Assembly: GCA_037200845.1 (NCBI GenBank)
Contig: JBBCGQ010000001.1
Span: forward strand, 1,984,001 to 2,048,000
DNA from: Bauldia sp.
GTDB lineage: Bacteria; Pseudomonadota; Alphaproteobacteria; Rhizobiales; Kaistiaceae
Direction: 5' to 3'
DNA length: 64,000 bases
Shown: positions 1-64,000 of the stretch, piece after piece
How the letters are laid out: every line of letters starts with the position of its first letter
Numbering within the stretch: position 1 is the stretch's first letter
Program-made: the position numbers and the translations under genes
The notes under the pieces: generated by a model
What the model was told of the DNA's origin: nothing
What the model saw: only the letters and a program-made list of their open reading frames with translations
Database searches by the model: none

Positions 1-182
1 ACCAGCCCCGTCCCGCCCGCCGTAAACGCCGTCAGGATCGTCCCGACCGGCTCCCGGAGGATCGCCGGATAGTTGAAGTTCGCGCCGAGGTAGGAGAACG
101 GCAGATTGAACGCGATCGCGAACACAATGAACGCCACCCCGAGCCACCGCACGGTGCCCGGGCTCGCCGAAGTATCAGCCAT
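1..182 (-). CDS. Membrane protein, 5' part only (DUF4386-like)
   Basis: The ATG lies at 180-182 and the reading frame runs off the left edge, so only about 60 residues are visible. The N-terminus is polar (MADTSASPGTVRW), followed by a hydrophobic segment (LGVAFIVFAIAFNLPFSYLG) that looks like a first transmembrane helix, then a loop ending in TAFTAGGTGL. The helix and the FNLPFSYLGANFNYP stretch recall DUF4386-type integral membrane proteins; that assignment is tentative because only the start is present. It is the host gene on the left side of the Mu-like prophage and is transcribed away from it. Confidence 0.5.
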   Translation of the reverse strand, partial: MADTSASPGTVRWLGVAFIVFAIAFNLPFSYLGANFNYPAILREPVGTILTAFTAGGTGL

Positions 183-259
183 GGTTGAGTCGCCCCTGTT
201 GTCCCCGGCGAGATATCGCACGGGAAACGGTGGATGTGCTTTCTTTAACTGACCGTTGC

Positions 260-315
260 TGGGTTTGATTGATCGTTTGGAGCGGGAACAGCCGGTTTTA
301 TGCGGGAACGAATGG
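260..315. repeat. Terminal MuA-binding-type repeats, left side of the element
   Basis: Read inward, 260-282 is TGGGTTTGATTGATCGTTTG followed by GAG. It matches the opposite end with the shared core TGATCGTTTG. A second motif, GAACGAATGG at 305-314, resembles GCGAATGGAG read inward at 9677-9686. Paired recognition sites near each end are what MuA-type transposases bind. The assignment rests on sequence similarity between the two ends only. Confidence 0.6.
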
Positions 316-347
316 AAGCCGTCGCCATCAGATCGCATTTGGCGAGG

Positions 348-929
348 TCAGGGGTTCGTGCTGCCGTTCGCCCGACCGGCCGCAAGCGCCACCGCAAAGG
401 CGGCCTCAGGTATGCCGAGGCGCCGCGCTAGCTGTCGCTCAAAGTCGGAAAGCGGCGGCGTCTCATCAGCGCCGGCCAGCAGGTGATTCAGAGCTGCCAT
501 CCCCCTAATGTTTGGAACGTTAGTTAGCGAGGCTCGCAACACTCGCTCGATCGTGCCATCTGCCGTGACGGCTATGACAGGCGAGATAAAGCGGTAGGCA
601 CGGTCGGCTAGCAACTTGGCGCCGCTGATTGTCCATTCTACCCGACCCCATATTCCGTCAGCGCGCGGTTCAAGCGCGACGATCCAACCACGAGCCGGCG
701 CCGACGCTCCCTTAGATGCTGCAAGGTCGGTGGCGTGGTTTTCGTCAATAAGAAGGCGATCAGTCGCGGCGAGACTCTCACTCGCGACCCTCGCCGGCGA
801 AACGAGGTTGTATGGGCCACGCCCATCAACCGTTGTAATCTGCCCGACAGGCGTGAGCTGTATCCAATCCGGCGGCCCGGCCGGCAACTGCTGCCCAGAA
901 CAAATTGCTATCGCCGTTCCTGTCGTCAC
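348..929 (-). CDS. Mu-like head maturation protease (gp I), C-terminally short
   Basis: The 193-residue product resembles the N-terminal half of Mu gpI, the prohead protease that processes scaffold during capsid assembly. Typical features are the opening IQLTPVGQITTVDGRGPY, the DRLLIDENHATD block, ARGWIVALEPRADGIWGRVEW and the YRFISPVI segment followed by SLTNVPNIRGM. Family members are usually well over 300 residues with a C-terminal scaffold part, so this copy is truncated or reduced; it ends 88 bp from the element boundary. In Mu the protease lies just upstream of the major head gene, but here it follows the tape measure, a clear rearrangement. Probably a non-functional remnant. Confidence 0.75.
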   Translation of the reverse strand: MTTGTAIAICSGQQLPAGPPDWIQLTPVGQITTVDGRGPYNLVSPARVASESLAATDRLLIDENHATDLAASKGASAPARGWIVALEPRADGIWGRVEWTISGAKLLADRAYRFISPVIAVTADGTIERVLRASLTNVPNIRGMAALNHLLAGADETPPLSDFERQLARRLGIPEAAFAVALAAGRANGSTNP

Positions 930-984
930 GCCTTAGCCCATAGTCCGACGCTGGAAGCCCGAAGGCGCAATGAGCGGTTCGGGC

Positions 985-2772
985 TCATCGAGTGCGGCGC
1001 CGCATGTTGTAAGTGCCCTCTATCGTGCGGGCTAGACTCCCACCGCTCTGGATGTCCTCCGTGACAGCAGCGATGACGATACGTTGAATGTTGACGCCGC
1101 CTTCGTTGCGCACTCCCCCGTCCTTCACTGGCGAGCCGCTCTCGTTGACGATCTCAAGTTTCCAAGGCGGCCCACCACGTGCCGAACCGCTGCCAAACGC
1201 GGCGTCCGCGCCAACGTAGCCGCCATCGGCGAACCGCTGCAGGGGCGGATAATTGTTGATTGCTTCGAGCATCGGCCGGTGGCGCGCCGTCGCCGCCGCA
1301 TTGACGATGAACTCCCCGTTCGAAACGCGCGCAACGATGCTATCCGAGGTGCCCGTCCCTGGTCCTCTCAACATCCCGCCAGCTGCGTTTAAACCGCCCC
1401 ACGCGTAGCCTGTTGCTGCCGATCCGACGCCGCCGAGTATCGAGCCGCCCATGTAGGAAGACGACCCAGCCAGCTTGGCAAAGAGGCCGTCGATCGCCTG
1501 ATCGAGAGCCATGTCCAAAAGACGATCGCCAAGGCGACCGAAAGCATTCCCGAGAGCGTCGATCGCAGACACCCCGGCTTTTGCGTCAGCACGGAGCCCT
1601 CCAACAAAGCCGGATACGAGATCACGGCCAACGCTCAGCTTTTCGTTCAAGGCCGATACCGCGCTTGTTGCAGCCCCGAAATCCACGAGTGAGATCGGCG
1701 GACCAATCTTAGCGGGGGCAGGAACATCCTGTGACTTACGGGGCGTAAACGCATCTTCGAAACGACTCTGCAGACCCTTTGACATCTGGCCGCTGACGCC
1801 TGCGAGCTGCGCGCGCAAACTGTCCATGCCGGACGCTTTTTGCATCGTGCCGTTCAGAGCGTCGATCGCCTTTTGCGCGTCCTGCACTCGACCTGAAAAG
1901 GCCAGCGCATTGTCGCTGGCGTTCTGCAATTGAACGGCGTAGCGCCTCACCGGCTCATACGACGACGCCGTACCGATAGCGTCGAGTTTCGCGCGATACG
2001 CTTCGATCGTGATCGCACCACGGGCGGCTTGTTGATTGAGATTAAATAGAGCCTGCAATTCCTCAGCGTAAGGTCGCCCGACAACCTGACCCCGGAAGTC
2101 GAGTGACGATTGTGCGAGGGCGCCGCGCGCCGCCGCGAAGTTACGCTGTTGGGTGTCCAAATCCTGCTGGGCCTGCAGCAGGGTGACGCCCGCGATCTTC
2201 TTACCCCAGTCTTCCGCTGCGCCACCGGCGAGCTGGTACTGCTCACGCACCGCCTTGACCAAATCCTCGTGCCGTTGAAGGGCATCGCTTGCACTCTCGC
2301 TGCCTCCCGCGATCGTTCGGAACAGCAATGAGGCCGCGCCGCCGGCCGCGGCAAATGCCAGAACCGCCAAGTTCAGCGGATTGGTGACAAATGAGAGGAG
2401 CGCGGCACCAACTCCCTTTAGAGCCGCAGCAACGCCGACGCCTGGTCCAAATATCTGGCTGATCTGCATCCCTTGCTGCATTAGCATGACGAACGGGCTT
2501 TGCCCGCTGGCAAGCATCGTTGCCATGTCGTTCATCTGGAACGCCATGTTCTGCATCTGGAAGGAGTTGAGTTTGAACGCCTGGCTTGCGACACCGGCGG
2601 CGCCCGCCGCCTGTTGCCAGCGTGACGACATCGCAGACGATTGCGCCTCGATCGCGCGAGTTCCAGCGACCGACGCCTTGCCAACATTTTCAATCGCCGC
2701 GGCGGCCGTGTTAGCTGCCTTGGCTGCGCCGGTGGCGTCGCCATTGATGATAAGCGAGAGGCGCATGGTCAT
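985..2772 (-). CDS. Phage tail tape measure protein
   Basis: The 595-residue protein has the composition of a short tape measure. There is an Ala-rich helical N-terminus, hydrophobic segments around residues 105-155 (GVAAALKGVGAALLSFVTNP and LAVLAFAAAGGAASLLF), a long helical middle rich in Ala and Gln, and a C-terminal Gly-rich block with the recurrent tape-measure motif RGPGTGTSDSIVARVSNGEF. In Mu-like and other siphovirus tails such proteins set tail length and help DNA entry. The ATG at 2770-2772 overlaps the stop of the upstream gene (ATGA), so the two are translationally coupled. A second ATG two codons later is also possible. No tail tube or baseplate gene follows. Confidence 0.85.
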   Translation of the reverse strand: MTMRLSLIINGDATGAAKAANTAAAAIENVGKASVAGTRAIEAQSSAMSSRWQQAAGAAGVASQAFKLNSFQMQNMAFQMNDMATMLASGQSPFVMLMQQGMQISQIFGPGVGVAAALKGVGAALLSFVTNPLNLAVLAFAAAGGAASLLFRTIAGGSESASDALQRHEDLVKAVREQYQLAGGAAEDWGKKIAGVTLLQAQQDLDTQQRNFAAARGALAQSSLDFRGQVVGRPYAEELQALFNLNQQAARGAITIEAYRAKLDAIGTASSYEPVRRYAVQLQNASDNALAFSGRVQDAQKAIDALNGTMQKASGMDSLRAQLAGVSGQMSKGLQSRFEDAFTPRKSQDVPAPAKIGPPISLVDFGAATSAVSALNEKLSVGRDLVSGFVGGLRADAKAGVSAIDALGNAFGRLGDRLLDMALDQAIDGLFAKLAGSSSYMGGSILGGVGSAATGYAWGGLNAAGGMLRGPGTGTSDSIVARVSNGEFIVNAAATARHRPMLEAINNYPPLQRFADGGYVGADAAFGSGSARGGPPWKLEIVNESGSPVKDGGVRNEGGVNIQRIVIAAVTEDIQSGGSLARTIEGTYNMRRRTR

Positions 2773-3110
2773 CGTGAGGAATTTCTAGCTACGCGCGTTT
2801 TCGTCACCGCTTCTATGTAGGTGTGAATAAGCGCCAGTCGTGCGAACGGCAGGTCGATCACCTGATCACGCAAAGAGTCGCTGTAAGGGATAGCAACGCC
2901 GGCGTCGTCAACCAGATCGTCGAGGGTGATAATCGCGGCCTGCAGAAATTTCCTCGTGTCCGCTGACGATGAGGGGGCGAATTGCGCAACTTCATCGACG
3001 GAGAGCACTCGAAACGTCGCCTTGAATGTCTCGACGCGGAATCCGCCATTCGAGGGAACGTTGACAGACACCGCATGGGTGAACGCCAAATTAGTCGTCA
3101 AAGTGAACAC
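2769..3110 (-). CDS. Probable phage tail assembly chaperone
   Basis: The product is 113 residues. I place the start at the GTG (3108-3110) because GAGGAA lies seven bases upstream; longer in-frame versions lack such a site. The N-terminal part is beta-rich (FTLTTNLAFTHAVSVNVP, FRVETFKATFRVL) and the C-terminal part helical (FLQAAIITLDDLVDDAG, LRDQVIDLPFARLALIHTYI). This layout, and the position directly before the tape measure with an ATGA overlap, fits the tail assembly chaperones that bind tape measure protein. There is no strong family motif, so function is inferred mostly from context. The 179 bp upstream (3111-3289) hold no convincing gene; a reading frame with LFRRAGFLDEGKLTPK may be debris of a deleted late gene. 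Confidence 0.55.
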   Translation of the reverse strand: MFTLTTNLAFTHAVSVNVPSNGGFRVETFKATFRVLSVDEVAQFAPSSSADTRKFLQAAIITLDDLVDDAGVAIPYSDSLRDQVIDLPFARLALIHTYIEAVTKTRVARNSSR

Positions 3111-3289
3111 AGCGTTGTTCCTCGCGTTTGTTGCGACAGCTGGCGCGCACAAGACGTGGAGAATGGAGCGACGGTCGTCATTCGGAACCCTCAACCATCG
3201 CTCCGCTCTCCTCTCTGTTCCGGCTCGTCGTTTTCGGCGTCAGCTTCCCCTCGTCAAGGAACCCGGCACGCCGAAACAGAGTTTTCCGA

Positions 3290-4213
3290 CTAGCCCAACC
3301 AGGCGGTGACGATCGGCTTGGCCGTGCCCGCCCACTCGTTCTGAATTGCGACCGGCGTGTCGTCATCGCCGACAAGCTCGATACGGGTGCCATTGTTGAG
3401 CAGCCGCATCGCCGCACCTTCCAGCGATGACGGCACGACAAGAATGTTTGGCTTCACGTTCAACGGCCGCCCTTCATCGCCCGTAATGGTCGCCATCGCC
3501 GCACGGGCCGCTTCATAGTTTGCCGGCGTCAGAGCGGCCTTCGAAGCATAGGCCAGCTGCCACAGGCCGAAACCAACGTTGGAGCGTCCGCGAGTGCCGT
3601 AAACGAACCGATCGTTGAGAAACACTTCCTTGTCGCTGTCGTCGTCGAGCTGGGTGAGTTTATAAGGGATGCGCTCCTGGTAGATGATCGGCTTCATCGC
3701 GCGGGTGGTGTCCAGAAGGAACCACGCCGGCCCGGCGCCATCCTGAAAGTTGCTTACGGAAACAACGGGCGACTGGCCGTTCAATCCAACGGGATGGTCG
3801 GTATCGAAGAAGCTCTGGCCGTCGTAGCACTTCGTGGTGAAGCCGCTCGCAAGCAGCGAGAACACCAACTGGTCGGGATGGTCGGCGGCTGCCCTGCCGA
3901 GTTCCTGAGCGATAGGCGCGAAGACGCCAAGCCGGTCGTCTTCGATGTCCGTTCGCGGAACTTCGATCGTGGATTCGAACAGACGGTTCACGATGGAAAA
4001 ACTGTGGGCCGAAAGATTCTTGATTTGGCGCGGCCCGATCCACTCGCGCACTCCAGGGAACTGACCGAGCCAGCCGTAAATCTCTTCGCGAGTATTAGAC
4101 GGCACGACCATCGCGATCTCGCGATACACCGAGGGCGCCGAAGTCACCCCAATGCTAAAGGCGGTCTTAAACCCCGTGAAGAGTGCGCTGAGAGTCTCTT
4201 TATTGATGATCAT
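3290..4213 (-). CDS. Mu-like major head subunit (gpT)
   Basis: The product is 307 residues, close to the length of Mu gpT (about 305), which forms the icosahedral shell. Family hallmarks are the N-terminus MIINKETLSALFTGFKTAF, then APSVYREIAMVVPSNTREE, YGWLGQFPGVREWIG, the RFLESTIEVPR-like block (here NRLFESTIEVPRTDIEDD) and FDTDHPVG. The ATG at 4211-4213 is chosen over an upstream in-frame ATG because it has a strong site (AGGAAAAGGAA) and begins at the conserved N-terminus. The start overlaps the Mor stop as ATGA. In Mu many genes separate mor from T, so the junction marks a large deletion or a rebuilt late region. Confidence 0.9.
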   Translation of the reverse strand: MIINKETLSALFTGFKTAFSIGVTSAPSVYREIAMVVPSNTREEIYGWLGQFPGVREWIGPRQIKNLSAHSFSIVNRLFESTIEVPRTDIEDDRLGVFAPIAQELGRAAADHPDQLVFSLLASGFTTKCYDGQSFFDTDHPVGLNGQSPVVSVSNFQDGAGPAWFLLDTTRAMKPIIYQERIPYKLTQLDDDSDKEVFLNDRFVYGTRGRSNVGFGLWQLAYASKAALTPANYEAARAAMATITGDEGRPLNVKPNILVVPSSLEGAAMRLLNNGTRIELVGDDDTPVAIQNEWAGTAKPIVTAWLG

Positions 4214-4656
4214 GGCAATTCCTTTTCCTCGCGTAGCCGCGTTCTGATCCGCGTAATGGTCCGTTCGGTGACGCCGAAGTGGCGAGCGATCACGCGCGCA
4301 CTCTCTCCACGTCGGGTCATGTCGCGCACGGCCAGCCAACGTTCAAATTGATGGAAGGAATAGCGAGACTGCAGATTCACGTAGCCCCCGAGGTAGGGCG
4401 AGAAATTCCGGCAGAGCTTTGTCGCTTCGTCCTGTCCGAGCAGGCCAACCAGCCAATGACTGCTCTCCAGGCGGCGCACCGTTGGGATGTAAATGCGAGT
4501 GCCACCGCGAGCCGTCAGAAGCGCGTCGGCCGCGGAAGGACCGACGACGCGCGCAATCTCGGCGAGGGTGATCCTTACGCATCTAGAGCTGATGGCCGGC
4601 TGGCGTTGCCGCGCCACGTTCGTCCGAGTTGAGCCAGAAAGGTGTCCTACCGACAT
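4210..4656 (-). CDS. Mor-family transcriptional activator
   Basis: The 148-residue protein matches the Mor/C family, which in Mu turns on middle transcription. The central dimerisation part contains LAEIARVVGPSAADALLTA, GGTRIYIPTVRR and HWLVGLLGQDEATKLC, followed by a helix-turn-helix near the C-terminus (ARVIARHFGVTERTITRIRTRL). The GGxxIYIP motif is typical. It follows gemA on the same strand after a 185-bp gap. It overlaps the major head gene by 4 nt, so this activator would be co-translated with a late gene, unlike in Mu. The N-terminal start is uncertain because no clear ribosome site precedes the ATG. Confidence 0.8.
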   Translation of the reverse strand: MSVGHLSGSTRTNVARQRQPAISSRCVRITLAEIARVVGPSAADALLTARGGTRIYIPTVRRLESSHWLVGLLGQDEATKLCRNFSPYLGGYVNLQSRYSFHQFERWLAVRDMTRRGESARVIARHFGVTERTITRIRTRLREEKELP

Positions 4657-4841
4657 GGCCCAGACTTATCGCGCCAAATGCGCGCGTGTCAGCCCGACAA
4701 CTGTCAGGCTACTGTCGAGTAGGAGAACCCAAGGTCTAGAGCGCCGCATCGCTCCGCCGCTCCGCGCGGGCCCTTAGGATGCGGCCCAGCCCACGCGGGC
4801 ACATCGTACTAGCGCGACCACCCGAGCCGGCCCAGCCTGTT
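4657..4841. other. Non-coding gap between gemA and mor
   Basis: This 185-bp stretch has no supported reading frame. By analogy to Mu it is where a promoter for mor could lie, but no clear -35/-10 pair stands out. Nothing else is visible. Confidence 0.4.
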
Positions 4842-5333
4842 TTAAACCCGTTTTACGGCGATGCTTTTGTCTGCCCGGCCGACGCTGGCGCGTCGAAGCC
4901 CGATTTTACATTGCTTTCGGCCGGCCATCGCCTTGAGGCCGGTAATTGCCTTGCTCGCCGCCCCTGCGGTCAGGAACCGGAGTGCGGAGACGGCATAGTG
5001 CCGTTCAAGCCACCGATTGATTGCCGCCTCATCCTGCGGAGCGCTTTCTGACCACTCCGCCCAAAGCTTTCGGATCAACCCGATCTGTCGCGGTGACGCC
5101 ATGCCTGCTCGGGAGCCAAAGCCCCGCTTCGCCGAAGTGGACTGAAAGCCCAGCTCGGCGAAGCGGTGCATAACCATCGTGAAACCGGCGGCATCAAGGT
5201 CGCTGGCGCTCTCGACCCCGCCACCATGACTTGCGAGGATCGCGCGATAGTCGCCGTCATCGAGAGCCAGCCGGCTCTTCGCAACGTGCAAGAGAGCCAG
5301 CTGTTTACCTGATATCGCGCGCGCCACGGTCAT
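4842..5333 (-). CDS. GemA/gp16-family protein
   Basis: The 163-residue product resembles Mu gp16/GemA, an early regulatory protein reported to affect host gene expression and DNA topology. Characteristic parts are the N-terminal helical QLALLHVAKSRLALDDGDYR block and, after a linker, ASPRQIGLIRKLWAEW followed by INRWLERHYAVSALRFL near residues 105-140. The C-terminus is basic (KQCKIGLRRASVGRADKS). The start ATG overlaps the upstream stop as ATGA, so it is part of the early operon running from the Ner-like gene. Reliable as a family call; its role here is unknown. Confidence 0.85.
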   Translation of the reverse strand: MTVARAISGKQLALLHVAKSRLALDDGDYRAILASHGGGVESASDLDAAGFTMVMHRFAELGFQSTSAKRGFGSRAGMASPRQIGLIRKLWAEWSESAPQDEAAINRWLERHYAVSALRFLTAGAASKAITGLKAMAGRKQCKIGLRRASVGRADKSIAVKRV

Positions 5334-5665
5334 GCTACCGCCTGCCTCGGCCGAGGTGCTCGCTTCGCCTTGCGCTTCTCGACGCCCTCAAAAATCATCG
5401 CCATTGCCCGCAGATGTGCTCCACGCGCAGTCTCGATCTTATTGATGACTCGACGCAGCCGCCGCATTTGCTCTTCGGTGTTTTCGAACGCGGCCGCTAT
5501 AAAAGCGATCAGGTCGCCCTCCCTCTTCGGGCTGCCGAGCGTGTGCTGATTTATTAGGGCGCCGAAGGCGTATTGCGTTCCCGCCCACCGGGGCGGAAGC
5601 ACATCAACTGCATCCAACAGCTCGGACAGCAGAGCGTCAGCGTCATAGTCGTCTTGCGTCGTCAT
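5330..5665 (-). CDS. Small early phage protein, function unknown
   Basis: The product is 111 residues, acidic at the N-terminus (MTTQDDYDADALLSELLDAV) and strongly basic at the C-terminus (RKAKRAPRPRQ). Between them is a probable helical segment (ENTEEQMRRLRRVINKIETA). I do not recognise a family. It sits between the MuB-side small gene and gemA and overlaps gemA by 4 nt (ATGA), which supports its being a real, translated early gene. Confidence 0.6.
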   Translation of the reverse strand: MTTQDDYDADALLSELLDAVDVLPPRWAGTQYAFGALINQHTLGSPKREGDLIAFIAAAFENTEEQMRRLRRVINKIETARGAHLRAMAMIFEGVEKRKAKRAPRPRQAVA

Positions 5666-5691
5666 CGGTCGCGTGGCCTCCTAAGCCGGTG

Positions 5692-5910
5692 CTATTGAAT
5701 TTTGTCGGGGTGATTGAACGCCTCGAACAGTGCCGAAAGCCGGCTGTTCACCTGTCGCGCCCAGATCTGGTTGCCCTTCTCCTGGTACGTGGAGAAGGCG
5801 TTGTTGTCGGCGACGATCGCCCTGATGGTCTCGTGCTGGGCATGGACAACCGCGCGCAGTTCATCAATCGTCAAATGGTCGATATCGGGCAGCTCCGTTT
5901 TCTCTTCCAA
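5692..5910 (-). CDS. Small early phage protein after MuB, function unknown
   Basis: I place the start at TTG (5908-5910) because AGGGAG lies about nine bases upstream and the only upstream ATG falls deep inside the MuB gene. This gives 72 residues: a Glu-rich beginning (LEEKTELPDIDHLTIDELRA) and a helical remainder ending in FEAFNHPDKIQ. It starts 5 nt after the MuB stop and is in the same operon. No family is recognised; small helical proteins are common at this position in Mu-like early regions. Confidence 0.5.
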   Translation of the reverse strand: MEEKTELPDIDHLTIDELRAVVHAQHETIRAIVADNNAFSTYQEKGNQIWARQVNSRLSALFEAFNHPDKIQ

Positions 5911-5914
5911 TCGT

Positions 5915-6700
5915 TCAATCTCCCTTCGGGTTGAGAATTTCGTTCGTGCGCTTAGGCCCATGAATTGACGCCAAGGCCTCGTGCAGAGCCGCAAGTCGGA
6001 TCGAGCCGCCTTCGCCGGCGAACGTGCGGGCCTCATCCAGGAGACGGGCCAGTTCGCGTAACGATGCTTGCCGCCCGTAGCGGACCAGCAGCTCGTGCGC
6101 TTCGCGACCCTCGACGTTGGCATCGATCGCGAACTCGCGAATGTCGTCAGCGCTCACGCCGTCGATGATGACCCATCTGCCAATGCGGCTACGGACTTGC
6201 TCGATCGCGGACGCGGTGGCGCGTGTGCGCTTCAGCGAATGGCTGTTGCCGGCGAGGATCAGCGGGAGGCGGAACAGCTCAGTGTATTTGCAGAGCTGAA
6301 ACACCGCCTCGGCGTCAAGGAGCTGCACCTCATCCACGACGAGGCACCAGCCATCCGCTACCAGGTACTCAAGATTATATTCGAGGGCGCTTGCGAGATC
6401 GGCCGCGTAGAACGCGTCGGTTGGTATCCGAAACGCGGCAACCGCCATCGCCAGCATCGCCTTGAGACGCCGGTTCGTCGGAGTGACCGTGACGAATGCG
6501 ACCTTTGTGCGCTTGCCGGCGATGTGCGTCAGCGCTGTTGTCTTCCCCACGCCGGCATCGCCGATGATCGCGACGGGCTCAACCAGGCGAGAGGAAACCG
6601 CCGTCTCAAATGCCGCCTCGATGAGACGCACGGTTGTCGTTTTCACGAAGCGCTCCGCTGGAGGTGGAGCAAGGGCTCTCAGTTGAAGATTGAAGGGCAT
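5915..6700 (-). CDS. MuB-type AAA+ ATPase, transposition target selector
   Basis: The 261-residue protein has a Walker A motif GDAGVGKT at residues 47-54 and Walker B VVDE at 121-124. A sensor-type asparagine in LILAGNSHSL follows, and the C-terminal part is helical. MuB binds target DNA as ATP-dependent filaments, stimulates MuA and delivers targets to the transpososome. The N-terminus lacks the separate helix-turn-helix of Mu MuB, as in other reduced members. It begins 3 nt after the transposase stop, so A and B are coupled. All motifs for ATPase activity are present. Confidence 0.9.
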   Translation of the reverse strand: MPFNLQLRALAPPPAERFVKTTTVRLIEAAFETAVSSRLVEPVAIIGDAGVGKTTALTHIAGKRTKVAFVTVTPTNRRLKAMLAMAVAAFRIPTDAFYAADLASALEYNLEYLVADGWCLVVDEVQLLDAEAVFQLCKYTELFRLPLILAGNSHSLKRTRATASAIEQVRSRIGRWVIIDGVSADDIREFAIDANVEGREAHELLVRYGRQASLRELARLLDEARTFAGEGGSIRLAALHEALASIHGPKRTNEILNPKGD

Positions 6701-6703
6701 CGT

Positions 6704-8746
6704 TCACTTCCCCCGATTGACCATGCGCTGCCGCTTCTCAGCGAGCCGAAGCGCCTCAGCCTGGTTGGTGTCGATCTCGCGCGCGCGACGGTCCTTGCGA
6801 TCGGCGGGCGTCTCGCGAAGGCCCGCTGCGATACGCGCGGCCTCGCTACTCGCCCCGACCGTCGCGACGATCGGCGGCGCCGCCGCGGGAGGCTGGTTGC
6901 TCAACAGCTTGGCGCGCTCGGCGAGCGGATCGATTTCCGGCGCCGATCGGCCCAACGCGATCACCGCACCGCGGTGCGCCTTCCTTCTGGCGTGCGCGTC
7001 GATAGCTCCGGCGTCATCCAGAAAACCATAAGCGATGTCCGGCTCCGCGAAGCCGATCAGCTCGCCCGCCTCGTTGAAGAGCGGCAGGCGGGACCATTCT
7101 TCAAATTTGGGAATGCGGACGATCAACGTGTCGCCTTGGAACGTCACAATCTCGGGGCATGTCCAGAGCTTGCCGGCGTGGCGGATGCGTCCTTGCTGAA
7201 CCGTGCGCCGCGCCTCGGTGGAGAAAGCGATCGCGAAGGCATCGGGATCGACAGCAACGGTGCCCCAACCCGCCGCGATCGCATCGGCGAGTGCGCCGTT
7301 CGGAGAGCGGCCGTTCAGCGATCCGCGCTGCGGCATGTTGTGATAGTAGTCGAGGGCGCTGAGGATCAGCGCCCGGCATTCGTCGGGCGAGCCGTCGAAC
7401 GGCTCCGGCTCCTGTCCGACGTTCGCGCTTTTCTTGCGCATACGGTCGCCGCCGATCCAGCCAGGCACGCGCGAAAAGTGGTTACGTTCGAGGACGGCAA
7501 AGATGCCTTCGATCGGCTTTGCAGAGGCGTTGTAGGGAAGCGCCCGCACGATCTGGGAGAGGCGATCGCCGCCGCCAATCTCGCCGATGAAGCTGCGCCC
7601 GCTCGACCTGTCGATGAGCCTTAATGCGTCGTCGATGAACGGCGCCCAATTGTATTCGCTGCCGTTGTCCAGATAGAGCGCGCGCGGCGCACCCCAGGCG
7701 GCGACCATGCGTCGGAAGCTGACGATCACATGGGCGTTGCGGATGCCCTCGCCCTTTGCCAGCAGCACGAGATCCATCCAGACGCGATTGGTGGCAAGGT
7801 CCAGCCACGCGATCGCCCGGAAAGTGGCGATCGACCCGTCGTTGCGGCGCACGAGAATATCGACCGGGTGAATGTCGCCGACGACGCAATCCATCGGCGA
7901 CAAGCCGACGCGCGTCCGCATGATGCGCGGCGCCGCGTGATCCATGTAGCTTTTCCGATCGGTCCTGAATTCGTGGACCTTGGCGTACACCCGCTCGGGA
8001 TCGATGAAGGCTCGCGGCACGCAACAGACGCCGCCTAGGTCACCGCTGCGATAGCCCGCCTGTGACGTCAGCTCGCAGAGTTTGAAGGTCGCCAGCCGTT
8101 GAAGGCTGACACCGCTTTCGCCCGCCTTGAACAGCCCGCGAACGTACATGCGCAGCTGCTCGGCGATGTCCTGGCGCACCAGCTCGGGTAGCTCGGCTGT
8201 TGCCCGATTCCAGCGCAGCGAAACAAGCCCGTGCCGCTCGCCTCGGTCGCGCCTGGCGCGCTTCTGCAGTCCGGCGTGGCCCCCACGATCGTACCGGCTC
8301 AGCCAACGCCGCAAAGTCGCGGTGCTCACCGTGCGGGGTGTCGTGTCACCAGGGAAAAGGTAGGTGCGGCTCGTGATCTCCGCGACGGCCCCCGCCCGCC
8401 CGCGCGTGCCGGAACGATGCCTCGCGGCAGGTTCGATCAACTGCCAAATGAAGTTGCGCGATGCGTTGGCGTCTGGGTCACTGCGCAGCGAGATCGCGCC
8501 CATCTCGGCCGCCAGCAACTCACGGTGCCGCTGCTGCAGGTCGGCCGGCATCGACGAGGCAAGAACCTCATAACGGAGTCCGGCACGGCCGCCTCGACCG
8601 GACACAGTTCGAATGCGCAGCGCAGCACCGCGCCATGTCGGCCGCCCGCCCAAGACGATTGTTTGAAGGGCCTTTTCAATGGCCTGGCGAGAAGTCCCCG
8701 CCAGGGCCGCCAAACGAGCCGATGCGATCCATTCCGCAACCGGCAT
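6704..8746 (-). CDS. MuA-type DDE transposase
   Basis: The product is 680 residues, like Mu MuA (663). The N-terminus (EWIASARLAALAGTSRQAIE) is a winged-helix-type DNA-binding start, and a further helix-turn-helix region (TVSTATLRRWLSRYDRGG) lies near residues 139-155. The integrase core shows the acidic triad: D291 in VVGDIHPVDI, D360 in LYLDNGSEYNW and E413 in AKPIEGIFAVLER. After it come the beta-barrel region and a basic C-terminal tail used to contact MuB. It catalyses end cleavage and strand transfer, recognising sites such as those near 260-315 and 9672-9734. The triad and length are intact, so the enzyme could be active. Confidence 0.93.
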   Translation of the reverse strand: MPVAEWIASARLAALAGTSRQAIEKALQTIVLGGRPTWRGAALRIRTVSGRGGRAGLRYEVLASSMPADLQQRHRELLAAEMGAISLRSDPDANASRNFIWQLIEPAARHRSGTRGRAGAVAEITSRTYLFPGDTTPRTVSTATLRRWLSRYDRGGHAGLQKRARRDRGERHGLVSLRWNRATAELPELVRQDIAEQLRMYVRGLFKAGESGVSLQRLATFKLCELTSQAGYRSGDLGGVCCVPRAFIDPERVYAKVHEFRTDRKSYMDHAAPRIMRTRVGLSPMDCVVGDIHPVDILVRRNDGSIATFRAIAWLDLATNRVWMDLVLLAKGEGIRNAHVIVSFRRMVAAWGAPRALYLDNGSEYNWAPFIDDALRLIDRSSGRSFIGEIGGGDRLSQIVRALPYNASAKPIEGIFAVLERNHFSRVPGWIGGDRMRKKSANVGQEPEPFDGSPDECRALILSALDYYHNMPQRGSLNGRSPNGALADAIAAGWGTVAVDPDAFAIAFSTEARRTVQQGRIRHAGKLWTCPEIVTFQGDTLIVRIPKFEEWSRLPLFNEAGELIGFAEPDIAYGFLDDAGAIDAHARRKAHRGAVIALGRSAPEIDPLAERAKLLSNQPPAAAPPIVATVGASSEAARIAAGLRETPADRKDRRAREIDTNQAEALRLAEKRQRMVNRGK

Positions 8747-8750
8747 CGGA

Positions 8751-8957
8751 CTATCGCCGGAACTGTAGCGTCTCGGGCTCGGTCTTCAATCCAAGGGCAA
8801 CGGCGATACGGTGCACCTCGCCGCGCTTGCACTTCAGTTCACCAGAGAGAACACGATACACCTTGCGCGCATCGAAGCCGTTGGCTCGCGCCCATGTAGT
8901 GATGGCAACGCCCTCAGCCTCGAAGCGAGCCTTCACGACCGCAACTTTGTCCGTCAT
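8751..8957 (-). CDS. Ner-like small DNA-binding protein
   Basis: The 68-residue product starts at the ATG 8955-8957 (a GGGATGG stretch is upstream; another ATG two codons earlier is possible). It is almost entirely a lambda-repressor-like helix-turn-helix: VAVVKARFEAEGVAITTWAR, then GFDARKVYRVLSGELKCKRG and a closing IAVALGL helix. Similar small proteins occupy the first early-gene position in Mu-like phages, where Ner represses early and repressor transcription during lytic growth. It faces the repressor gene across a 41-bp gap and ends 4 nt before the transposase. Confidence 0.75.
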   Translation of the reverse strand: MTDKVAVVKARFEAEGVAITTWARANGFDARKVYRVLSGELKCKRGEVHRIAVALGLKTEPETLQFRR

Positions 8958-8998
8958 AGTTCCCATCCCGGTAACCACCCTCGAATGACAATGTGTGA
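8958..8998. promoter_or_regulatory. Divergent early/repressor control region
   Basis: These 41 bp separate the divergent starts of the Ner-like gene and the repressor gene. Promoters for both directions must overlap this short segment or the adjoining coding ends. The control logic (repressor versus Ner) is inferred from the Mu layout; no clear operator repeats are visible inside it. Confidence 0.5.
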
Positions 8999-9523
8999 AT
9001 GAAAAGTCACAAAAAGTCAAAACTGCCATCACCGGACGTGACCGCGGCGGCTTCGCCGCTGGCTTCTGAGGTTGTGGACAGAATGAAGTCGGCGCTCGCT
9101 TTGAAGAACGATAGCGAACTGGCGCGCACGCTCGGCGTGAATCCTTCGACGGTCGCTATGTGGCGAAAGCGGGGATCGGTGCCTTATGAGCAGGCCACCA
9201 AAGTGGCCGCCGAGACAGCATCCTCCATTTCTTATCTTCTCAGCGGGATTGCGCCACAACACGCAGGAACGCCGCTAGCGACCGCCGCCAATGAGAAGAT
9301 CGTAGCGGCGATCTTCCTTCAATTTGAAAGGAGCGGATGGATAGAACTGAAGCCTACGGTGCGGCGAGAGCACGGAGATTTGGCAGCAGACCGAGCGACC
9401 GATTTTCTAGTCTATTTCAGTAATGCGTTGGCGATGTTCGGAGAGATGACCGACAAGCACGGGATGACGGCCAAGGAAGCTGTCGAGCTAGTGGCTCGTT
9501 CGATCTACCCCCCGCGAGCCTGA
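8999..9523 (+). CDS. Phage repressor, CI-type helix-turn-helix protein
   Basis: The 174-residue protein has an N-terminal helix-turn-helix like the phage CI repressor family: VVDRMKSALALKNDSELART, then LGVNPSTVAMWRKRGSVP and YEQATKVAAETASSISYLLS (residues about 23-82). The C-terminal half is helical without the Ser/Lys protease motif of LexA-type repressors, so RecA-driven self-cleavage is not suggested. It is the only plus-strand gene in the element, divergent from the early operon, as Mu c is. It probably keeps the element silent. Three TTGGCCAA palindromes lie just downstream. Confidence 0.85.
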   Translation: MKSHKKSKLPSPDVTAAASPLASEVVDRMKSALALKNDSELARTLGVNPSTVAMWRKRGSVPYEQATKVAAETASSISYLLSGIAPQHAGTPLATAANEKIVAAIFLQFERSGWIELKPTVRREHGDLAADRATDFLVYFSNALAMFGEMTDKHGMTAKEAVELVARSIYPPRA

Positions 9524-9536
9524 GACTATTTTTGGG

Positions 9537-9573
9537 TTGGCCAATGGGTTGGCCAAAGCCCCTGATTGGCCAA
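9537..9573. repeat. Three TTGGCCAA palindromes near the prophage end
   Basis: The 8-bp palindrome TTGGCCAA occurs at 9537-9544, 9549-9556 and 9566-9573, with start-to-start spacings of 12 and 17 bp. A partial copy (AAGGCCAAC) lies near 9637. They lie between the repressor gene and the terminal transposase sites. Possible roles are operator sites for the repressor or Ner-like protein, or host-factor sites in the end complex. This is inference from position and symmetry. Confidence 0.6.
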
Positions 9574-9671
9574 CTCTGATCCTTCACTTCCCCCGCCAAT
9601 CCCCAGCACTTACTCGCTCGGTCAGCTTTATTTGGAAAGGCCAACCTCGCGCGCCGCGCGATTCCGTTATT

Positions 9672-9734
9672 TCCGCTCCATTCGCGATCAAATAAAGCCT
9701 GCAAAACGCGCCTTCAAACGATCATCTAAAGCCA
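9672..9734. repeat. Terminal MuA-binding-type repeats, lexA side
   Basis: On the minus strand reading inward from 9734 the sequence is TGGCTTTAGATGATCGTTTG, matching the left end over the core TGATCGTTTG. A second site, GCGAATGGAGCGG, is reached after a further 28 bp. The inner copies match GAACGAATGG near the left end. The element therefore probably ends at 9734, just before the lexA promoter. Confidence 0.6.
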
Positions 9735-9789
9735 GCGCGCCTAGCGCGCCTACTACTAGCGCCGCTTTACTGAATTTTCAGGGGTTGCA

Positions 9790-9804
9790 GAACACATATA
9801 GAAC
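9790..9804 (+). promoter_or_regulatory. LexA (SOS) box upstream of lexA
   Basis: The sequence GAAC-ACATATA-GAAC is an exact match to the alphaproteobacterial LexA operator (GTTC-N7-GTTC on the other strand). It lies 70 bp upstream of the lexA ATG, as expected for autoregulation by LexA. It is only 56 bp from the inferred prophage end. Confidence 0.9.
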
Positions 9805-9873
9805 AGGTACGTTGTTCTTGCTTTGTACCGCGAGTTGGGCCTGCCCGCCGGGCGGCTTCAAACGGGGACGCCG

Positions 9874-10587
9874 ATGCTGACGCGCAAGCAATACGAACTG
9901 CTCGTTTTTGTTCACGGGCGGCTGAAAGAGACCGGCATTCCGCCCTCCTTCGACGAGATGAAGGACGCGCTGGATTTGCGCTCCAAGTCCGGAATCCATC
10001 GCCTGATCAAAGCGTTGGAGGAGCGCGGCTTCATCAAGCGGCTGCCCAACCGTGCCCGTGCGCTGGAAGTCATCCGTCTCCCCGAGTCGATGCAGCAGGC
10101 GGCCGTCGCCGCAGCCCCTGCCGGGCGCGCTCGCGGCTTCTCGCCCAGCGTCATCGAAGGCAACCTCGGCCGCGTCCGCACCCCGGACAGCGCCAATTCC
10201 AACGAGCCGGTGCTGGTTCCCGTCATGGGCCGCATCGCCGCCGGCTCGCCGATCGAGGCGATCCAGGTGCAGAGCCACGTCATCGGTGTCCCGCCCGACA
10301 TGCTGTCGCCAGGCGAGCATTTCGCGCTCGAAGTGCGCGGCGACTCGATGATCGAGGCCGGCATCTTCGACGGCGACACCGTCCTGATCCGAAAGAGCGA
10401 CACCGCCGAGACCGGCGACATCGTGGTCGCGCTCGTCGATGAGGAAGAAGCGACCTTGAAGCGCCTGCGCAAGAAGGGCGCCTCGATCGCGCTGGAGGCC
10501 GCCAACCCGGCCTACGAGACGCGCATTTTCGGACCGGACCGCGTCCGCATCCAGGGCCGCCTCGTCGGCCTGCTGCGCAAGTACTAG
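9874..10587 (+). CDS. lexA: LexA repressor
   Basis: The 237-residue SOS repressor starts at the ATG 9874, which gives the conserved N-terminus [10 protein letters not shown]; upstream in-frame codons are not conserved. The winged helix-turn-helix covers residues 1-65 ([20 protein letters not shown]). The self-cleavage machinery is complete: Ala-Gly bond at 123-124 in GRIAAGSPI, Ser158 in GDSMIEAG and Lys196 in EATLKRL. RecA filaments on single-stranded DNA trigger cleavage and derepress the SOS genes. The gene is autoregulated through the box at 9790-9804. It is convergent with comEC, only 9 bp away. Confidence 0.97.
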
Positions 10588-10596
10588 TCCTGCGTA

Positions 10597-12780
10597 CTAA
10601 TCACGGGCCGGCGGCATGAACGGCCGCCGGATCGCCGGATAGGCGGTCGTCACCCGGAAACTTCCAGCCTGAACATAGACGGCGTGCGCGCCGAATTTGC
10701 CTAGCACGTTGCCGTCGATGACGAGGGCGTGCGCATCGCATCCCGGCGGCGCGTCGTAGCGCGAGATGACGATCGCCGCGTTCAGGCAATCCTCGGCAAA
10801 GGCATCGCGTCGCTGGGCAAAGGCGACTATCCGCCCATCCGCGAGATGGCCGGTGCAGCCGAGGGTGTCGCAACTGACGCCGCGCGTCAGATCGGGGGCG
10901 TTCACTGCGCGCGTGTCGGCGTCCGCCCGCAGCCAGTTTTGCACCTCGAATTTCGCGCCCTTGCCGCCGAGGACGGAGAAGCGTCCGTCGTCGCCGCGCA
11001 CCGCAACCGCGCTGGCGTCTTCATCGACAACAACGTCCGGCCGCGGGGCGCTTGCCGCGATCGGCAGCGCCAGCAGGATCGGCGCGATCCCCACCAGTCG
11101 CCAGCGCTCGCGCCACAGCGTCAGCCACAAAAATCCGGCGACCATTAGCAGCAAGGCCGGTGCCGGGAATGCCGGCACGCCGCCGAGGCCCTGCGACCAC
11201 GCCGCGGTTTGGTGCGCGACGGCGAGCATCCATTCCAGGCCCCACTGCATCGCCTTCAGCGGCAACGCCTCAAGGCCGAACGGCATCGCGACAACGGCGA
11301 GCAGCGCCATCGGCATGACCACGACGCTGACCGCCGGCGCTGCCGCGATGTTGGCGACCAGCGTCAGCGGCGCGACGCGCTGGAAGTAGTAGGCGCCGAA
11401 CGGCGCGGTCGCGAGGCCGGCGACCAGCGACGTGAGCAGCAGAGTGACAAAGCCATCGCGGAACCGCGTGAACCATGTGCGTTCGCGCGCGTCCGCCTCG
11501 CGCAGGCTGCGCGAGCGCCACAGCGCGATCGCCTCGTAGGCCGAGATCAGCGCGACGGTAGCGGCAAACGACATCTGGAAGCTGATCGACAGCAGGCTTT
11601 CCGGGCTGAACACGAGAATGACGAGCGCCGCGACCGCGACGTTACGCAGCGTCAGCGCGCGGCGATCGACCAGGATCGCGGTCAGCATGATCGCCAGCAT
11701 CACCCACGAGCGCACCGTCGCCACTTCGGCGCCCGAGATGCCGGTGTAGAACGTGGCCACGGCCAGCGCCGCGCCGGCGGCCCACTTCTTGATCGGGAAG
11801 TTGAGCGCCAGCGCCGGCGACAACGCTAGCAGCGCGCGTATCAACCAGAAGACCGAGCCGGCGACCAGCGCCAGATGCAGCCCCGAGATCGACAGGATGT
11901 GGCCGAGGCCGGAGGCGCGCATGTCGTCCTGCGTCGCCTCGGCGATGCCGTGCTGGTCGCCCATGATCAGCGCGGCGGCGATGTGCCCGTAGTTGCCGGG
12001 CAGCGCCTGTTCGATGCGAACGCGCAGCGTATCGCGGAGCGCCGCCAGCGGCTCGCTGATTCGGATCGACCACGGCGGCGGCCCCAAGTTGGCCGGCTTC
12101 GCCGTGCCGAACGCAAAGCCGCTGGCACCGATGCGCTGGAAGAACGGCGCGAAGGCGAAGTCGTAGCCGCCGGGCATGAGCGGGCCGCTCGGCGGGCCGA
12201 TGCTGGCGAGCACAGAGACGGCGTCGCCGACGTGCAAGTCGGTGGCCTTGGCGCGGATCGTGACACGCGCAATCTGCGGCTGCGCCGCCGGTGCCACTTT
12301 GTCGACCGAGGCGACGCGGATGAGGACGCGCTTGCCACCGCTCGCCGATTCCTCGGTCGCCGCGATCCAGCCGGTGACGGTCGTGGTGCCTTCGCGGGCG
12401 AGCGCCGGCGCATCGACCCAGTCGGTCCGCACCTTGGCGGCGAGCAGGCCGGATGCGATGGCGGTCGCCACCACCACCAGGCGGAGCGCCGTCGCGGTGT
12501 GGCGCCGGTTCCAGGTCGCCGCGAACAGAAACACCGCCAGCGAGGCAAGCGCGATGAGGTTCGGCTCGCGCGGCAGGTTAAAGTAGATGAGGATGCCGAT
12601 CCCGAAGGCGACCGGCAGCCAGAGGAAGCCGCGCCCCGCTTCCATTTCCGCTTCGAAGATGAGGTAAAGGCGCGTCCCGAAGCCGCCGACGCGTGCACCC
12701 GCAACCGCCAATGCGCCGCCGGCCCCAGCCGCAAAGCGGCGCTGCCGAACCTTCGGCGCCCTGCCCTCTGTCTCGCTCAC
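10597..12780 (-). CDS. comEC: ComEC/Rec2-family competence membrane protein
   Basis: The 727-residue inner-membrane protein has an N-terminal DUF4131-type part with early hydrophobic segments (LPVAFGIGILIYFNLP) and a beta-rich OB-like domain. The ComEC transmembrane core follows, with the family motif GLGHILSISGLHLALVAG near residue 300 and multiple helices to about residue 570. ComEC proteins conduct single-stranded DNA into the cytoplasm during natural transformation. The C-terminal 160 residues do not show the HxHxDH metallo-beta-lactamase motif found in many Gram-positive homologues, as in other alphaproteobacterial copies. It follows glnS after 17 bp and may be co-transcribed with it. 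Confidence 0.9.
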   Translation of the reverse strand: MSETEGRAPKVRQRRFAAGAGGALAVAGARVGGFGTRLYLIFEAEMEAGRGFLWLPVAFGIGILIYFNLPREPNLIALASLAVFLFAATWNRRHTATALRLVVVATAIASGLLAAKVRTDWVDAPALAREGTTTVTGWIAATEESASGGKRVLIRVASVDKVAPAAQPQIARVTIRAKATDLHVGDAVSVLASIGPPSGPLMPGGYDFAFAPFFQRIGASGFAFGTAKPANLGPPPWSIRISEPLAALRDTLRVRIEQALPGNYGHIAAALIMGDQHGIAEATQDDMRASGLGHILSISGLHLALVAGSVFWLIRALLALSPALALNFPIKKWAAGAALAVATFYTGISGAEVATVRSWVMLAIMLTAILVDRRALTLRNVAVAALVILVFSPESLLSISFQMSFAATVALISAYEAIALWRSRSLREADARERTWFTRFRDGFVTLLLTSLVAGLATAPFGAYYFQRVAPLTLVANIAAAPAVSVVVMPMALLAVVAMPFGLEALPLKAMQWGLEWMLAVAHQTAAWSQGLGGVPAFPAPALLLMVAGFLWLTLWRERWRLVGIAPILLALPIAASAPRPDVVVDEDASAVAVRGDDGRFSVLGGKGAKFEVQNWLRADADTRAVNAPDLTRGVSCDTLGCTGHLADGRIVAFAQRRDAFAEDCLNAAIVISRYDAPPGCDAHALVIDGNVLGKFGAHAVYVQAGSFRVTTAYPAIRRPFMPPARD

Positions 12781-12797
12781 GCCCCGGTACGCCCCGG

Positions 12798-14492
<1,695 letters not shown>

Positions 14493-14616
14493 TTCCGGTC
14501 CTCTCAGGGTCGCGGGCTTATCACAAATCTGAGCCGCCGCGCCAAGCCGTTTCGCGCCCGCGCGGCGCTGTGCTACAGGGCGCCGAACCGGCCGGATCGC
14601 CAACCCCGGAGTAGCC

Positions 14617-16035
14617 TTGCCCGACGTCGTCACCCGCTTCGCCCCCTCGCCCACCGGCTACCTGCACATCGGCGGGGCGCGGACCGCGCTGTTCAACTGG
14701 CTCTACGCGCGCCACACGGGCGGCCGGATGCTGCTGCGCATCGAGGACACCGACCGCGAACGCTCGACCGAGCCGGCGATCGCGGCGATCCTCGACGGCC
14801 TGCGCTGGCTTGAGCTCAACTGGGACGGCGAGGTCGTCTACCAGTTCGCCCGCGCCGCGCGCCATCGCGAGGTGGCCGAGCAACTGGTCGCCAGCGGGCG
14901 CGCCTATCGCGCCTATGAGACGCCGGAGGAGCTGAACGACATGCGCGCCAAGGCGAAGGCGGTCGGGGGCTCGCTGCGCTACGAGGGCAAGTGGCGCGAT
15001 GCCGACCCGAAGGATGCGCCGGCCGGGCTGCCGTCCGTCGTCCGCATCCGGGCACCGCGCGATGGCGAGACCGTGATCGACGATCAGGTGCAGGGCCGCG
15101 TCGCCTTCCCCAACACCGACCTCGACGATTTCATCATCCTGCGCTCGGACGGCACGCCGACGTACATGCATGCGGTGGTCGTCGACGATCACGACATGGG
15201 CGTCACCCACATCATTCGCGGCGACGATCACCTGACCAATGCCGGCCGGCAGAAGATTCTCTATGACGCGCTCGGCTGGCCGGTGCCGGTGATGTCGCAC
15301 ATCCCACTCATCCATGGGCCGGACGGCGCCAAGCTTTCCAAGCGGCATGGGGCGCTCGGCATCGACGCCTATCGCGCCATGGGCTACCTGCCCGAGGCGA
15401 TGCGCAACTATCTCGTCCGCCTCGGCTGGGCGCACGGCGACGACGAGATCATGTCCGAGAAGGACATGATCTCCTGGTTCGACCTGCCGGCAATCAACCG
15501 CGCACCGTCGCGCTTCGATTTTGCGAAGCTCGGCTCGATCAACGCGCACTACATGCGCGCGATGAGCGACGACGACCTGACGACGTACCTGATCGCGACG
15601 TTACCGCATCTGCCGGAAGGCGATGCCTTCGCCGCGAAACTGACAGAGCCGCGGAAGGCGCAGCTCCGCACCGCGATGCCGCTGCTGAAGGAGCGCGCCA
15701 AGACGCTGCTCGATCTGATTGCCGCGGCAAACTTCATCGTGGCCGAGCGGCCGCTCCCGATCGATGCGGCCGCTGCCGCATTGCTGACGCCCGACGCGCG
15801 CCCCTTGCTGAAACGAGTCGTGCCGGTTCTGTCGGGCGCGGGCGAGTGGAGCGCGGCCGCGACCGAAGCGGCGGTGAAGGATTTCGCCGCACGCGAAAAC
15901 CTCAAGCTCGGAGCGGTTGCGCAACCGCTGCGCGCGGCACTGACCGGGCGGTCGGCATCGCCTGGAATCTTCGATGTCCTTGCAATTCTGGGACGCGAAG
16001 AAAGCCTTGCCCGGATTGCCGATCAGGCGGTTTGA
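14617..16035 (+). CDS. gltX: Glutamyl-tRNA synthetase
   Basis: The 472-residue class I synthetase attaches glutamate to tRNA-Glu. The start is a TTG preceded by CGGAG; it gives the usual N-terminus [20 protein letters not shown] with the HIGH-type box. Other motifs are [13 protein letters not shown], the KMSKS variant [10 protein letters not shown] near residue 245, and the all-helical anticodon-binding C-terminus. Length is normal for the bacterial enzyme. It is separated from gltA by 133 bp and points the same way, an order common in related genomes (lexA, comEC, gltX, gltA). Confidence 0.95.
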
Positions 16036-16168
16036 GCGCCGCCGCAACCGCCCTATCTATCCCCTCAGCAACACATCACTTTCACCTCGCGCACATGGAC
16101 TTGTTGCGTCGCAGCAAATACACTCAGCTGCGAAGGTCCCCGCGAGTACGAGAGAAGAGGCGGTCGTC

Positions 16169-17494
16169 ATGGCCAACGTCAGCAGAATGGAAGACCACAA
16201 AGTGCCGGATGAGACGGCCAAGCTGACGATAGGCAAGCAGAGTTGGGACCTGAAGATCCGCAAAGGCTCGGTCGGTCCCGACGTCGTCGACATCGGCGCG
16301 CTCTACAGCGAGACCAAGCACTTCACCTACGACCCCGGCTTCACCTCCACCGCCGCCTGCGAATCCGCGATTACCTACATCGACGGCGACGAAGGCATCC
16401 TGCTTTATCGCGGCTATCCGATCGAGCAGCTCGCCGAGCACGGCGACTTCCTCGAGACGTGTTACCTGCTGCTCTACGGCGAACTGCCGACGCCGGCGCA
16501 GAAGGCCGATTTCGACGGCCGCGTCACGTATCACACGATGGTCCACGAGCAGATGAGCCGGTTCTACACCGGCTTCCGCCGCGACGCCCATCCGATGGCG
16601 ATCATGTGCGGCGTCGTCGGCGCCATGAGCGCCTTCTATCACGACTCGACCGACATCGCCGATCCGCAGCAGCGCATGATCGCGAGCCTGCGCCTGATCG
16701 CGAAGATGCCGACGATCGCCGCGATGGCCTTCAAGTATCACGTCGGCCAGCCGTTCGTTTATCCGCTGAACGCGCTCGACTACGCCTCGAACTTCCTGCG
16801 CATGTGCTTCGCCGTGCCGGCCGAGGAGTACAAGGTCAACCCGGTGCTGTCGCGCGCCATGGACCGCATCTTCATCCTGCACGCAGACCACGAGCAGAAC
16901 GCCTCGACCTCGACGGTCCGCCTCGCCGGTTCGTCGGGCGCCAATCCCTTCGCCTGCATCGCCGCCGGCATCGCCTGCCTGTGGGGCCCCGCGCACGGCG
17001 GCGCCAACGAGGCGGCGCTCAACATGCTGCAGCAGATCGGCACCGTCGATCGCATCCCGGAATACATCGCGCGCGCCAAGGACAAGAACGATCCGTTCCG
17101 CCTGATGGGCTTCGGCCACCGCGTCTACAAGAACTACGATCCGCGCGCCAAGATCATGCAGCGCACCTGCCACGAGGTGCTGCAGGAGCTCGGCATTCAG
17201 GACGACCCGCTGCTCGAGGTCGCGCTGGAGCTGGAGCGCATCGCGCTGACCGACTCGTATTTCATCGAGAAGAAGCTCTACCCGAACATCGATTTCTATT
17301 CGGGCATCACGCTGAAGGCGCTGGGCTTCCCGACCACGATGTTCACCGTGCTTTTCGCGGTCGCGCGCACTGTCGGCTGGATCGCGCAGTGGAAGGAGAT
17401 GGTCGAGGACCCGTCGCAGAAGATCGGCCGTCCGCGCCAGCTCTACACCGGCGCGACGCGCCGCGACTACGAGCCGGTCTCCAAGCGCCGCTGA
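16169..17494 (+). CDS. gltA: Citrate synthase (type II)
   Basis: The 441-residue enzyme condenses acetyl-CoA and oxaloacetate, the first step of the TCA cycle. The start is the ATG at 16169 with a purine-rich AGAGAAGAGG upstream; the conserved sequence begins right after ([19 protein letters not shown]). Catalytic signatures are [14 protein letters not shown] (first His), [14 protein letters not shown] (second His) and the FYSG region near residue 375 holding the catalytic Asp. The length and N-terminal beta-sheet domain point to the hexameric, NADH-sensitive Gram-negative type. Its last 28 bp overlap the end of lpxB on the other strand. Confidence 0.96.
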
Positions 17495-18669
17495 GCGGGC
17501 ACCGGCTCCGCCGCCTTCATGGCGGCGAGCACGATGTCGGCGGCGCGCGACGACGGCGTGCCGCTGTCGAGCGTCATCAGGGCCTCGAGACGATCGAACG
17601 CCACCACCTGCGCACGGCGTTGCGGCGTGTCGCTGAGCAGCGGCTCCAGCGCCGCGGCGAGGATCGCCGGGTCGGTGTCGCCATCGAGGAATTCGGGGAT
17701 CGCGTTGTCGCCGAGGATCAGGTTCGGCAGCACGATCGAGTCGGCCTGCAGGAACGACTTGAACGTCCGCAGGAAAATATCGACGCGGTAGCCGACGACC
17801 ATCGGCACTCCCGACAGCGCCAGCTCCAGCGTCACCGTGCCCGACGCGGCCAAGGCCGCATGGGCGCGGCGGAAGGCGGCGTAGGTCGCGACCTCGCCCT
17901 CGACGATCGTCGGCGGCACCGGCCACGAGGCCGCGCGCTCGCGGATCTCGGCGGCGTGGCGCGGAACCGCCGGCAGAATCAATTCGACCGGACCCTGACG
18001 CTGGACGACGAGATTGATCGCGGCGCCGAAACGCTCCATCAGCCGGCCGATCTCGCTTTTGCGACTGCCCGGCAGCACGACCAGCACCGGCTTCCGCCCG
18101 GCGCCCAGCGGCGCGCGCTCGCCTTCCAGCGGCCGCAGGCGCGCCAGCCGCTCAACCAGCGGATGCCCGACGTAGGTCGTCGGCGGCCCGCCCAGGCGCC
18201 GGTGCACCTCCGGCTCGAACGGCAGGATCGCCAGAAGCTGGTCGACATAGCGCGCCATCTTGCGTGCCCGCCCGGGAAAATAGGCCCACACCGACGGCGA
18301 GACGTAGTCGACGATCGGGATGGCCGGATCGCGCGCGCCGACGATACGCCCGACGCGCAGATTGAAACCCGGGCAATCGACCAGCACCAGGACGTCGGGC
18401 TTCGCCGCCACAACCGCGGTCGCTGTCTCGCGGATGCGGCGAAGCAGCCGCGGGGCGTGGATCGCCGCCTCGGTGAAGCCGTGCAGCACGACCTCTTCCA
18501 TCGGAAACATCGAATTGAGGCCGAGCGCGGCCATGCGCGAGCCACCGACACCCTGAAAGCGGACGCGCCCGCCAAGGCGGTCGTTCAGCTCGCGCATCAG
18601 GTTGGCGCCGAGAAGGTCGCCCGACTCCTCGCCGGCGAGAATGAATACGAGCGGCGCGGCGGCGCTCAC
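17467..18669 (-). CDS. lpxB: Lipid-A-disaccharide synthase
   Basis: The 400-residue GT-B glycosyltransferase joins lipid X and UDP-diacylglucosamine to make the lipid A disaccharide at the inner face of the cytoplasmic membrane. The start is a GTG (18667-18669) overlapping the lpxI stop as GTGA; it gives the standard N-terminus [18 protein letters not shown]. Further motifs are [45 protein letters not shown] and the nucleotide-sugar site [20 protein letters not shown]. It is the last gene of the lpxA-lpxI-lpxB run and overlaps gltA by 28 bp tail to tail. Confidence 0.95.
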
Positions 18670-19553
18670 GATCCGCCCGCCGTCAGGCGGTCGTCGGCGA
18701 AGATGAACGTGCCGGTGCGCTCGGCAATGGCGATGGTCTCCGCCCGCTCCGCGATCATGACGCGGCCGGCCTCGAGCGCGATGCCGGCGAGGCCGACGCG
18801 CGCCACCGCCTCGACCGTGCGCGGGCCGATCGCCGGCATGTCGACGCGCAGATCCTGCTGCGGCTTCGAGCGCTTGGCGAGCACGCCCGCCCTGCCCGAC
18901 CATTTCGCCCGCCCCGCCGCCCGCACCTGCGCGACACGGTCGAGCATCGCGTCGGTGCCCTCCGCCGCCTCCAGCGCGATGACGCGCTGGTTCACCGCGA
19001 CCGCCGCCTGGCCGATGTCGAGCGCGCCGATCGCCTTGGCGGCGTCGAGTGCGACGCGGGCATCGGCGAGTTCGTTTTCCGTGATGCGGCGGCCGGCGAC
19101 ATGACCCGGCCGGGCGACCAGCTCCGGCGCTATCTCATGCGCGCCGACGACGCGGCGGCCGTCCTCTTCCAGAAATTTCACGACATTGCCGAGCACGGTG
19201 TCGTCGCCGCCGACCATGCTCTTCAGGATGCGCGGCATCAGGCGCAGCGTTCCAAAATCGACTCCCATCGCCGAAAAATCAGGCCGCTTGTGCACCGCCC
19301 CGATCATCACGATCTCGCGCGCGCCGTGCTCGGCGATCAGCGCCTGCACCCGGCCGATCTGGCCCCACTTCACCACGACCAGCGGGAAGGCATTGAGGCG
19401 CCGATCGAACTCGCCTTCCAGCGCCAGCACCAGCAGCTTGCGGCCGGCCGCCGTCGCCGCGCTCGCCACCTCGAAAGGCACCGCGCCGCCGGCGGCCAGG
19501 ATCACCAGCGGCTCGCCGGCGCCTGCCGCGGCCGGGCGCCCGGCCTCAGGCAT
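18666..19553 (-). CDS. lpxI: UDP-2,3-diacylglucosamine pyrophosphatase LpxI
   Basis: The 295-residue DUF1009-family hydrolase makes 2,3-diacylglucosamine-1-phosphate (lipid X). LpxI is the alphaproteobacterial replacement for LpxH. The sequence has the Rossmann-like N-terminal domain (PLVILAAGGAVPFEVASAA), the linking segment FLEEDGRRVVGAHEIAPEL, and the C-terminal catalytic domain with IALEAAEGTDAMLDRVAQV and AIGPRTVEAVARVGLAGIAL. It overlaps lpxA by 8 nt and lpxB by 4 nt, so the three are translationally coupled. Its position between lpxA and lpxB matches pathway order. Confidence 0.93.
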   Translation of the reverse strand: MPEAGRPAAAGAGEPLVILAAGGAVPFEVASAATAAGRKLLVLALEGEFDRRLNAFPLVVVKWGQIGRVQALIAEHGAREIVMIGAVHKRPDFSAMGVDFGTLRLMPRILKSMVGGDDTVLGNVVKFLEEDGRRVVGAHEIAPELVARPGHVAGRRITENELADARVALDAAKAIGALDIGQAAVAVNQRVIALEAAEGTDAMLDRVAQVRAAGRAKWSGRAGVLAKRSKPQQDLRVDMPAIGPRTVEAVARVGLAGIALEAGRVMIAERAETIAIAERTGTFIFADDRLTAGGS

Positions 19554-20376
19554 CTTCGCCGTCGTAGTCGTCGTCCGTGCTGATCGTCGGGTCGCGCGGC
19601 AGCGCCAGCGGCCGGTTGCCGGACTTCTGGATGAACTCGATCAACACGTTGACGGCCGGAAAGCTGCCGTACTGCTCGGCGACGGCGGCAAGCCGCTCGG
19701 TGCGCGGGCCCTGCAGCGTGAAGAACAGGCGGTAGGCCTGATGCAGCGCGTGCAGCGTGTCCTTGTCGTAGCCCCGCCGCTTGAGGCCGACGACGTTGAG
19801 GCCGGCAAGACGCGCGAAGCGCCCGGTCGCCATCACGAACGGGATGACGTCGCGGCTGATGCCGCTCATGCCGCCGATGAAGGAGTGCGCGCCGATACGG
19901 CTGTGCTGCTGCACCGCGACCAGGCCGCCGAGGATGGCGTAGTCGCCGATCTCGGTGTGGCCGCCGAGCGTCGCGAGGTTGGTGAGGATGACGTGCTCGC
20001 CCAGCACGCAATCGTGCGCGACATGGGCGCTGGTCATGATGAAGGAATGCGCGCCGATCACGGTCGTGCCGCGCCCGCGCGCCGTGCCGCGGTTGATCGT
20101 GGCGTATTCGCGGATGACGCAATCGGGCCCGATCACCAGGCCGGTGTCTTCGCCCTTGTAGCTGAGATCCTGCGCCTCGCCGCCGAGCACGGCGAGCGTC
20201 GCCACCCGCGTCCGCGCCCCGACGGTCGTGCGCCCGCGGATCATGACGTGCGCGTCGAGCGTCACGCCGTCCTCCAGCGTCACCTCGTGGCCGACGACGG
20301 AGAAGGCGCCGACGGTGACGTCCGCGCCGAGGCGCGCGCCGTCCTCGACGATGGCGGAGGGATGAATCAGGCTCAT
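19546..20376 (-). CDS. lpxA: UDP-N-acetylglucosamine O-acyltransferase
   Basis: The 276-residue left-handed beta-helix enzyme adds the 3-hydroxyacyl chain from acyl-ACP to UDP-GlcNAc, the first step of lipid A synthesis. It has hexapeptide repeats throughout the first two thirds (IHPSAIVEDGARLGADVTVG), the conserved REYATINRGT block, and the catalytic His region MTSAHVAHDCVLG. The C-terminus is the helical trimer domain (KRRGYDKDTLHALHQAYRLF). The C-terminal acidic tail DDDYDGEDA is extra. It lies 9 bp after fabZ and overlaps lpxI by 8 nt. Confidence 0.95.
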   Translation of the reverse strand: MSLIHPSAIVEDGARLGADVTVGAFSVVGHEVTLEDGVTLDAHVMIRGRTTVGARTRVATLAVLGGEAQDLSYKGEDTGLVIGPDCVIREYATINRGTARGRGTTVIGAHSFIMTSAHVAHDCVLGEHVILTNLATLGGHTEIGDYAILGGLVAVQQHSRIGAHSFIGGMSGISRDVIPFVMATGRFARLAGLNVVGLKRRGYDKDTLHALHQAYRLFFTLQGPRTERLAAVAEQYGSFPAVNVLIEFIQKSGNRPLALPRDPTISTDDDYDGEDA

Positions 20377-20385
20377 GGCGGCGGG

Positions 20386-20850
20386 CTACTTTTCGGGGTC
20401 GGACATCATGGCGGTGATCATCGCCTCGGCGACCTTGGCGCCATCGACGATCGCCTCACATGCGAATTTCCAGACGTAGCCGCGCGCCTGCACCTTGCGG
20501 ATGTGATACTCGAGCACGTCGCCCGGCAGCACCGGCTTGCGGAAGCGCGCGGCGTCGATGGTCAGCAGATAGACCAGCTTCGGCCCGTCGGCGTTGAACG
20601 AGCGGATGCTGACCGCCCCCGCGGTCTGCGCCATCCCCTCGAGGATGAGGACCCCCGGCATCACCGGGCGCTCGGGAAAGTGCCCGGCGAAATGCGGCTC
20701 GTTCGCGGTGACGTTCTTGATGCCGGTGGCGCTCCTGGCGCCGTCGATATCGACGATACGGTCGACCATCAGGAACGGATAGCGGTGCGGCAGCAGCTTC
20801 AGTATCTGCTGGAGATCGACGGTCTCGAGCGTTGACGGCGCGCCGTCCAT
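20386..20850 (-). CDS. fabZ: 3-hydroxyacyl-ACP dehydratase FabZ
   Basis: The 154-residue hot-dog-fold enzyme dehydrates 3-hydroxyacyl-ACP in fatty-acid elongation and so competes with the Lpx acyltransferases for the same pool. I choose the ATG at 20848-20850 because AAGGGAG lies eight bases upstream and the product has normal length; an in-frame GTG at 20925 would add 25 unconserved residues. Signatures are [18 protein letters not shown], the catalytic His in [12 protein letters not shown] and the Glu in [10 protein letters not shown]. It follows bamA directly; the lpxD gene usually found between them is absent. Confidence 0.93.
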
Positions 20851-20937
20851 CGGCTCGCTCCCTTGCCCGACCACGTTGTCGGGCGACAGCTTGTGGCGCG
20901 CGATGACTGGTCGGCCCTCGTTCACGTCCGGCGGCGG

Positions 20938-23280
20938 CTAGAAGCTCGACCCGGCCCCGATACGGAATACCTGGGTCTTGTCGTAGCCCTGCTTGGTGAG
21001 CGCCTGGGCGTAGTCCGCGCGAATCTGACCGAACGGCGAAGCCCAGATGACCGAGCCGCCGACCGACGAGCGGATTGCCGTATCGTCCTGGATGACGCAC
21101 CCGGTGCAGTTGGCGGGCATGTCGGTGCCGAACAGCATGCCGGCATCGGCGAAGACCGCGCCGCGGAGACCGAAGTCCGGCGGCGTGAGCGGCAGCGGGA
21201 AGTTGACCTCGGCGGTGCCGGCCACGAAATTCTTGCCGCCGATCGCCACGCCGGTGGCATCGCGCGGGCCGTAGCCGAGGTTGGCAAAGCCGCGGATCGT
21301 CTCGCCGCCCTTGAAGAAGTTGTCCGACGGCGCCACCGGGCCGCCCAGCCCCGTGATGTTGCCGGCCGTAACCTTGAGCATGCCGATGATGTCGCTGTCG
21401 GGCAGAACCGGGCTGTAGACGCGCGCGTCGGCCGTCGAGCGGATGTATTTGGCGCTGCCGCCGATGCCGGCGAAATCCTGCGCGACCTTGAGGTACACGC
21501 CTTCCTTCGGATCGTTCCTGTTGTCGATCGTCGAGTAGGCCAGCGCGTATCCCGCCGACGACGTCAACCTGTCGCCGCCCGGGAAGTAGCAGATCGAGGA
21601 CCCCGGCGCCGCCGCGCAGTCCGCCGTACCGTCGGCGTAGGTGATCGAGCTGTTGTCGATCTTGTAGTTGAGCTGCAGCGTCAGGTCGTCGGTGAGCGGC
21701 AGGCCGAGCCGGAAGCCGCCGCCGGTGGAGTTGCTGGTGTAGGCCCGCGTTCCGTCAGGCTTCTGCTCGTTGTGATAGACGTCGAAGCCGGCCGCGACGC
21801 GCGTGCCCAGGAAGTACGGATCGGTGAACGACAGGCTGTAGGTGCGTGTGCCGCCGCTGCCGCCGACCGACACCTTCACCGCCTGGCCGCGGCCGAGGAA
21901 GTTGGTCTCTTCCAGCGCCACTTCGGCGATCAGGCCGTCCGTCGTCGATACGCCGGCCGAGACCGAGAACGATCCGGTCGATTGATCCTCGACGTTGACC
22001 ACGAGGATGATCTTGTCGGGCGCCGAGCCGGGCTCGGTCGTGATCTGCACCGTCTTGAAGAAGCCGAGGTCGCGCAGGCGCCGCTCGGCGCGATCGACGA
22101 GGACGCGGTTATACGCGTCGCCTTCGGAGATATCGAACTCGCGGCGCACGACATAGTCGCGCGTCTTGGTGTTGCCACGCACGTCGATGCGCTCAACGTA
22201 AGCGCGCGGGCCTTCGTCGATGACGTAGGTCATCGTGATGACGTTGTTGGTGTAGTCGCGATCGCCGCGCGGGCGCACCTGCGCGAAGACATAGCCCTGC
22301 CGCGACAATTCGATGGTCAGAGCTTCGGTCGACTTCTGAATTTCGTTGGCGTTGAAGACGTGCCCCGACTTCGTCCGCACGAAGCCAGTCAGCGAGTCGC
22401 CCGAAACCCCGTTGATCGAGGAATCCACGACCGAGGCGCCGAACTTGTAGCGCGGGCCCTCATCGACGGTGAACGTCACGGCGTACTTGCCGCGCGCCGC
22501 ATCGAACTGCGCATCGGCGCCGAGCACCTGGAAGTCGGCGTAGCCGTGCTGCAGGTAGAAGCGGCGGAGCAGCTCCTGGTCGGCCTGCAGCTTCTCTTCG
22601 CTGTAGACGTCGGCCTTGTTGAGCCACGAAAGCCAGTTGGTCTTCCGCGTCTGGATGATGCCGGTCAGGCGCGAGGCGGTGAACGCCTTGTTGCCGACGA
22701 ACATGATCGAGCCGACGCCGGTGCGGGCACCCTCGTTGATCACGAAAACGACATCGACGCGGTTGTTCGGCAGCGTCGTGACCTTGGCCTCGACGCTCGC
22801 CTCGTTACGGCCGCTGCGCGTGTAGTATTCCTTGATGCGGTTGACGTCGCTCTGCAGGCGCGCGTCGGACAGGCCGCTGCGCGACTTGAGCAGCGTTACC
22901 TGCTCCAGCACCGGCGACTTGACCTTCTTGTTGCCGGAGAACGACACCGAATTGATGATCGGATTCTCGGCGACCGTGACGACCAGCACGGCGCCGCGCT
23001 GGACAATCGACACGTCGGAGAACAGGCCGGTGTCGAACAGTGCCTTGACCGAGGCGTCGACGTCGCCGGCGGAGTAGCTCTTGCCCGGCTTGACCTGGAC
23101 GTACGCGCGGATCGTGTCCGCTTCGATGCGCTGGTTGCCCTTGACCTGGATACTCGACGCGACCGCAGCGGACGCGGAATCGGCGGTCAGTATGGAGGCG
23201 CTGCCGAAAAAGGCCGGCGCGGCGACCGCCAGGAGCAATGCGAAGGCCACTCTCCGGGCGAAATTCACGAATGAATGCAT
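20938..23280 (-). CDS. bamA: Outer membrane protein assembly factor BamA
   Basis: The 780-residue Omp85 protein inserts beta-barrel proteins into the outer membrane. A signal peptide covers about residues 1-40 (hydrophobic core VAFALLLAVAAPAFFG). Five POTRA domains follow, starting at IQVKGNQRIEADTIRAYVQV. The C-terminal part is the 16-strand barrel with the family motif VNFPLPLTPPDFGLRGAVFAD and a terminal Phe (GAGSSF) needed for barrel recognition. It lies between rseP and fabZ, with a 179-bp gap before it that may hold its own promoter. Confidence 0.95.
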   Translation of the reverse strand: MHSFVNFARRVAFALLLAVAAPAFFGSASILTADSASAAVASSIQVKGNQRIEADTIRAYVQVKPGKSYSAGDVDASVKALFDTGLFSDVSIVQRGAVLVVTVAENPIINSVSFSGNKKVKSPVLEQVTLLKSRSGLSDARLQSDVNRIKEYYTRSGRNEASVEAKVTTLPNNRVDVVFVINEGARTGVGSIMFVGNKAFTASRLTGIIQTRKTNWLSWLNKADVYSEEKLQADQELLRRFYLQHGYADFQVLGADAQFDAARGKYAVTFTVDEGPRYKFGASVVDSSINGVSGDSLTGFVRTKSGHVFNANEIQKSTEALTIELSRQGYVFAQVRPRGDRDYTNNVITMTYVIDEGPRAYVERIDVRGNTKTRDYVVRREFDISEGDAYNRVLVDRAERRLRDLGFFKTVQITTEPGSAPDKIILVVNVEDQSTGSFSVSAGVSTTDGLIAEVALEETNFLGRGQAVKVSVGGSGGTRTYSLSFTDPYFLGTRVAAGFDVYHNEQKPDGTRAYTSNSTGGGFRLGLPLTDDLTLQLNYKIDNSSITYADGTADCAAAPGSSICYFPGGDRLTSSAGYALAYSTIDNRNDPKEGVYLKVAQDFAGIGGSAKYIRSTADARVYSPVLPDSDIIGMLKVTAGNITGLGGPVAPSDNFFKGGETIRGFANLGYGPRDATGVAIGGKNFVAGTAEVNFPLPLTPPDFGLRGAVFADAGMLFGTDMPANCTGCVIQDDTAIRSSVGGSVIWASPFGQIRADYAQALTKQGYDKTQVFRIGAGSSF

Positions 23281-23459
23281 AGGGATCGGATGCCTATCGT
23301 CTTTTTGTCCTCAGGGCAAAAGCCACCCTGCGGATTCGCCCCCCGGGGCCTCCGAAGCGAAGGTTTACAGGCTTTTGACATCCCCGCAAGACGCCCCTTT
23401 TACCGCACCCGGCGAATCTGCCCCGTCGTGGCTACGCCGCCACGCATGGAAGCCATTAT
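23281..23459. other. Gap between rseP and bamA
   Basis: These 179 bp contain no supported gene. The gap is larger than others in the cluster, so an envelope-stress-type promoter for bamA is plausible, but no confident -35/-10 pair could be assigned by eye. Confidence 0.4.
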
Positions 23460-24602
23460 TCACAGCGAACTCAAATGAATTATGTCGTTCCAGGTCGCGA
23501 AAATCATCAACGCCAAAACCGCCGCCAGCCCGATGCGGAAGCCGATGTCCTGAACCCGGTCGCTGAGTGGTTTTCCCCGTATTGCCTCGGCCAGGAAATA
23601 AAGCAGGTGGCCGCCGTCGAGCATCGGTATCGGGAACAGGTTGATCAGCCCGATGCTGACCGAGAGGATTGCCGCCAGGTTGACCAGCGCGACAAAACCG
23701 AGGGTTGCGACCTGTGCTGAAACCTCGGCCACCCGGATCGGACCGCCAAGCTGGTCCGGCGATTCACGGCCGCGCACCACGCCGACCAGGTAGGACAGCG
23801 TGTGGTCGACGATGAACCAGGTTTCCTTGACGCCCAGCCATGCCGCCTGCGGCACGGAAAATTTCTCGGTCACGACGTCGGTCGCGGTCGGGTCGCGGGC
23901 GATGCCCAGCACGCCGATCCGCTGCTTGTTGCCGAACGTGTCGGTGACATCCTTGAGCACCGGGGTGGCGTCGAGCGCGATATCCGCGCCGCCGCGGTCG
24001 ACGACGAAATGCAGCGTCTCGCCGGGCCGGAAGCCGACGGCCCGCTGCAGGTCGGTGAAGCTCGTGACCGCGTCGCCGTCGATCGAGACGATGACGTCGC
24101 CGACCTTGAACCCGGCGACCTCGGCCGCGCTGCCCGCGGTCACGCGATCGACCCGCGCCGAGATCGTCTCGCGGCCGACGATCGAGAAGATCGCGGTGAA
24201 AATGGCGATGGCCAGCACGAAATTGGCGATCGGCCCGGCCGCCACGATGGCGGCGCGAGCACCGACGCTCTTGCCGGCGAACGTGCGCGACCGCTCCTCA
24301 GCCGGCATCGCCTCCAATGCCGCACGGCTGGGGGTCGAGGCCTCGCTGTCGTCGCCGAGAAACTTGACGTAGCCGCCGAGCGGGATGAGCGACAGGCGCC
24401 ACCGCGTGCCCTTGCGGTCGGTGAAGCCGATCAGCTCGGGGCCGAAGCCGACGGAGAAGGTGCGCACGAACACACCGCACCAGCGGGCGACGACGAAGTG
24501 GCCGAGCTCGTGGAAGAAGACGACGATGGTGAGCACAAACAGGAAGGGCAGGATGTAGCCCGCGGCACTGGAGCCGACACTACCGAACCAATTGGCAAGC
24601 AT
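23460..24602 (-). CDS. rseP: RIP metalloprotease RseP (site-2 protease)
   Basis: The 380-residue intramembrane zinc protease cleaves anti-sigma factors within the membrane. The zinc site HELGH is at residues 31-35 (VVFFHELGHFVVARW). The PDZ domain is central (GSAAEVAGFKVGDVIVSIDG) and the third zinc ligand is in FPIPMLDGGHLLYFLAEAI near the C-terminus. The ATG at 24600-24602 is preceded by AAGGA; a GTG one codon earlier is the alternative start. It lies 12 bp after dxr and upstream of bamA, the usual arrangement. Confidence 0.94.
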   Translation of the reverse strand: MLANWFGSVGSSAAGYILPFLFVLTIVVFFHELGHFVVARWCGVFVRTFSVGFGPELIGFTDRKGTRWRLSLIPLGGYVKFLGDDSEASTPSRAALEAMPAEERSRTFAGKSVGARAAIVAAGPIANFVLAIAIFTAIFSIVGRETISARVDRVTAGSAAEVAGFKVGDVIVSIDGDAVTSFTDLQRAVGFRPGETLHFVVDRGGADIALDATPVLKDVTDTFGNKQRIGVLGIARDPTATDVVTEKFSVPQAAWLGVKETWFIVDHTLSYLVGVVRGRESPDQLGGPIRVAEVSAQVATLGFVALVNLAAILSVSIGLINLFPIPMLDGGHLLYFLAEAIRGKPLSDRVQDIGFRIGLAAVLALMIFATWNDIIHLSSL

Positions 24603-24614
24603 CACCGTTCCTTC

Positions 24615-25826
24615 TCAGCCTGACCTGGCAACCAACTGGCCGGCAATGCGCCGCGCTTCCGCGTCGAGCGCGACGGCTTCCTCGATTGTGGCCGGAGCCC
24701 GGTTAATCAATTCCGCCGCCTTGTACAGCGTGTCGGCGACCATTCGGGCGATTTCAAGGAAGCCGATCTTGCCGGCCAGAAAAGCCATGACCGCTATCTC
24801 GTTGGCCGCGCTGAGGATATTGGTCGCCGCCCCGCCCGCCTCCAGCGCCTCGCCGGCAATCCGCAGCGCCGGGAAGCGATCGGGATCGGGGGCGCTGAAT
24901 TCGAGATGGGCGATCTCGGCGAGGTCCAGCCGCCGCCCGGCGCCGCGACTCGGCTGCGGCCATGCCAGGCAGTGGGCGATGGGCGTGCGCATGTCAGGCG
25001 CCGAAAGCGCCGCCATGAGGTAGCCGTTGGTGAACGACACAAGACCGTGGACGATGGACTGCGGATGGATCAGCACGCCAAGGCGATCGGCCGGCTGGTC
25101 GAAAAGATAGTGGGCCTCGATCAGCTCGAGGCCCTTGTTCATCAGCGTCGCGGAATCGATCGTGATCTTCGGTCCCATCGACCATTTCGGATGGCGGAGC
25201 GCCTCCGCCGCGGTCGCCTTCGCCATCTGCTCCAGCGACCAGGTGCGGAAGGGGCCACCCGACGCGGTGACGAGGATCCGCTCGACGCTCGCGTGATCGC
25301 GGCCCTCCAGAATCTGGAAGATGGCGTTGTGCTCGGAATCGACCGGCAGCAGCGCCGAGCCGGTGCGCTTGACCGCGCCCATGAACAGCGCGCCGGCCGA
25401 GACCAGGCACTCCTTGTTGGCGAGCGCGACGCAGGTGCCCGCGCTGACCGCCGCGTAGGTCGGCGCCAGACCGGCCGCGCCGACGATGGCCGCAACCACG
25501 ACATCGACCGGGCGGAGCGCCGCCTCGACAACGGCGGCCGGACCGGCCGCCGCGGCGATGCCCGTGCCGGCGAGTGCGGCCTTGAGGTCGGCGTATCCGG
25601 CAGGGTCGGCAAGCACCGCGATCCGCGCCCCGGCCTTCCGCGCCAGCGCGGCAAGCTGCACGGCGTTGGCATTGGCGGTGACGGCCTCAACCGCGAAGGC
25701 TTCAGGACGCTCGGCAAGCACCGACAGGGTGCTGGTGCCGATGGAGCCGGTGGCGCCGAGGATGGTGACCCGCCGCGGCGCGACGGCGGGGGAATGTCCG
25801 AGCGCAGCGGCGCGGGCGCTCACCAT
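24615..25826 (-). CDS. dxr: 1-deoxy-D-xylulose 5-phosphate reductoisomerase
   Basis: The 403-residue NADPH enzyme makes MEP, the committed step of the non-mevalonate isoprenoid pathway. The ATG at 25824-25826 overlaps the cdsA stop (ATGGTGA). Motifs are the NADPH-binding VTILGATGSIGTSTLSVL, the ALANKECLVSAG block, VDSEHNAIFQ, the substrate loop TASGGPFRTWS, and TIDSATLMNKGLELIEAHYL. The C-terminal NEIAVMAFLAGKIGF block is also typical. Its isoprenoid product feeds UppS two genes upstream in the same operon. Confidence 0.95.
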   Translation of the reverse strand: MVSARAAALGHSPAVAPRRVTILGATGSIGTSTLSVLAERPEAFAVEAVTANANAVQLAALARKAGARIAVLADPAGYADLKAALAGTGIAAAAGPAAVVEAALRPVDVVVAAIVGAAGLAPTYAAVSAGTCVALANKECLVSAGALFMGAVKRTGSALLPVDSEHNAIFQILEGRDHASVERILVTASGGPFRTWSLEQMAKATAAEALRHPKWSMGPKITIDSATLMNKGLELIEAHYLFDQPADRLGVLIHPQSIVHGLVSFTNGYLMAALSAPDMRTPIAHCLAWPQPSRGAGRRLDLAEIAHLEFSAPDPDRFPALRIAGEALEAGGAATNILSAANEIAVMAFLAGKIGFLEIARMVADTLYKAAELINRAPATIEEAVALDAEARRIAGQLVARSG

Positions 25827-26653
25827 TGCAGCAGCCCGACCGAGACATTGGCGCCGGCATGCAGCCAGCCGATGATGGCGGCGGCGCCGGCGGCGGTCGC
25901 CAGCCCATCGACGCGGTCCATCAATCCGCCGTGACCTGGGATGATCGTGCCGGAATCCTTGGCGCCGAACATGCGCTTGACCCAAGACTCGAACAGGTCG
26001 CCGGCCTGCGAGACGACCGACAGAACGGCCGCGATGACGACCAGCGGCGCGGTGACCGGAATGCCGGCGAGGATGGCGACGACGATGCCGGCGACGACGC
26101 CGAGCAGAAGGCCGCCGATCGCGCCGGCCTGCGTCTTGTTGGGCGAGATCTGCGGCGCGAGCTTGGCGCCGCCGATCGCGCGGCCGGCGAAATAGGCGCC
26201 GGTGTCGGTCGCCCAGACGATGGCGAGCACCACCAGTACCGCCTGCAGCCCGCCGGGCGTCAGGCGCAGCACCAGCAGCCCGACGCCAAGCATCGCCGCG
26301 TAGGCAACGCCCAGCGGCCGCCAGACGCTGAGCGTCAGCGCCGAGAACGCGATGGCGAGCGCCACCAGCGTGAGGCCGCCGATGACGAGGCCCATCGCCG
26401 TCATCGCGATGGCGAGCACCAGGGCGACGGTGAACACCGCGCCGGGAAATGCCGCGCGGTCGGTGAGGCTCACCCATTCGAGATGGAAGATGGCGGTCAC
26501 CACCGCCAGAACGATCGCCGCCGCCCATCCGCCGAAAATCGCGCCGATGAGGGCGATCGCGGCCAGTGCCAGCGCGGAGAGAAGGCGGACGAGGAGTTCG
26601 TTGCCGCTGCCGGCCGGCGTCAGGCGCGCGCCGCCGGCGCTCTGGTCGGTCAA
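25820..26653 (-). CDS. cdsA: Phosphatidate cytidylyltransferase
   Basis: The 277-residue multi-pass membrane enzyme makes CDP-diacylglycerol from phosphatidate and CTP. I place the start at TTG (26651-26653), which overlaps the uppS stop as TTGA and gives the normal length. The CDS signature is in the C-terminal part: [40 protein letters not shown], then [13 protein letters not shown]. Around seven hydrophobic helices precede it ([19 protein letters not shown] and others). It overlaps dxr by 7 nt, so uppS-cdsA-dxr are coupled. Confidence 0.93.
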
Positions 26654-27405
26654 GCCGAACCCCGGCCGCCGTAGCGGCGCGTGCGGCCGCCGAATTCTTC
26701 GATCGCGGCCCGCAGCGCGTCGATGCCGAAGTCGGGCCACAGCACCGGCACGAAAACCAGCTCGGAATAGGCCGACTGCCACAACAGGAAATTCGACAGG
26801 CGGAGCTCGCCGCTGGTGCGAATGATGAGATCGGGATCGGGGAACGAGGCGGTGTCGAGGCGGCCGCTGATCGTCGCCTCGGTGATCGCCGCCGGCTCGA
26901 CCTTGCCCGACTTGACGTCCTCGGCGAGCGCCTGCACGGCGCGCACGATCTCGTCGCGGGCGCCATAGTTGAAGGCGAAGATCAGCTCCAGCGCGCGGTT
27001 ATTGGCGGTCAGCGCCTCGGCTTCCTCGATCATGCGGAGAATGTCGCCCGGCAGCCCGGCGCGCTTGCCGATGACCGTGATGCGCACGCCGGCGGCATGC
27101 AACTCGGCCACGTCACGGCGGATGTAGTGGCGAAACAGGCCGAACAGGAAATCGACTTCCTCGGCGGGCCGCGACCAGTTTTCCGACGAGAAGGAGAACA
27201 GCGTCAGGTGATGGACACCGAGATCGATAGCGCCCTTGACGGTGCGCCGCACGGCCTCGACCCCGCGGCGATGACCTTCGCTGCGCGGCAGGCCCCTCGC
27301 CTTCGCCCAGCGGCCGTTGCCGTCCATGATGATCGCGACATGCCGCGGCAGGCCCGCTCCCGAGCGCGCCTCCGGCACTGTCTGCTGATCGGCAAGGACT
27401 GGCAT
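26650..27405 (-). CDS. uppS: Isoprenyl transferase (undecaprenyl diphosphate synthase)
   Basis: The 251-residue cis-prenyltransferase builds undecaprenyl diphosphate, the lipid carrier for peptidoglycan and O-antigen. All conserved regions are present: [20 protein letters not shown] with the catalytic Asp, [31 protein letters not shown], and [18 protein letters not shown] followed by [14 protein letters not shown]. It is positioned between frr (19 bp away) and cdsA (4-nt overlap). Confidence 0.95.
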
Positions 27406-27424
27406 CAGCTTTTGTTTCCGGTCG

Positions 27425-27967
27425 TCAGACCTGGGTTATCTCGGCTTCCTTGGTCGCCAGGATCGAGTCGATCTCGGCGATCGTATCGTCGGTGAATTTC
27501 TGGATCTGATCGGTCTGCCGGCGCTGGTCGTCCTCGCTCAGCGTCTTGGCTTCCTTCTTGACCAGATCGTGACCGTCGCGGCGCACGTGGCGCACGGCGA
27601 CGCGCGCCTGCTCGGCATATTTGTGCGCGATCTTGACCAGCTCCTGCCGGCGGTCGGCGGTGAGATCGGGGATCGGGATGCGCAAAAGCGTCCCGTCCAT
27701 GATCGGGTTGAGGCCGAGGTTCGCCTCGCGGATGGCGCGGTCGACGGCGCTGACCAGCGCCTTGTCCCACACCTGCACCGACAGCATGCGCGACTCCGGT
27801 ACGCTGATCGAGGCGACCTGGTTGAGCGGCATCGAGGCGCCGTAGGCATCGACGTAGATCGGCTCGAGCAGGCTCGACGAGGCGCGACCGGTCCTCAGCC
27901 CCGAAAGCTCGCCCTTGAGCGAGGCCACCGCACCTGCCATGCGCCGCTTGATTTCGCCGGTATCCAT
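27425..27967 (-). CDS. frr: Ribosome recycling factor
   Basis: The product is 180 residues, five fewer than the usual 185. RRF and EF-G split post-termination ribosomes. The two-domain pattern is clear: [80 protein letters not shown], then [15 protein letters not shown] and the final helix. The gene follows pyrH after 68 bp, the classic pyrH-frr-uppS order. Confidence 0.95.
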
Positions 27968-28036
27968 TGCTTCCTCTGCTTACAAATCAAATACTTATGG
28001 TTCGTTACGGGCTTTTGCGAGGACCGGCAAGCAGGA

Positions 28037-28756
28037 CTAGCCGGAGACGATGGTCGCCCGCCCGGTGCCCTTCAGAATATCAACGAAGGCGCCCGGCTGC
28101 AGGATCGAAAATACGACCAGCGGAATGTTGTTGTCCCGCGCCAGCGCCACCGCCCCGACGTCCATGACCTGCAGCCCCTGCTTGACGACGGCGTCGTAGG
28201 TCAGCGTGTCGTAGCGGGTGGCCGTCTTGTCCTTCTTCGGGTCGGCGGTATAGACGCCGTCGACCTGCGTGCCCTTGAACAGCGCGTCGCAGCCCATCTC
28301 GGCCGCACGCAGCGCCGCGCCGGAATCGGTGGTGACGAACGGGTTGCCGGTGCCGGCCGCGAACAGCACGACGTCGCCCGCTTCGAACGCGGCTTCGGCA
28401 CTGCGCTGGTTGAAGGTTTCGCAGATCGCCGGCATGGCGAGCGCCGAGAAGATGCGCGTCGGCGTGCCGAGCGCGCCGAGCTTCTGCTGCAGGGCGATGG
28501 AGTTCAGCACCGTCGCCAGCATGCCCATCTGGTCGCCGGCGACGCGATTGCCGCCGGCCTTCTGGATGCTCATGCCGCGGTAGATGTTGCCGCCGCCGGC
28601 CACGACGCCGATCTTGACGCCCAGCTTCGCGGCCTCGGCGATCTCGCCGGCGATGCGGGTGAGCACCGCGTCGTCAATGCCGAAGGTCTGGTTGCCGAGT
28701 AGCGCTTCGCCCGAAACCTTGAGGAGGACCCTCTTGAAGCGAAGCGGTGCGGGCAT
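28037..28756 (-). CDS. pyrH: UMP kinase
   Basis: The 239-residue amino-acid-kinase-fold enzyme phosphorylates UMP to UDP. Motifs are the N-terminal RVLLKVSGEALLG, the glycine loop VVAGGGNIYRG, GNRVAGDQMGMLATVLNS, the ATP-site FAAGTGNPFVTTDSGAALRA, and KDKTATRYDTLTYD. In the typical rhizobial order it follows tsf directly, but here a nucleotide cyclase gene is interposed on the same strand. A hairpin (GCCGGCTT...AAGCCGGC, 28772-28804) in the 67-bp upstream gap may end the cyclase transcript. Confidence 0.95.
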   Translation of the reverse strand: MPAPLRFKRVLLKVSGEALLGNQTFGIDDAVLTRIAGEIAEAAKLGVKIGVVAGGGNIYRGMSIQKAGGNRVAGDQMGMLATVLNSIALQQKLGALGTPTRIFSALAMPAICETFNQRSAEAAFEAGDVVLFAAGTGNPFVTTDSGAALRAAEMGCDALFKGTQVDGVYTADPKKDKTATRYDTLTYDAVVKQGLQVMDVGAVALARDNNIPLVVFSILQPGAFVDILKGTGRATIVSG

Positions 28757-28823
28757 GGCTCGACTCGTTGCTGGAGGCCGGCTTTCCGATACACGAAGCC
28801 GGCTTGCCTGTCACCGACAGGGG

Positions 28824-30566
28824 CTAGGGCGAAATGCCGGCTTTCGCCAGCCCTTCCCGCAGCTTGTCCATGTATTCGGCCGACAGCGGCAGCCGGGCGA
28901 CGTGGACCTCGAAATCGAACCCCGGATTGACCCGCAGCATATCCGCCCAAGCCGCCCGCGCCTCCTCGATATGTCCCTGAAAAGACAGGGCAACTGCCAG
29001 ATAGGCCCGCGACACGTCGGTGTTCGGCACGATCAGGATGCGCTCGCGGAACAATGCCGCCGCGGTCTCGTACTTGCCGGCGAGCAGATAGGCGGTGCCG
29101 AGATAATGCAGGTAGCCGTGCGCCCAGGCGGGATCGAGCCGCATGGCGGCCTCCATGCCGGCGATGGCCTCATCGGCCCGGTTGCGGCTGAGCAGCAGCA
29201 CGGCCTGCATCGACATGGTGAGCGCGTCGTTCGGATTGAGCGCCGCGGCGAGGTCGAGTTCCACCCGCGCCTCGTCGAATTTCCGCTCGACCTGCAGGAC
29301 GAGCGACAACGCGGCGTGACCGAGGACGTCCTGCGGCGCCTTCTCGACGGCGGCGAGCGCCAGTCGGTGCGCCTCGGCGAGCGAGTCCCTGTGGCGGTCG
29401 CTCCATTCGTTGAGGAAGTCGTTGACGTAAGCCACGGCCAGCCACCCGTACGGCCGGGCGAAATCCGGATCGAGTTCCAGCGCGCGGCGGAGCAGCACGC
29501 TGCCGCTGAGGAACACCTCGCGGTTGACGATGGCGCCGCTCAGCATGGCGCGGCCGCGGAAATAGGCGTCCTGCGCCTCGGGATTATTCGTGCCACTGTC
29601 CGAGGCCGAAGGCAGCGCGCCGGGGCTGAGCTTGATCTTGAGTGCGCCGACGATCTCGCGGGTCAGCTCGTCCTGTACGGCGAAGATATCGGTGAGGTCG
29701 CGGTCGTAGCGGTCCGCCCAGAGATGGCCGCCGCTGGCGCCGTCGATCAACTGCGCGGTGACCCTCACGCGGTTTCCGACGCGCCGGATGGAACCCTCCA
29801 GCACCGAGCGCACATGCAGCGCCCCGGCGATCGTCGGGATGTCGACGTGCCGGCCCTTGTAGGCGAAGGTCGAGTTGCGCGCGATGACCATCAGCCCGGG
29901 CACCTTGGATAGGTCCGTGATGATGTCCTCGGTCATGCCGTCGGAGAAATACTCCTGCTCCGGATCGCCGGACATGTTGGCGAACGGCAGTACCGCGATC
30001 GAGGGCGCGTCGGGCAACGCCGGCTGCGGCGACATGGCGGCGGCAGGCGGCCGCCGCGCGTCCGCCGTCGGGCGCCATTTCCAGATACGGATCGGGCGCG
30101 CGATGTTCTTGGCCTGCACCTCGCCGCCGTCGGCGAAGGCAACCTCGACGCGGCCGCCGATGCTTTCGTGCACGATCGACGAGATGCAGATGCCGCCCGG
30201 ATCGGCGAGCGGCTCCAGCCGCGCCGCGATGTTGACGCCGTCGCCGTAGATGTCGTCGCCGTCGATGATGACGTCGCCGAGGTTGATGCCGATGCGCAGC
30301 GTGATCCTGCCGTCGCCGGCGCGCTGGATAGCGAGCGCGCAGTTGACCGCGTCGACGACGCTGCCGAACTCGACCAGCGTGCCGTCGCCCATCAGCTTCA
30401 CGATGCGGCCGTGGTGGCGCACGACGTTCGGATCGAAGACGGCTTCGCGGTGATGTTTCAGGGCGGTGAGCGTGCCCGACTCGTCGGCCGCCATCAGGCG
30501 CGAATAGCCGACGACGTCGGCGGCCAGTACGGCCGCAAGCCTGCGCGATGCATCACCCTCAGCCAT
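28824..30566 (-). CDS. Class III adenylate/guanylate cyclase with TolB-like and TPR domains
   Basis: The 580-residue protein has a CHD cyclase domain at about residues 8-165. Metal-binding Asp residues lie in LAADVVGYSRLMAADESG and KLMGDGTLVEFGS; the purine-site and transition-state region is DDIYGDGVNIAARLEPLA. A TolB-like (FlgO-type) region follows at about 195-330 (IAVLPFANMSGDPEQEYFSD). TPR-type helical repeats extend to the end (for example AWAHGYLHYLGTAYLLAGKY). There is no transmembrane segment, so it is likely cytosolic. Such proteins are abundant in rhizobia; the input signal is unknown. Its place between tsf and pyrH is unusual. Confidence 0.9.
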   Translation of the reverse strand: MAEGDASRRLAAVLAADVVGYSRLMAADESGTLTALKHHREAVFDPNVVRHHGRIVKLMGDGTLVEFGSVVDAVNCALAIQRAGDGRITLRIGINLGDVIIDGDDIYGDGVNIAARLEPLADPGGICISSIVHESIGGRVEVAFADGGEVQAKNIARPIRIWKWRPTADARRPPAAAMSPQPALPDAPSIAVLPFANMSGDPEQEYFSDGMTEDIITDLSKVPGLMVIARNSTFAYKGRHVDIPTIAGALHVRSVLEGSIRRVGNRVRVTAQLIDGASGGHLWADRYDRDLTDIFAVQDELTREIVGALKIKLSPGALPSASDSGTNNPEAQDAYFRGRAMLSGAIVNREVFLSGSVLLRRALELDPDFARPYGWLAVAYVNDFLNEWSDRHRDSLAEAHRLALAAVEKAPQDVLGHAALSLVLQVERKFDEARVELDLAAALNPNDALTMSMQAVLLLSRNRADEAIAGMEAAMRLDPAWAHGYLHYLGTAYLLAGKYETAAALFRERILIVPNTDVSRAYLAVALSFQGHIEEARAAWADMLRVNPGFDFEVHVARLPLSAEYMDKLREGLAKAGISP

Positions 30567-30627
30567 GCGGCAATACCTATTGCCTCACGCCGGAGAACGC
30601 CACCCGCGAACGGATGGCGTCATGGGG

Positions 30628-31557
30628 CTACGGCTTCTTGGCACCCGCGGCAGCGGCGACCTCGGCGGCGAAGTCGCTCTCCGCCTTCTCGACGCCCTCG
30701 CCCAGCCGGAAGGCGACGAACTCGGTCACCTTGATCGGCGCGCCGATGGTGGGCTCGGCCGCCTTCAGCGCCTGCTCGACGGTCTTCTCGGTATCGACGA
30801 CGAAGGCCTGCGTCAGCAGCACGACCTCCTCGTAGAACTTGCGCAGCCGCCCATCGACCATCTTCTCGATGATCGCCTCGGGCTTGCCGCTCTCGCGCGC
30901 CTGCTCGGCGAACACGGCGCGCTCGCGCGCCACGACGCCGGCATCGATTTCCTCGGCCCGAACGGCGAGCGGGCTCGCGGCGGCAACGTGCATCGCCACC
31001 TGCCTGCCGATCTGGGTGAGCTTCTCGGCGTTGCCGGAAGACTCCAGCCCGACGATGACGCCGATCTTGCCGAGGCCCGGCGCGATGGCGCTGTGGACGT
31101 AGCTTGCGACCGCGCCTTCCTTGACCGTGATCGAGGCCGCGCGGCGGAGCGACATGTTCTCGCCGATCGTCGCGATCGCCGCCTTGATGGCGTCCTCGAC
31201 CTTCACGCCGCCGGCAATGGTGGCACCGAGAATCGCCTGCAGCGTGCCGTCGGTCGAAAGCGCCGCCTGGGCGATGCTCGAGGCAAGCTGCTGGAACTCG
31301 GGATTGCGCGCGACGAAATCGGTCTCCGAGTTGAGCTCGATGACGACGGCGCGCTTGCCCTGCGAGGCGACCGCGACGAGACCTTCGGCCGCGACACGGC
31401 CGGCCTTCTTCGCCGCCCGCGACAGGCCCTTGGCGCGCAGCCAGTCGATGGCCGCCTCGACGTCGCCCGCCGTCTCGGTGAGCGCCGCCTTGCAGTCCAT
31501 CATGCCGGCTCCGGTCTTCTCCCGGAGCTCCTTCACCATCGTCGCGGATACGGTCAT
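30628..31557 (-). CDS. tsf: Elongation factor Ts
   Basis: The 309-residue nucleotide exchange factor recycles EF-Tu-GDP. The family signature regions are [20 protein letters not shown] at the N-terminus, [20 protein letters not shown] with the core continuing [20 protein letters not shown], and the C-terminal [20 protein letters not shown]. The gene lies 36 bp after rpsB and is co-transcribed with it. Length is normal for alphaproteobacteria. Confidence 0.96.
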
Positions 31558-31593
31558 CGCAGTCGTCCTTCGTATGCGGATATGGGCGGTCGC

Positions 31594-32664
31594 CTAGCCG
31601 GCGGCGAGCGCCTTGGCCTGGCCGACCCAATCGTCACGGGTCACCCGGCCCTTGTAGTTGAGCGCGTCGTCGATACGGCCGACTTCCTCGTCGGTAAGGC
31701 TGGCAATCTGGTCGTAGCGTGTGACACCCAATGCATTGAGCTTGCGCTCAAGCGCCGGGCCGACACCCTCGATCTTCTTGAGGTCGTCCGCCTTGCCTGC
31801 CGGGGCCGTGAACAGCGGCACCGTCGGCGGGGCCGCCCGCTTCTTCGCACGGTCGAGCGCCGGCACCGGCTCAACCGCCTGGGCCTGGCTCATATCGGCA
31901 TCCGGCGCCGCCGATTCAAGAATCGCCGGCTCGTGCACCTCTTCCGCCGCGCCGATGTCGATGCCGGCCTCGCCCTGGGCGCGGCCAATGCCGTCAATGG
32001 CAGCCTTGGCGATGAGATCGCAGTAGAGCGTGATCGCGCGGCCGGCGTCGTCGTTGCCGGGGATCGGGAAGGTGATGCCGTCCGGATCGCAGTTCGAATC
32101 GATGATCGCGGCGACCGGAATGCCGAGGCGGGTCGCCTCCTCGATCGCGATCTTCTCCTTGTTGGTGTCGATCACGAACAGGAGATTGGGCACGCCGCCC
32201 ATGTCCTTGATGCCGCCGAGCGCCTTCTCGAGCTTGTCCTTCTCGCGGGTCAGCGTCAGGCGCTCCTTCTTGGTGAGGCCCTGGGCCTCGCCGGTGAGCA
32301 GCGTCTCGAGCTCACGCAGGCGCGCGATCGACTTCGAGATGGTCTTCCAGTTGGTCAGCATGCCGCCGAGCCAGCGCGCGTTGACGTAATACTGGGCGCT
32401 GCGCTTGGCCGCCGCGGTCAGCGGCTCCGCCGCCTGCCGCTTGGTGCCGACGAACAGCACACGACCGCCGCCGGCGACCGTATCGGAGACCGCCGTCAGC
32501 GCGCGATGCAGCATCGGCACAGTCTGGGCGAGATCGATGATGTGGATGTTGTTGCGGACGCCGTAGAGATACGACGCCATCTTGGGGTTCCAGCGATGCT
32601 TCTGGTGACCGAAGTGCACGCCGGCTTCCAAAAGCTGGCGCATAGAAAAATCGGGCAGTGCCAT
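31594..32664 (-). CDS. rpsB: Ribosomal protein S2 with C-terminal helix-hairpin-helix extension
   Basis: The 356-residue product starts at the ATG 32662-32664 ([20 protein letters not shown]). The S2 core covers roughly residues 1-240 with the conserved [39 protein letters not shown] and [13 protein letters not shown] blocks. About 115 extra residues follow: a low-complexity acidic/Pro linker, then a helix-hairpin-helix-like domain ([20 protein letters not shown] and [15 protein letters not shown]). Similar extensions occur in some rhizobial ribosomal proteins; their role is not established. The promoter is at 32804-32832. Confidence 0.95.
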
Positions 32665-32803
32665 GACTACCGTGCTCCTTGACCGGTTATGACCGCCGCG
32701 GGAATGAAGCCCTTGTGGGGCACCGGAAGGATCGCTCGCCGTGGCTGGCCTTCTGGGCCTGAGCCTTGGCGATTGAGCCAAATCCCGCGTGTGAGATGGC
32801 GGC

Positions 32804-32832
32804 TATATACGGGTGGAGTCTTGGGAAAGCAA
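32804..32832 (-). promoter_or_regulatory. Probable sigma-70 promoter of rpsB-tsf
   Basis: On the minus strand TTGCTT (32832-32827) and TATATA (32809-32804) are separated by exactly 17 bp, a near-consensus housekeeping promoter. It lies 140 bp upstream of the rpsB ATG, leaving a leader long enough for autoregulation by S2. Confidence 0.65.
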
Positions 32833-32879
32833 GCGTTCCGGGCTATCCCTGCGGACCTGCTACCGGGGGGCAAGCGGCA

Positions 32880-34376
32880 ATGAAGACTTTCGCTGAATTA
32901 CAGGCCGAATTCGGGCCGATCTGGCAACTGAACACCCCCGGGCAGACCGGCGAGCACGCCGTCATTGCCATCCCCTCGTTCGCGCTCGGCGAAAGCACGC
33001 TGAACCACTACGCCTCCCGCCTGTCGGCGCTCGAGCACCGCTACCTGGTGGCGATGCTGATGATGAACCGGATGCCCAACTGCCGTTTCGTTTTCCTCTC
33101 GACCGAGGAGCCGGCGCCCGAGGTGCTCGACTACTACTTCTCGCTGTTCGCGCCGGATAAGCGCGAAGGCGTCCGCCAGCGCTTCGTCGCGATCACACTT
33201 CCCGACCACGCCGCCCGCGCCGTCGCCGACAAGCTGCTGGAGCGGCCGGACACGATGGAGCAGATTCGCGCGGCGGTCGGCGGCGTGCCCGCCTTCATCG
33301 AGCCGTGGAACGTGACCGAGCACGAGGTCGAGGTCGCCCGCCGCCTGCAGGCGCCGATCAACGGCACGTCGCCCGACCTCTGGCCGCTCGGCTTCAAGAG
33401 CGAAGGCCGGCGCATATTCCGTTCGGCCGGCGTGCCGGTGCCCTTCGGCCGCGAGGACGTGAAGACGGTCGACGACGTCGTCGACGCGATCGCCGATATC
33501 CGCCGCGCGCGCCCGAATGCGCCGGGCGTCGTCATCAAGCACGACAACAGCGCCTCCGGCGACGGCAACGTCGTCGTCCGCTTCGCGAAACTCGCCGATG
33601 CGAGCCCGGCCGGCATCCGCCGCCACGCCGAGGCGCTGCCGGAGTGGTACCTGAAGGACCTCCAAGGCGGCGGCATCGTCGAGGAGCTGATCGCCGGCAC
33701 CGACTTCACGAGTCCCAGCGCACAGGTCGACATCACGCCCTTCGGCCACATCCACGCCATCGCCACGCACGAACAGGTGCTGGGCGGGGCCGACGGGCAG
33801 GTCTACCAGGGTTGCCGCTTCCCGGCGGACAATGCCTACGCCCCGCGCCTCGCCGAATACGCGACGATGATCGCCGAGGCGATCGCCCCGCTGGGCGTGC
33901 TCGGCCGTTTCGCCGTCGATTTCGCCTGCGCCAAGGACGAGAGCGGCGCCTAGCAGGTCTACGCGCTGGAAATGAATCTGCGGAAGGGCGGCACGACGCA
34001 TCCCTACGCGGCGCTGCGCAATCTCGTGCCCGGACACTACGACCCAAAGGGCGGCACCTGGTTCAACCACGCCCACGAGCCGCGCTTCTACTGCTCGACC
34101 GACAACCTGATGGACCCGCGCTGGTACAAACTGCCGGCGAGCGTCGTGATCAAGGCGGTCAACGATACCGATCTCAACTTCCACCACGAGCGCAGCTGGG
34201 GTGTGGTACTCCACATGCTGTCGTGCCTCGCGGTCGACGGGCGGTTTGGCCTCACCGCCATCGGCACGTCGGCGGAACATGCGCAGGCGCTGTACGATCA
34301 GGTGCGCGTGGTCGTCGATCAGGCCGTGGATGTGACCGGATACAAGCCCGAGGCGCAGAAGGAGGCTACGCTGTGA
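32880..34376 (+). pseudogene. ATP-grasp ligase-like protein (PGM1-related), interrupted by an in-frame TAG
   Basis: One reading frame of 498 codons is broken only by TAG at 33951-33953, after residue 357. The upstream part has a pre-ATP-grasp domain and the ATP-binding strand VVIKHDNSASGDGNVVVRF. GIVEELIAGTDFTSPSAQVD follows, then LGRFAVDFACAKDESGA up to the stop. The same frame continues QVYALEMNLRKGGTTHPYAA, which carries the metal-binding E-x-N of ATP-grasp enzymes. Comparison of the two sides suggests the codon was TGG (Trp), so one G-to-A change. The shorter 357-residue product would lack metal ligands. Either a real nonsense mutation or a base-call error. It overlaps the next gene by 4 nt. 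Confidence 0.8.
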
Positions 34377-34840
34377 TACGACAGCTAGGCATCTGCGGAG
34401 TACTGATGCTCGGTCTATCCAGTGTTGCCGATGCCGCAACGTGGTGCGATCAGTTCTCAAGCGTCCTGAACGATCTAATGAGCCATAAATTTCGCTGCGA
34501 CCAACCTGGGGACGACAGCTGCGTGGCGGATAGCTCAACAGTCGAGCTGCCAGGGACTCTGTATTGTAACGTCTTGATTTCGGTGGGAATTGCGGATCGA
34601 GATTTTTATTGTCCGATTTCGCAACCGACGCCCGAATTGGAGCGCACCTGGGGAGAGTACCTTCGGGGATATTTCGATTTCTGCGCGGAAAACGGATTGC
34701 TGAACCCTCGCGGGCAGATCGTGCGCGACTTCTTGAGCACGACCACGACATATCGTACGGCTCAAGGGGACTTTGTCCGCGATTTGGACAACGGCGGCGT
34801 CGGCTTAACTTTTAGTCTGACATATTCGAAAGCACGGTAG
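34373..34840 (+). CDS. Small secreted cysteine-containing protein, function unknown
   Basis: The 155-residue product starts at a GTG overlapping the previous stop (GTGA). The N-terminus is a signal peptide (IRQLGICGVLMLGLSSVADA, cleavage likely after ADAA). The mature part has five cysteines (ATWC, KFRC, DDSC, LYCN, FYCP) plus one in FDFCAEN, fitting disulfides in the periplasm. C-terminal sequence is TYRTAQGDFVRDLDNGGVGL. I do not recognise a family. Its base composition is noticeably lower in GC than its neighbours, suggesting later acquisition. Confidence 0.6.
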   Translation: MIRQLGICGVLMLGLSSVADAATWCDQFSSVLNDLMSHKFRCDQPGDDSCVADSSTVELPGTLYCNVLISVGIADRDFYCPISQPTPELERTWGEYLRGYFDFCAENGLLNPRGQIVRDFLSTTTTYRTAQGDFVRDLDNGGVGLTFSLTYSKAR

Positions 34841-35722
34841 CTACCGCCCGCCAACCTCCAGCATCCAGTTCAGCACCATCCGCCAGTCCGTCATCCGGAT
34901 CGGCGTGCCATGCACGCCGGTGTCGAACAGCGCGATCCGGATCGGATACCCCGGCGCCGCCTTCCGCACCTTGCCGTAGAACGCGACCTCATCGGCCGCG
35001 GCGAAGATCGGATCGGCGGTGCCGTCGCCGAGATAGATCGGGATGCGACGCGCCTTCGACTTCACGAACGGCGACTTGAGGAATGCATCGTCGTGCGTTG
35101 AGCCGAGCAGCAGGAGTCCGGCGATATGCGCCGACGCATCCGCGTCCGCGACCAGCCGCCAGCAGATCGCGCCGCCCTGCGAGCCGCAGGCAACGAAGAT
35201 CGCGGCATCCGGCGAGCGCGCCGCCTGGTCGAGCACCAGCGCCCTGATCTCGGCCGCGCCGGTATCGCCGATGTCGGTGAAGTCCGGCGAGAGATACGCG
35301 CCGTCGTTCTTCGCCATCAGATTCATGATGCGGTTGAAGTTGCCGCCGAACATGCCGTTGTCGGCGCCCTGCGCGCGCGTGCCGCCCTGCCCGTGGATGT
35401 AGATGACGACCGCCCTGGCGCCGCCCTCGGCCTTGCCGACCGCGATCGCCTTCAGCGGCTTGCCGGCCGCGTCGTAGGTGATCGTCTTCTGCCAGACGTT
35501 GGAGATATACGGCCACTTCGCCTGCCGCTCGGGCACCTCGTCGCGGCCGTAGAGATCGCGCTGCTTGTCGTAGCCGACGACGACATAGGCGCCGTCGTCC
35601 TTCGTCGCCAGCACGGTCGGGTAGGCGAAAAGATCGTCCTTGTAGGGCGCAAGCCGATAGGGCTCGGCGGCAACCGCCGCCGAAGCCAGCAGGAGCGCCG
35701 CGAGGACCGCGGCGCGGATCAG
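34841..35722 (-). CDS. Exported alpha/beta-hydrolase-like protein
   Basis: The product is about 293 residues. It begins with a signal peptide (IRAAVLAALLLASAAVAA, then EPYRLAPY). The only start that fits is a CTG (35720-35722) overlapping the upstream stop as CTGA; ATG codons further up add unconserved residues. Fold clues are IYIHGQGGTRAQG (oxyanion-type HG), FVACGSQGGAICW (nucleophile elbow with Ser), IYLGDGTADPIFAAADE (acid) and DTGVHGTPIR (His). So it is probably an esterase-type hydrolase in the periplasm; substrate unknown. Confidence 0.65.
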   Translation of the reverse strand: MIRAAVLAALLLASAAVAAEPYRLAPYKDDLFAYPTVLATKDDGAYVVVGYDKQRDLYGRDEVPERQAKWPYISNVWQKTITYDAAGKPLKAIAVGKAEGGARAVVIYIHGQGGTRAQGADNGMFGGNFNRIMNLMAKNDGAYLSPDFTDIGDTGAAEIRALVLDQAARSPDAAIFVACGSQGGAICWRLVADADASAHIAGLLLLGSTHDDAFLKSPFVKSKARRIPIYLGDGTADPIFAAADEVAFYGKVRKAAPGYPIRIALFDTGVHGTPIRMTDWRMVLNWMLEVGGR

Positions 35723-36132
35723 GCTTTCTTCCCGGCGATGTTGACCATCCAGCTCACGCCGAATTTGTCGGTGAGCATGCCGAAGCTGTCGCCCCACGGC
35801 GCCTTCGCCAGCGGCATCATCACGCTGCCGCCGTCGCTGAGCTTCTGCCAGTAGCCGCTGAGCTCGCCCTCGTTGTCGCCGGAGAGCGAGATCGCGCCGT
35901 TGCCGCGCGGCGCGCCCATGCTGGCCGGCGTGTCCGAACCCATCAGCACGAAGCCGCCCGGCGAATTGAGCTGGGCGTGCATGGTCTTGTCCGCCTCGGC
36001 CGGATCGTGCGGCATGCCGCCGTCGCTGAACTTCGAAATGTTGAGCGTGCCGCCGAAGACGGACTTGTAGAACTCCATCGCCTGGCGGGCGTTGTCCTTG
36101 AAGCTGAGGTAGGGATTCAGGATGGACGGCAT
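35719..36132 (-). CDS. PhnB-like glyoxalase-fold protein
   Basis: The 137-residue protein starts at ATG 36130-36132, preceded by GGAGGAG. It has the compact two-repeat VOC/PhnB pattern: ILNPYLSFKDNARQAMEFYK, FGGTLNISKFSDGG, FVLMGSDTPASMG, SGDNEGELSGYWQKLSDGG and the closing WGDSFGMLTDKFGVSWMVNI. Members are mostly dimeric and of unknown substrate; the name does not imply phosphonate metabolism. It overlaps the hydrolase gene downstream by 4 nt. Confidence 0.85.
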   Translation of the reverse strand: MPSILNPYLSFKDNARQAMEFYKSVFGGTLNISKFSDGGMPHDPAEADKTMHAQLNSPGGFVLMGSDTPASMGAPRGNGAISLSGDNEGELSGYWQKLSDGGSVMMPLAKAPWGDSFGMLTDKFGVSWMVNIAGKKA

Positions 36133-36240
36133 GGCGTGCGCACTCCTCCGGTTCGTGGGCAAAACATTAGACGAGGCAAGAGTCTCGTCAATCGCGACGA
36201 TGCTCCCGTCTACTGCCGCCATGCGGCAGGAGGATGTCGC

Positions 36241-39762
<3,522 letters not shown>

Positions 39763-39805
39763 TGGGGTCTGCCTATCCCCGCCCTCCCCAGCGGCAATTC
39801 CGCCC

Positions 39806-39904
39806 TCAGATGAGGGTACGCAACGCCTCGGACCAGACCCCGATAGAAGCGACGAACGACACGACGGCGATCAGCGCGGCGGCATCCCGAAAATACGCGG
39901 TCAT
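39806..39904 (-). CDS. Small hydrophobic peptide (32 residues)
   Basis: A 33-codon frame starts at ATG 39902-39904 with a good ribosome site (AGAGGGAG) eight bases upstream. The peptide is MTAYFRDAAALIAVVSFVAS followed by IGVWSEALRTLI. The middle is a single transmembrane helix and both ends are polar. Similar short membrane peptides next to dnaE are widespread in this group to my recollection; function unknown. It lies 63 bp inside the host side of the transposon insertion. Confidence 0.6.
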   Translation of the reverse strand: MTAYFRDAAALIAVVSFVASIGVWSEALRTLI

Positions 39905-39967
39905 CAACGCAACTCCCTCTGAACTGTCCGGAGTATGTTCATGTTTTGTTCTCCCCGTCAAGGGAGC

Positions 39968-39977
39968 CTCAAATGCG
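39968..39977. repeat. 10-bp target-site duplication, left copy
   Basis: CTCAAATGCG directly precedes the left terminal inverted repeat of the transposon. The identical sequence follows the right terminal repeat at 44436-44445. IS1-family elements generate direct repeats around this length. Confidence 0.9.
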
Positions 39978-39995
39978 GTCGTGTCTCAGTTTGAA
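39978..39995 (+). repeat. Left terminal inverted repeat
   Basis: GTCGTGTCTCAGTTTGAA is an exact inverted copy of 44418-44435. Similarity beyond the 18 bp is weak (aTTTgg versus TTTaga). These are the presumed transposase recognition ends. Confidence 0.92.
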
Positions 39996-40063
39996 ATTTG
40001 GCTGATGACTCGGCAGTTACCCGTGATGCGGGTATCGTCCCCGACAATCGAGGGGCGAGAGAC

Positions 40064-40672
40064 TTGGCCGACACCGAAACGACGTTTTCCCAACTGGTTT
40101 TCCAGCGGGCTGCTCGAAATATCGTACTCGCATTCCGCGACAGGCGGATTGACGCGGTTCTCACGGTCTTCTCGCTTGCAGTCGGTTCGGCTCTCTTTCA
40201 ACAGCAATACGGCTGGGATGCCGTGAAGGAGCAACTTGCAACTTTCATCGCTTACGTGCTCGCGCCATTTGGCTTGGTGGCGCTTATCCTCTCGCTGTGG
40301 CACCTAGCATTGGCACCGTCTGAATTGCTCTACGAAGGGCTGAGCCGCGACGTTGCCCGCTCGCCTCGGATCAAAACAGTCAATTGGACGATCTGGAAAC
40401 AGAGGGCAGAATTCACGGTCGATGAGTTTGCTTCGATCCTCGCACAGAGCGATCCGGTCGCTATCGCACAACCAACCGAGCAGGTTTCCTATCGCGCACT
40501 GATCCTTGAAGAGATGCGCAAGAAAGCATTGCCGTACATAGTAGAGAAGCGGGTGGGCCTATACGACACGCGCGCTTACGACGCGCCCCCAGAGGGCAGT
40601 ACCCACATAAAGCGAGAGGACGCGGTGGCTTGGGCCGAGGCAAAAAAGTTTCCGGTTGACCATTTCAAATAG
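40064..40672 (+). CDS. Two-helix membrane protein, transposon passenger
   Basis: I place the start at TTG (40064-40066), which has AGGGG nine bases upstream; an ATG at 39998 would start inside the element end and add 22 residues. The product is about 202 residues. A first hydrophobic segment is [20 protein letters not shown] and a second [20 protein letters not shown]. The C-terminal 120 residues are soluble and helical ([37 protein letters not shown]). No family is recognised. It converges on the transposase gene with an 8-bp tail overlap. Confidence 0.6.
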
Positions 40673-41552
40673 AAACGCGCTTCCGATACGGCCCACGCTT
40701 GCCAGCCTTCGGTGCGCGAGCATCAATCAGCGCCACGATATCCTCCACCGACCACAGGCGATCCGTGACGCCAGCCGCCATTGCCGGCGACAGCTTGTGC
40801 GCCTTGTGGGTCTTCACGAAGTTGTAGAACACGAAGTAGAGCGACAGCGCCGCAACGTGCTGATCGATCTTCTTGGAGAACGCATTCGTCAGACGCGTGA
40901 AGCGGCGCATCCCCATCCGCATTGAGAGGTTCATGCGCTCGACGTGCGACGTGCTGACGTGCTCGATATCCGGCGAGCCGATCTTCGGTTCCTTGCGCGT
41001 CCCTACGCACTCGCTCGGCGAATATTTCTTCTCCGGTCCGACCGCGTTCGCATCGTCGCCGTACAGCTTCACCAGCATGGCGTAATCGACGTTGTTGCCG
41101 AAGGCACCGGCGACGGCATCCAGGTACACCTTGTGACCGTCGGTCGTCAGCTGCACGCGATCCGCCAACCGCGCCGCCAAATCGTCCATGAAGAAATTTG
41201 CCGTCTCGGCGCTGCGATCTCCGACCATCCACGAAAGGATCATCTTGGAGTCGCTATCAAGCGCGGTCCACGTCCACACATTGCCAGCACCGACCGGGGC
41301 CGCCTTGGCGTTCTCGACGTTCTTCGCCTTCGCGTAGCAGAACGACCAGATTTCATCACACTGGACGCGGCGCGCCTTCACGTCGCGCACCGTGTTGTAG
41401 TGAAAGGCGCCGCAGGCATCGCCCGCCTGCGCCAGCAGCTTCGCGACAGTGTTGATCGACACATCGGCCACGCGGCTCACCGACCGCATGGACGACCCTT
41501 CCACCAGCATGGAGAGGATTTGGACGCGCTTCGCGAGGGGCAGCTTGTTCAT
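40665..41552 (-). CDS. IS1-like DDE transposase
   Basis: The 295-residue protein starts at ATG 41550-41552. An N-terminal helix-turn-helix ([20 protein letters not shown] and [14 protein letters not shown]) precedes the catalytic part. Candidate triad residues are D66 in [12 protein letters not shown]138 in [12 protein letters not shown] and E205 in [12 protein letters not shown]. The [13 protein letters not shown] segment after the Glu matches the IS1 pattern. Single uninterrupted frames, without the frameshift of classical IS1, occur in several IS1 subgroups. It lies within the 18-bp inverted repeats and is the only transposase in the element. All catalytic positions seem intact. Confidence 0.85.
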
Positions 41553-41567
41553 GCCCCTAATATGTGA

Positions 41568-41597
41568 AACTTTATGCTTAGCGTCAAGCATAAAGTT
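41568..41597. repeat. 12-bp inverted repeat upstream of the transposase gene
   Basis: AACTTTATGCTT (41568-41579) and AAGCATAAAGTT (41586-41597) form a perfect 12-bp stem with a 6-nt loop. It lies in the 49-bp gap between the ImmA/IrrE gene stop and the transposase ATG. There is no T-run, so a simple terminator is unlikely. It could be an operator or an RNA hairpin that limits transposase expression. Confidence 0.7.
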
Positions 41598-41601
41598 CAT
41601 A

Positions 41602-42672
41602 TCAAACAATAATCCGTAGCTGCGGTTTTTGCCTCGGAACTGGGTAAAGCCGCTGCGTGTCCTCTTCGCTGAGACCGAACATTTCGCCTAGATCGGCGGG
41701 TGTATAGCCGAGTTCATTTAGGTGAGCGGAAATCACATCGCGAAGGGTCGAAGGCGATTCCGGCGCCGTGACCTGGACAGGCTCACGTTCCCGGAAACCA
41801 CGCTTAGACATCTGCACGAAATGATACTTCTTGCTTCGATCAGAAATCGACCCGGCCTCCCACGCCTTGTAGATCAGAGACTGCATCGACACGCCCCAAT
41901 ACAGTTTGAGATCCATCAGCCTTTGGATGCCAAGTCCATAAAGCTGAGGCTTAATTTCGCGGGTCGGCATTAGGAACTCAGATGCGAAACGGTTCGCCTG
42001 AACTTCCTGATCAGGATTCGGCGTCTGATGCATAACGAGATGGCCCAATTCATGGGCCAAGCTGAAACGCAAGCGGTCAACCGGCTGCGTGGCATTGATG
42101 AAGATGATTGGCGGTAGACCGTCCGACGCGTGCTGCCCAAACCCATCAATGAGCGGAGTGCCAAAATCGAAGGGGACGATGATAACGCCCGAATCCTCGA
42201 TCAGCTTGGACACGCTCTTGATCGGTCCGCGCGGAACCATCCAGTGCTGGCGGATCGCAGCAGCAATTTCCGAAACCCGACCGTCAAAAGCGTCCGGGTC
42301 CATCGCTGGCACGGCGGCAAGTGTCGGCTCTAGTTCGACTCCCTCTAAGAGACGTTTGAGCGTGAGCCTGTAAACCTCGGCTTGTGCATGTATGGCATCG
42401 AGATCACGCGCGCCTAGCTTCTGCCGCTTGCGGTGGAAACTTACCGGCGGCATCCGAACGTATGAACCGTCGCCGAAAAATGACGGGCGAACTCCTAAAG
42501 CGCCAGCAATTGCCGCGGCCAAGTCAGCATCCGGCTGGATGCGGCCGCGCTCGATCTTCGATAGCTGGCCTTGGGTAATTCGGTCCTTAAGCACCGCAAC
42601 CAATTCGGCTTGGCTAACCTTTCGTAGTTGTCGCGCCAACGTAAGCATCTCGCCATTGAAGCGATCAGCCAT
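41602..42672 (-). CDS. Xre-ImmA/IrrE family protein (HTH plus metallopeptidase)
   Basis: The 356-residue protein starts at ATG 42670-42672. An Xre-type helix-turn-helix covers residues 5-70 ([20 protein letters not shown] and [20 protein letters not shown]). The middle and C-terminal parts are an ImmA/IrrE (COG2856) zinc peptidase with HELGH at 207-211 ([16 protein letters not shown]) and the [14 protein letters not shown] block that supplies the third ligand. Such proteins cleave repressors in mobile elements, control stress responses, or act in toxin-antitoxin-like pairs. It overlaps the upstream gene by 8 nt, indicating a functional unit. Substrate unknown. Confidence 0.9.
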
Positions 42673-43252
42673 TACCGGCTTCCCGCTTCTTGTCCCGCTT
42701 CGCGCGAACGCGGCCGCTGGGCTTCGTCTCTTCCTTCGGGGTGATCTCTGTAACCGCAGCGCCCGCGAGGACGACTGGAATCGGTTCCCACGCCTGTTTT
42801 CCCTTCTCGTCGTTGCAGACGAGATACATGGGCGGATGCTGAGGATCGTTCTCAGTCGGCGCGTACCCGAAATAAAGGTTGGTCGAAGGCTGGTCGTCCA
42901 AGAGCATCGTGCCTTGGTTCCGGTCGAAGTTCTTCGAGGCCGTCGTCCGGTTAGTCCTCGCACGAAGCTTGGCGCTTAGCTTCTTGATCCGGAGGTTGAA
43001 GCGGCCGACGCTGAATGACGTTGCGTTGCCGTGGCGATGGTGGCGGATGCCATCATCCTCGATAGTTAGGGCGAGGAATCTCGTCTTGGCGAGATCGCGA
43101 ATGACGCCAGCCCGCGTCCAGCCCTCCAAGGAATGCATGATTGGGCCGAACCGTTCGTAAAACTCGTCCATCGCGTCCTGAAAAGCCTTCCCAAGCTTCT
43201 CAATTCGACCGGATAACGCGGTTACTGCCTCTTCCCGACCACGTATCGACAT
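42665..43252 (-). CDS. Partner of the ImmA/IrrE protein, function unknown
   Basis: The 195-residue product has a helical N-terminus (LSGRIEKLGKAFQDAMDEFY), a mixed middle (RDLAKTRFLALTIEDDGIRH) and a very basic C-terminal tail ([17 protein letters not shown]). The segment NLYFGYAPTENDPQHPPMYL looks like a beta-strand pair. I do not recognise a family. The 8-nt overlap with the downstream Xre-ImmA/IrrE gene (ATGGCTGA) suggests coupled expression, as in toxin-antitoxin or regulator-target pairs. It could be the peptidase substrate. Confidence 0.6.
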   Translation of the reverse strand: MSIRGREEAVTALSGRIEKLGKAFQDAMDEFYERFGPIMHSLEGWTRAGVIRDLAKTRFLALTIEDDGIRHHRHGNATSFSVGRFNLRIKKLSAKLRARTNRTTASKNFDRNQGTMLLDDQPSTNLYFGYAPTENDPQHPPMYLVCNDEKGKQAWEPIPVVLAGAAVTEITPKEETKPSGRVRAKRDKKREAGNG

Positions 43253-43348
43253 GTTCAGATGGACCTCGAATCGTTGGTGTGCCTAGCATCCTAGACCTAC
43301 GCTGTCCGATTTCAAGGAAATTATTCGGAACTTAACCGTGGCTTTAGC

Positions 43349-43879
43349 TCAGGTGCGCCTTTGCCATTTTTTGGCCAGCGCCTCCATTTCGCAGAACACG
43401 GTCGGGCGCGAAGGCTTGTCTGGAGGATTTCGCACGATCTCTATGAACTCTCGCGCGGCGAGCCAGTCGTTAACAAAGGTTCCGCGCATCCACCTAGAAT
43501 AAAACTTCCGATCGAGTATCTTCCTTTTGAAGGCTATCGCTAGAAGTTCGTAATGATTTAGAAAGAATAGTATTTTGGTCTTTTCTTTTATTTTCTCAGC
43601 ATCATTTGTATTAGCAAGTTCTTGAAATCTATTCGTATCACGTACGTTTTTAAAATGATCTACTAGGTCTCTATAGTATTCTTGGGATTCGGTACGCTCT
43701 ATTAAATCCAAGGTGGCACGAAGTCGAGCAATCTTGCGGTTTTGATAGATGGAAACCATCGCGATTATCGCCGCGATAAGGGCCGCAACAGCGGTCACGG
43801 CGGGCGAAACCCACCAAAAAGCAGGGGCCGCAGACGCTATTTGCGTCGCGGCCCCTGGTAAAACGGATGGATCGGGCAC
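43349..43879 (-). CDS. DUF4760-like membrane-anchored protein
   Basis: The 176-residue product begins at a GTG (43877-43879). A transmembrane helix (AVTAVAALIAAIIAMVSIYQ) is followed by a soluble helical domain: RATLDLIERTESQEYYRDLV, ILFFLNHYELLAIAFKRKIL and YSRWMRGTFVNDWLAAREFI. The NHYELLAIA and WMR motifs fit DUF4760 proteins, whose role is unknown but which recur in mobile and defence-rich regions. The coding sequence around 43500-43710 is strikingly AT-rich against a GC-rich background, a sign of foreign origin. Confidence 0.65.
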   Translation of the reverse strand: MPDPSVLPGAATQIASAAPAFWWVSPAVTAVAALIAAIIAMVSIYQNRKIARLRATLDLIERTESQEYYRDLVDHFKNVRDTNRFQELANTNDAEKIKEKTKILFFLNHYELLAIAFKRKILDRKFYSRWMRGTFVNDWLAAREFIEIVRNPPDKPSRPTVFCEMEALAKKWQRRT

Positions 43880-43969
43880 TTAGTCTCGGGTTCCCTCACG
43901 AAACATCATCTGCACTCCCTCCTACAAACTCGTTAGCGTCTATATAGCCCTTCGCCTATTAAACCGCAA

Positions 43970-44197
43970 TCAAAAACCCTTGTTCCATCTGGATTTGGCT
44001 GCCTTTTTGGCGATCTCCGATCGGCGCTTCTTGCTCAGGCTGGTTGCCCGCGCCTTCCCGCCTTTGGACCCCAACTCGGCCGCTGCTGATTTAGTGACGC
44101 CGCTTTCCTCCGCCTCCCCGGTGGCGAGCCGCCCAATCAGGATCGCCGCGCCGATAACGTCGGCTGGCCTCTTCTCGCCTTTCGGTCCGCGCGGCAT
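43970..44197 (-). CDS. Small basic protein, KGG-type
   Basis: The 75-residue product has an excellent ribosome site (GAAGGAGAGG) just upstream, located inside the zinc-ribbon gene. The N-terminal half contains DVIGAAILIGRLATGEAEE; the C-terminal half is Lys/Arg-rich (LGSKGGKARATSLSKKRRSE and AKKAAKSRWNKGF). The pattern of KGG, RRSEIAKKAA and RW recurs in many small bacterial proteins of unknown function, perhaps binding nucleic acid. It overlaps the upstream gene by 107 nt in a different frame. Confidence 0.6.
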   Translation of the reverse strand: MPRGPKGEKRPADVIGAAILIGRLATGEAEESGVTKSAAAELGSKGGKARATSLSKKRRSEIAKKAAKSRWNKGF

Positions 44198-44354
44198 GTA
44201 TCGGTACCTCTCCTTCGCCTAGACAGTAGGGGCAATCCCTCGCCCCACGTCCTAGGCACGTCACGCAAGTCATACCCGATTCCTGCTTGCCGGTTCCGTC
44301 GCAAGCCTCGCAGGCTAGCTCTCCGGCGCCGTCGCAGCGTTGGCAATCGCGCAT
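44091..44354 (-). CDS. DnaJ-type zinc-ribbon protein
   Basis: The 87-residue product carries four CxxC units in the DnaJ style: CQRCDGAGELACEACDGTG, then CVTCLGRGARDCPYCLGEGE, which would bind two zinc ions. The remaining 35 residues are basic (TERREEASRRYRRG, HRGGGGKRRH). There is no J-domain. The last 107 nt overlap the small basic protein gene in another frame on the same strand. It is the first gene of the minus-strand passenger group, 64 bp from the right inverted repeat. Confidence 0.6.
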   Translation of the reverse strand: MRDCQRCDGAGELACEACDGTGKQESGMTCVTCLGRGARDCPYCLGEGEVPIHAARTERREEASRRYRRGDPDWAARHRGGGGKRRH

Positions 44355-44417
44355 GCTTGCCGCTAAGCATATAGCCCGACGCGCGCAAGCCGCTAGAGCG
44401 CGTCAAGATTGTCTAAA

Positions 44418-44435
44418 TTCAAACTGAGACACGAC
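44418..44435 (-). repeat. Right terminal inverted repeat
   Basis: TTCAAACTGAGACACGAC is the exact inverse of 39978-39995 and marks the right end of the transposon, followed at once by the second copy of the target duplication. Confidence 0.92.
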
Positions 44436-44445
44436 CTCAAATGCG
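44436..44445. repeat. 10-bp target-site duplication, right copy
   Basis: CTCAAATGCG is identical to 39968-39977. With one copy removed together with the element, the host sequence reads through from the 32-residue peptide region to the promoter area of the Gly/Asn-rich gene. Confidence 0.9.
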
Positions 44446-44568
44446 CGGGAATGCGGCAACGTTCCCTTCACCGCGCCGAGCGACGGCAGGCAACCCAGCC
44501 GCGTTCGGGACGTTGGGCTCCCATCGGGCGGTTCGTCAAAACGTCCAAGAAAAAAGGGAGTCTCCACC

Positions 44569-45204
44569 ATGAAGACGCAGCTCACACTCGCGGCCCTCTC
44601 GGCCGCCCTGCTCATCGGCACTGCGAGCATCGCCGCGAACGCGGCCGGTATCACGGTCGGCGGCGGCAACGGGTCGATCGTGTCCGGCACGATCGGCAAC
44701 AACAGCGTCAACGTCGGTACGTCCAACACGTCGGGTCCGCTGGCCACGGTCACCAATAGCGGCAGCGCCACCGGCAACGGCTCCAGCACCGATGCCAACA
44801 TCAACCTGGGCAACCTCAACGGCAACGGCGGCAGCGCCGGCAGCGCTCTCGCCTCGGTCGACAACAACGGCAACCTGACCGGCGACGACTCATCGACCAC
44901 GGGCACCGTCGATCTCGGCAGCCTGCTGAACGGCATCGACCTCGGCGGTCTCGGCGGCATCGGCGGCGGCCTGCCCGGTACGGGTGGCAACGGCGGTGGC
45001 AATGGCGGCAACGGCGGTAACGGTGGTGGCACCGGCGTCGCCGGTGGCGGCGCCAATGGCGGCGGTGGCTCGGCTGCCATCTTCGCCAGCCTCAGCGCCG
45101 GCGACCAGGGCACGCTGCGCGCCCGCTGCCGTGCGATCATCGCCGACCCGTCGATCTATAAGCCCGACGTCGTCAACTTCTGCCGCATGGTCGCGAAGCT
45201 CTAG
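44569..45204 (+). CDS. Exported Gly/Asn-rich low-complexity protein
   Basis: The 211-residue product has a typical signal peptide (MKTQLTLAALSAALLIGTAS, cleavage near ANAA). The mature part is rich in Gly, Asn and Ser with beta-solenoid-like spacing (GNNSVNVGTSNTSG, GNGSSTDANINLGNLNGNGG). A poly-Gly/Asn block of NGG units (GNGGGNGGNGGNGGG) follows. The C-terminus is a compact helical domain with two cysteines (LRARCRAIIADPSIY and VVNFCRMVAKL). AAGGGAG precedes the ATG. Function unknown; probably cell-surface or extracellular. A strong terminator follows at 45231-45261. Confidence 0.75.
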   Translation: MKTQLTLAALSAALLIGTASIAANAAGITVGGGNGSIVSGTIGNNSVNVGTSNTSGPLATVTNSGSATGNGSSTDANINLGNLNGNGGSAGSALASVDNNGNLTGDDSSTTGTVDLGSLLNGIDLGGLGGIGGGLPGTGGNGGGNGGNGGNGGGTGVAGGGANGGGGSAAIFASLSAGDQGTLRARCRAIIADPSIYKPDVVNFCRMVAKL

Positions 45205-45230
45205 CCCTCCCAGGCAATCGCGACGTCAGG

Positions 45231-45261
45231 GGCCGCCCGGTGCCACGCCGGGCGGCCTTTT
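45231..45261 (+). terminator. Intrinsic terminator after the Gly/Asn-rich gene
   Basis: GGCCGCCCGG and CCGGGCGGCC form a perfect 10-bp stem with a 7-nt loop, followed by TTTT. It ends at the base before the lolD stop codon on the other strand. Confidence 0.85.
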
Positions 45262-46047
45262 CTATGCCTGGTCGGCGGAGGCCGCGGGCGGCAGGAACTC
45301 TGCCGGCGGCGCCGCGGCGACCAGCGAGGGCTGGCGGCGGAGCTCGACCACCTTGCCGCGCTCGAGCGTGATCGCGCGGTCCATGCGCGCGGCGAGGTCG
45401 TGATTGTGCGTCGCGATCAGGCAGGAAAGCTTCGAGGCGCGCACCAGCCGCATCAGCCCGTCGAAGACCATCCCCGCCGTCGTCGGGTCGAGGTTGCCCG
45501 TCGGCTCGTCGGCGAGCAGCAGGCGGGGCCCGTTGGCGACGGCGCGGGCGATCGCCACGCGCTGCTGCTCGCCGCCCGACATGGCGGTCGGCCGGTGCTC
45601 CGCCCTCTCCTTCACGCGCATGTAGGCGAGAAGCTGCAGCGAGCGCGCCATCGCCTCGGCGCGCTTCATGCCGCGGATCAGTTGCGGCATCATCACGTTT
45701 TCCAGCGCCGTGAATTCCGGCAGCAGGTGATGGAACTGGTAGACGAAGCCGATGTGCAGCCGGCGCAGCATCGTGCGCTCGGAATCGGAAAGCTTGCTCG
45801 ACGCATAGCCCGAGACGAACACCTCGCCCTTGTTGGGATGCTCGAGCAGGCCCGCGATCTGCAAGAGCGTCGATTTGCCGGCGCCCGACGGCGCGACCAG
45901 CGCGACCATCTCGCCGGGGAAGATGTCGAGATTGGCGCCGGAGAGCACTGTCAGCGCGCCGCCGGAAGCGTCGGGGTAATGCCGCTCGATGCCCGCCAGC
46001 CTGAGGATCGGGCGTCTTGCCGGTTGCTGCTGCGGCGCAGTGCTCAT
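45262..46047 (-). CDS. lolD: Lipoprotein-releasing ABC transporter ATPase LolD
   Basis: The 261-residue ABC ATPase powers release of lipoproteins from the inner membrane. Walker A is in [17 protein letters not shown], the Q-loop in [20 protein letters not shown] (characteristic of LolD), the signature in [17 protein letters not shown], and Walker B in [13 protein letters not shown], then the H-loop [11 protein letters not shown]-terminal tail ([18 protein letters not shown]) is extra. The ATG at 46045-46047 overlaps the lolC stop as ATGA. Confidence 0.95.
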
Positions 46048-47310
46048 TCGTAGCGCAGCGCCTCGACCGGATCGAGCCGCGCCGCCCGCCACGCCGGGTA
46101 AAGCGTCGCCAGGAACGACAGGGCCAGCGCCATGACCAGCACCGTGATCGTCTCGCGCGGATCGATCACCGACGGTAGCTGGCTGAGGAAGTAGAGCTCC
46201 GGCGAGAACAGCTCGGTCTGCGTCAGGCGGGAGATGAACTGCCGGATCGGCTCGACATTGCTGGCGATGGCGATGCCGAGCAGGAAGCCGGCGAGCGTGC
46301 CGATCGTTCCGATCGAGGCGCCGGCGATGAAGAACACGCGCATGACCGCGCCGCGTGTCGCCCCCATGGTGCGCAGGATGGCGATGTCGTGGCCCTTGTC
46401 CTTCACCAGCATAGTGAGGCCGGAGATGATGTTGAGCGCCGCGACGATGACGATCAGCGTCAGGATCAGGAACATCACGTTCCGCTCGACCTCCAGCGCC
46501 GAGAAGAAGGTGACGTTGCGCTCCTGCCAGTCGGTGATCAGCGCCTGGCGGCCGACGGCGGCGTCGATGGCCGGGCGGAGCGCCGCCACCTGGTCGGCGC
46601 TCTTGAGATAGACCTCGATCGCGCTCGCCTCGTCGTCGAGACCGAAGAAAGCCTGCGCGTCCGCGAACGGCAGGATGACGAAGGTCGAGTCGTACTCCGC
46701 CATGCCGATCTCGAAGATCGCCTTGACCGGATACGCCTTGATGCGCGGCGTCACGCCGAACGGCGTCACGCTGCCGCGCGGGATGACGATGGTGAGATTC
46801 TCGCCGATGGTAAGGCCGAGCGCCGACGCCAGCCGGGTGCCGATCGCGACCCCCGCCGGACGTATCGAAATTATCGAGCGCGCCGAGGCGGACGTTGTTG
46901 TAGATGCCGGGCACCTTGGGCAGGTCCTGCTGGCGGATGCCGCGCACCAGCGCGCCGCTGGAGGTCGACGGCCCGCTCGCCAGCGCCTGTCCCTCGACCA
47001 GCGGGATGGCCGCCACCACGCCCTGCACCTTGGCGATGCGCGCCGCGACGTCGGCATAGTCGGTGAGTTTCGAATCCATCGCCTGGATGATGACGTGGCC
47101 GTTGAGGCCGAGGATCTTGTCGATGAGTTGGGCGCGGAAGCCGTTCATGACCGCCATGACGATGATCAGCGTGGCGACGCCGAGCATGATGCCGATCAGC
47201 GAGAACATCGCGATGACCAGCCCGGAGGCATGGCGGCGCGGGCGCATGTAGCGCAGCGCCAGCATCCACTCGAAGCGCGAGAACGGCCGTGTGCCGACCG
47301 GCAGCGCCAT
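46044..47310 (-). CDS. lolC: LolC/LolE-family lipoprotein-releasing permease (one frameshift)
   Basis: The gene spans 1267 nt, one more than a multiple of three. The N-terminal part ([20 protein letters not shown], first helix, [10 protein letters not shown]) and the C-terminal part ([20 protein letters not shown], then helices ending [10 protein letters not shown]) lie in different frames. They join cleanly if one base is removed from the run of five C at 46850-46854. The corrected product would be 421 residues with four transmembrane helices and a periplasmic domain. It partners LolD, overlapping by 4 nt. A consensus error is more likely than real inactivation because lipoprotein release is essential. 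Confidence 0.9.
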
Positions 47311-47335
47311 ATTGCCCTCAGCCTTTCCGCCGGCC

Positions 47336-48657
47336 TCAGCCGGCCTGGATACGCTTCACGACGCCGTCCAGCGGCAGCGTCTCGCGGACGCCCGTGGCGC
47401 GCCGCTTGATCTCGACCTCGCCGCGTTCCAGCCCCTTCGGCCCGACGACCACCTGCCAGGGCAGGCCGATCAGGTCCATCGTGGCAAACTTGGCGCCGGC
47501 ACGCTGGTCGAGATCGTCGTAGAGCACGGTGATTCCGGCATTCGTAAGACGCTCGTAGATCGAGTCGGCCGCCGCGTCGACCCTGGCGTCGCCGGCCTTG
47601 AGGTTGATCAGGCCGACCGCGAAGGGCGCCACGGCATCCGGCCAGATGATGCCGGCCTCGTCGTGGCTGGCCTCGATGATGCCGCCGACCAAGCGCGACA
47701 CGCCGATGCCGTACGATCCCATGTGCACGAAAACCTCGGTGCCATCGGGGCCGGTGACCTTCGCCCCCATCGGCTGGGAATACTTCGTGCCGAAATAGAA
47801 GATGTGGCCGACCTCGATGCCGCGCGCCGTGATCCGCCGGTCCTCGGGGAGCTCGGCGAAGGCGGCGGGATCGTGCTTCTCGTCGGTCGCGGCATAGGGC
47901 GTCGTCCACGCGCTGACGATGGACGACAGGTCGCCGCGGAAGTCGGTGTCGGCGGAGGGAATCGGCAGGTCCATCAGGTCGCGCGAGCAGAAGACTTCGC
48001 TCTCCCCCCGTCGAAGCCAGAATGATGAACTCGTGGCTCATGTCGCCGCCGATCGGGCCGGTGTCGGCGCGCATCGGAATCGCCTTGAGGCCGAGCCGGT
48101 CGAAGGTACGCAGATACGCGACAAACATGCGGTTGTACGCCGCCTGTGCCGCCTCGCGGCTGATGTCGAAGGAGTATGCATCCTTCATCAGGAATTCGCG
48201 GCCGCGCATGACGCCGAATCGCGGGCGCACCTCGTCGCGGAACTTCCACTGGATGTGATAGAGATTGAGCGGCATCGCGCGGTACGACGACACGTACGAG
48301 CGGAAGATGTCGGTCACCATCTCCTCGTTCGTCGGGCCGTAGAGCATGTCGCGCTCGTGGCGATCCTCGATGCGCAGCATCTCCTTGCCGTAGGCCTCGT
48401 AGCGCCCGCTTTCCTTCCAGAGATCGGCAGGCTGCAAAGTGGGCATCAGGATCTCGATCGCGCCCGAGCGATCCTGCTCCTCGCGCACGATCTCGGCGAT
48501 TTTCGCCAGCACGCGCTCGCCCAAAGGCAACCAGGAGTAGATTTCCGGCGGCCTGCTGCCGGACGAGCCCCGCGCGCAGCATCAGGCGATGCGAAACGAT
48601 CTCCGCTTCCTTAGGCGTCTCACGCAAAATCGGCAGGAAATAGCGGGAAAGTCGCAT
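47336..48657 (-). CDS. proS: Prolyl-tRNA synthetase, short form (two frameshifts)
   Basis: The gene spans 1322 nt with two single-base insertions. N-terminal [20 protein letters not shown] joins the middle ([20 protein letters not shown]) when one T is removed at 48542-48544. The middle joins [20 protein letters not shown] when one base is removed from the six-C run near 48004-48009. The corrected 439-residue enzyme has class II motifs ([37 protein letters not shown]) and the C-terminal anticodon domain. It lacks the large editing insertion, as is normal for alphaproteobacterial ProS. It lies upstream of lolC by 25 bp. Errors in sequence are the likely cause. Confidence 0.9.
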
Positions 48658-48890
48658 TGTCAGAAATTTCTCCGGCGGCGCGAAAGCGCGCGCATTTGAA
48701 ACGGCGGACCGCCGAAAACACAAGCTATTTCGGCTCGTTCGCGGCATTGCGAGCGGTCACGAATCGCGCACAGCCAGACGGGAAACCATTTGGCGCGAAA
48801 GCCGAAAAATGTGCAAAATTTTCGGGCGAAGGCTGCACAAATTGGTGACAACGCCCAGCTAGTTGGATAGTGTTGCCTACATAACAAGGG

Positions 48891-49096
48891 GATGACAGAG
48901 GTCGCTGAGACCCACCCCGATAAAAAGGCATCGCGGTCTAAGTCTTGGGAGGAAGGTTCCTTCGGGCGCGCTTAACGGCTGCTGCCGCTGAGCCCGAAAA
49001 ATAAAAGTCCAACCAGCCTGTTGGTCTGTCGGGCTCTGGAACGAGGGAATAGGACGCGGAACTCGATGAGCAAGGCCGGAAGGCCTTGCTTTTTTT
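48891..49096 (+). ncRNA. Candidate structured small RNA with its own terminator
   Basis: The 460-bp gap between proS and the DUF1467 gene (48658-49117) holds no supported protein. A plus-strand segment of about 206 nt begins with GGGGATGACAGAGGTCGCTG, whose GGGG can pair with CCCC at 48916-48919 to close a first hairpin. Further self-complementary parts follow (GGAAGGTTCCTTC; a CCAACCAGCCTGTTGG hairpin near 49011-49025). It ends in a strong terminator whose T-run is on the plus strand, although both flanking genes are on the minus strand. So an independent plus-strand transcript is likely. I could not match it to tmRNA, SRP RNA, RNase P RNA or a known riboswitch. The 5' end is a guess. Confidence 0.4.
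49069..49096 (+). terminator. Intrinsic terminator of the candidate small RNA
   Basis: AGCAAGGCC (49069-49077), a GGAA tetraloop, and GGCCTTGCT (49082-49090) make a 9-bp stem followed by TTTTTT. The U-run sits only on the plus strand. Confidence 0.8.
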
Positions 49097-49117
49097 ATGT
49101 CCGCGCGCCGCTCGCTC

Positions 49118-49387
49118 TCACTTCTTTGCGTCGAGCAGGTTCGCGAAACTCTCCAGCGACACGCCGTAGACGTTCACCGCCACCCACATGCCGCCGACGA
49201 TGATGCCGGCGAGGATCGTCGTCGCGATCGCGACGCGCACGAGGCGCGGCCGCGCCGGCGCGCTCGCGGTCGTGCCGAGCGTCACTTCGCCGGCTTCCTG
49301 CTGCGTGCGGATGCCGAACGGTAAGACGGCAAACAACACCACCCACCAGACGACGAAATAGACGGCGATCGTGCTGAAGACGGTCAT
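49118..49387 (-). CDS. DUF1467 family membrane protein
   Basis: The 89-residue protein has two transmembrane helices: VFSTIAVYFVVWWVVLFAVL and VAIATTILAGIIVGGMWVAV, joined by a short loop with PFGIRTQQEAGEVTLGTTAS. The WWVVLFAVLPFG motif and the position right after mce (ATGA overlap) are characteristic of DUF1467 in alphaproteobacteria. The function is unknown. It is the last gene of the nuo-birA-rnj-mce run. Confidence 0.9.
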   Translation of the reverse strand: MTVFSTIAVYFVVWWVVLFAVLPFGIRTQQEAGEVTLGTTASAPARPRLVRVAIATTILAGIIVGGMWVAVNVYGVSLESFANLLDAKK

Positions 49388-49800
49388 GCCTGCTCCAGCT
49401 CGATGAGGGTGCCGAGGAAGTCTTTCGGGTGGACGAAGATCACCGGCTTGCCGTGCGCCCCGATCTTCGGCTCCGCGTCGCCAAGGATGCGGGCGCCGCG
49501 CGCGGCCAGATCGCGGGCGGCGGCACGCACGTCGCTCACCTCGTAGCAGATGTGATGAATGCCGCCGAACGGGTTGCGCTCGAGGAAGCCGCGGATCGGC
49601 GAAGCATCGCCGAGCGGCGTGATCAGCTCGACCTTGGTGTTGGGTAGCTCGATGAACACAGTGGTGACGCCATGCTCCGGCTGCGCCACCGGCTCGGACA
49701 CCTGCGCGCCCAGCATGTCGCGGTAGAGCGCCGACCCGGCAACGATGTCGGGCACCGCGATGGCGACGTGGTTGAGGCGGCCGATCATGCCACCGCTCAT
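49384..49800 (-). CDS. mce: Methylmalonyl-CoA epimerase
   Basis: The 138-residue VOC-fold enzyme interconverts (R)- and (S)-methylmalonyl-CoA. Metal-binding positions are in GRLNHVAIAVPD (His), EPVAQPEHGVTTVFIELPNT, GGIHHICYEVSDV (His) and GTLIELEQ (Glu). The ATG at 49798-49800 overlaps the rnj stop as ATGA; another ATG four codons later is possible. It overlaps the DUF1467 gene by 4 nt. No other gene of propionate metabolism is in the window. Confidence 0.9.
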   Translation of the reverse strand: MSGGMIGRLNHVAIAVPDIVAGSALYRDMLGAQVSEPVAQPEHGVTTVFIELPNTKVELITPLGDASPIRGFLERNPFGGIHHICYEVSDVRAAARDLAARGARILGDAEPKIGAHGKPVIFVHPKDFLGTLIELEQA

Positions 49801-51470
49801 ACGACCGCGACGAACACCGTGCAAATGGGCTTCTTGCCCCAGGCCTCGGCCACCGCCGACCGCACGGCGCGGCGTACCGCCTCGGCGAGCACGTCCTGGT
49901 CGCGCTTCTGCGGGCGCGGGATCGACTCCAGCGTGCCGAGGATCGCGTTCATCACGGTATCCTCAAGGGGCTGGCCCTCGGCATCTTTCAGCGGGAGTCC
50001 GGTGAGCGCGATGTCCGGATCGGCCGCCTGCTCACCCTTGCGGTTGACCACCAGCGACACCGCGACGTGGCCGGCGAACGACAGCTTGCGCCGCTCGGCG
50101 ACGCCAACGCCCTCGAGACTGCCGATCAGGTTGCCGTCCTTGTAAAGGCGGCCGACCTCGATGGTGTCGACTTCCTTGACCGGCTCGGGCGACAGCCGCG
50201 TCACCACGCCGTCCTTGATCGTGATCACGGTCGGCACGCCGAGGTCGCGCGCCAGCTCCGCATGCGCCGCCATGTGCATCGGCTCGCCGTGCACCGGCAC
50301 CGCGATCTGCGGCTTGGTCCACGCGTACATCTCGGTCAGCTCGCCGCGCCGCGGATGGCCGGAGACATGCACCAGGCGGTCACGGTCGGTCATGACGCGC
50401 ACGCCGCGCGCCGTCAGGGCATTGATGATGCGATTGATCTCGAGTTCGTTGCCGGGAATGGCGCGCGCCGAGAAAACGACGAGATCGCCCGGCACCAGCT
50501 CGATGCGCGGATGATCGTCGATGGCGACCCGCGCCATCGAGGCGCGCGTTTCGCCCTGGCTGCCGGTGAGGATGAGGACGACCTTGTCGCGCGGCAGGTG
50601 CGCGAAGCTGTCCTCGTCGAGGAAGGGCGGCAGGCCGTCGAGCATGTGCAACTCGTCGGCGACCTCGATGACGCGGCGAAGCGCCCGGCCGCTGATCACG
50701 ACGTTGCGCCGCGCCGCCTGCGCCGCCAGCGCGATCGAGCGGATGCGGCCGACGTTGGAGGCAAAGGTGGTGAACGCCACCCTGCCCTTTGCGTGCTTGA
50801 CGATATCGGCAAGTTCGCGCGCCACCTCGGTCTCGCTCGGGCTGCGCCCCTCGCGCATGGCGTTGGTCGAGTCGCAGACCAGCGCCAGCACGCCCTCCTC
50901 GCCGATCGCCTTCAGCCGCGCCGCGTCGGTCGGCAGGCCGACGGTCGGCGTGTCGTCGAGCTTCCAGTCGCCGGTGTGGAGGATGGTGCCGAGCGGCGTG
51001 CGGATCGCCAGCGCGTGCGACTCCGGGATCGAATGGGCGACGTTGATGTACTCGACGTCGAACAGGCCGACCTTGATGCGCTCGCCGGGCTTGACGATGG
51101 TGACCGGCACGGCCTGCGCCCCGGGCTCCGACAGAACCTTGGCGGCCAGCAGGTTGGCGGTGAACGCCGTGGCATAGACCGGCACGCGGAGCCGCGGCCA
51201 CAGGTCGATCAGCGCGCCGAAATGATCCTCGTGCGCATGCGTGATGACGATGCCGGCGAGATTGGTGCGCTCCTCTTCCAGATACGCGATGTCCGGGAAG
51301 ACGAGATCGACGCCGGGCAGGTCGGCATGCGCGAAGGCGACGCCGAAGTCGATCGCCAGCCACTGGCGATCATGCTTGCGGCCGACGCCATACAGCATCA
51401 GGTTCATGCCGATCTCGCCGACGCCGCCGAGCGGCAGCATGACCAGTTCGTTCTTGTCGCCCTTGGCCAT
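49797..51470 (-). CDS. rnj: Ribonuclease J
   Basis: The 557-residue metallo-beta-lactamase/beta-CASP nuclease processes rRNA and mRNA from the 5' end and also internally. The zinc site is ITHAHEDHFGALIDLW near residue 80, followed by HTGDWKLDDTP. Beta-CASP elements are FTTFASNVGRIRSIALAA and VLILTGSQGETRASMARVAI, then HVSGHPRRGEL and VHGEPMHM. The ATG at 51468-51470 shares one base with the birA stop (TGATG). It lies between birA and mce, the usual alphaproteobacterial order. Confidence 0.94.
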   Translation of the reverse strand: MAKGDKNELVMLPLGGVGEIGMNLMLYGVGRKHDRQWLAIDFGVAFAHADLPGVDLVFPDIAYLEEERTNLAGIVITHAHEDHFGALIDLWPRLRVPVYATAFTANLLAAKVLSEPGAQAVPVTIVKPGERIKVGLFDVEYINVAHSIPESHALAIRTPLGTILHTGDWKLDDTPTVGLPTDAARLKAIGEEGVLALVCDSTNAMREGRSPSETEVARELADIVKHAKGRVAFTTFASNVGRIRSIALAAQAARRNVVISGRALRRVIEVADELHMLDGLPPFLDEDSFAHLPRDKVVLILTGSQGETRASMARVAIDDHPRIELVPGDLVVFSARAIPGNELEINRIINALTARGVRVMTDRDRLVHVSGHPRRGELTEMYAWTKPQIAVPVHGEPMHMAAHAELARDLGVPTVITIKDGVVTRLSPEPVKEVDTIEVGRLYKDGNLIGSLEGVGVAERRKLSFAGHVAVSLVVNRKGEQAADPDIALTGLPLKDAEGQPLEDTVMNAILGTLESIPRPQKRDQDVLAEAVRRAVRSAVAEAWGKKPICTVFVAVV

Positions 51471-52231
51471 CACATCGCCGCCGCGAAGAAGACGTCGCCG
51501 GCGCTGATCGTCTCGCGCCTGCCGTCGGCGCGGAGCAGGATCAGGCGTCCGGCATCGTCGAGGTCGGCGAAGCGCCCGTCAACGGTGCGGTCCGCAAGAT
51601 TGACGCGGATCGCCTCGCCGAGGCCGCCGGATCGCGCCAGCCAGGCGGAGCGGGTCTGCGCGAAGCCGGCGCCGCGATCCCAGCGGGCGAGTTCGGACGC
51701 CATACGAACAGCAAGCGCCGCGAACAGCGCGTCCGCCTCGACCGCGATACCGCGCGCGGCGAAGTCTGTCGCGGGATAGGCGCCGGTGATCTCGGGATGA
51801 GCGACGCAATTGACGCCGATGCCGACTACAACCGCAAAGCCGGTCGCCAGCTTCTCGCCCTCGATCAGAATCCCGGACACCTTCTCGCGATCGAGCAGCA
51901 GATCGTTCGGCCATTTCAGCGCCAGGCGATCGGCAAGCGCGGGGCCGGCAACGTCGATCACCGCCTGATGCAGCGCAACGCCCGCGACGAAGGACACCGT
52001 GGCGGCAACTGCCGCCGGCGCCGGATCGATCAGCAGCAGCGACGCGGCAAGATTTCCACGATCGGTAGACCAGGAGCGGCCGCGGCGGCCGCGTCCCGCG
52101 CTCTGTTCGCCAGCCGTGATCCAGAGATTGCCCGCGTCCCCTGCCCGCGCCTTCGCGAAGGCTTCGGCGCTGGTCGAGGGCAGCGTGTCGTGCGCCTCGT
52201 GGCGGAAGCCGGCTGGGAGGGCCAGCGCCAT
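51470..52231 (-). CDS. birA: Biotin--[acetyl-CoA-carboxylase] ligase
   Basis: The 253-residue enzyme attaches biotin to carboxylases. It has the ligase core only (HDTLPSTSAEAFAKARAG, the biotin loop GEQSAGRGRRGRSWST, GVALHQAVIDVAG, LKWPNDLLLDREKVSGIL, VVGIGVNCVAHPE) and a small C-terminal domain. The N-terminal DNA-binding domain of E. coli BirA is absent, so it is not a repressor. The ATG at 52229-52231 lies 8 bp after nuoN. This places it downstream of the complex I operon, a common arrangement in this group. Confidence 0.93.
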   Translation of the reverse strand: MALALPAGFRHEAHDTLPSTSAEAFAKARAGDAGNLWITAGEQSAGRGRRGRSWSTDRGNLAASLLLIDPAPAAVAATVSFVAGVALHQAVIDVAGPALADRLALKWPNDLLLDREKVSGILIEGEKLATGFAVVVGIGVNCVAHPEITGAYPATDFAARGIAVEADALFAALAVRMASELARWDRGAGFAQTRSAWLARSGGLGEAIRVNLADRTVDGRFADLDDAGRLILLRADGRRETISAGDVFFAAAM

Positions 52232-52239
52232 CGCGGCGC

Positions 52240-53670
52240 TCAGAAGAATGTCTTCGCGGCGACTTCGGCGATGCCGCCGACCGGGCCGGCGATGAAGACA
52301 AAGAACAGGGTGAACGCCCCGCTGATCGCCAGCACGACGCGGAGCTCCACCGCCATCGGCACGAACTTCTCTACCGGCTCGTCGAAATACATGATCTTCA
52401 CGATGCGCAGATAGTAGTAGGCGCCGACGACGCTGGCGAGCACGCCGATGACGGCGAGCGGATAGAGGCCGGCCTGCACCGCCGCGAGGAAGACGTAAAA
52501 CTTGGCGAAGAAGCCGCCGAGCGGCGGGATGCCGGCGAGGGAAAAAAGCAGGAGTCCCAGCATGAACGCCAGCACCGGATTGGTGCGCGACAGGCCGGCC
52601 AACTCGCCGATGTCCTCGACCATGCCTGTCGGCCGCCGCATTGCCAGGATCACCGCGAAGGCGCCGAGCGTCATCGCGAGATAGACGACGAGGTAGATCA
52701 CGACGCCCTGCACGCCCGCCTGGTTGCCGGCGGCCAGCCCGACCAGCGCGTAGCCCATGTGGCCGATGGACGAGTAAGCCATCAGTCGCTTGATGTTGCG
52801 CTGGCCGATCGCGGCGAACGATCCGAGCACCATCGAGGCGATGGCGATGAACGAAATGATCTGCGACCAGTCGTGCGTGATGCCGGCGAACGGCGTGACC
52901 AGTGCGCGCACGAACAGCGCCATCGCGGCGACTTTCGGCGCCGCCGCGAGGAACGCCGTGACCGGCGTCGGCGCGCCCTCGTAGACGTCGGGCGTCCACA
53001 TGTGGAACGGCACGGCGGAGACCTTGAAGGCGAGGCCGGCGATCAGGAACACCAGCCCGAAGACGAGACCGAGGGAGGCATGATCGCCGACCGCCGCGGC
53101 GATGCCGGCGAAGGTCGTCTGGCCGGTGAAGCCGTAGATCAGCGACGCGCCGTAGAGCAACATGCCCGACGACAACGCGCCGAGGACGAAATATTTGAGG
53201 CCCGCCTCGGTCGACTTGAGCGAGTCGCGGTTGATCGCGGCGACGACGTAGAGCGCCAGCGACTGCAGCTCCAGGCCGAGATAGAGCCCGATCAGGTCGT
53301 TGGCCGACACCATCATCAGCATGCCGAGCGTCGCGATGACGATGAGCACCGGATACTCGAAGCGGTCCAGCTTCTCGCGCCGCATGAAGTTGATCGACAT
53401 GACGATGGCGACGCCGGAGCCGATCAGCACCAGCAGCTTGATCAGGCGCGAGAACGGATCGATGACGAAGGCGCCGTTGAAGTAGATGCCACCGTTCTGG
53501 AGGATCAGGACGACGGCGGCCGCCAGCACGATCAGCGCCACCGCGAGATAGTTCACCACCGCCGACGCCCGCTCGCCGCCGAACACGCCGATCATCAGCA
53601 GGACAAGCGCGCCGACGCCGAGCACCAGCTCGGGCAGGACGGGGATGAAGGAGAAGTCGACTTCGGTCAT
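52240..53670 (-). CDS. nuoN: NADH-quinone oxidoreductase subunit N
   Basis: The 476-residue antiporter-like proton-pumping subunit has about fourteen helices. Family motifs are [40 protein letters not shown], the lysine-bearing [20 protein letters not shown] and [20 protein letters not shown], then [20 protein letters not shown]. It ends the nuo gene set and is followed by birA. Confidence 0.96.
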
Positions 53671-53679
53671 CCCTGCTTC

Positions 53680-55188
53680 CTATGGCACTGCCGCAGCGAG
53701 CTTGCCGGCGCCGGCAAGCGCAGCCTGGTAGTTGCTGACCAGTTGGTCGACGGCGGCGGCGGTCACATTCATGATCGGCGCCGGATAGAAGCCGAAGAAG
53801 ATCGCCAGCACGACGAGCGGCGCCAGGATCGCAATCTCGCGCGGCGATACATCGAGGATCGCCTGCAGGCTCGGCTTCTCAAGTGCGCCGTAGATGATCC
53901 GGCGATAAAGCCACAGCGCGTAGGCGGCCGAGAGAATGACACCGGTGGTGGCGAAGAACGTCACCCACGTGTTCACCCGGAACGTGCCGATGAGCGACAG
54001 GAACTCGCCGACAAAGCCGCTCGTCCCCGGCAGGCCGGTGTTGGCGAGCGTGAATACGAGGAAGATCGCGGCATAGATCGGCATGCGGTTGACCAGCCCG
54101 CCGTACGCCTTGATCTCGCGCGTGTGCAGGCGGTCGTAGACCACCCCGACGCAGAGGAAGAGCGCGCCGGAGACGATGCCGTGCGACAGCATCTGGAAGA
54201 TGCCGCCCTGCACGCCCTGCGCGTTCATCGCGAACAGGCCCATGGTCACGAAGCCCATGTGGGCGACCGACGAATAGGCGATCAGCTTCTTCATGTCCTC
54301 CTGCATCAGCGCAACCAGCGAGGTGTAGACGATCGCCACGACCGACAGGGTGAAGACGAACGGCGCCATCTCGGCCGAGGCGAGCGGGAACATCGGCAGC
54401 GAGAAGCGCAGGAAGCCGTAGCCGCCCATCTTGAGCAGGATCGCCGCCAGCACGACCGATCCGGCGGTCGGCGCCTCGACGTGCGCGTCGGGCAGCCAGG
54501 TGTGCACCGGCCACATCGGCATCTTCACCGCCAGCGAGGCGAAGAACGCCAGCCATAGCCAGATCTGCATCTCGGGCGGGAACGGATGCGTCAGCAGCGT
54601 CGGGATGTCGGTGGTGCCGGACTGGTAGTACATCGCGAGGATCGCGATCAGCATCAGTACCGAGCCGGCGAGCGTGTAGAGGAAGAACTTGAAGCTGGCG
54701 TAGACGCGCCGCGGCCCGCCCCAGATGCCGATGATCAGGAACATAGGGATGAGGCCGCCCTCGAAAAAAACGTAGAACAGCACGATGTCGAGCGCGCAGA
54801 ACACGCCTATCATCAGCGTCTCGAGCAGCAGGAAGGCGACCATGTACGCTTTGAAATTCTTGGTCACCGACAGCTTCGACGCGACGATGCAGATCGGCAT
54901 GAGGAATGTCGTCAGGATGACGAACAGCATCGAGATGCCATCGACGCCCATCTTGTAAGTGATGGCGCCGCCGAGCCACGGCGCCTGCTCGACGAACTGG
55001 AAGCCGGGATCGGAGTTGTCGAACCAGATCCAGATCGCCAGCGAGATGACGAAGGTGACGATCGTCGTCCACAGCGAGATCCAGTAGATATTGCGCCGCG
55101 CCGCCGCGTCGTCGCCGCGGATGATCAGCACGAGCAGCGCGCCGACGCTCGGCAGGAAGGTGACGATGGAGAGGATCGGCCAGGTCAT
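53680..55188 (-). CDS. nuoM: NADH-quinone oxidoreductase subunit M
   Basis: The 502-residue antiporter-like subunit starts at ATG 55186-55188, two bases after nuoL. The conserved Glu in [20 protein letters not shown] and the Lys in [20 protein letters not shown] are present. [20 protein letters not shown] and [20 protein letters not shown] complete the pump core. It is separated from nuoN by 9 bp. Confidence 0.96.
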
Positions 55189-55190
55189 CG

Positions 55191-57248
<2,058 letters not shown>

Positions 57249-57255
57249 GCGCCGG

Positions 57256-57564
57256 TCAGCCCCGCATGACGTTGATGTCTTCGACCGCGATCGAGCCGCG
57301 GTTGCGATAGAAGACGACGAGGATGGCGAGGCCGATCGAGGCTTCCGCCGCCGCGACCGTCAGCACGAACAGCGCGAACACCTGACCGACGAGGTCGCCG
57401 AGGAAGGCGGAGAACGCGACGAGGTTGATGTTGACCGCGAGCAGGATCAGCTCGACCGACATCAGGATGACGATGACGTTCTTGCGGTTGATGAAGATGC
57501 CGAAGATGCCGATCGTGAACAGGATCGCGGCGACGGTCAGGTAGTGCGACAGGCCGATGGTCAT
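57256..57564 (-). CDS. nuoK: NADH-quinone oxidoreductase subunit K
   Basis: The 102-residue three-helix subunit starts at ATG 57562-57564 with GGGGGAGGA upstream. The buried Glu residues are in [20 protein letters not shown] and [19 protein letters not shown]. The C-terminus is the usual short polar tail ([17 protein letters not shown]). Confidence 0.96.
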
Positions 57565-57596
57565 GCTTCCTCCCCCGCGACGGAGGCCGCTCCAGC

Positions 57597-57735
57597 GTCC
57601 CCTCTCCCCGCAGGGGAGAGGGCTAGGGTGAGGGGCAGCGCACACTCGGGATAGTCAAGAGTGCCCTCACCCTTTGCGCCTAATTCGCTGCGCTCATAAG
57701 GCGCAAAGCCCTCTCCCCTCCGGGGCGAGGGGACG
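57597..57735. repeat. Nested palindromic repeat between nuoJ and nuoK
   Basis: The 193-bp spacer between nuoJ and nuoK contains hairpin CCCCTCTCCCC/GGGGAGAGGG (57599-57621), the pair AGGGTGAGGG/CCCTCACCCT (57625-57634 and 57664-57673), CTTTGCGCC/GGCGCAAAG (57672-57708), and a third hairpin CCCTCTCCCCTCCGGGGCGA at 57709-57728. This resembles the CTCTCCCC-type intergenic palindromes scattered in rhizobial genomes. It could act as mRNA stabiliser or attenuator inside the operon. Confidence 0.7.
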
Positions 57736-57757
57736 AAACGGGGGGAAGCCAGTCGCA

Positions 57758-58369
57758 TCACGTGAGGCCCCTCCCCGTCTCGACCTTGCGCACTTCGATC
57801 ACCGGCGAGCGCGCGTTCTGCTCGGCGATATCCTGGCGCTTGACGTTCGGCTTATGGCGGAGCGTCAGCACGATGGCGCCGATCATCGCGACCAGCAGGA
57901 CGATGCCCGCCGTCTGGAAGAAAAAGACGTAGCGCGTGTAGAGGATCTCGCCGAGCGCCGCCGTGTTGGAGATGCCGCCGAGACCCGGGATCGGCACTAC
58001 CACGGTGGTGGCGACATCGGGTGCGAACACCCAGCCGCCGAGCACGACCAGCAGCTCGGCCAGGAGCACGATGCCGACCAGCGCGCCGACCGGAAGATAG
58101 TTGAGCACGCCCTGCCGGAGCTCGACGAAATCGACGTCGAGCATCATCACCACGAACAGGAACAGCACCGCGACCGCGCCGACGTAGACCACGACTAGGA
58201 TCATCGCCAGGAACTCGGCGCCGAGGATGACGAACAGCCCGGCCGCGTTGAAGAACGCGAGGATCAGGAACAGCACCGAGTGCACGGGGTTGCGCGCCCC
58301 GACGACCATGACGGCCGAACCGATGGCGACGGCGGAGAAGATGTAGAAGAAGAGCGCGGGAAGGATCAT
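57758..58369 (-). CDS. nuoJ: NADH-quinone oxidoreductase subunit J
   Basis: The 203-residue five-helix subunit starts at ATG 58367-58369 ([20 protein letters not shown]). The pi-bulge helix motif [20 protein letters not shown] is intact, and the C-terminal polar tail reads [20 protein letters not shown]. Extra open frame upstream of the ATG lies in repeat DNA and is not coding. Confidence 0.95.
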
Positions 58370-58387
58370 GCCTGTGCACCCCATCCA

Positions 58388-58505
58388 CCATGCTTCGCAT
58401 GGTCCCCGTCCCCCGCTACGCGGGGGAGGACCCACGCGGCAGCAAGCGCTGAGGACGCTCCCCTGTTTACCGGGGAGCTGGCGGCGAAGCCGACTGAGGG
58501 GGCCT
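58388..58505. repeat. Palindromic repeat between nuoI and nuoJ
   Basis: This spacer carries CCATGCTTCGCATGG (58388-58402), the hairpin CCCCCGCTACGCGGGGG, and CTCCCCTGTTTACCGGGGAG (58458-58477) followed by CTGGCGGCGAAGCCGACTGA. The last two match a common rhizobial intergenic palindrome type. It is distinct in sequence from the one between nuoJ and nuoK. Confidence 0.65.
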
Positions 58506-58520
58506 TGTCGTGGGACATGA

Positions 58521-59009
58521 TCATCTGTACGGCGCGTCCGCTTCGAGATTCTCGGCGATGGCGCGCTCCCAGCGGTCGCCGTTGGCGAGCAGCTTCTCCT
58601 TGTTGAAGTAGAGCTCCTCGCGCGTCTCGGTGGCGAACTCGAAGTTCGGTCCTTCGACGATGGCGTCGACCGGGCAGGCTTCCTGGCAGAAGCCGCAGTA
58701 AATGCACTTCACCATGTCGATGTCGTAGCGCGTCGTGCGCCGCGTGCCGTCGTTGCGGCGCGGGCCGGCTTCGATGGTGATGGCCTGCGCCGGGCAGATC
58801 GCCTCGCACAGCTTGCACGCAATGCAGCGCTCTTCGCCGTTCGGATAGCGGCGGAGCGCATGCTCGCCGCGGAAGCGCGGGCTGACGTGCCCCTTCTCGA
58901 ACGGATAGTTGATCGTCACCTTCCTGGCGAAGAAGTAGCGCATCGACAGGAAGAATGCCGAGACGAATTCGAGCAGGAAGAGCGAGCGGGCGGAGCGGTC
59001 GAGGCGCAT
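58521..59009 (-). CDS. nuoI: NADH-quinone oxidoreductase subunit I
   Basis: The 162-residue ferredoxin-type subunit carries clusters N6a and N6b. The two 4Fe-4S motifs are [20 protein letters not shown] and [20 protein letters not shown]. The N-terminus has the amphipathic helix region ([20 protein letters not shown]) and [20 protein letters not shown]. Its ATG is immediately next to the nuoH stop with no gap. All eight cysteines are present. Confidence 0.96.
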
Positions 59010-60063
59010 CTATTTCACCACCGCCCAGCCGGTCGCCTGCAGGAAGCCGGCGACGAGAACCACCATGAACAGCGAGATCGGCAGGAACACCTTCCAGCCG
59101 AGTCGCATGAGCTGGTCGTACCGATAGCGCGGCACGAACGCCTTCACCATCGCGAACATGAAGAACACGAAGCAGACCTTGAGCACGAACCAAACGACGC
59201 CCGGGATCCACGTGAACGGCGCGATCGCCAGCGGCGGCAGCCAGCCGCCGAGGAACAGGATCGTGGTCAGCGCACACATCAGGACAACGGCGACGTATTC
59301 GCCGAGGAAGAACAGCAGGAACGCGTCGACGAATATCGACCCGCATAACCGGCGACGAGTTCGGACTCGGCCTCGACCAGGTCGAACGGCGGCCGGTTGG
59401 TCTCCGCCATCGCCGAGATGAAGAAGATGATGAACATCGGGAACAGCGCCAGCCAGTGCCAGTCGAGCAGGCTGTTGGGCAGGCCGAGGCGCGTGCCGAG
59501 GCCGTCCTCCTGCGCCACGACGATGTCGGACAGGTTGAGCGAGCCGACGCAGAGCAGCACCGTGATGATGACGAAGCCGATCGAGACTTCGTAGACACCA
59601 TCTGCGCCGCGGAGCGCAGCGAGGCGAGGAACGGATACTTCGAGTTCGACGCCCAGCCCGACATGATCATGCCGTAGACCGCTGAGCGAGGAGATGGCGA
59701 AGAGATAGAGGACGCCGACGTTGATGTTGGCGACCACCCAGCCGGCCGGAACGGGATCACCCGCCCACGCCGACAGCGCCAGCGTCGCGGTCACCAGCGG
59801 CGCCAGGATGAAGACGCCCTTGTTGGCGCCCGACGGGATGATCGGCTCCTTGAACACGAACTTGAGCAGGTCGGCGAACGACTGCAGCAGCCCCCACGGG
59901 CCGACGACGTTCGGCCCGCGGCGCATCTGCACCGGCCGCCCAGATCTTGCGGTCGGCATAGAGGATGTAGGCGACGAAGATGAGCAGCGTCACCAGAACC
60001 AGCAGGCTCTGGGCGACGATGATCACCCCCCGGCACCACGTATCCCTGCATGAAGCCGCCCAT
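59010..60063 (-). CDS. nuoH: NADH-quinone oxidoreductase subunit H (several frameshifts)
   Basis: The gene runs from ATG 60061-60063 ([12 protein letters not shown]) to TAG at 59010-59012, 1054 nt, net +1. Conserved blocks appear in alternating frames: [120 protein letters not shown]. Break points: extra C in 60026-60031, extra C at 59932-59933, extra C near 59679, missing base near 59593, missing base near 59324, and perhaps a compensated pair near 59745-59760. The corrected product is about 350 residues. The sequence is otherwise well conserved, so sequencing error is likely. Confidence 0.88.
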
Positions 60064-60066
60064 TGC

Positions 60067-62171
60067 CTACTCCGCCGCCCGTCGCCAGGCGACCGGCCGC
60101 CAGCGCCGAGCATTCCGCCATGACGACGGAAGCGCGCGCGATCGGGTTAGTCAGGTAGAAATCTTCGACGATGTTTGTTGCGAAAGGCCTCCGCCGTCGT
60201 CCTTGCCGCCACGCGCGGCCAGCGCACGAAGCTCGTCCGGCCCACACCGGCGCGATCTCATCGACATGAGCGAAGTGCGGGTGCTTGGCGTAAAGCCGCG
60301 CACGCAGCTCCGACAGGGAGTCGAACGGCAGCTTCTGGCCGAGCACATCCGACAGGGCGCGGAGGATCGCCCAGTCTTCGCGCGCATCGCCGCGGGAAGC
60401 CGGCACGGCGCGCCATCTGCACGCGGCCCTCGGTGTTGACGTAGGTGCCCGACTTCTCCGGTGTAGGGCGGCGCCCGGCAGGATGACGTCGGCGCGGTGG
60501 GCACCGTTGTCGCCGTGGCTGCCGACGTAGACGACGAAAGCATCGCCCAGCGCATTCCATGGCGATCTCGTCGGCGCCGAGCAGGAACAGCACGTCCAGT
60601 GCCTTGGTCGCCGAAGCCGCGACCATGCCGATGGTGTCGAGCGCGCCGTCGCGCGGCACCAGGCCGAGATCGAGCGCACCGACGCGCGCGGCGGCGGTGT
60701 GGAGAACCGCAAGGCCGTTCCAGCCCTCGTCGCGTCCCTCGCCGCCGGCGATCTTCGCCGCGAGCGACAGAATCTCCGGGCCGTCGGCGCGGGTCACGCG
60801 CCTTGCCCGACAATGACCAGCGGACGCTTCGCGGCGGCCAGCGTCTTGCCGAAGCCGATGGCGCCCGAGGCGACGTCCGCCAACGTCTGCGGGCCGGCGC
60901 CGAGATATTCGTACGGATACGTGAGATCGACGCGCTCGCCGATCAGCGCGATCTTGGCATCGCCCTGCCGCCACCCGCTTACGGATGCGCGCGTTCAGCA
61001 CCGCCGCCTCGTGGCGCGGATCGGAGCCGACGATCAGGATCGCGTCGGCGCGATCGATGCCGGCGATGCTGGGATTGAAGATGTAGCTGGCGCGGCCCGA
61101 GCGCCGGATCGTGCCGCTCGCCGGCGCCGCGCCCATCGACGTTCTTGACGCCCAGCGCAGCCATCAGCTCGCGGAGCGCGAACATTTCCTCGACCGTCGC
61201 GAGATCGCCGGCGATCGCGCCGATGCGCTCCGGCTTGGTGCCTTTGACCTTGCCGGCAATCGCGGCAAACGCGTCCGCCCACGACGCGGCTTCGAGCCGC
61301 CCCGTTGCGCCGCACGTACGGCCGGTCGAGACGCTGCGTCCCGCAAAACCGTCCCAGATGAAGCGCGACTTGTCGGAGATCCACTCCTCGTTCACCGCCT
61401 CGTTGAGGCGCGGCAGGATGCGCATCACCTCCCGGTCGCGGACATCGACACGGATCGCCGAGCCGACCGCGTCCATGACGTCGATCGATTCCGTCTTCAC
61501 CAGCTCCCACGGCCGCGCGTGGAACTCGTACGGCTTCGAGGTCAGCGCGCCGACCGGGCAAAGTCGATGACGTTGCCCTGCAGTTCGGACGACATCGCCC
61601 GCTCGAGGTAGGTCGTGATTTCCATGTCCTCGCCGCGGCCGGTCGCGCCGAGATCCTCGACGCCGGCGACTTCCCGCCGAGAAGCGGACGCAGCGCGTGC
61701 ACTGGATGCAGCGGTTCATCGACGTCTTGACCAGCGGCCCGATGTACTTGTCGGCGACGGCCCGCTTGTTTCCTTGTAGCGCGAACCATCGACGCCGTAG
61801 GCCATCGCCTGGTCCTGCAGATCGCACTCGCCGCCCTGGTCGCAGATCGGGCAGTCGAGCGGATGGTTGATGAGCAGGAACTCCATCACGCCTTCGCGCG
61901 CCTTCTTCACCATCGGCGACTTGGTGAACATCTCCGGCGGCTCGCCGTTCGGGCCCGGGCGCAGGTCGCGCACGCTCATCGCGCACGACGCCACCGGCTT
62001 CGGCGGCCCACCCTTCACCTCGATCAGGCACATGCGGCAATTGCCGGCGATCGACAGCCGCTCGTGGAAACAGAAACGCGGAATCTCCGCGCCCGCCGCC
62101 TCGCACGCCTGCAGCAGCGTGAACTCCGGCGGTACGTCGATTTCCTGGTTGTCGACCTTGATCTTGCTCAT
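60067..62171 (-). CDS. nuoG: NADH-quinone oxidoreductase subunit G (many frameshifts)
   Basis: The N-terminal frame ([20 protein letters not shown]) shows the 2Fe-2S and 4Fe-4S ligands: [30 protein letters not shown] and [12 protein letters not shown]. Afterwards the frame changes repeatedly while conserved text continues: [69 protein letters not shown] and [20 protein letters not shown]. Approximate breaks are 61770, 61675, 61561, 61340, 61308, 61133, 60975, 60798, 60556, 60470, 60463, 60408, 60190 and 60085. The TAG at 60067-60069 is the likely end, giving about 700 residues. At least ten indels in 2.1 kb with conserved protein suggest poor consensus, not a pseudogene. Confidence 0.85.
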
Positions 62172-62569
62172 GCGAACCCCGCCGCACGCAATTCGCCAAG
62201 CAGTACCTTCGCTTCATCAGCCATGCGCCGCGCCGCCGGCATGACGACATCCACCGAGGACGAAATAGCAGCTGCCGATTTTAGAAGCTCGGCGTCGCTC
62301 TGCGTTGGAGACATATGAGCAAGCCGCTGAGCACCAAGGATTTCCGCGTCCGAAAGCGGCTGGAAGTCCGCAAGCGATACATATCCCGCCGCAAGCTGGC
62401 GTCGCATCTCAGGATCTTTGGTAAACCCTAGTGCAGCTATTACCGCGGACTTGATCTCGCCTTTCGAAGCGGGCAGTGAGGCAATGTCGCGCAGCACGCC
62501 CGTCCCTGCATTCTCCATCAGAACCGCACCATAAGCATTTACGATCATCTCGACACGCTTCAGGTCCAT
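62168..62569 (-). CDS. Unknown protein encoded between nuoF and nuoG
   Basis: The 133-residue product is not a standard complex I subunit. It is mostly helical and without membrane segments: [99 protein letters not shown]. It overlaps nuoG by 4 nt (ATGA) and starts 3 nt after nuoF, so it is translated with them. No cysteines for clusters are present. It could be an assembly or accessory factor; I do not recognise the family. Confidence 0.75.
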
Positions 62570-62572
62570 GGC

Positions 62573-63877
<1,305 letters not shown>

Positions 63878-63878
63878 G

Positions 63879-64000
63879 TCAGACCTTCGACACCGGGTCG
63901 GGCTTCTTGTCTTCCGGATTGGCTTTCAGCGGCGCCGTCGGCGCGGGCGACTCGCGCTGGCTGGCGCCTTCCGTCGGCTTCTTGGCGTCCGCATCGGTCA
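63879..64000 (-). CDS. nuoE: NADH-quinone oxidoreductase subunit E, 3' end only
   Basis: Only the last 39 codons are visible before the window edge. They encode a hydrophilic low-complexity tail ([20 protein letters not shown], then [16 protein letters not shown]). Such Lys/Pro/Ala-rich C-terminal extensions are common on alphaproteobacterial NuoE after the thioredoxin-like 2Fe-2S domain. The assignment depends on position directly before nuoF; the catalytic part lies outside. Confidence 0.75.

Follow-up and report, generated by a model that had tools for sequence, protein, structure and literature searches.

A compact Mu-type element upstream of lexA in Bauldia sp. that looks like a transposable phage satellite

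Gene content and ends of the element

We analyzed a window of 64,000 nucleotides, positions 1,984,001-2,048,000 in the single-contig 3.15-Mb genome of Bauldia sp. Near its start the window holds a compact Mu-like element, directly followed by the host lexA gene. The features are as follows, in window coordinates.

260..9734, minus strand: whole element, 9,475 bp, Mu-type ends on both sides (end similarity 19/30)
260..320, plus strand: terminus on the side away from lexA, TGGGTTTGATTGATCGTTTGG, plus another repeat of the GAATGGA type
348..929, minus strand: shortened Mu-like protease I, 193 aa, N-terminal half only (PF10123, 3.7e-36 over 1-168/330; phrog_328)
985..2772, minus strand: tape measure protein, 595 aa (PF06791, phrog_25241)
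2769..3194, minus strand: small tail protein before the tape measure, in the chaperone position (phrog_569)
3290..4213, minus strand: gpT major capsid protein (PF10124, 2.7e-120; PDB 8rkc, 1.7e-104 with the family profile)
4210..4656, minus strand: Mor late activator (phrog_836, 8.5e-18; PF08765)
4842..5333, minus strand: GemA (PF06252, 1.3e-22)
5330..5665, minus strand: 111-aa ORF (no family match in profile or defence-protein libraries)
5692..5910, minus strand: small ORF, the C-terminal part of ORF 5692-6123 (no family match; short ORFs are similarly placed in other elements)
5915..6700, minus strand: MuB-like AAA+ ATPase (phrog_296, 3.2e-25; PF09077)
6704..8746, minus strand: MuA-like DDE transposase, catalytic D291, D360 and E413 (phrog_310, 6e-45; best fold 4fcy)
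8751..9032, minus strand: Ner-like HTH protein (phrog_925, 4e-23)
8999..9523, plus strand: CI-type repressor (PF07022, 1.9e-13)
9660..9734, minus strand: terminus on the repressor/lexA side, TGGCTTTAGATGATCGTTTGAAGG, with a TGATCGCGAATGGAGC repeat
9790..9804, plus strand: LexA (SOS) box GAACACATATAGAAC of the lexA promoter, a host sequence, 55 bp away from the terminus, that belongs to the presumed target
9823..10587, plus strand: host lexA, the presumed target gene, outside the element (PF00717, PF01726)

Both a MuA-type DDE transposase and MuB are thus present. The MuA protein has no Pfam match and was identified through phrog_310. Its three catalytic residues are invariant in an alignment of transposases of the same type (A1-type hereafter), and the best fold match of its model (pLDDT 70) is the Mu transpososome 4fcy; TnsB is also among the fold matches. 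The transposase gene occurs as a single copy in the genome. An earlier note on this DNA had described the repressor, Ner-like, A, B, GemA and Mor genes as intact, and all of these ORFs are indeed open, with the catalytic triad in place. T, the tail chaperone, the tape measure and a shortened protease, given there as the structural genes that remain, are each present as an intact ORF. The protease is encoded after the tape measure (348-929 versus 985-2772, both on the minus strand), as the note had it, and matches only positions 1-168 of the 330 in its profile. The shortening is suggestive because the scaffold of phage Mu is also encoded by gene I, in its C-terminal part. Searches of ORFs and profiles between 260 and 9734 detected no terminase, portal, fibre or further tail genes. 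Among the searched ORFs, there was no tyrosine or serine integrase, MuA/MuB standing in its place, and the defence-protein library gave nothing above noise.

The two termini are of the TG...CA type and resemble each other over 30 bases, with TGGGTTTGATTGATCGTTTGG at 260 and the reversed TGGCTTTAGATGATCGTTTGAAGG at 9734; the coordinates and the matching ends of the earlier note were both exact. Ends at TGATCG (270/9724) were considered and replaced by 260/9734 after a 30-base alignment of the left and right ends. No 5-bp target duplication is found at this copy, the flanks being GTTGC and GCGCG. The element is separated from moeA by two genes (L011 10420-12338) that are absent there in relatives; in the three relatives where the site was visible, moeA adjoins lexA. 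The moeA-side flank was therefore probably rearranged, which can account for the missing duplication. The window copy may thus be rearranged and could be immobile.

Compact relatives and their capsids

The small number of structural genes, the shortened and misplaced protease, the missing target duplication and the rearranged moeA side would all fit a decayed Mu-like prophage that lost its structural genes by deletion or rearrangement, the remaining genes being leftovers. Every ORF of the element is intact, however, and relatives bear directly on this reading. Using the transposase and the capsid as probes, we found the same build of ~8.5-10 kb in 12 other elements from different genera, one plasmid and metagenomes: G057, L005, L002, G262, L060, L003, L004 and the IMG/VR contigs L179, L180, L194, L204 and L206. 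The shared build consists of transposition genes (the G262 element is without a transposase), Mor, a capsid, and a protease/decoration protein and/or a tape measure. No recognised terminase, portal or fibre genes were found in the 12 elements. Five elements that could be delimited measure 8,457-9,959 bp.

Three relatives share the window's order Mor-T-tape measure. The G057 element (L051; 8,968 bp) carries repressor, Ner, MuA, MuB, GemA, Mor, T and tape measure; the element of a Bauldia MAG (L005/G004) runs from repressor through tape measure, with T 71% identical; and that of Chelatococcus caeni (L002; 8,457 bp) runs from repressor through T and tape measure. The protease was not recognised in any of these three. 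The Rhodopseudomonas JSC-3b element (L003; 9,959 bp) has a capsid of another family (phrog_1005), a shortened protease and a tape measure of another family. L004 has Mor, a phrog_1005 capsid and a protease from yet another family; a tape measure was not recognised in it. The Acetobacter aceti plasmid pAACEN2 (L060), which is mobilizable, carries MuA, MuB, GemA, Mor, a shortened protease and T. The G262 element (L072; 9,505 bp) has Mor, protease, T, tape measure and three small ORFs. The five IMG/VR elements all hold T and protease and mostly also MuA/MuB, GemA, a decoration protein and Mor, in varying orders. A further element, L053 (G391), is visible only at its start because the contig ends there, and is not counted among the 12. 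At the end of the pAACEN2 element (16942-17793) lies a gene for a 283-aa protein that matches a small terminase family very weakly.

The gene set is thus not constant between members. Capsid, protease and tape measure belong to different families in different elements, which points to conservation of functions and not of one sequence. The earlier note had proposed to look for compact copies elsewhere with the same gene order: the copies exist, but the exact order is not fixed across the family. Full-length Mu-like phages in standard order, as seen in the full-length reference phages examined, were not the sole matches, and the note's alternative picture of a decayed scramble was not right, as the reduced set recurs. 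The shortened protease recurs as well (193, 202 and 211 aa). A class-wide MuA-profile survey of 385 genomes matched the window's own genome alone. MuA relatives on Mesorhizobium ciceri plasmids were excluded from the family, as they come with SbcCD-type genes and no capsid: in M. ciceri R30 (L059, 10007-17831) the genes behind a MuA/MuB-like pair are SbcD- and SbcC-like, phage genes being absent, and a M. huakuii plasmid (L061) carries a MuA/MuB-like pair without SbcCD directly behind it.

We then placed the capsids in a tree of 87 gpT sequences, 11 of them from mini-elements. The mini-element labels required 3 changes on the tree versus a mean of 10.5 in shuffles, and 0 of 500 shuffles were as low, showing that the mini-element capsids are not a random draw from phages. 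All 11 mini-element capsids fell on one branch (support 95/93), which they share with five full-length phages; the other 71 sequences lie outside it. A check confirmed the five as full-length; with them on the branch, the tree does not prove that the satellite capsids form a single lineage. Within the tree, the window, L051 and L005 form a clade (99/95). The two best IMG/VR matches to the mini-element capsids were mini-elements themselves.

Two elements have perfect 5-bp target duplications. The G057 element sits in the moeA-lexA gap, with TGTGT at both junctions and an empty site in relatives; this duplication emerged on placing the ends further outward. The G262 element splits a cytochrome c peroxidase gene, whose frame is restored when the flanks are joined, and TCTGG is repeated. 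The duplication in L002 has a one-base slip, and none was found for L003, for which no contiguous empty site was present among the matches listed. A right end of L003 at 18667, a chance 5-bp match, was rejected, as the end repeats lie outside it.

Taken together, the recurrence of this reduced set across many separate insertions, of which two have target duplications, and the clustering of the mini-element capsids away from most phage capsids make decay very unlikely. Recurrence largely refutes it.

Candidate helpers and the satellite reading

A full-length Mu-like prophage lies ~72 kb from the element in the same genome (G000:C1 ~1,897,000-1,934,000, L056/L057). It encodes terminase, portal, F, a full protease, T (71% to RC1), a neck protein, a tape measure and a J-type tail protein. 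Its tape measure has ~824 aa versus 595 aa in the element, and the two are 43-48% identical. The element's protease half is 60% identical to its counterpart and the capsid just 44%, while the small tail protein (2769..3194) is 48% identical to the protein in the same position. We consider this prophage a candidate helper. The G057 genome yielded no gpT besides that of the element, and hence no sign of a resident helper of this type.

The G262 genome also holds a full-length Mu-like prophage. Its left end matches that of the element (150 bp at 72%), and the tape-measure DNA of the two is 75-76% identical, the prophage protein being ~1,165 aa long and that of the element 1,070 aa. By these similarities, the two are the best putative satellite-helper pair in our data, and mobilization of the transposase-less element in trans would be the straightforward reading. 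At the usual place of the transposase (L072, G262:C5, 5877-7758, reverse complement) this element has three consecutive small ORFs, two of the three with a MuA N-terminal-type DNA-binding domain. The same end sequence occurs at a third place, G262:C9:2349-2373 (L084), so that the contig end may hold a further prophage or copy of the element.

What marks a phage satellite, a recurring compact set without most virion genes, was found across the relatives. The system looks built to work like one, with packaging in helper-derived particles as the prediction, and the best reading is that the elements form a family of Mu-type transposable phage satellites, whose use of a helper we infer. Of the two options in the earlier note, a satellite relying on a helper is thus favoured over an element that has lost the particle. 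MuA/MuB acting on the ends would move the element, and the CI-type repressor would keep it quiet. Mor would switch on a late operon that holds a few, putatively size-setting virion parts: gpT, the C-terminally shortened protease and the shortened tape measure. Terminase, portal, the rest of the tail and lysis would be supplied by a full-length Mu-like phage such as the own prophage. The satellite capsid, and in some members the tape measure too, would then give smaller particles matched to a genome of ~9-10 kb. By simple arithmetic, if ~39 kb fit into a Mu-type head with T=7, a shell with T=3 would have room for ~11 kb, which comes near to a 9-10 kb element with some host DNA added.

Alternatively, the element might be an unpackaged transposon-like parasite or defence element, which uses its capsid and tape measure to poison superinfecting Mu-like phages, so that the host is immune, and which spreads by transposition and other vehicles. 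The lack of terminase and portal is consistent with this, as is the location of one element on a mobilizable plasmid, and capsid homologues can redirect helper assembly, as the SaPIbov5 Ccm protein does (PMC8569155). However, Mor-type late control and Mu transposition are kept, the narrow 8.5-10 kb size range suggests a packaging limit, and an interfering protein alone would need no protease, decoration protein or tape measure. We thus regard pure interference as unlikely.

How does the putative Mu-type satellite compare with known systems? Mu-like siphophages of the Rhodobacter RC1, Thiobacimonas ThpS-P1 and JBD24 type share its families of MuA/MuB-type transposition proteins, GemA, Mor, gpT, protease I and tape measure. 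These phages are 37-40 kb long, however, and carry terminase, portal, tail and fibres in standard order, which the element lacks; unlike in these phages, T directly follows Mor. P4 has a genome of ~10-12 kb and a smaller capsid made with helper parts; its Sid protein alters the helper capsid, and it has an integrase and no capsid gene. P4-like satellites would therefore be similar in genome size and in a smaller capsid from helper parts if the satellite model holds, but the window element has MuA/MuB and its own gpT. cfPICIs carry most head and packaging genes. Unlike them, the window element has no terminase and portal, and thus not the own head-packaging genes by which a cfPICI is recognised. 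PICIs use an integrase at an att site, whereas the window element uses MuA/MuB. By analogy, capsid-forming PICIs and SaPIs with Ccm are likewise small and phage dependent and have their own capsid-type protein (PMC8569155, PMC11389934). By the features tested, the element belongs to none of the PICI, cfPICI and P4 families. The satellite families in a 2024 review are P4-like, PICI, cfPICI, PLE, PICMI, VEIMEs and tycheposons, with no Mu-type family (PMC11389934).

Insertion upstream of LexA boxes

Of the seven elements with an A1-type transposase, six lie 31-55 bp upstream of a LexA box, defined here as GTTC-N7-GTTC, a pattern that agrees with the Caulobacter LexA consensus (PMC13384398). The adjacent SOS gene is lexA in four cases (window, L005, G057 and L053), recA in L003 and a 28-codon ORF in L004. 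The gap between box and terminus is 55 bp in the window, 41 bp in L005 and 31 bp in G057, L053, L003 and L004, and in all six the repressor end points toward the SOS gene. The termini were set by the target duplication in G057, by similarity to the L002 terminus in L053 and by similarity of the left and right ends in L003; the L004 terminus was chosen partly by its spacing to the box, and the right end of that element was not found. The seventh element, L002, is not at an SOS box. On one strand of the sampled loci, such a box is met about every 53 kb, and the chance of six of seven lying within 60 bp is ~1e-17, a rough figure that counts elements at the same gene as independent.

Four of the seven A1-type elements sit at lexA in different families, which could also result from an ancient domesticated insertion inherited vertically, with T and the tape measure serving the host. 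Yet occurrence in three families is sporadic (1/30, 1/20 and 2/28 genomes), which together with the empty sites argues against vertical descent. The G057 element has a target duplication and its relatives the empty site, and another element is at recA. Domestication is thus extremely improbable.

We infer that the target is marked by LexA or by its operator. The elements with other transposition modules, G262 and L060, are not at SOS boxes, so that targeting appears to belong to the A1-type module. We searched across the elements for a conserved target-selector gene between MuB and GemA and found only weak similarity among the short ORFs. Tn7-like elements and CASTs have a transposase of the same superfamily, as the TnsB fold matches show, and likewise sit at near-fixed spacing and in fixed orientation beside a conserved site. 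The window element differs in that no TnsD/TniQ-like protein was recognised, that an SOS operator region is the presumed target and that it has phage capsid genes.

These results suggest that the window element is probably a Mu-type transposable phage satellite that would have smaller particles built by a helper and insert at SOS boxes. A1-type elements would always enter in the same orientation, a short distance upstream of a LexA box, and leave the promoter of the SOS gene intact. With less assurance, we lean toward the view that the family represents an undescribed class of satellites on Mu-type transposition, in which the satellite's own capsid, accompanied by protease, decoration protein or tape measure, would shrink the helper head and, in some members, the tail would be shortened too, one branch being addressed by LexA or its operator at a set distance. 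Neither transposable satellites nor insertion at lexA/recA turned up in the searchable literature, whose coverage leaves out most subscription papers and preprints. With capsid and tape measure but without terminase and portal, such a satellite would allow a direct test of the proteins that determine head size and tail length, and of the origin of capsid-altering parasites. If transposition is indeed directed by operators, this would give transposons a new means of reaching a site that is both safe and widespread, and the insertion would come to lie at the DNA-damage switch of the cell.

The 28-codon ORF of L004 (8730-8865), MSELLQDVVSMVSMSAFLITTALWIGAL, follows two overlapping SOS boxes. In size and composition it is reminiscent of small SOS membrane peptides such as Caulobacter SidA.
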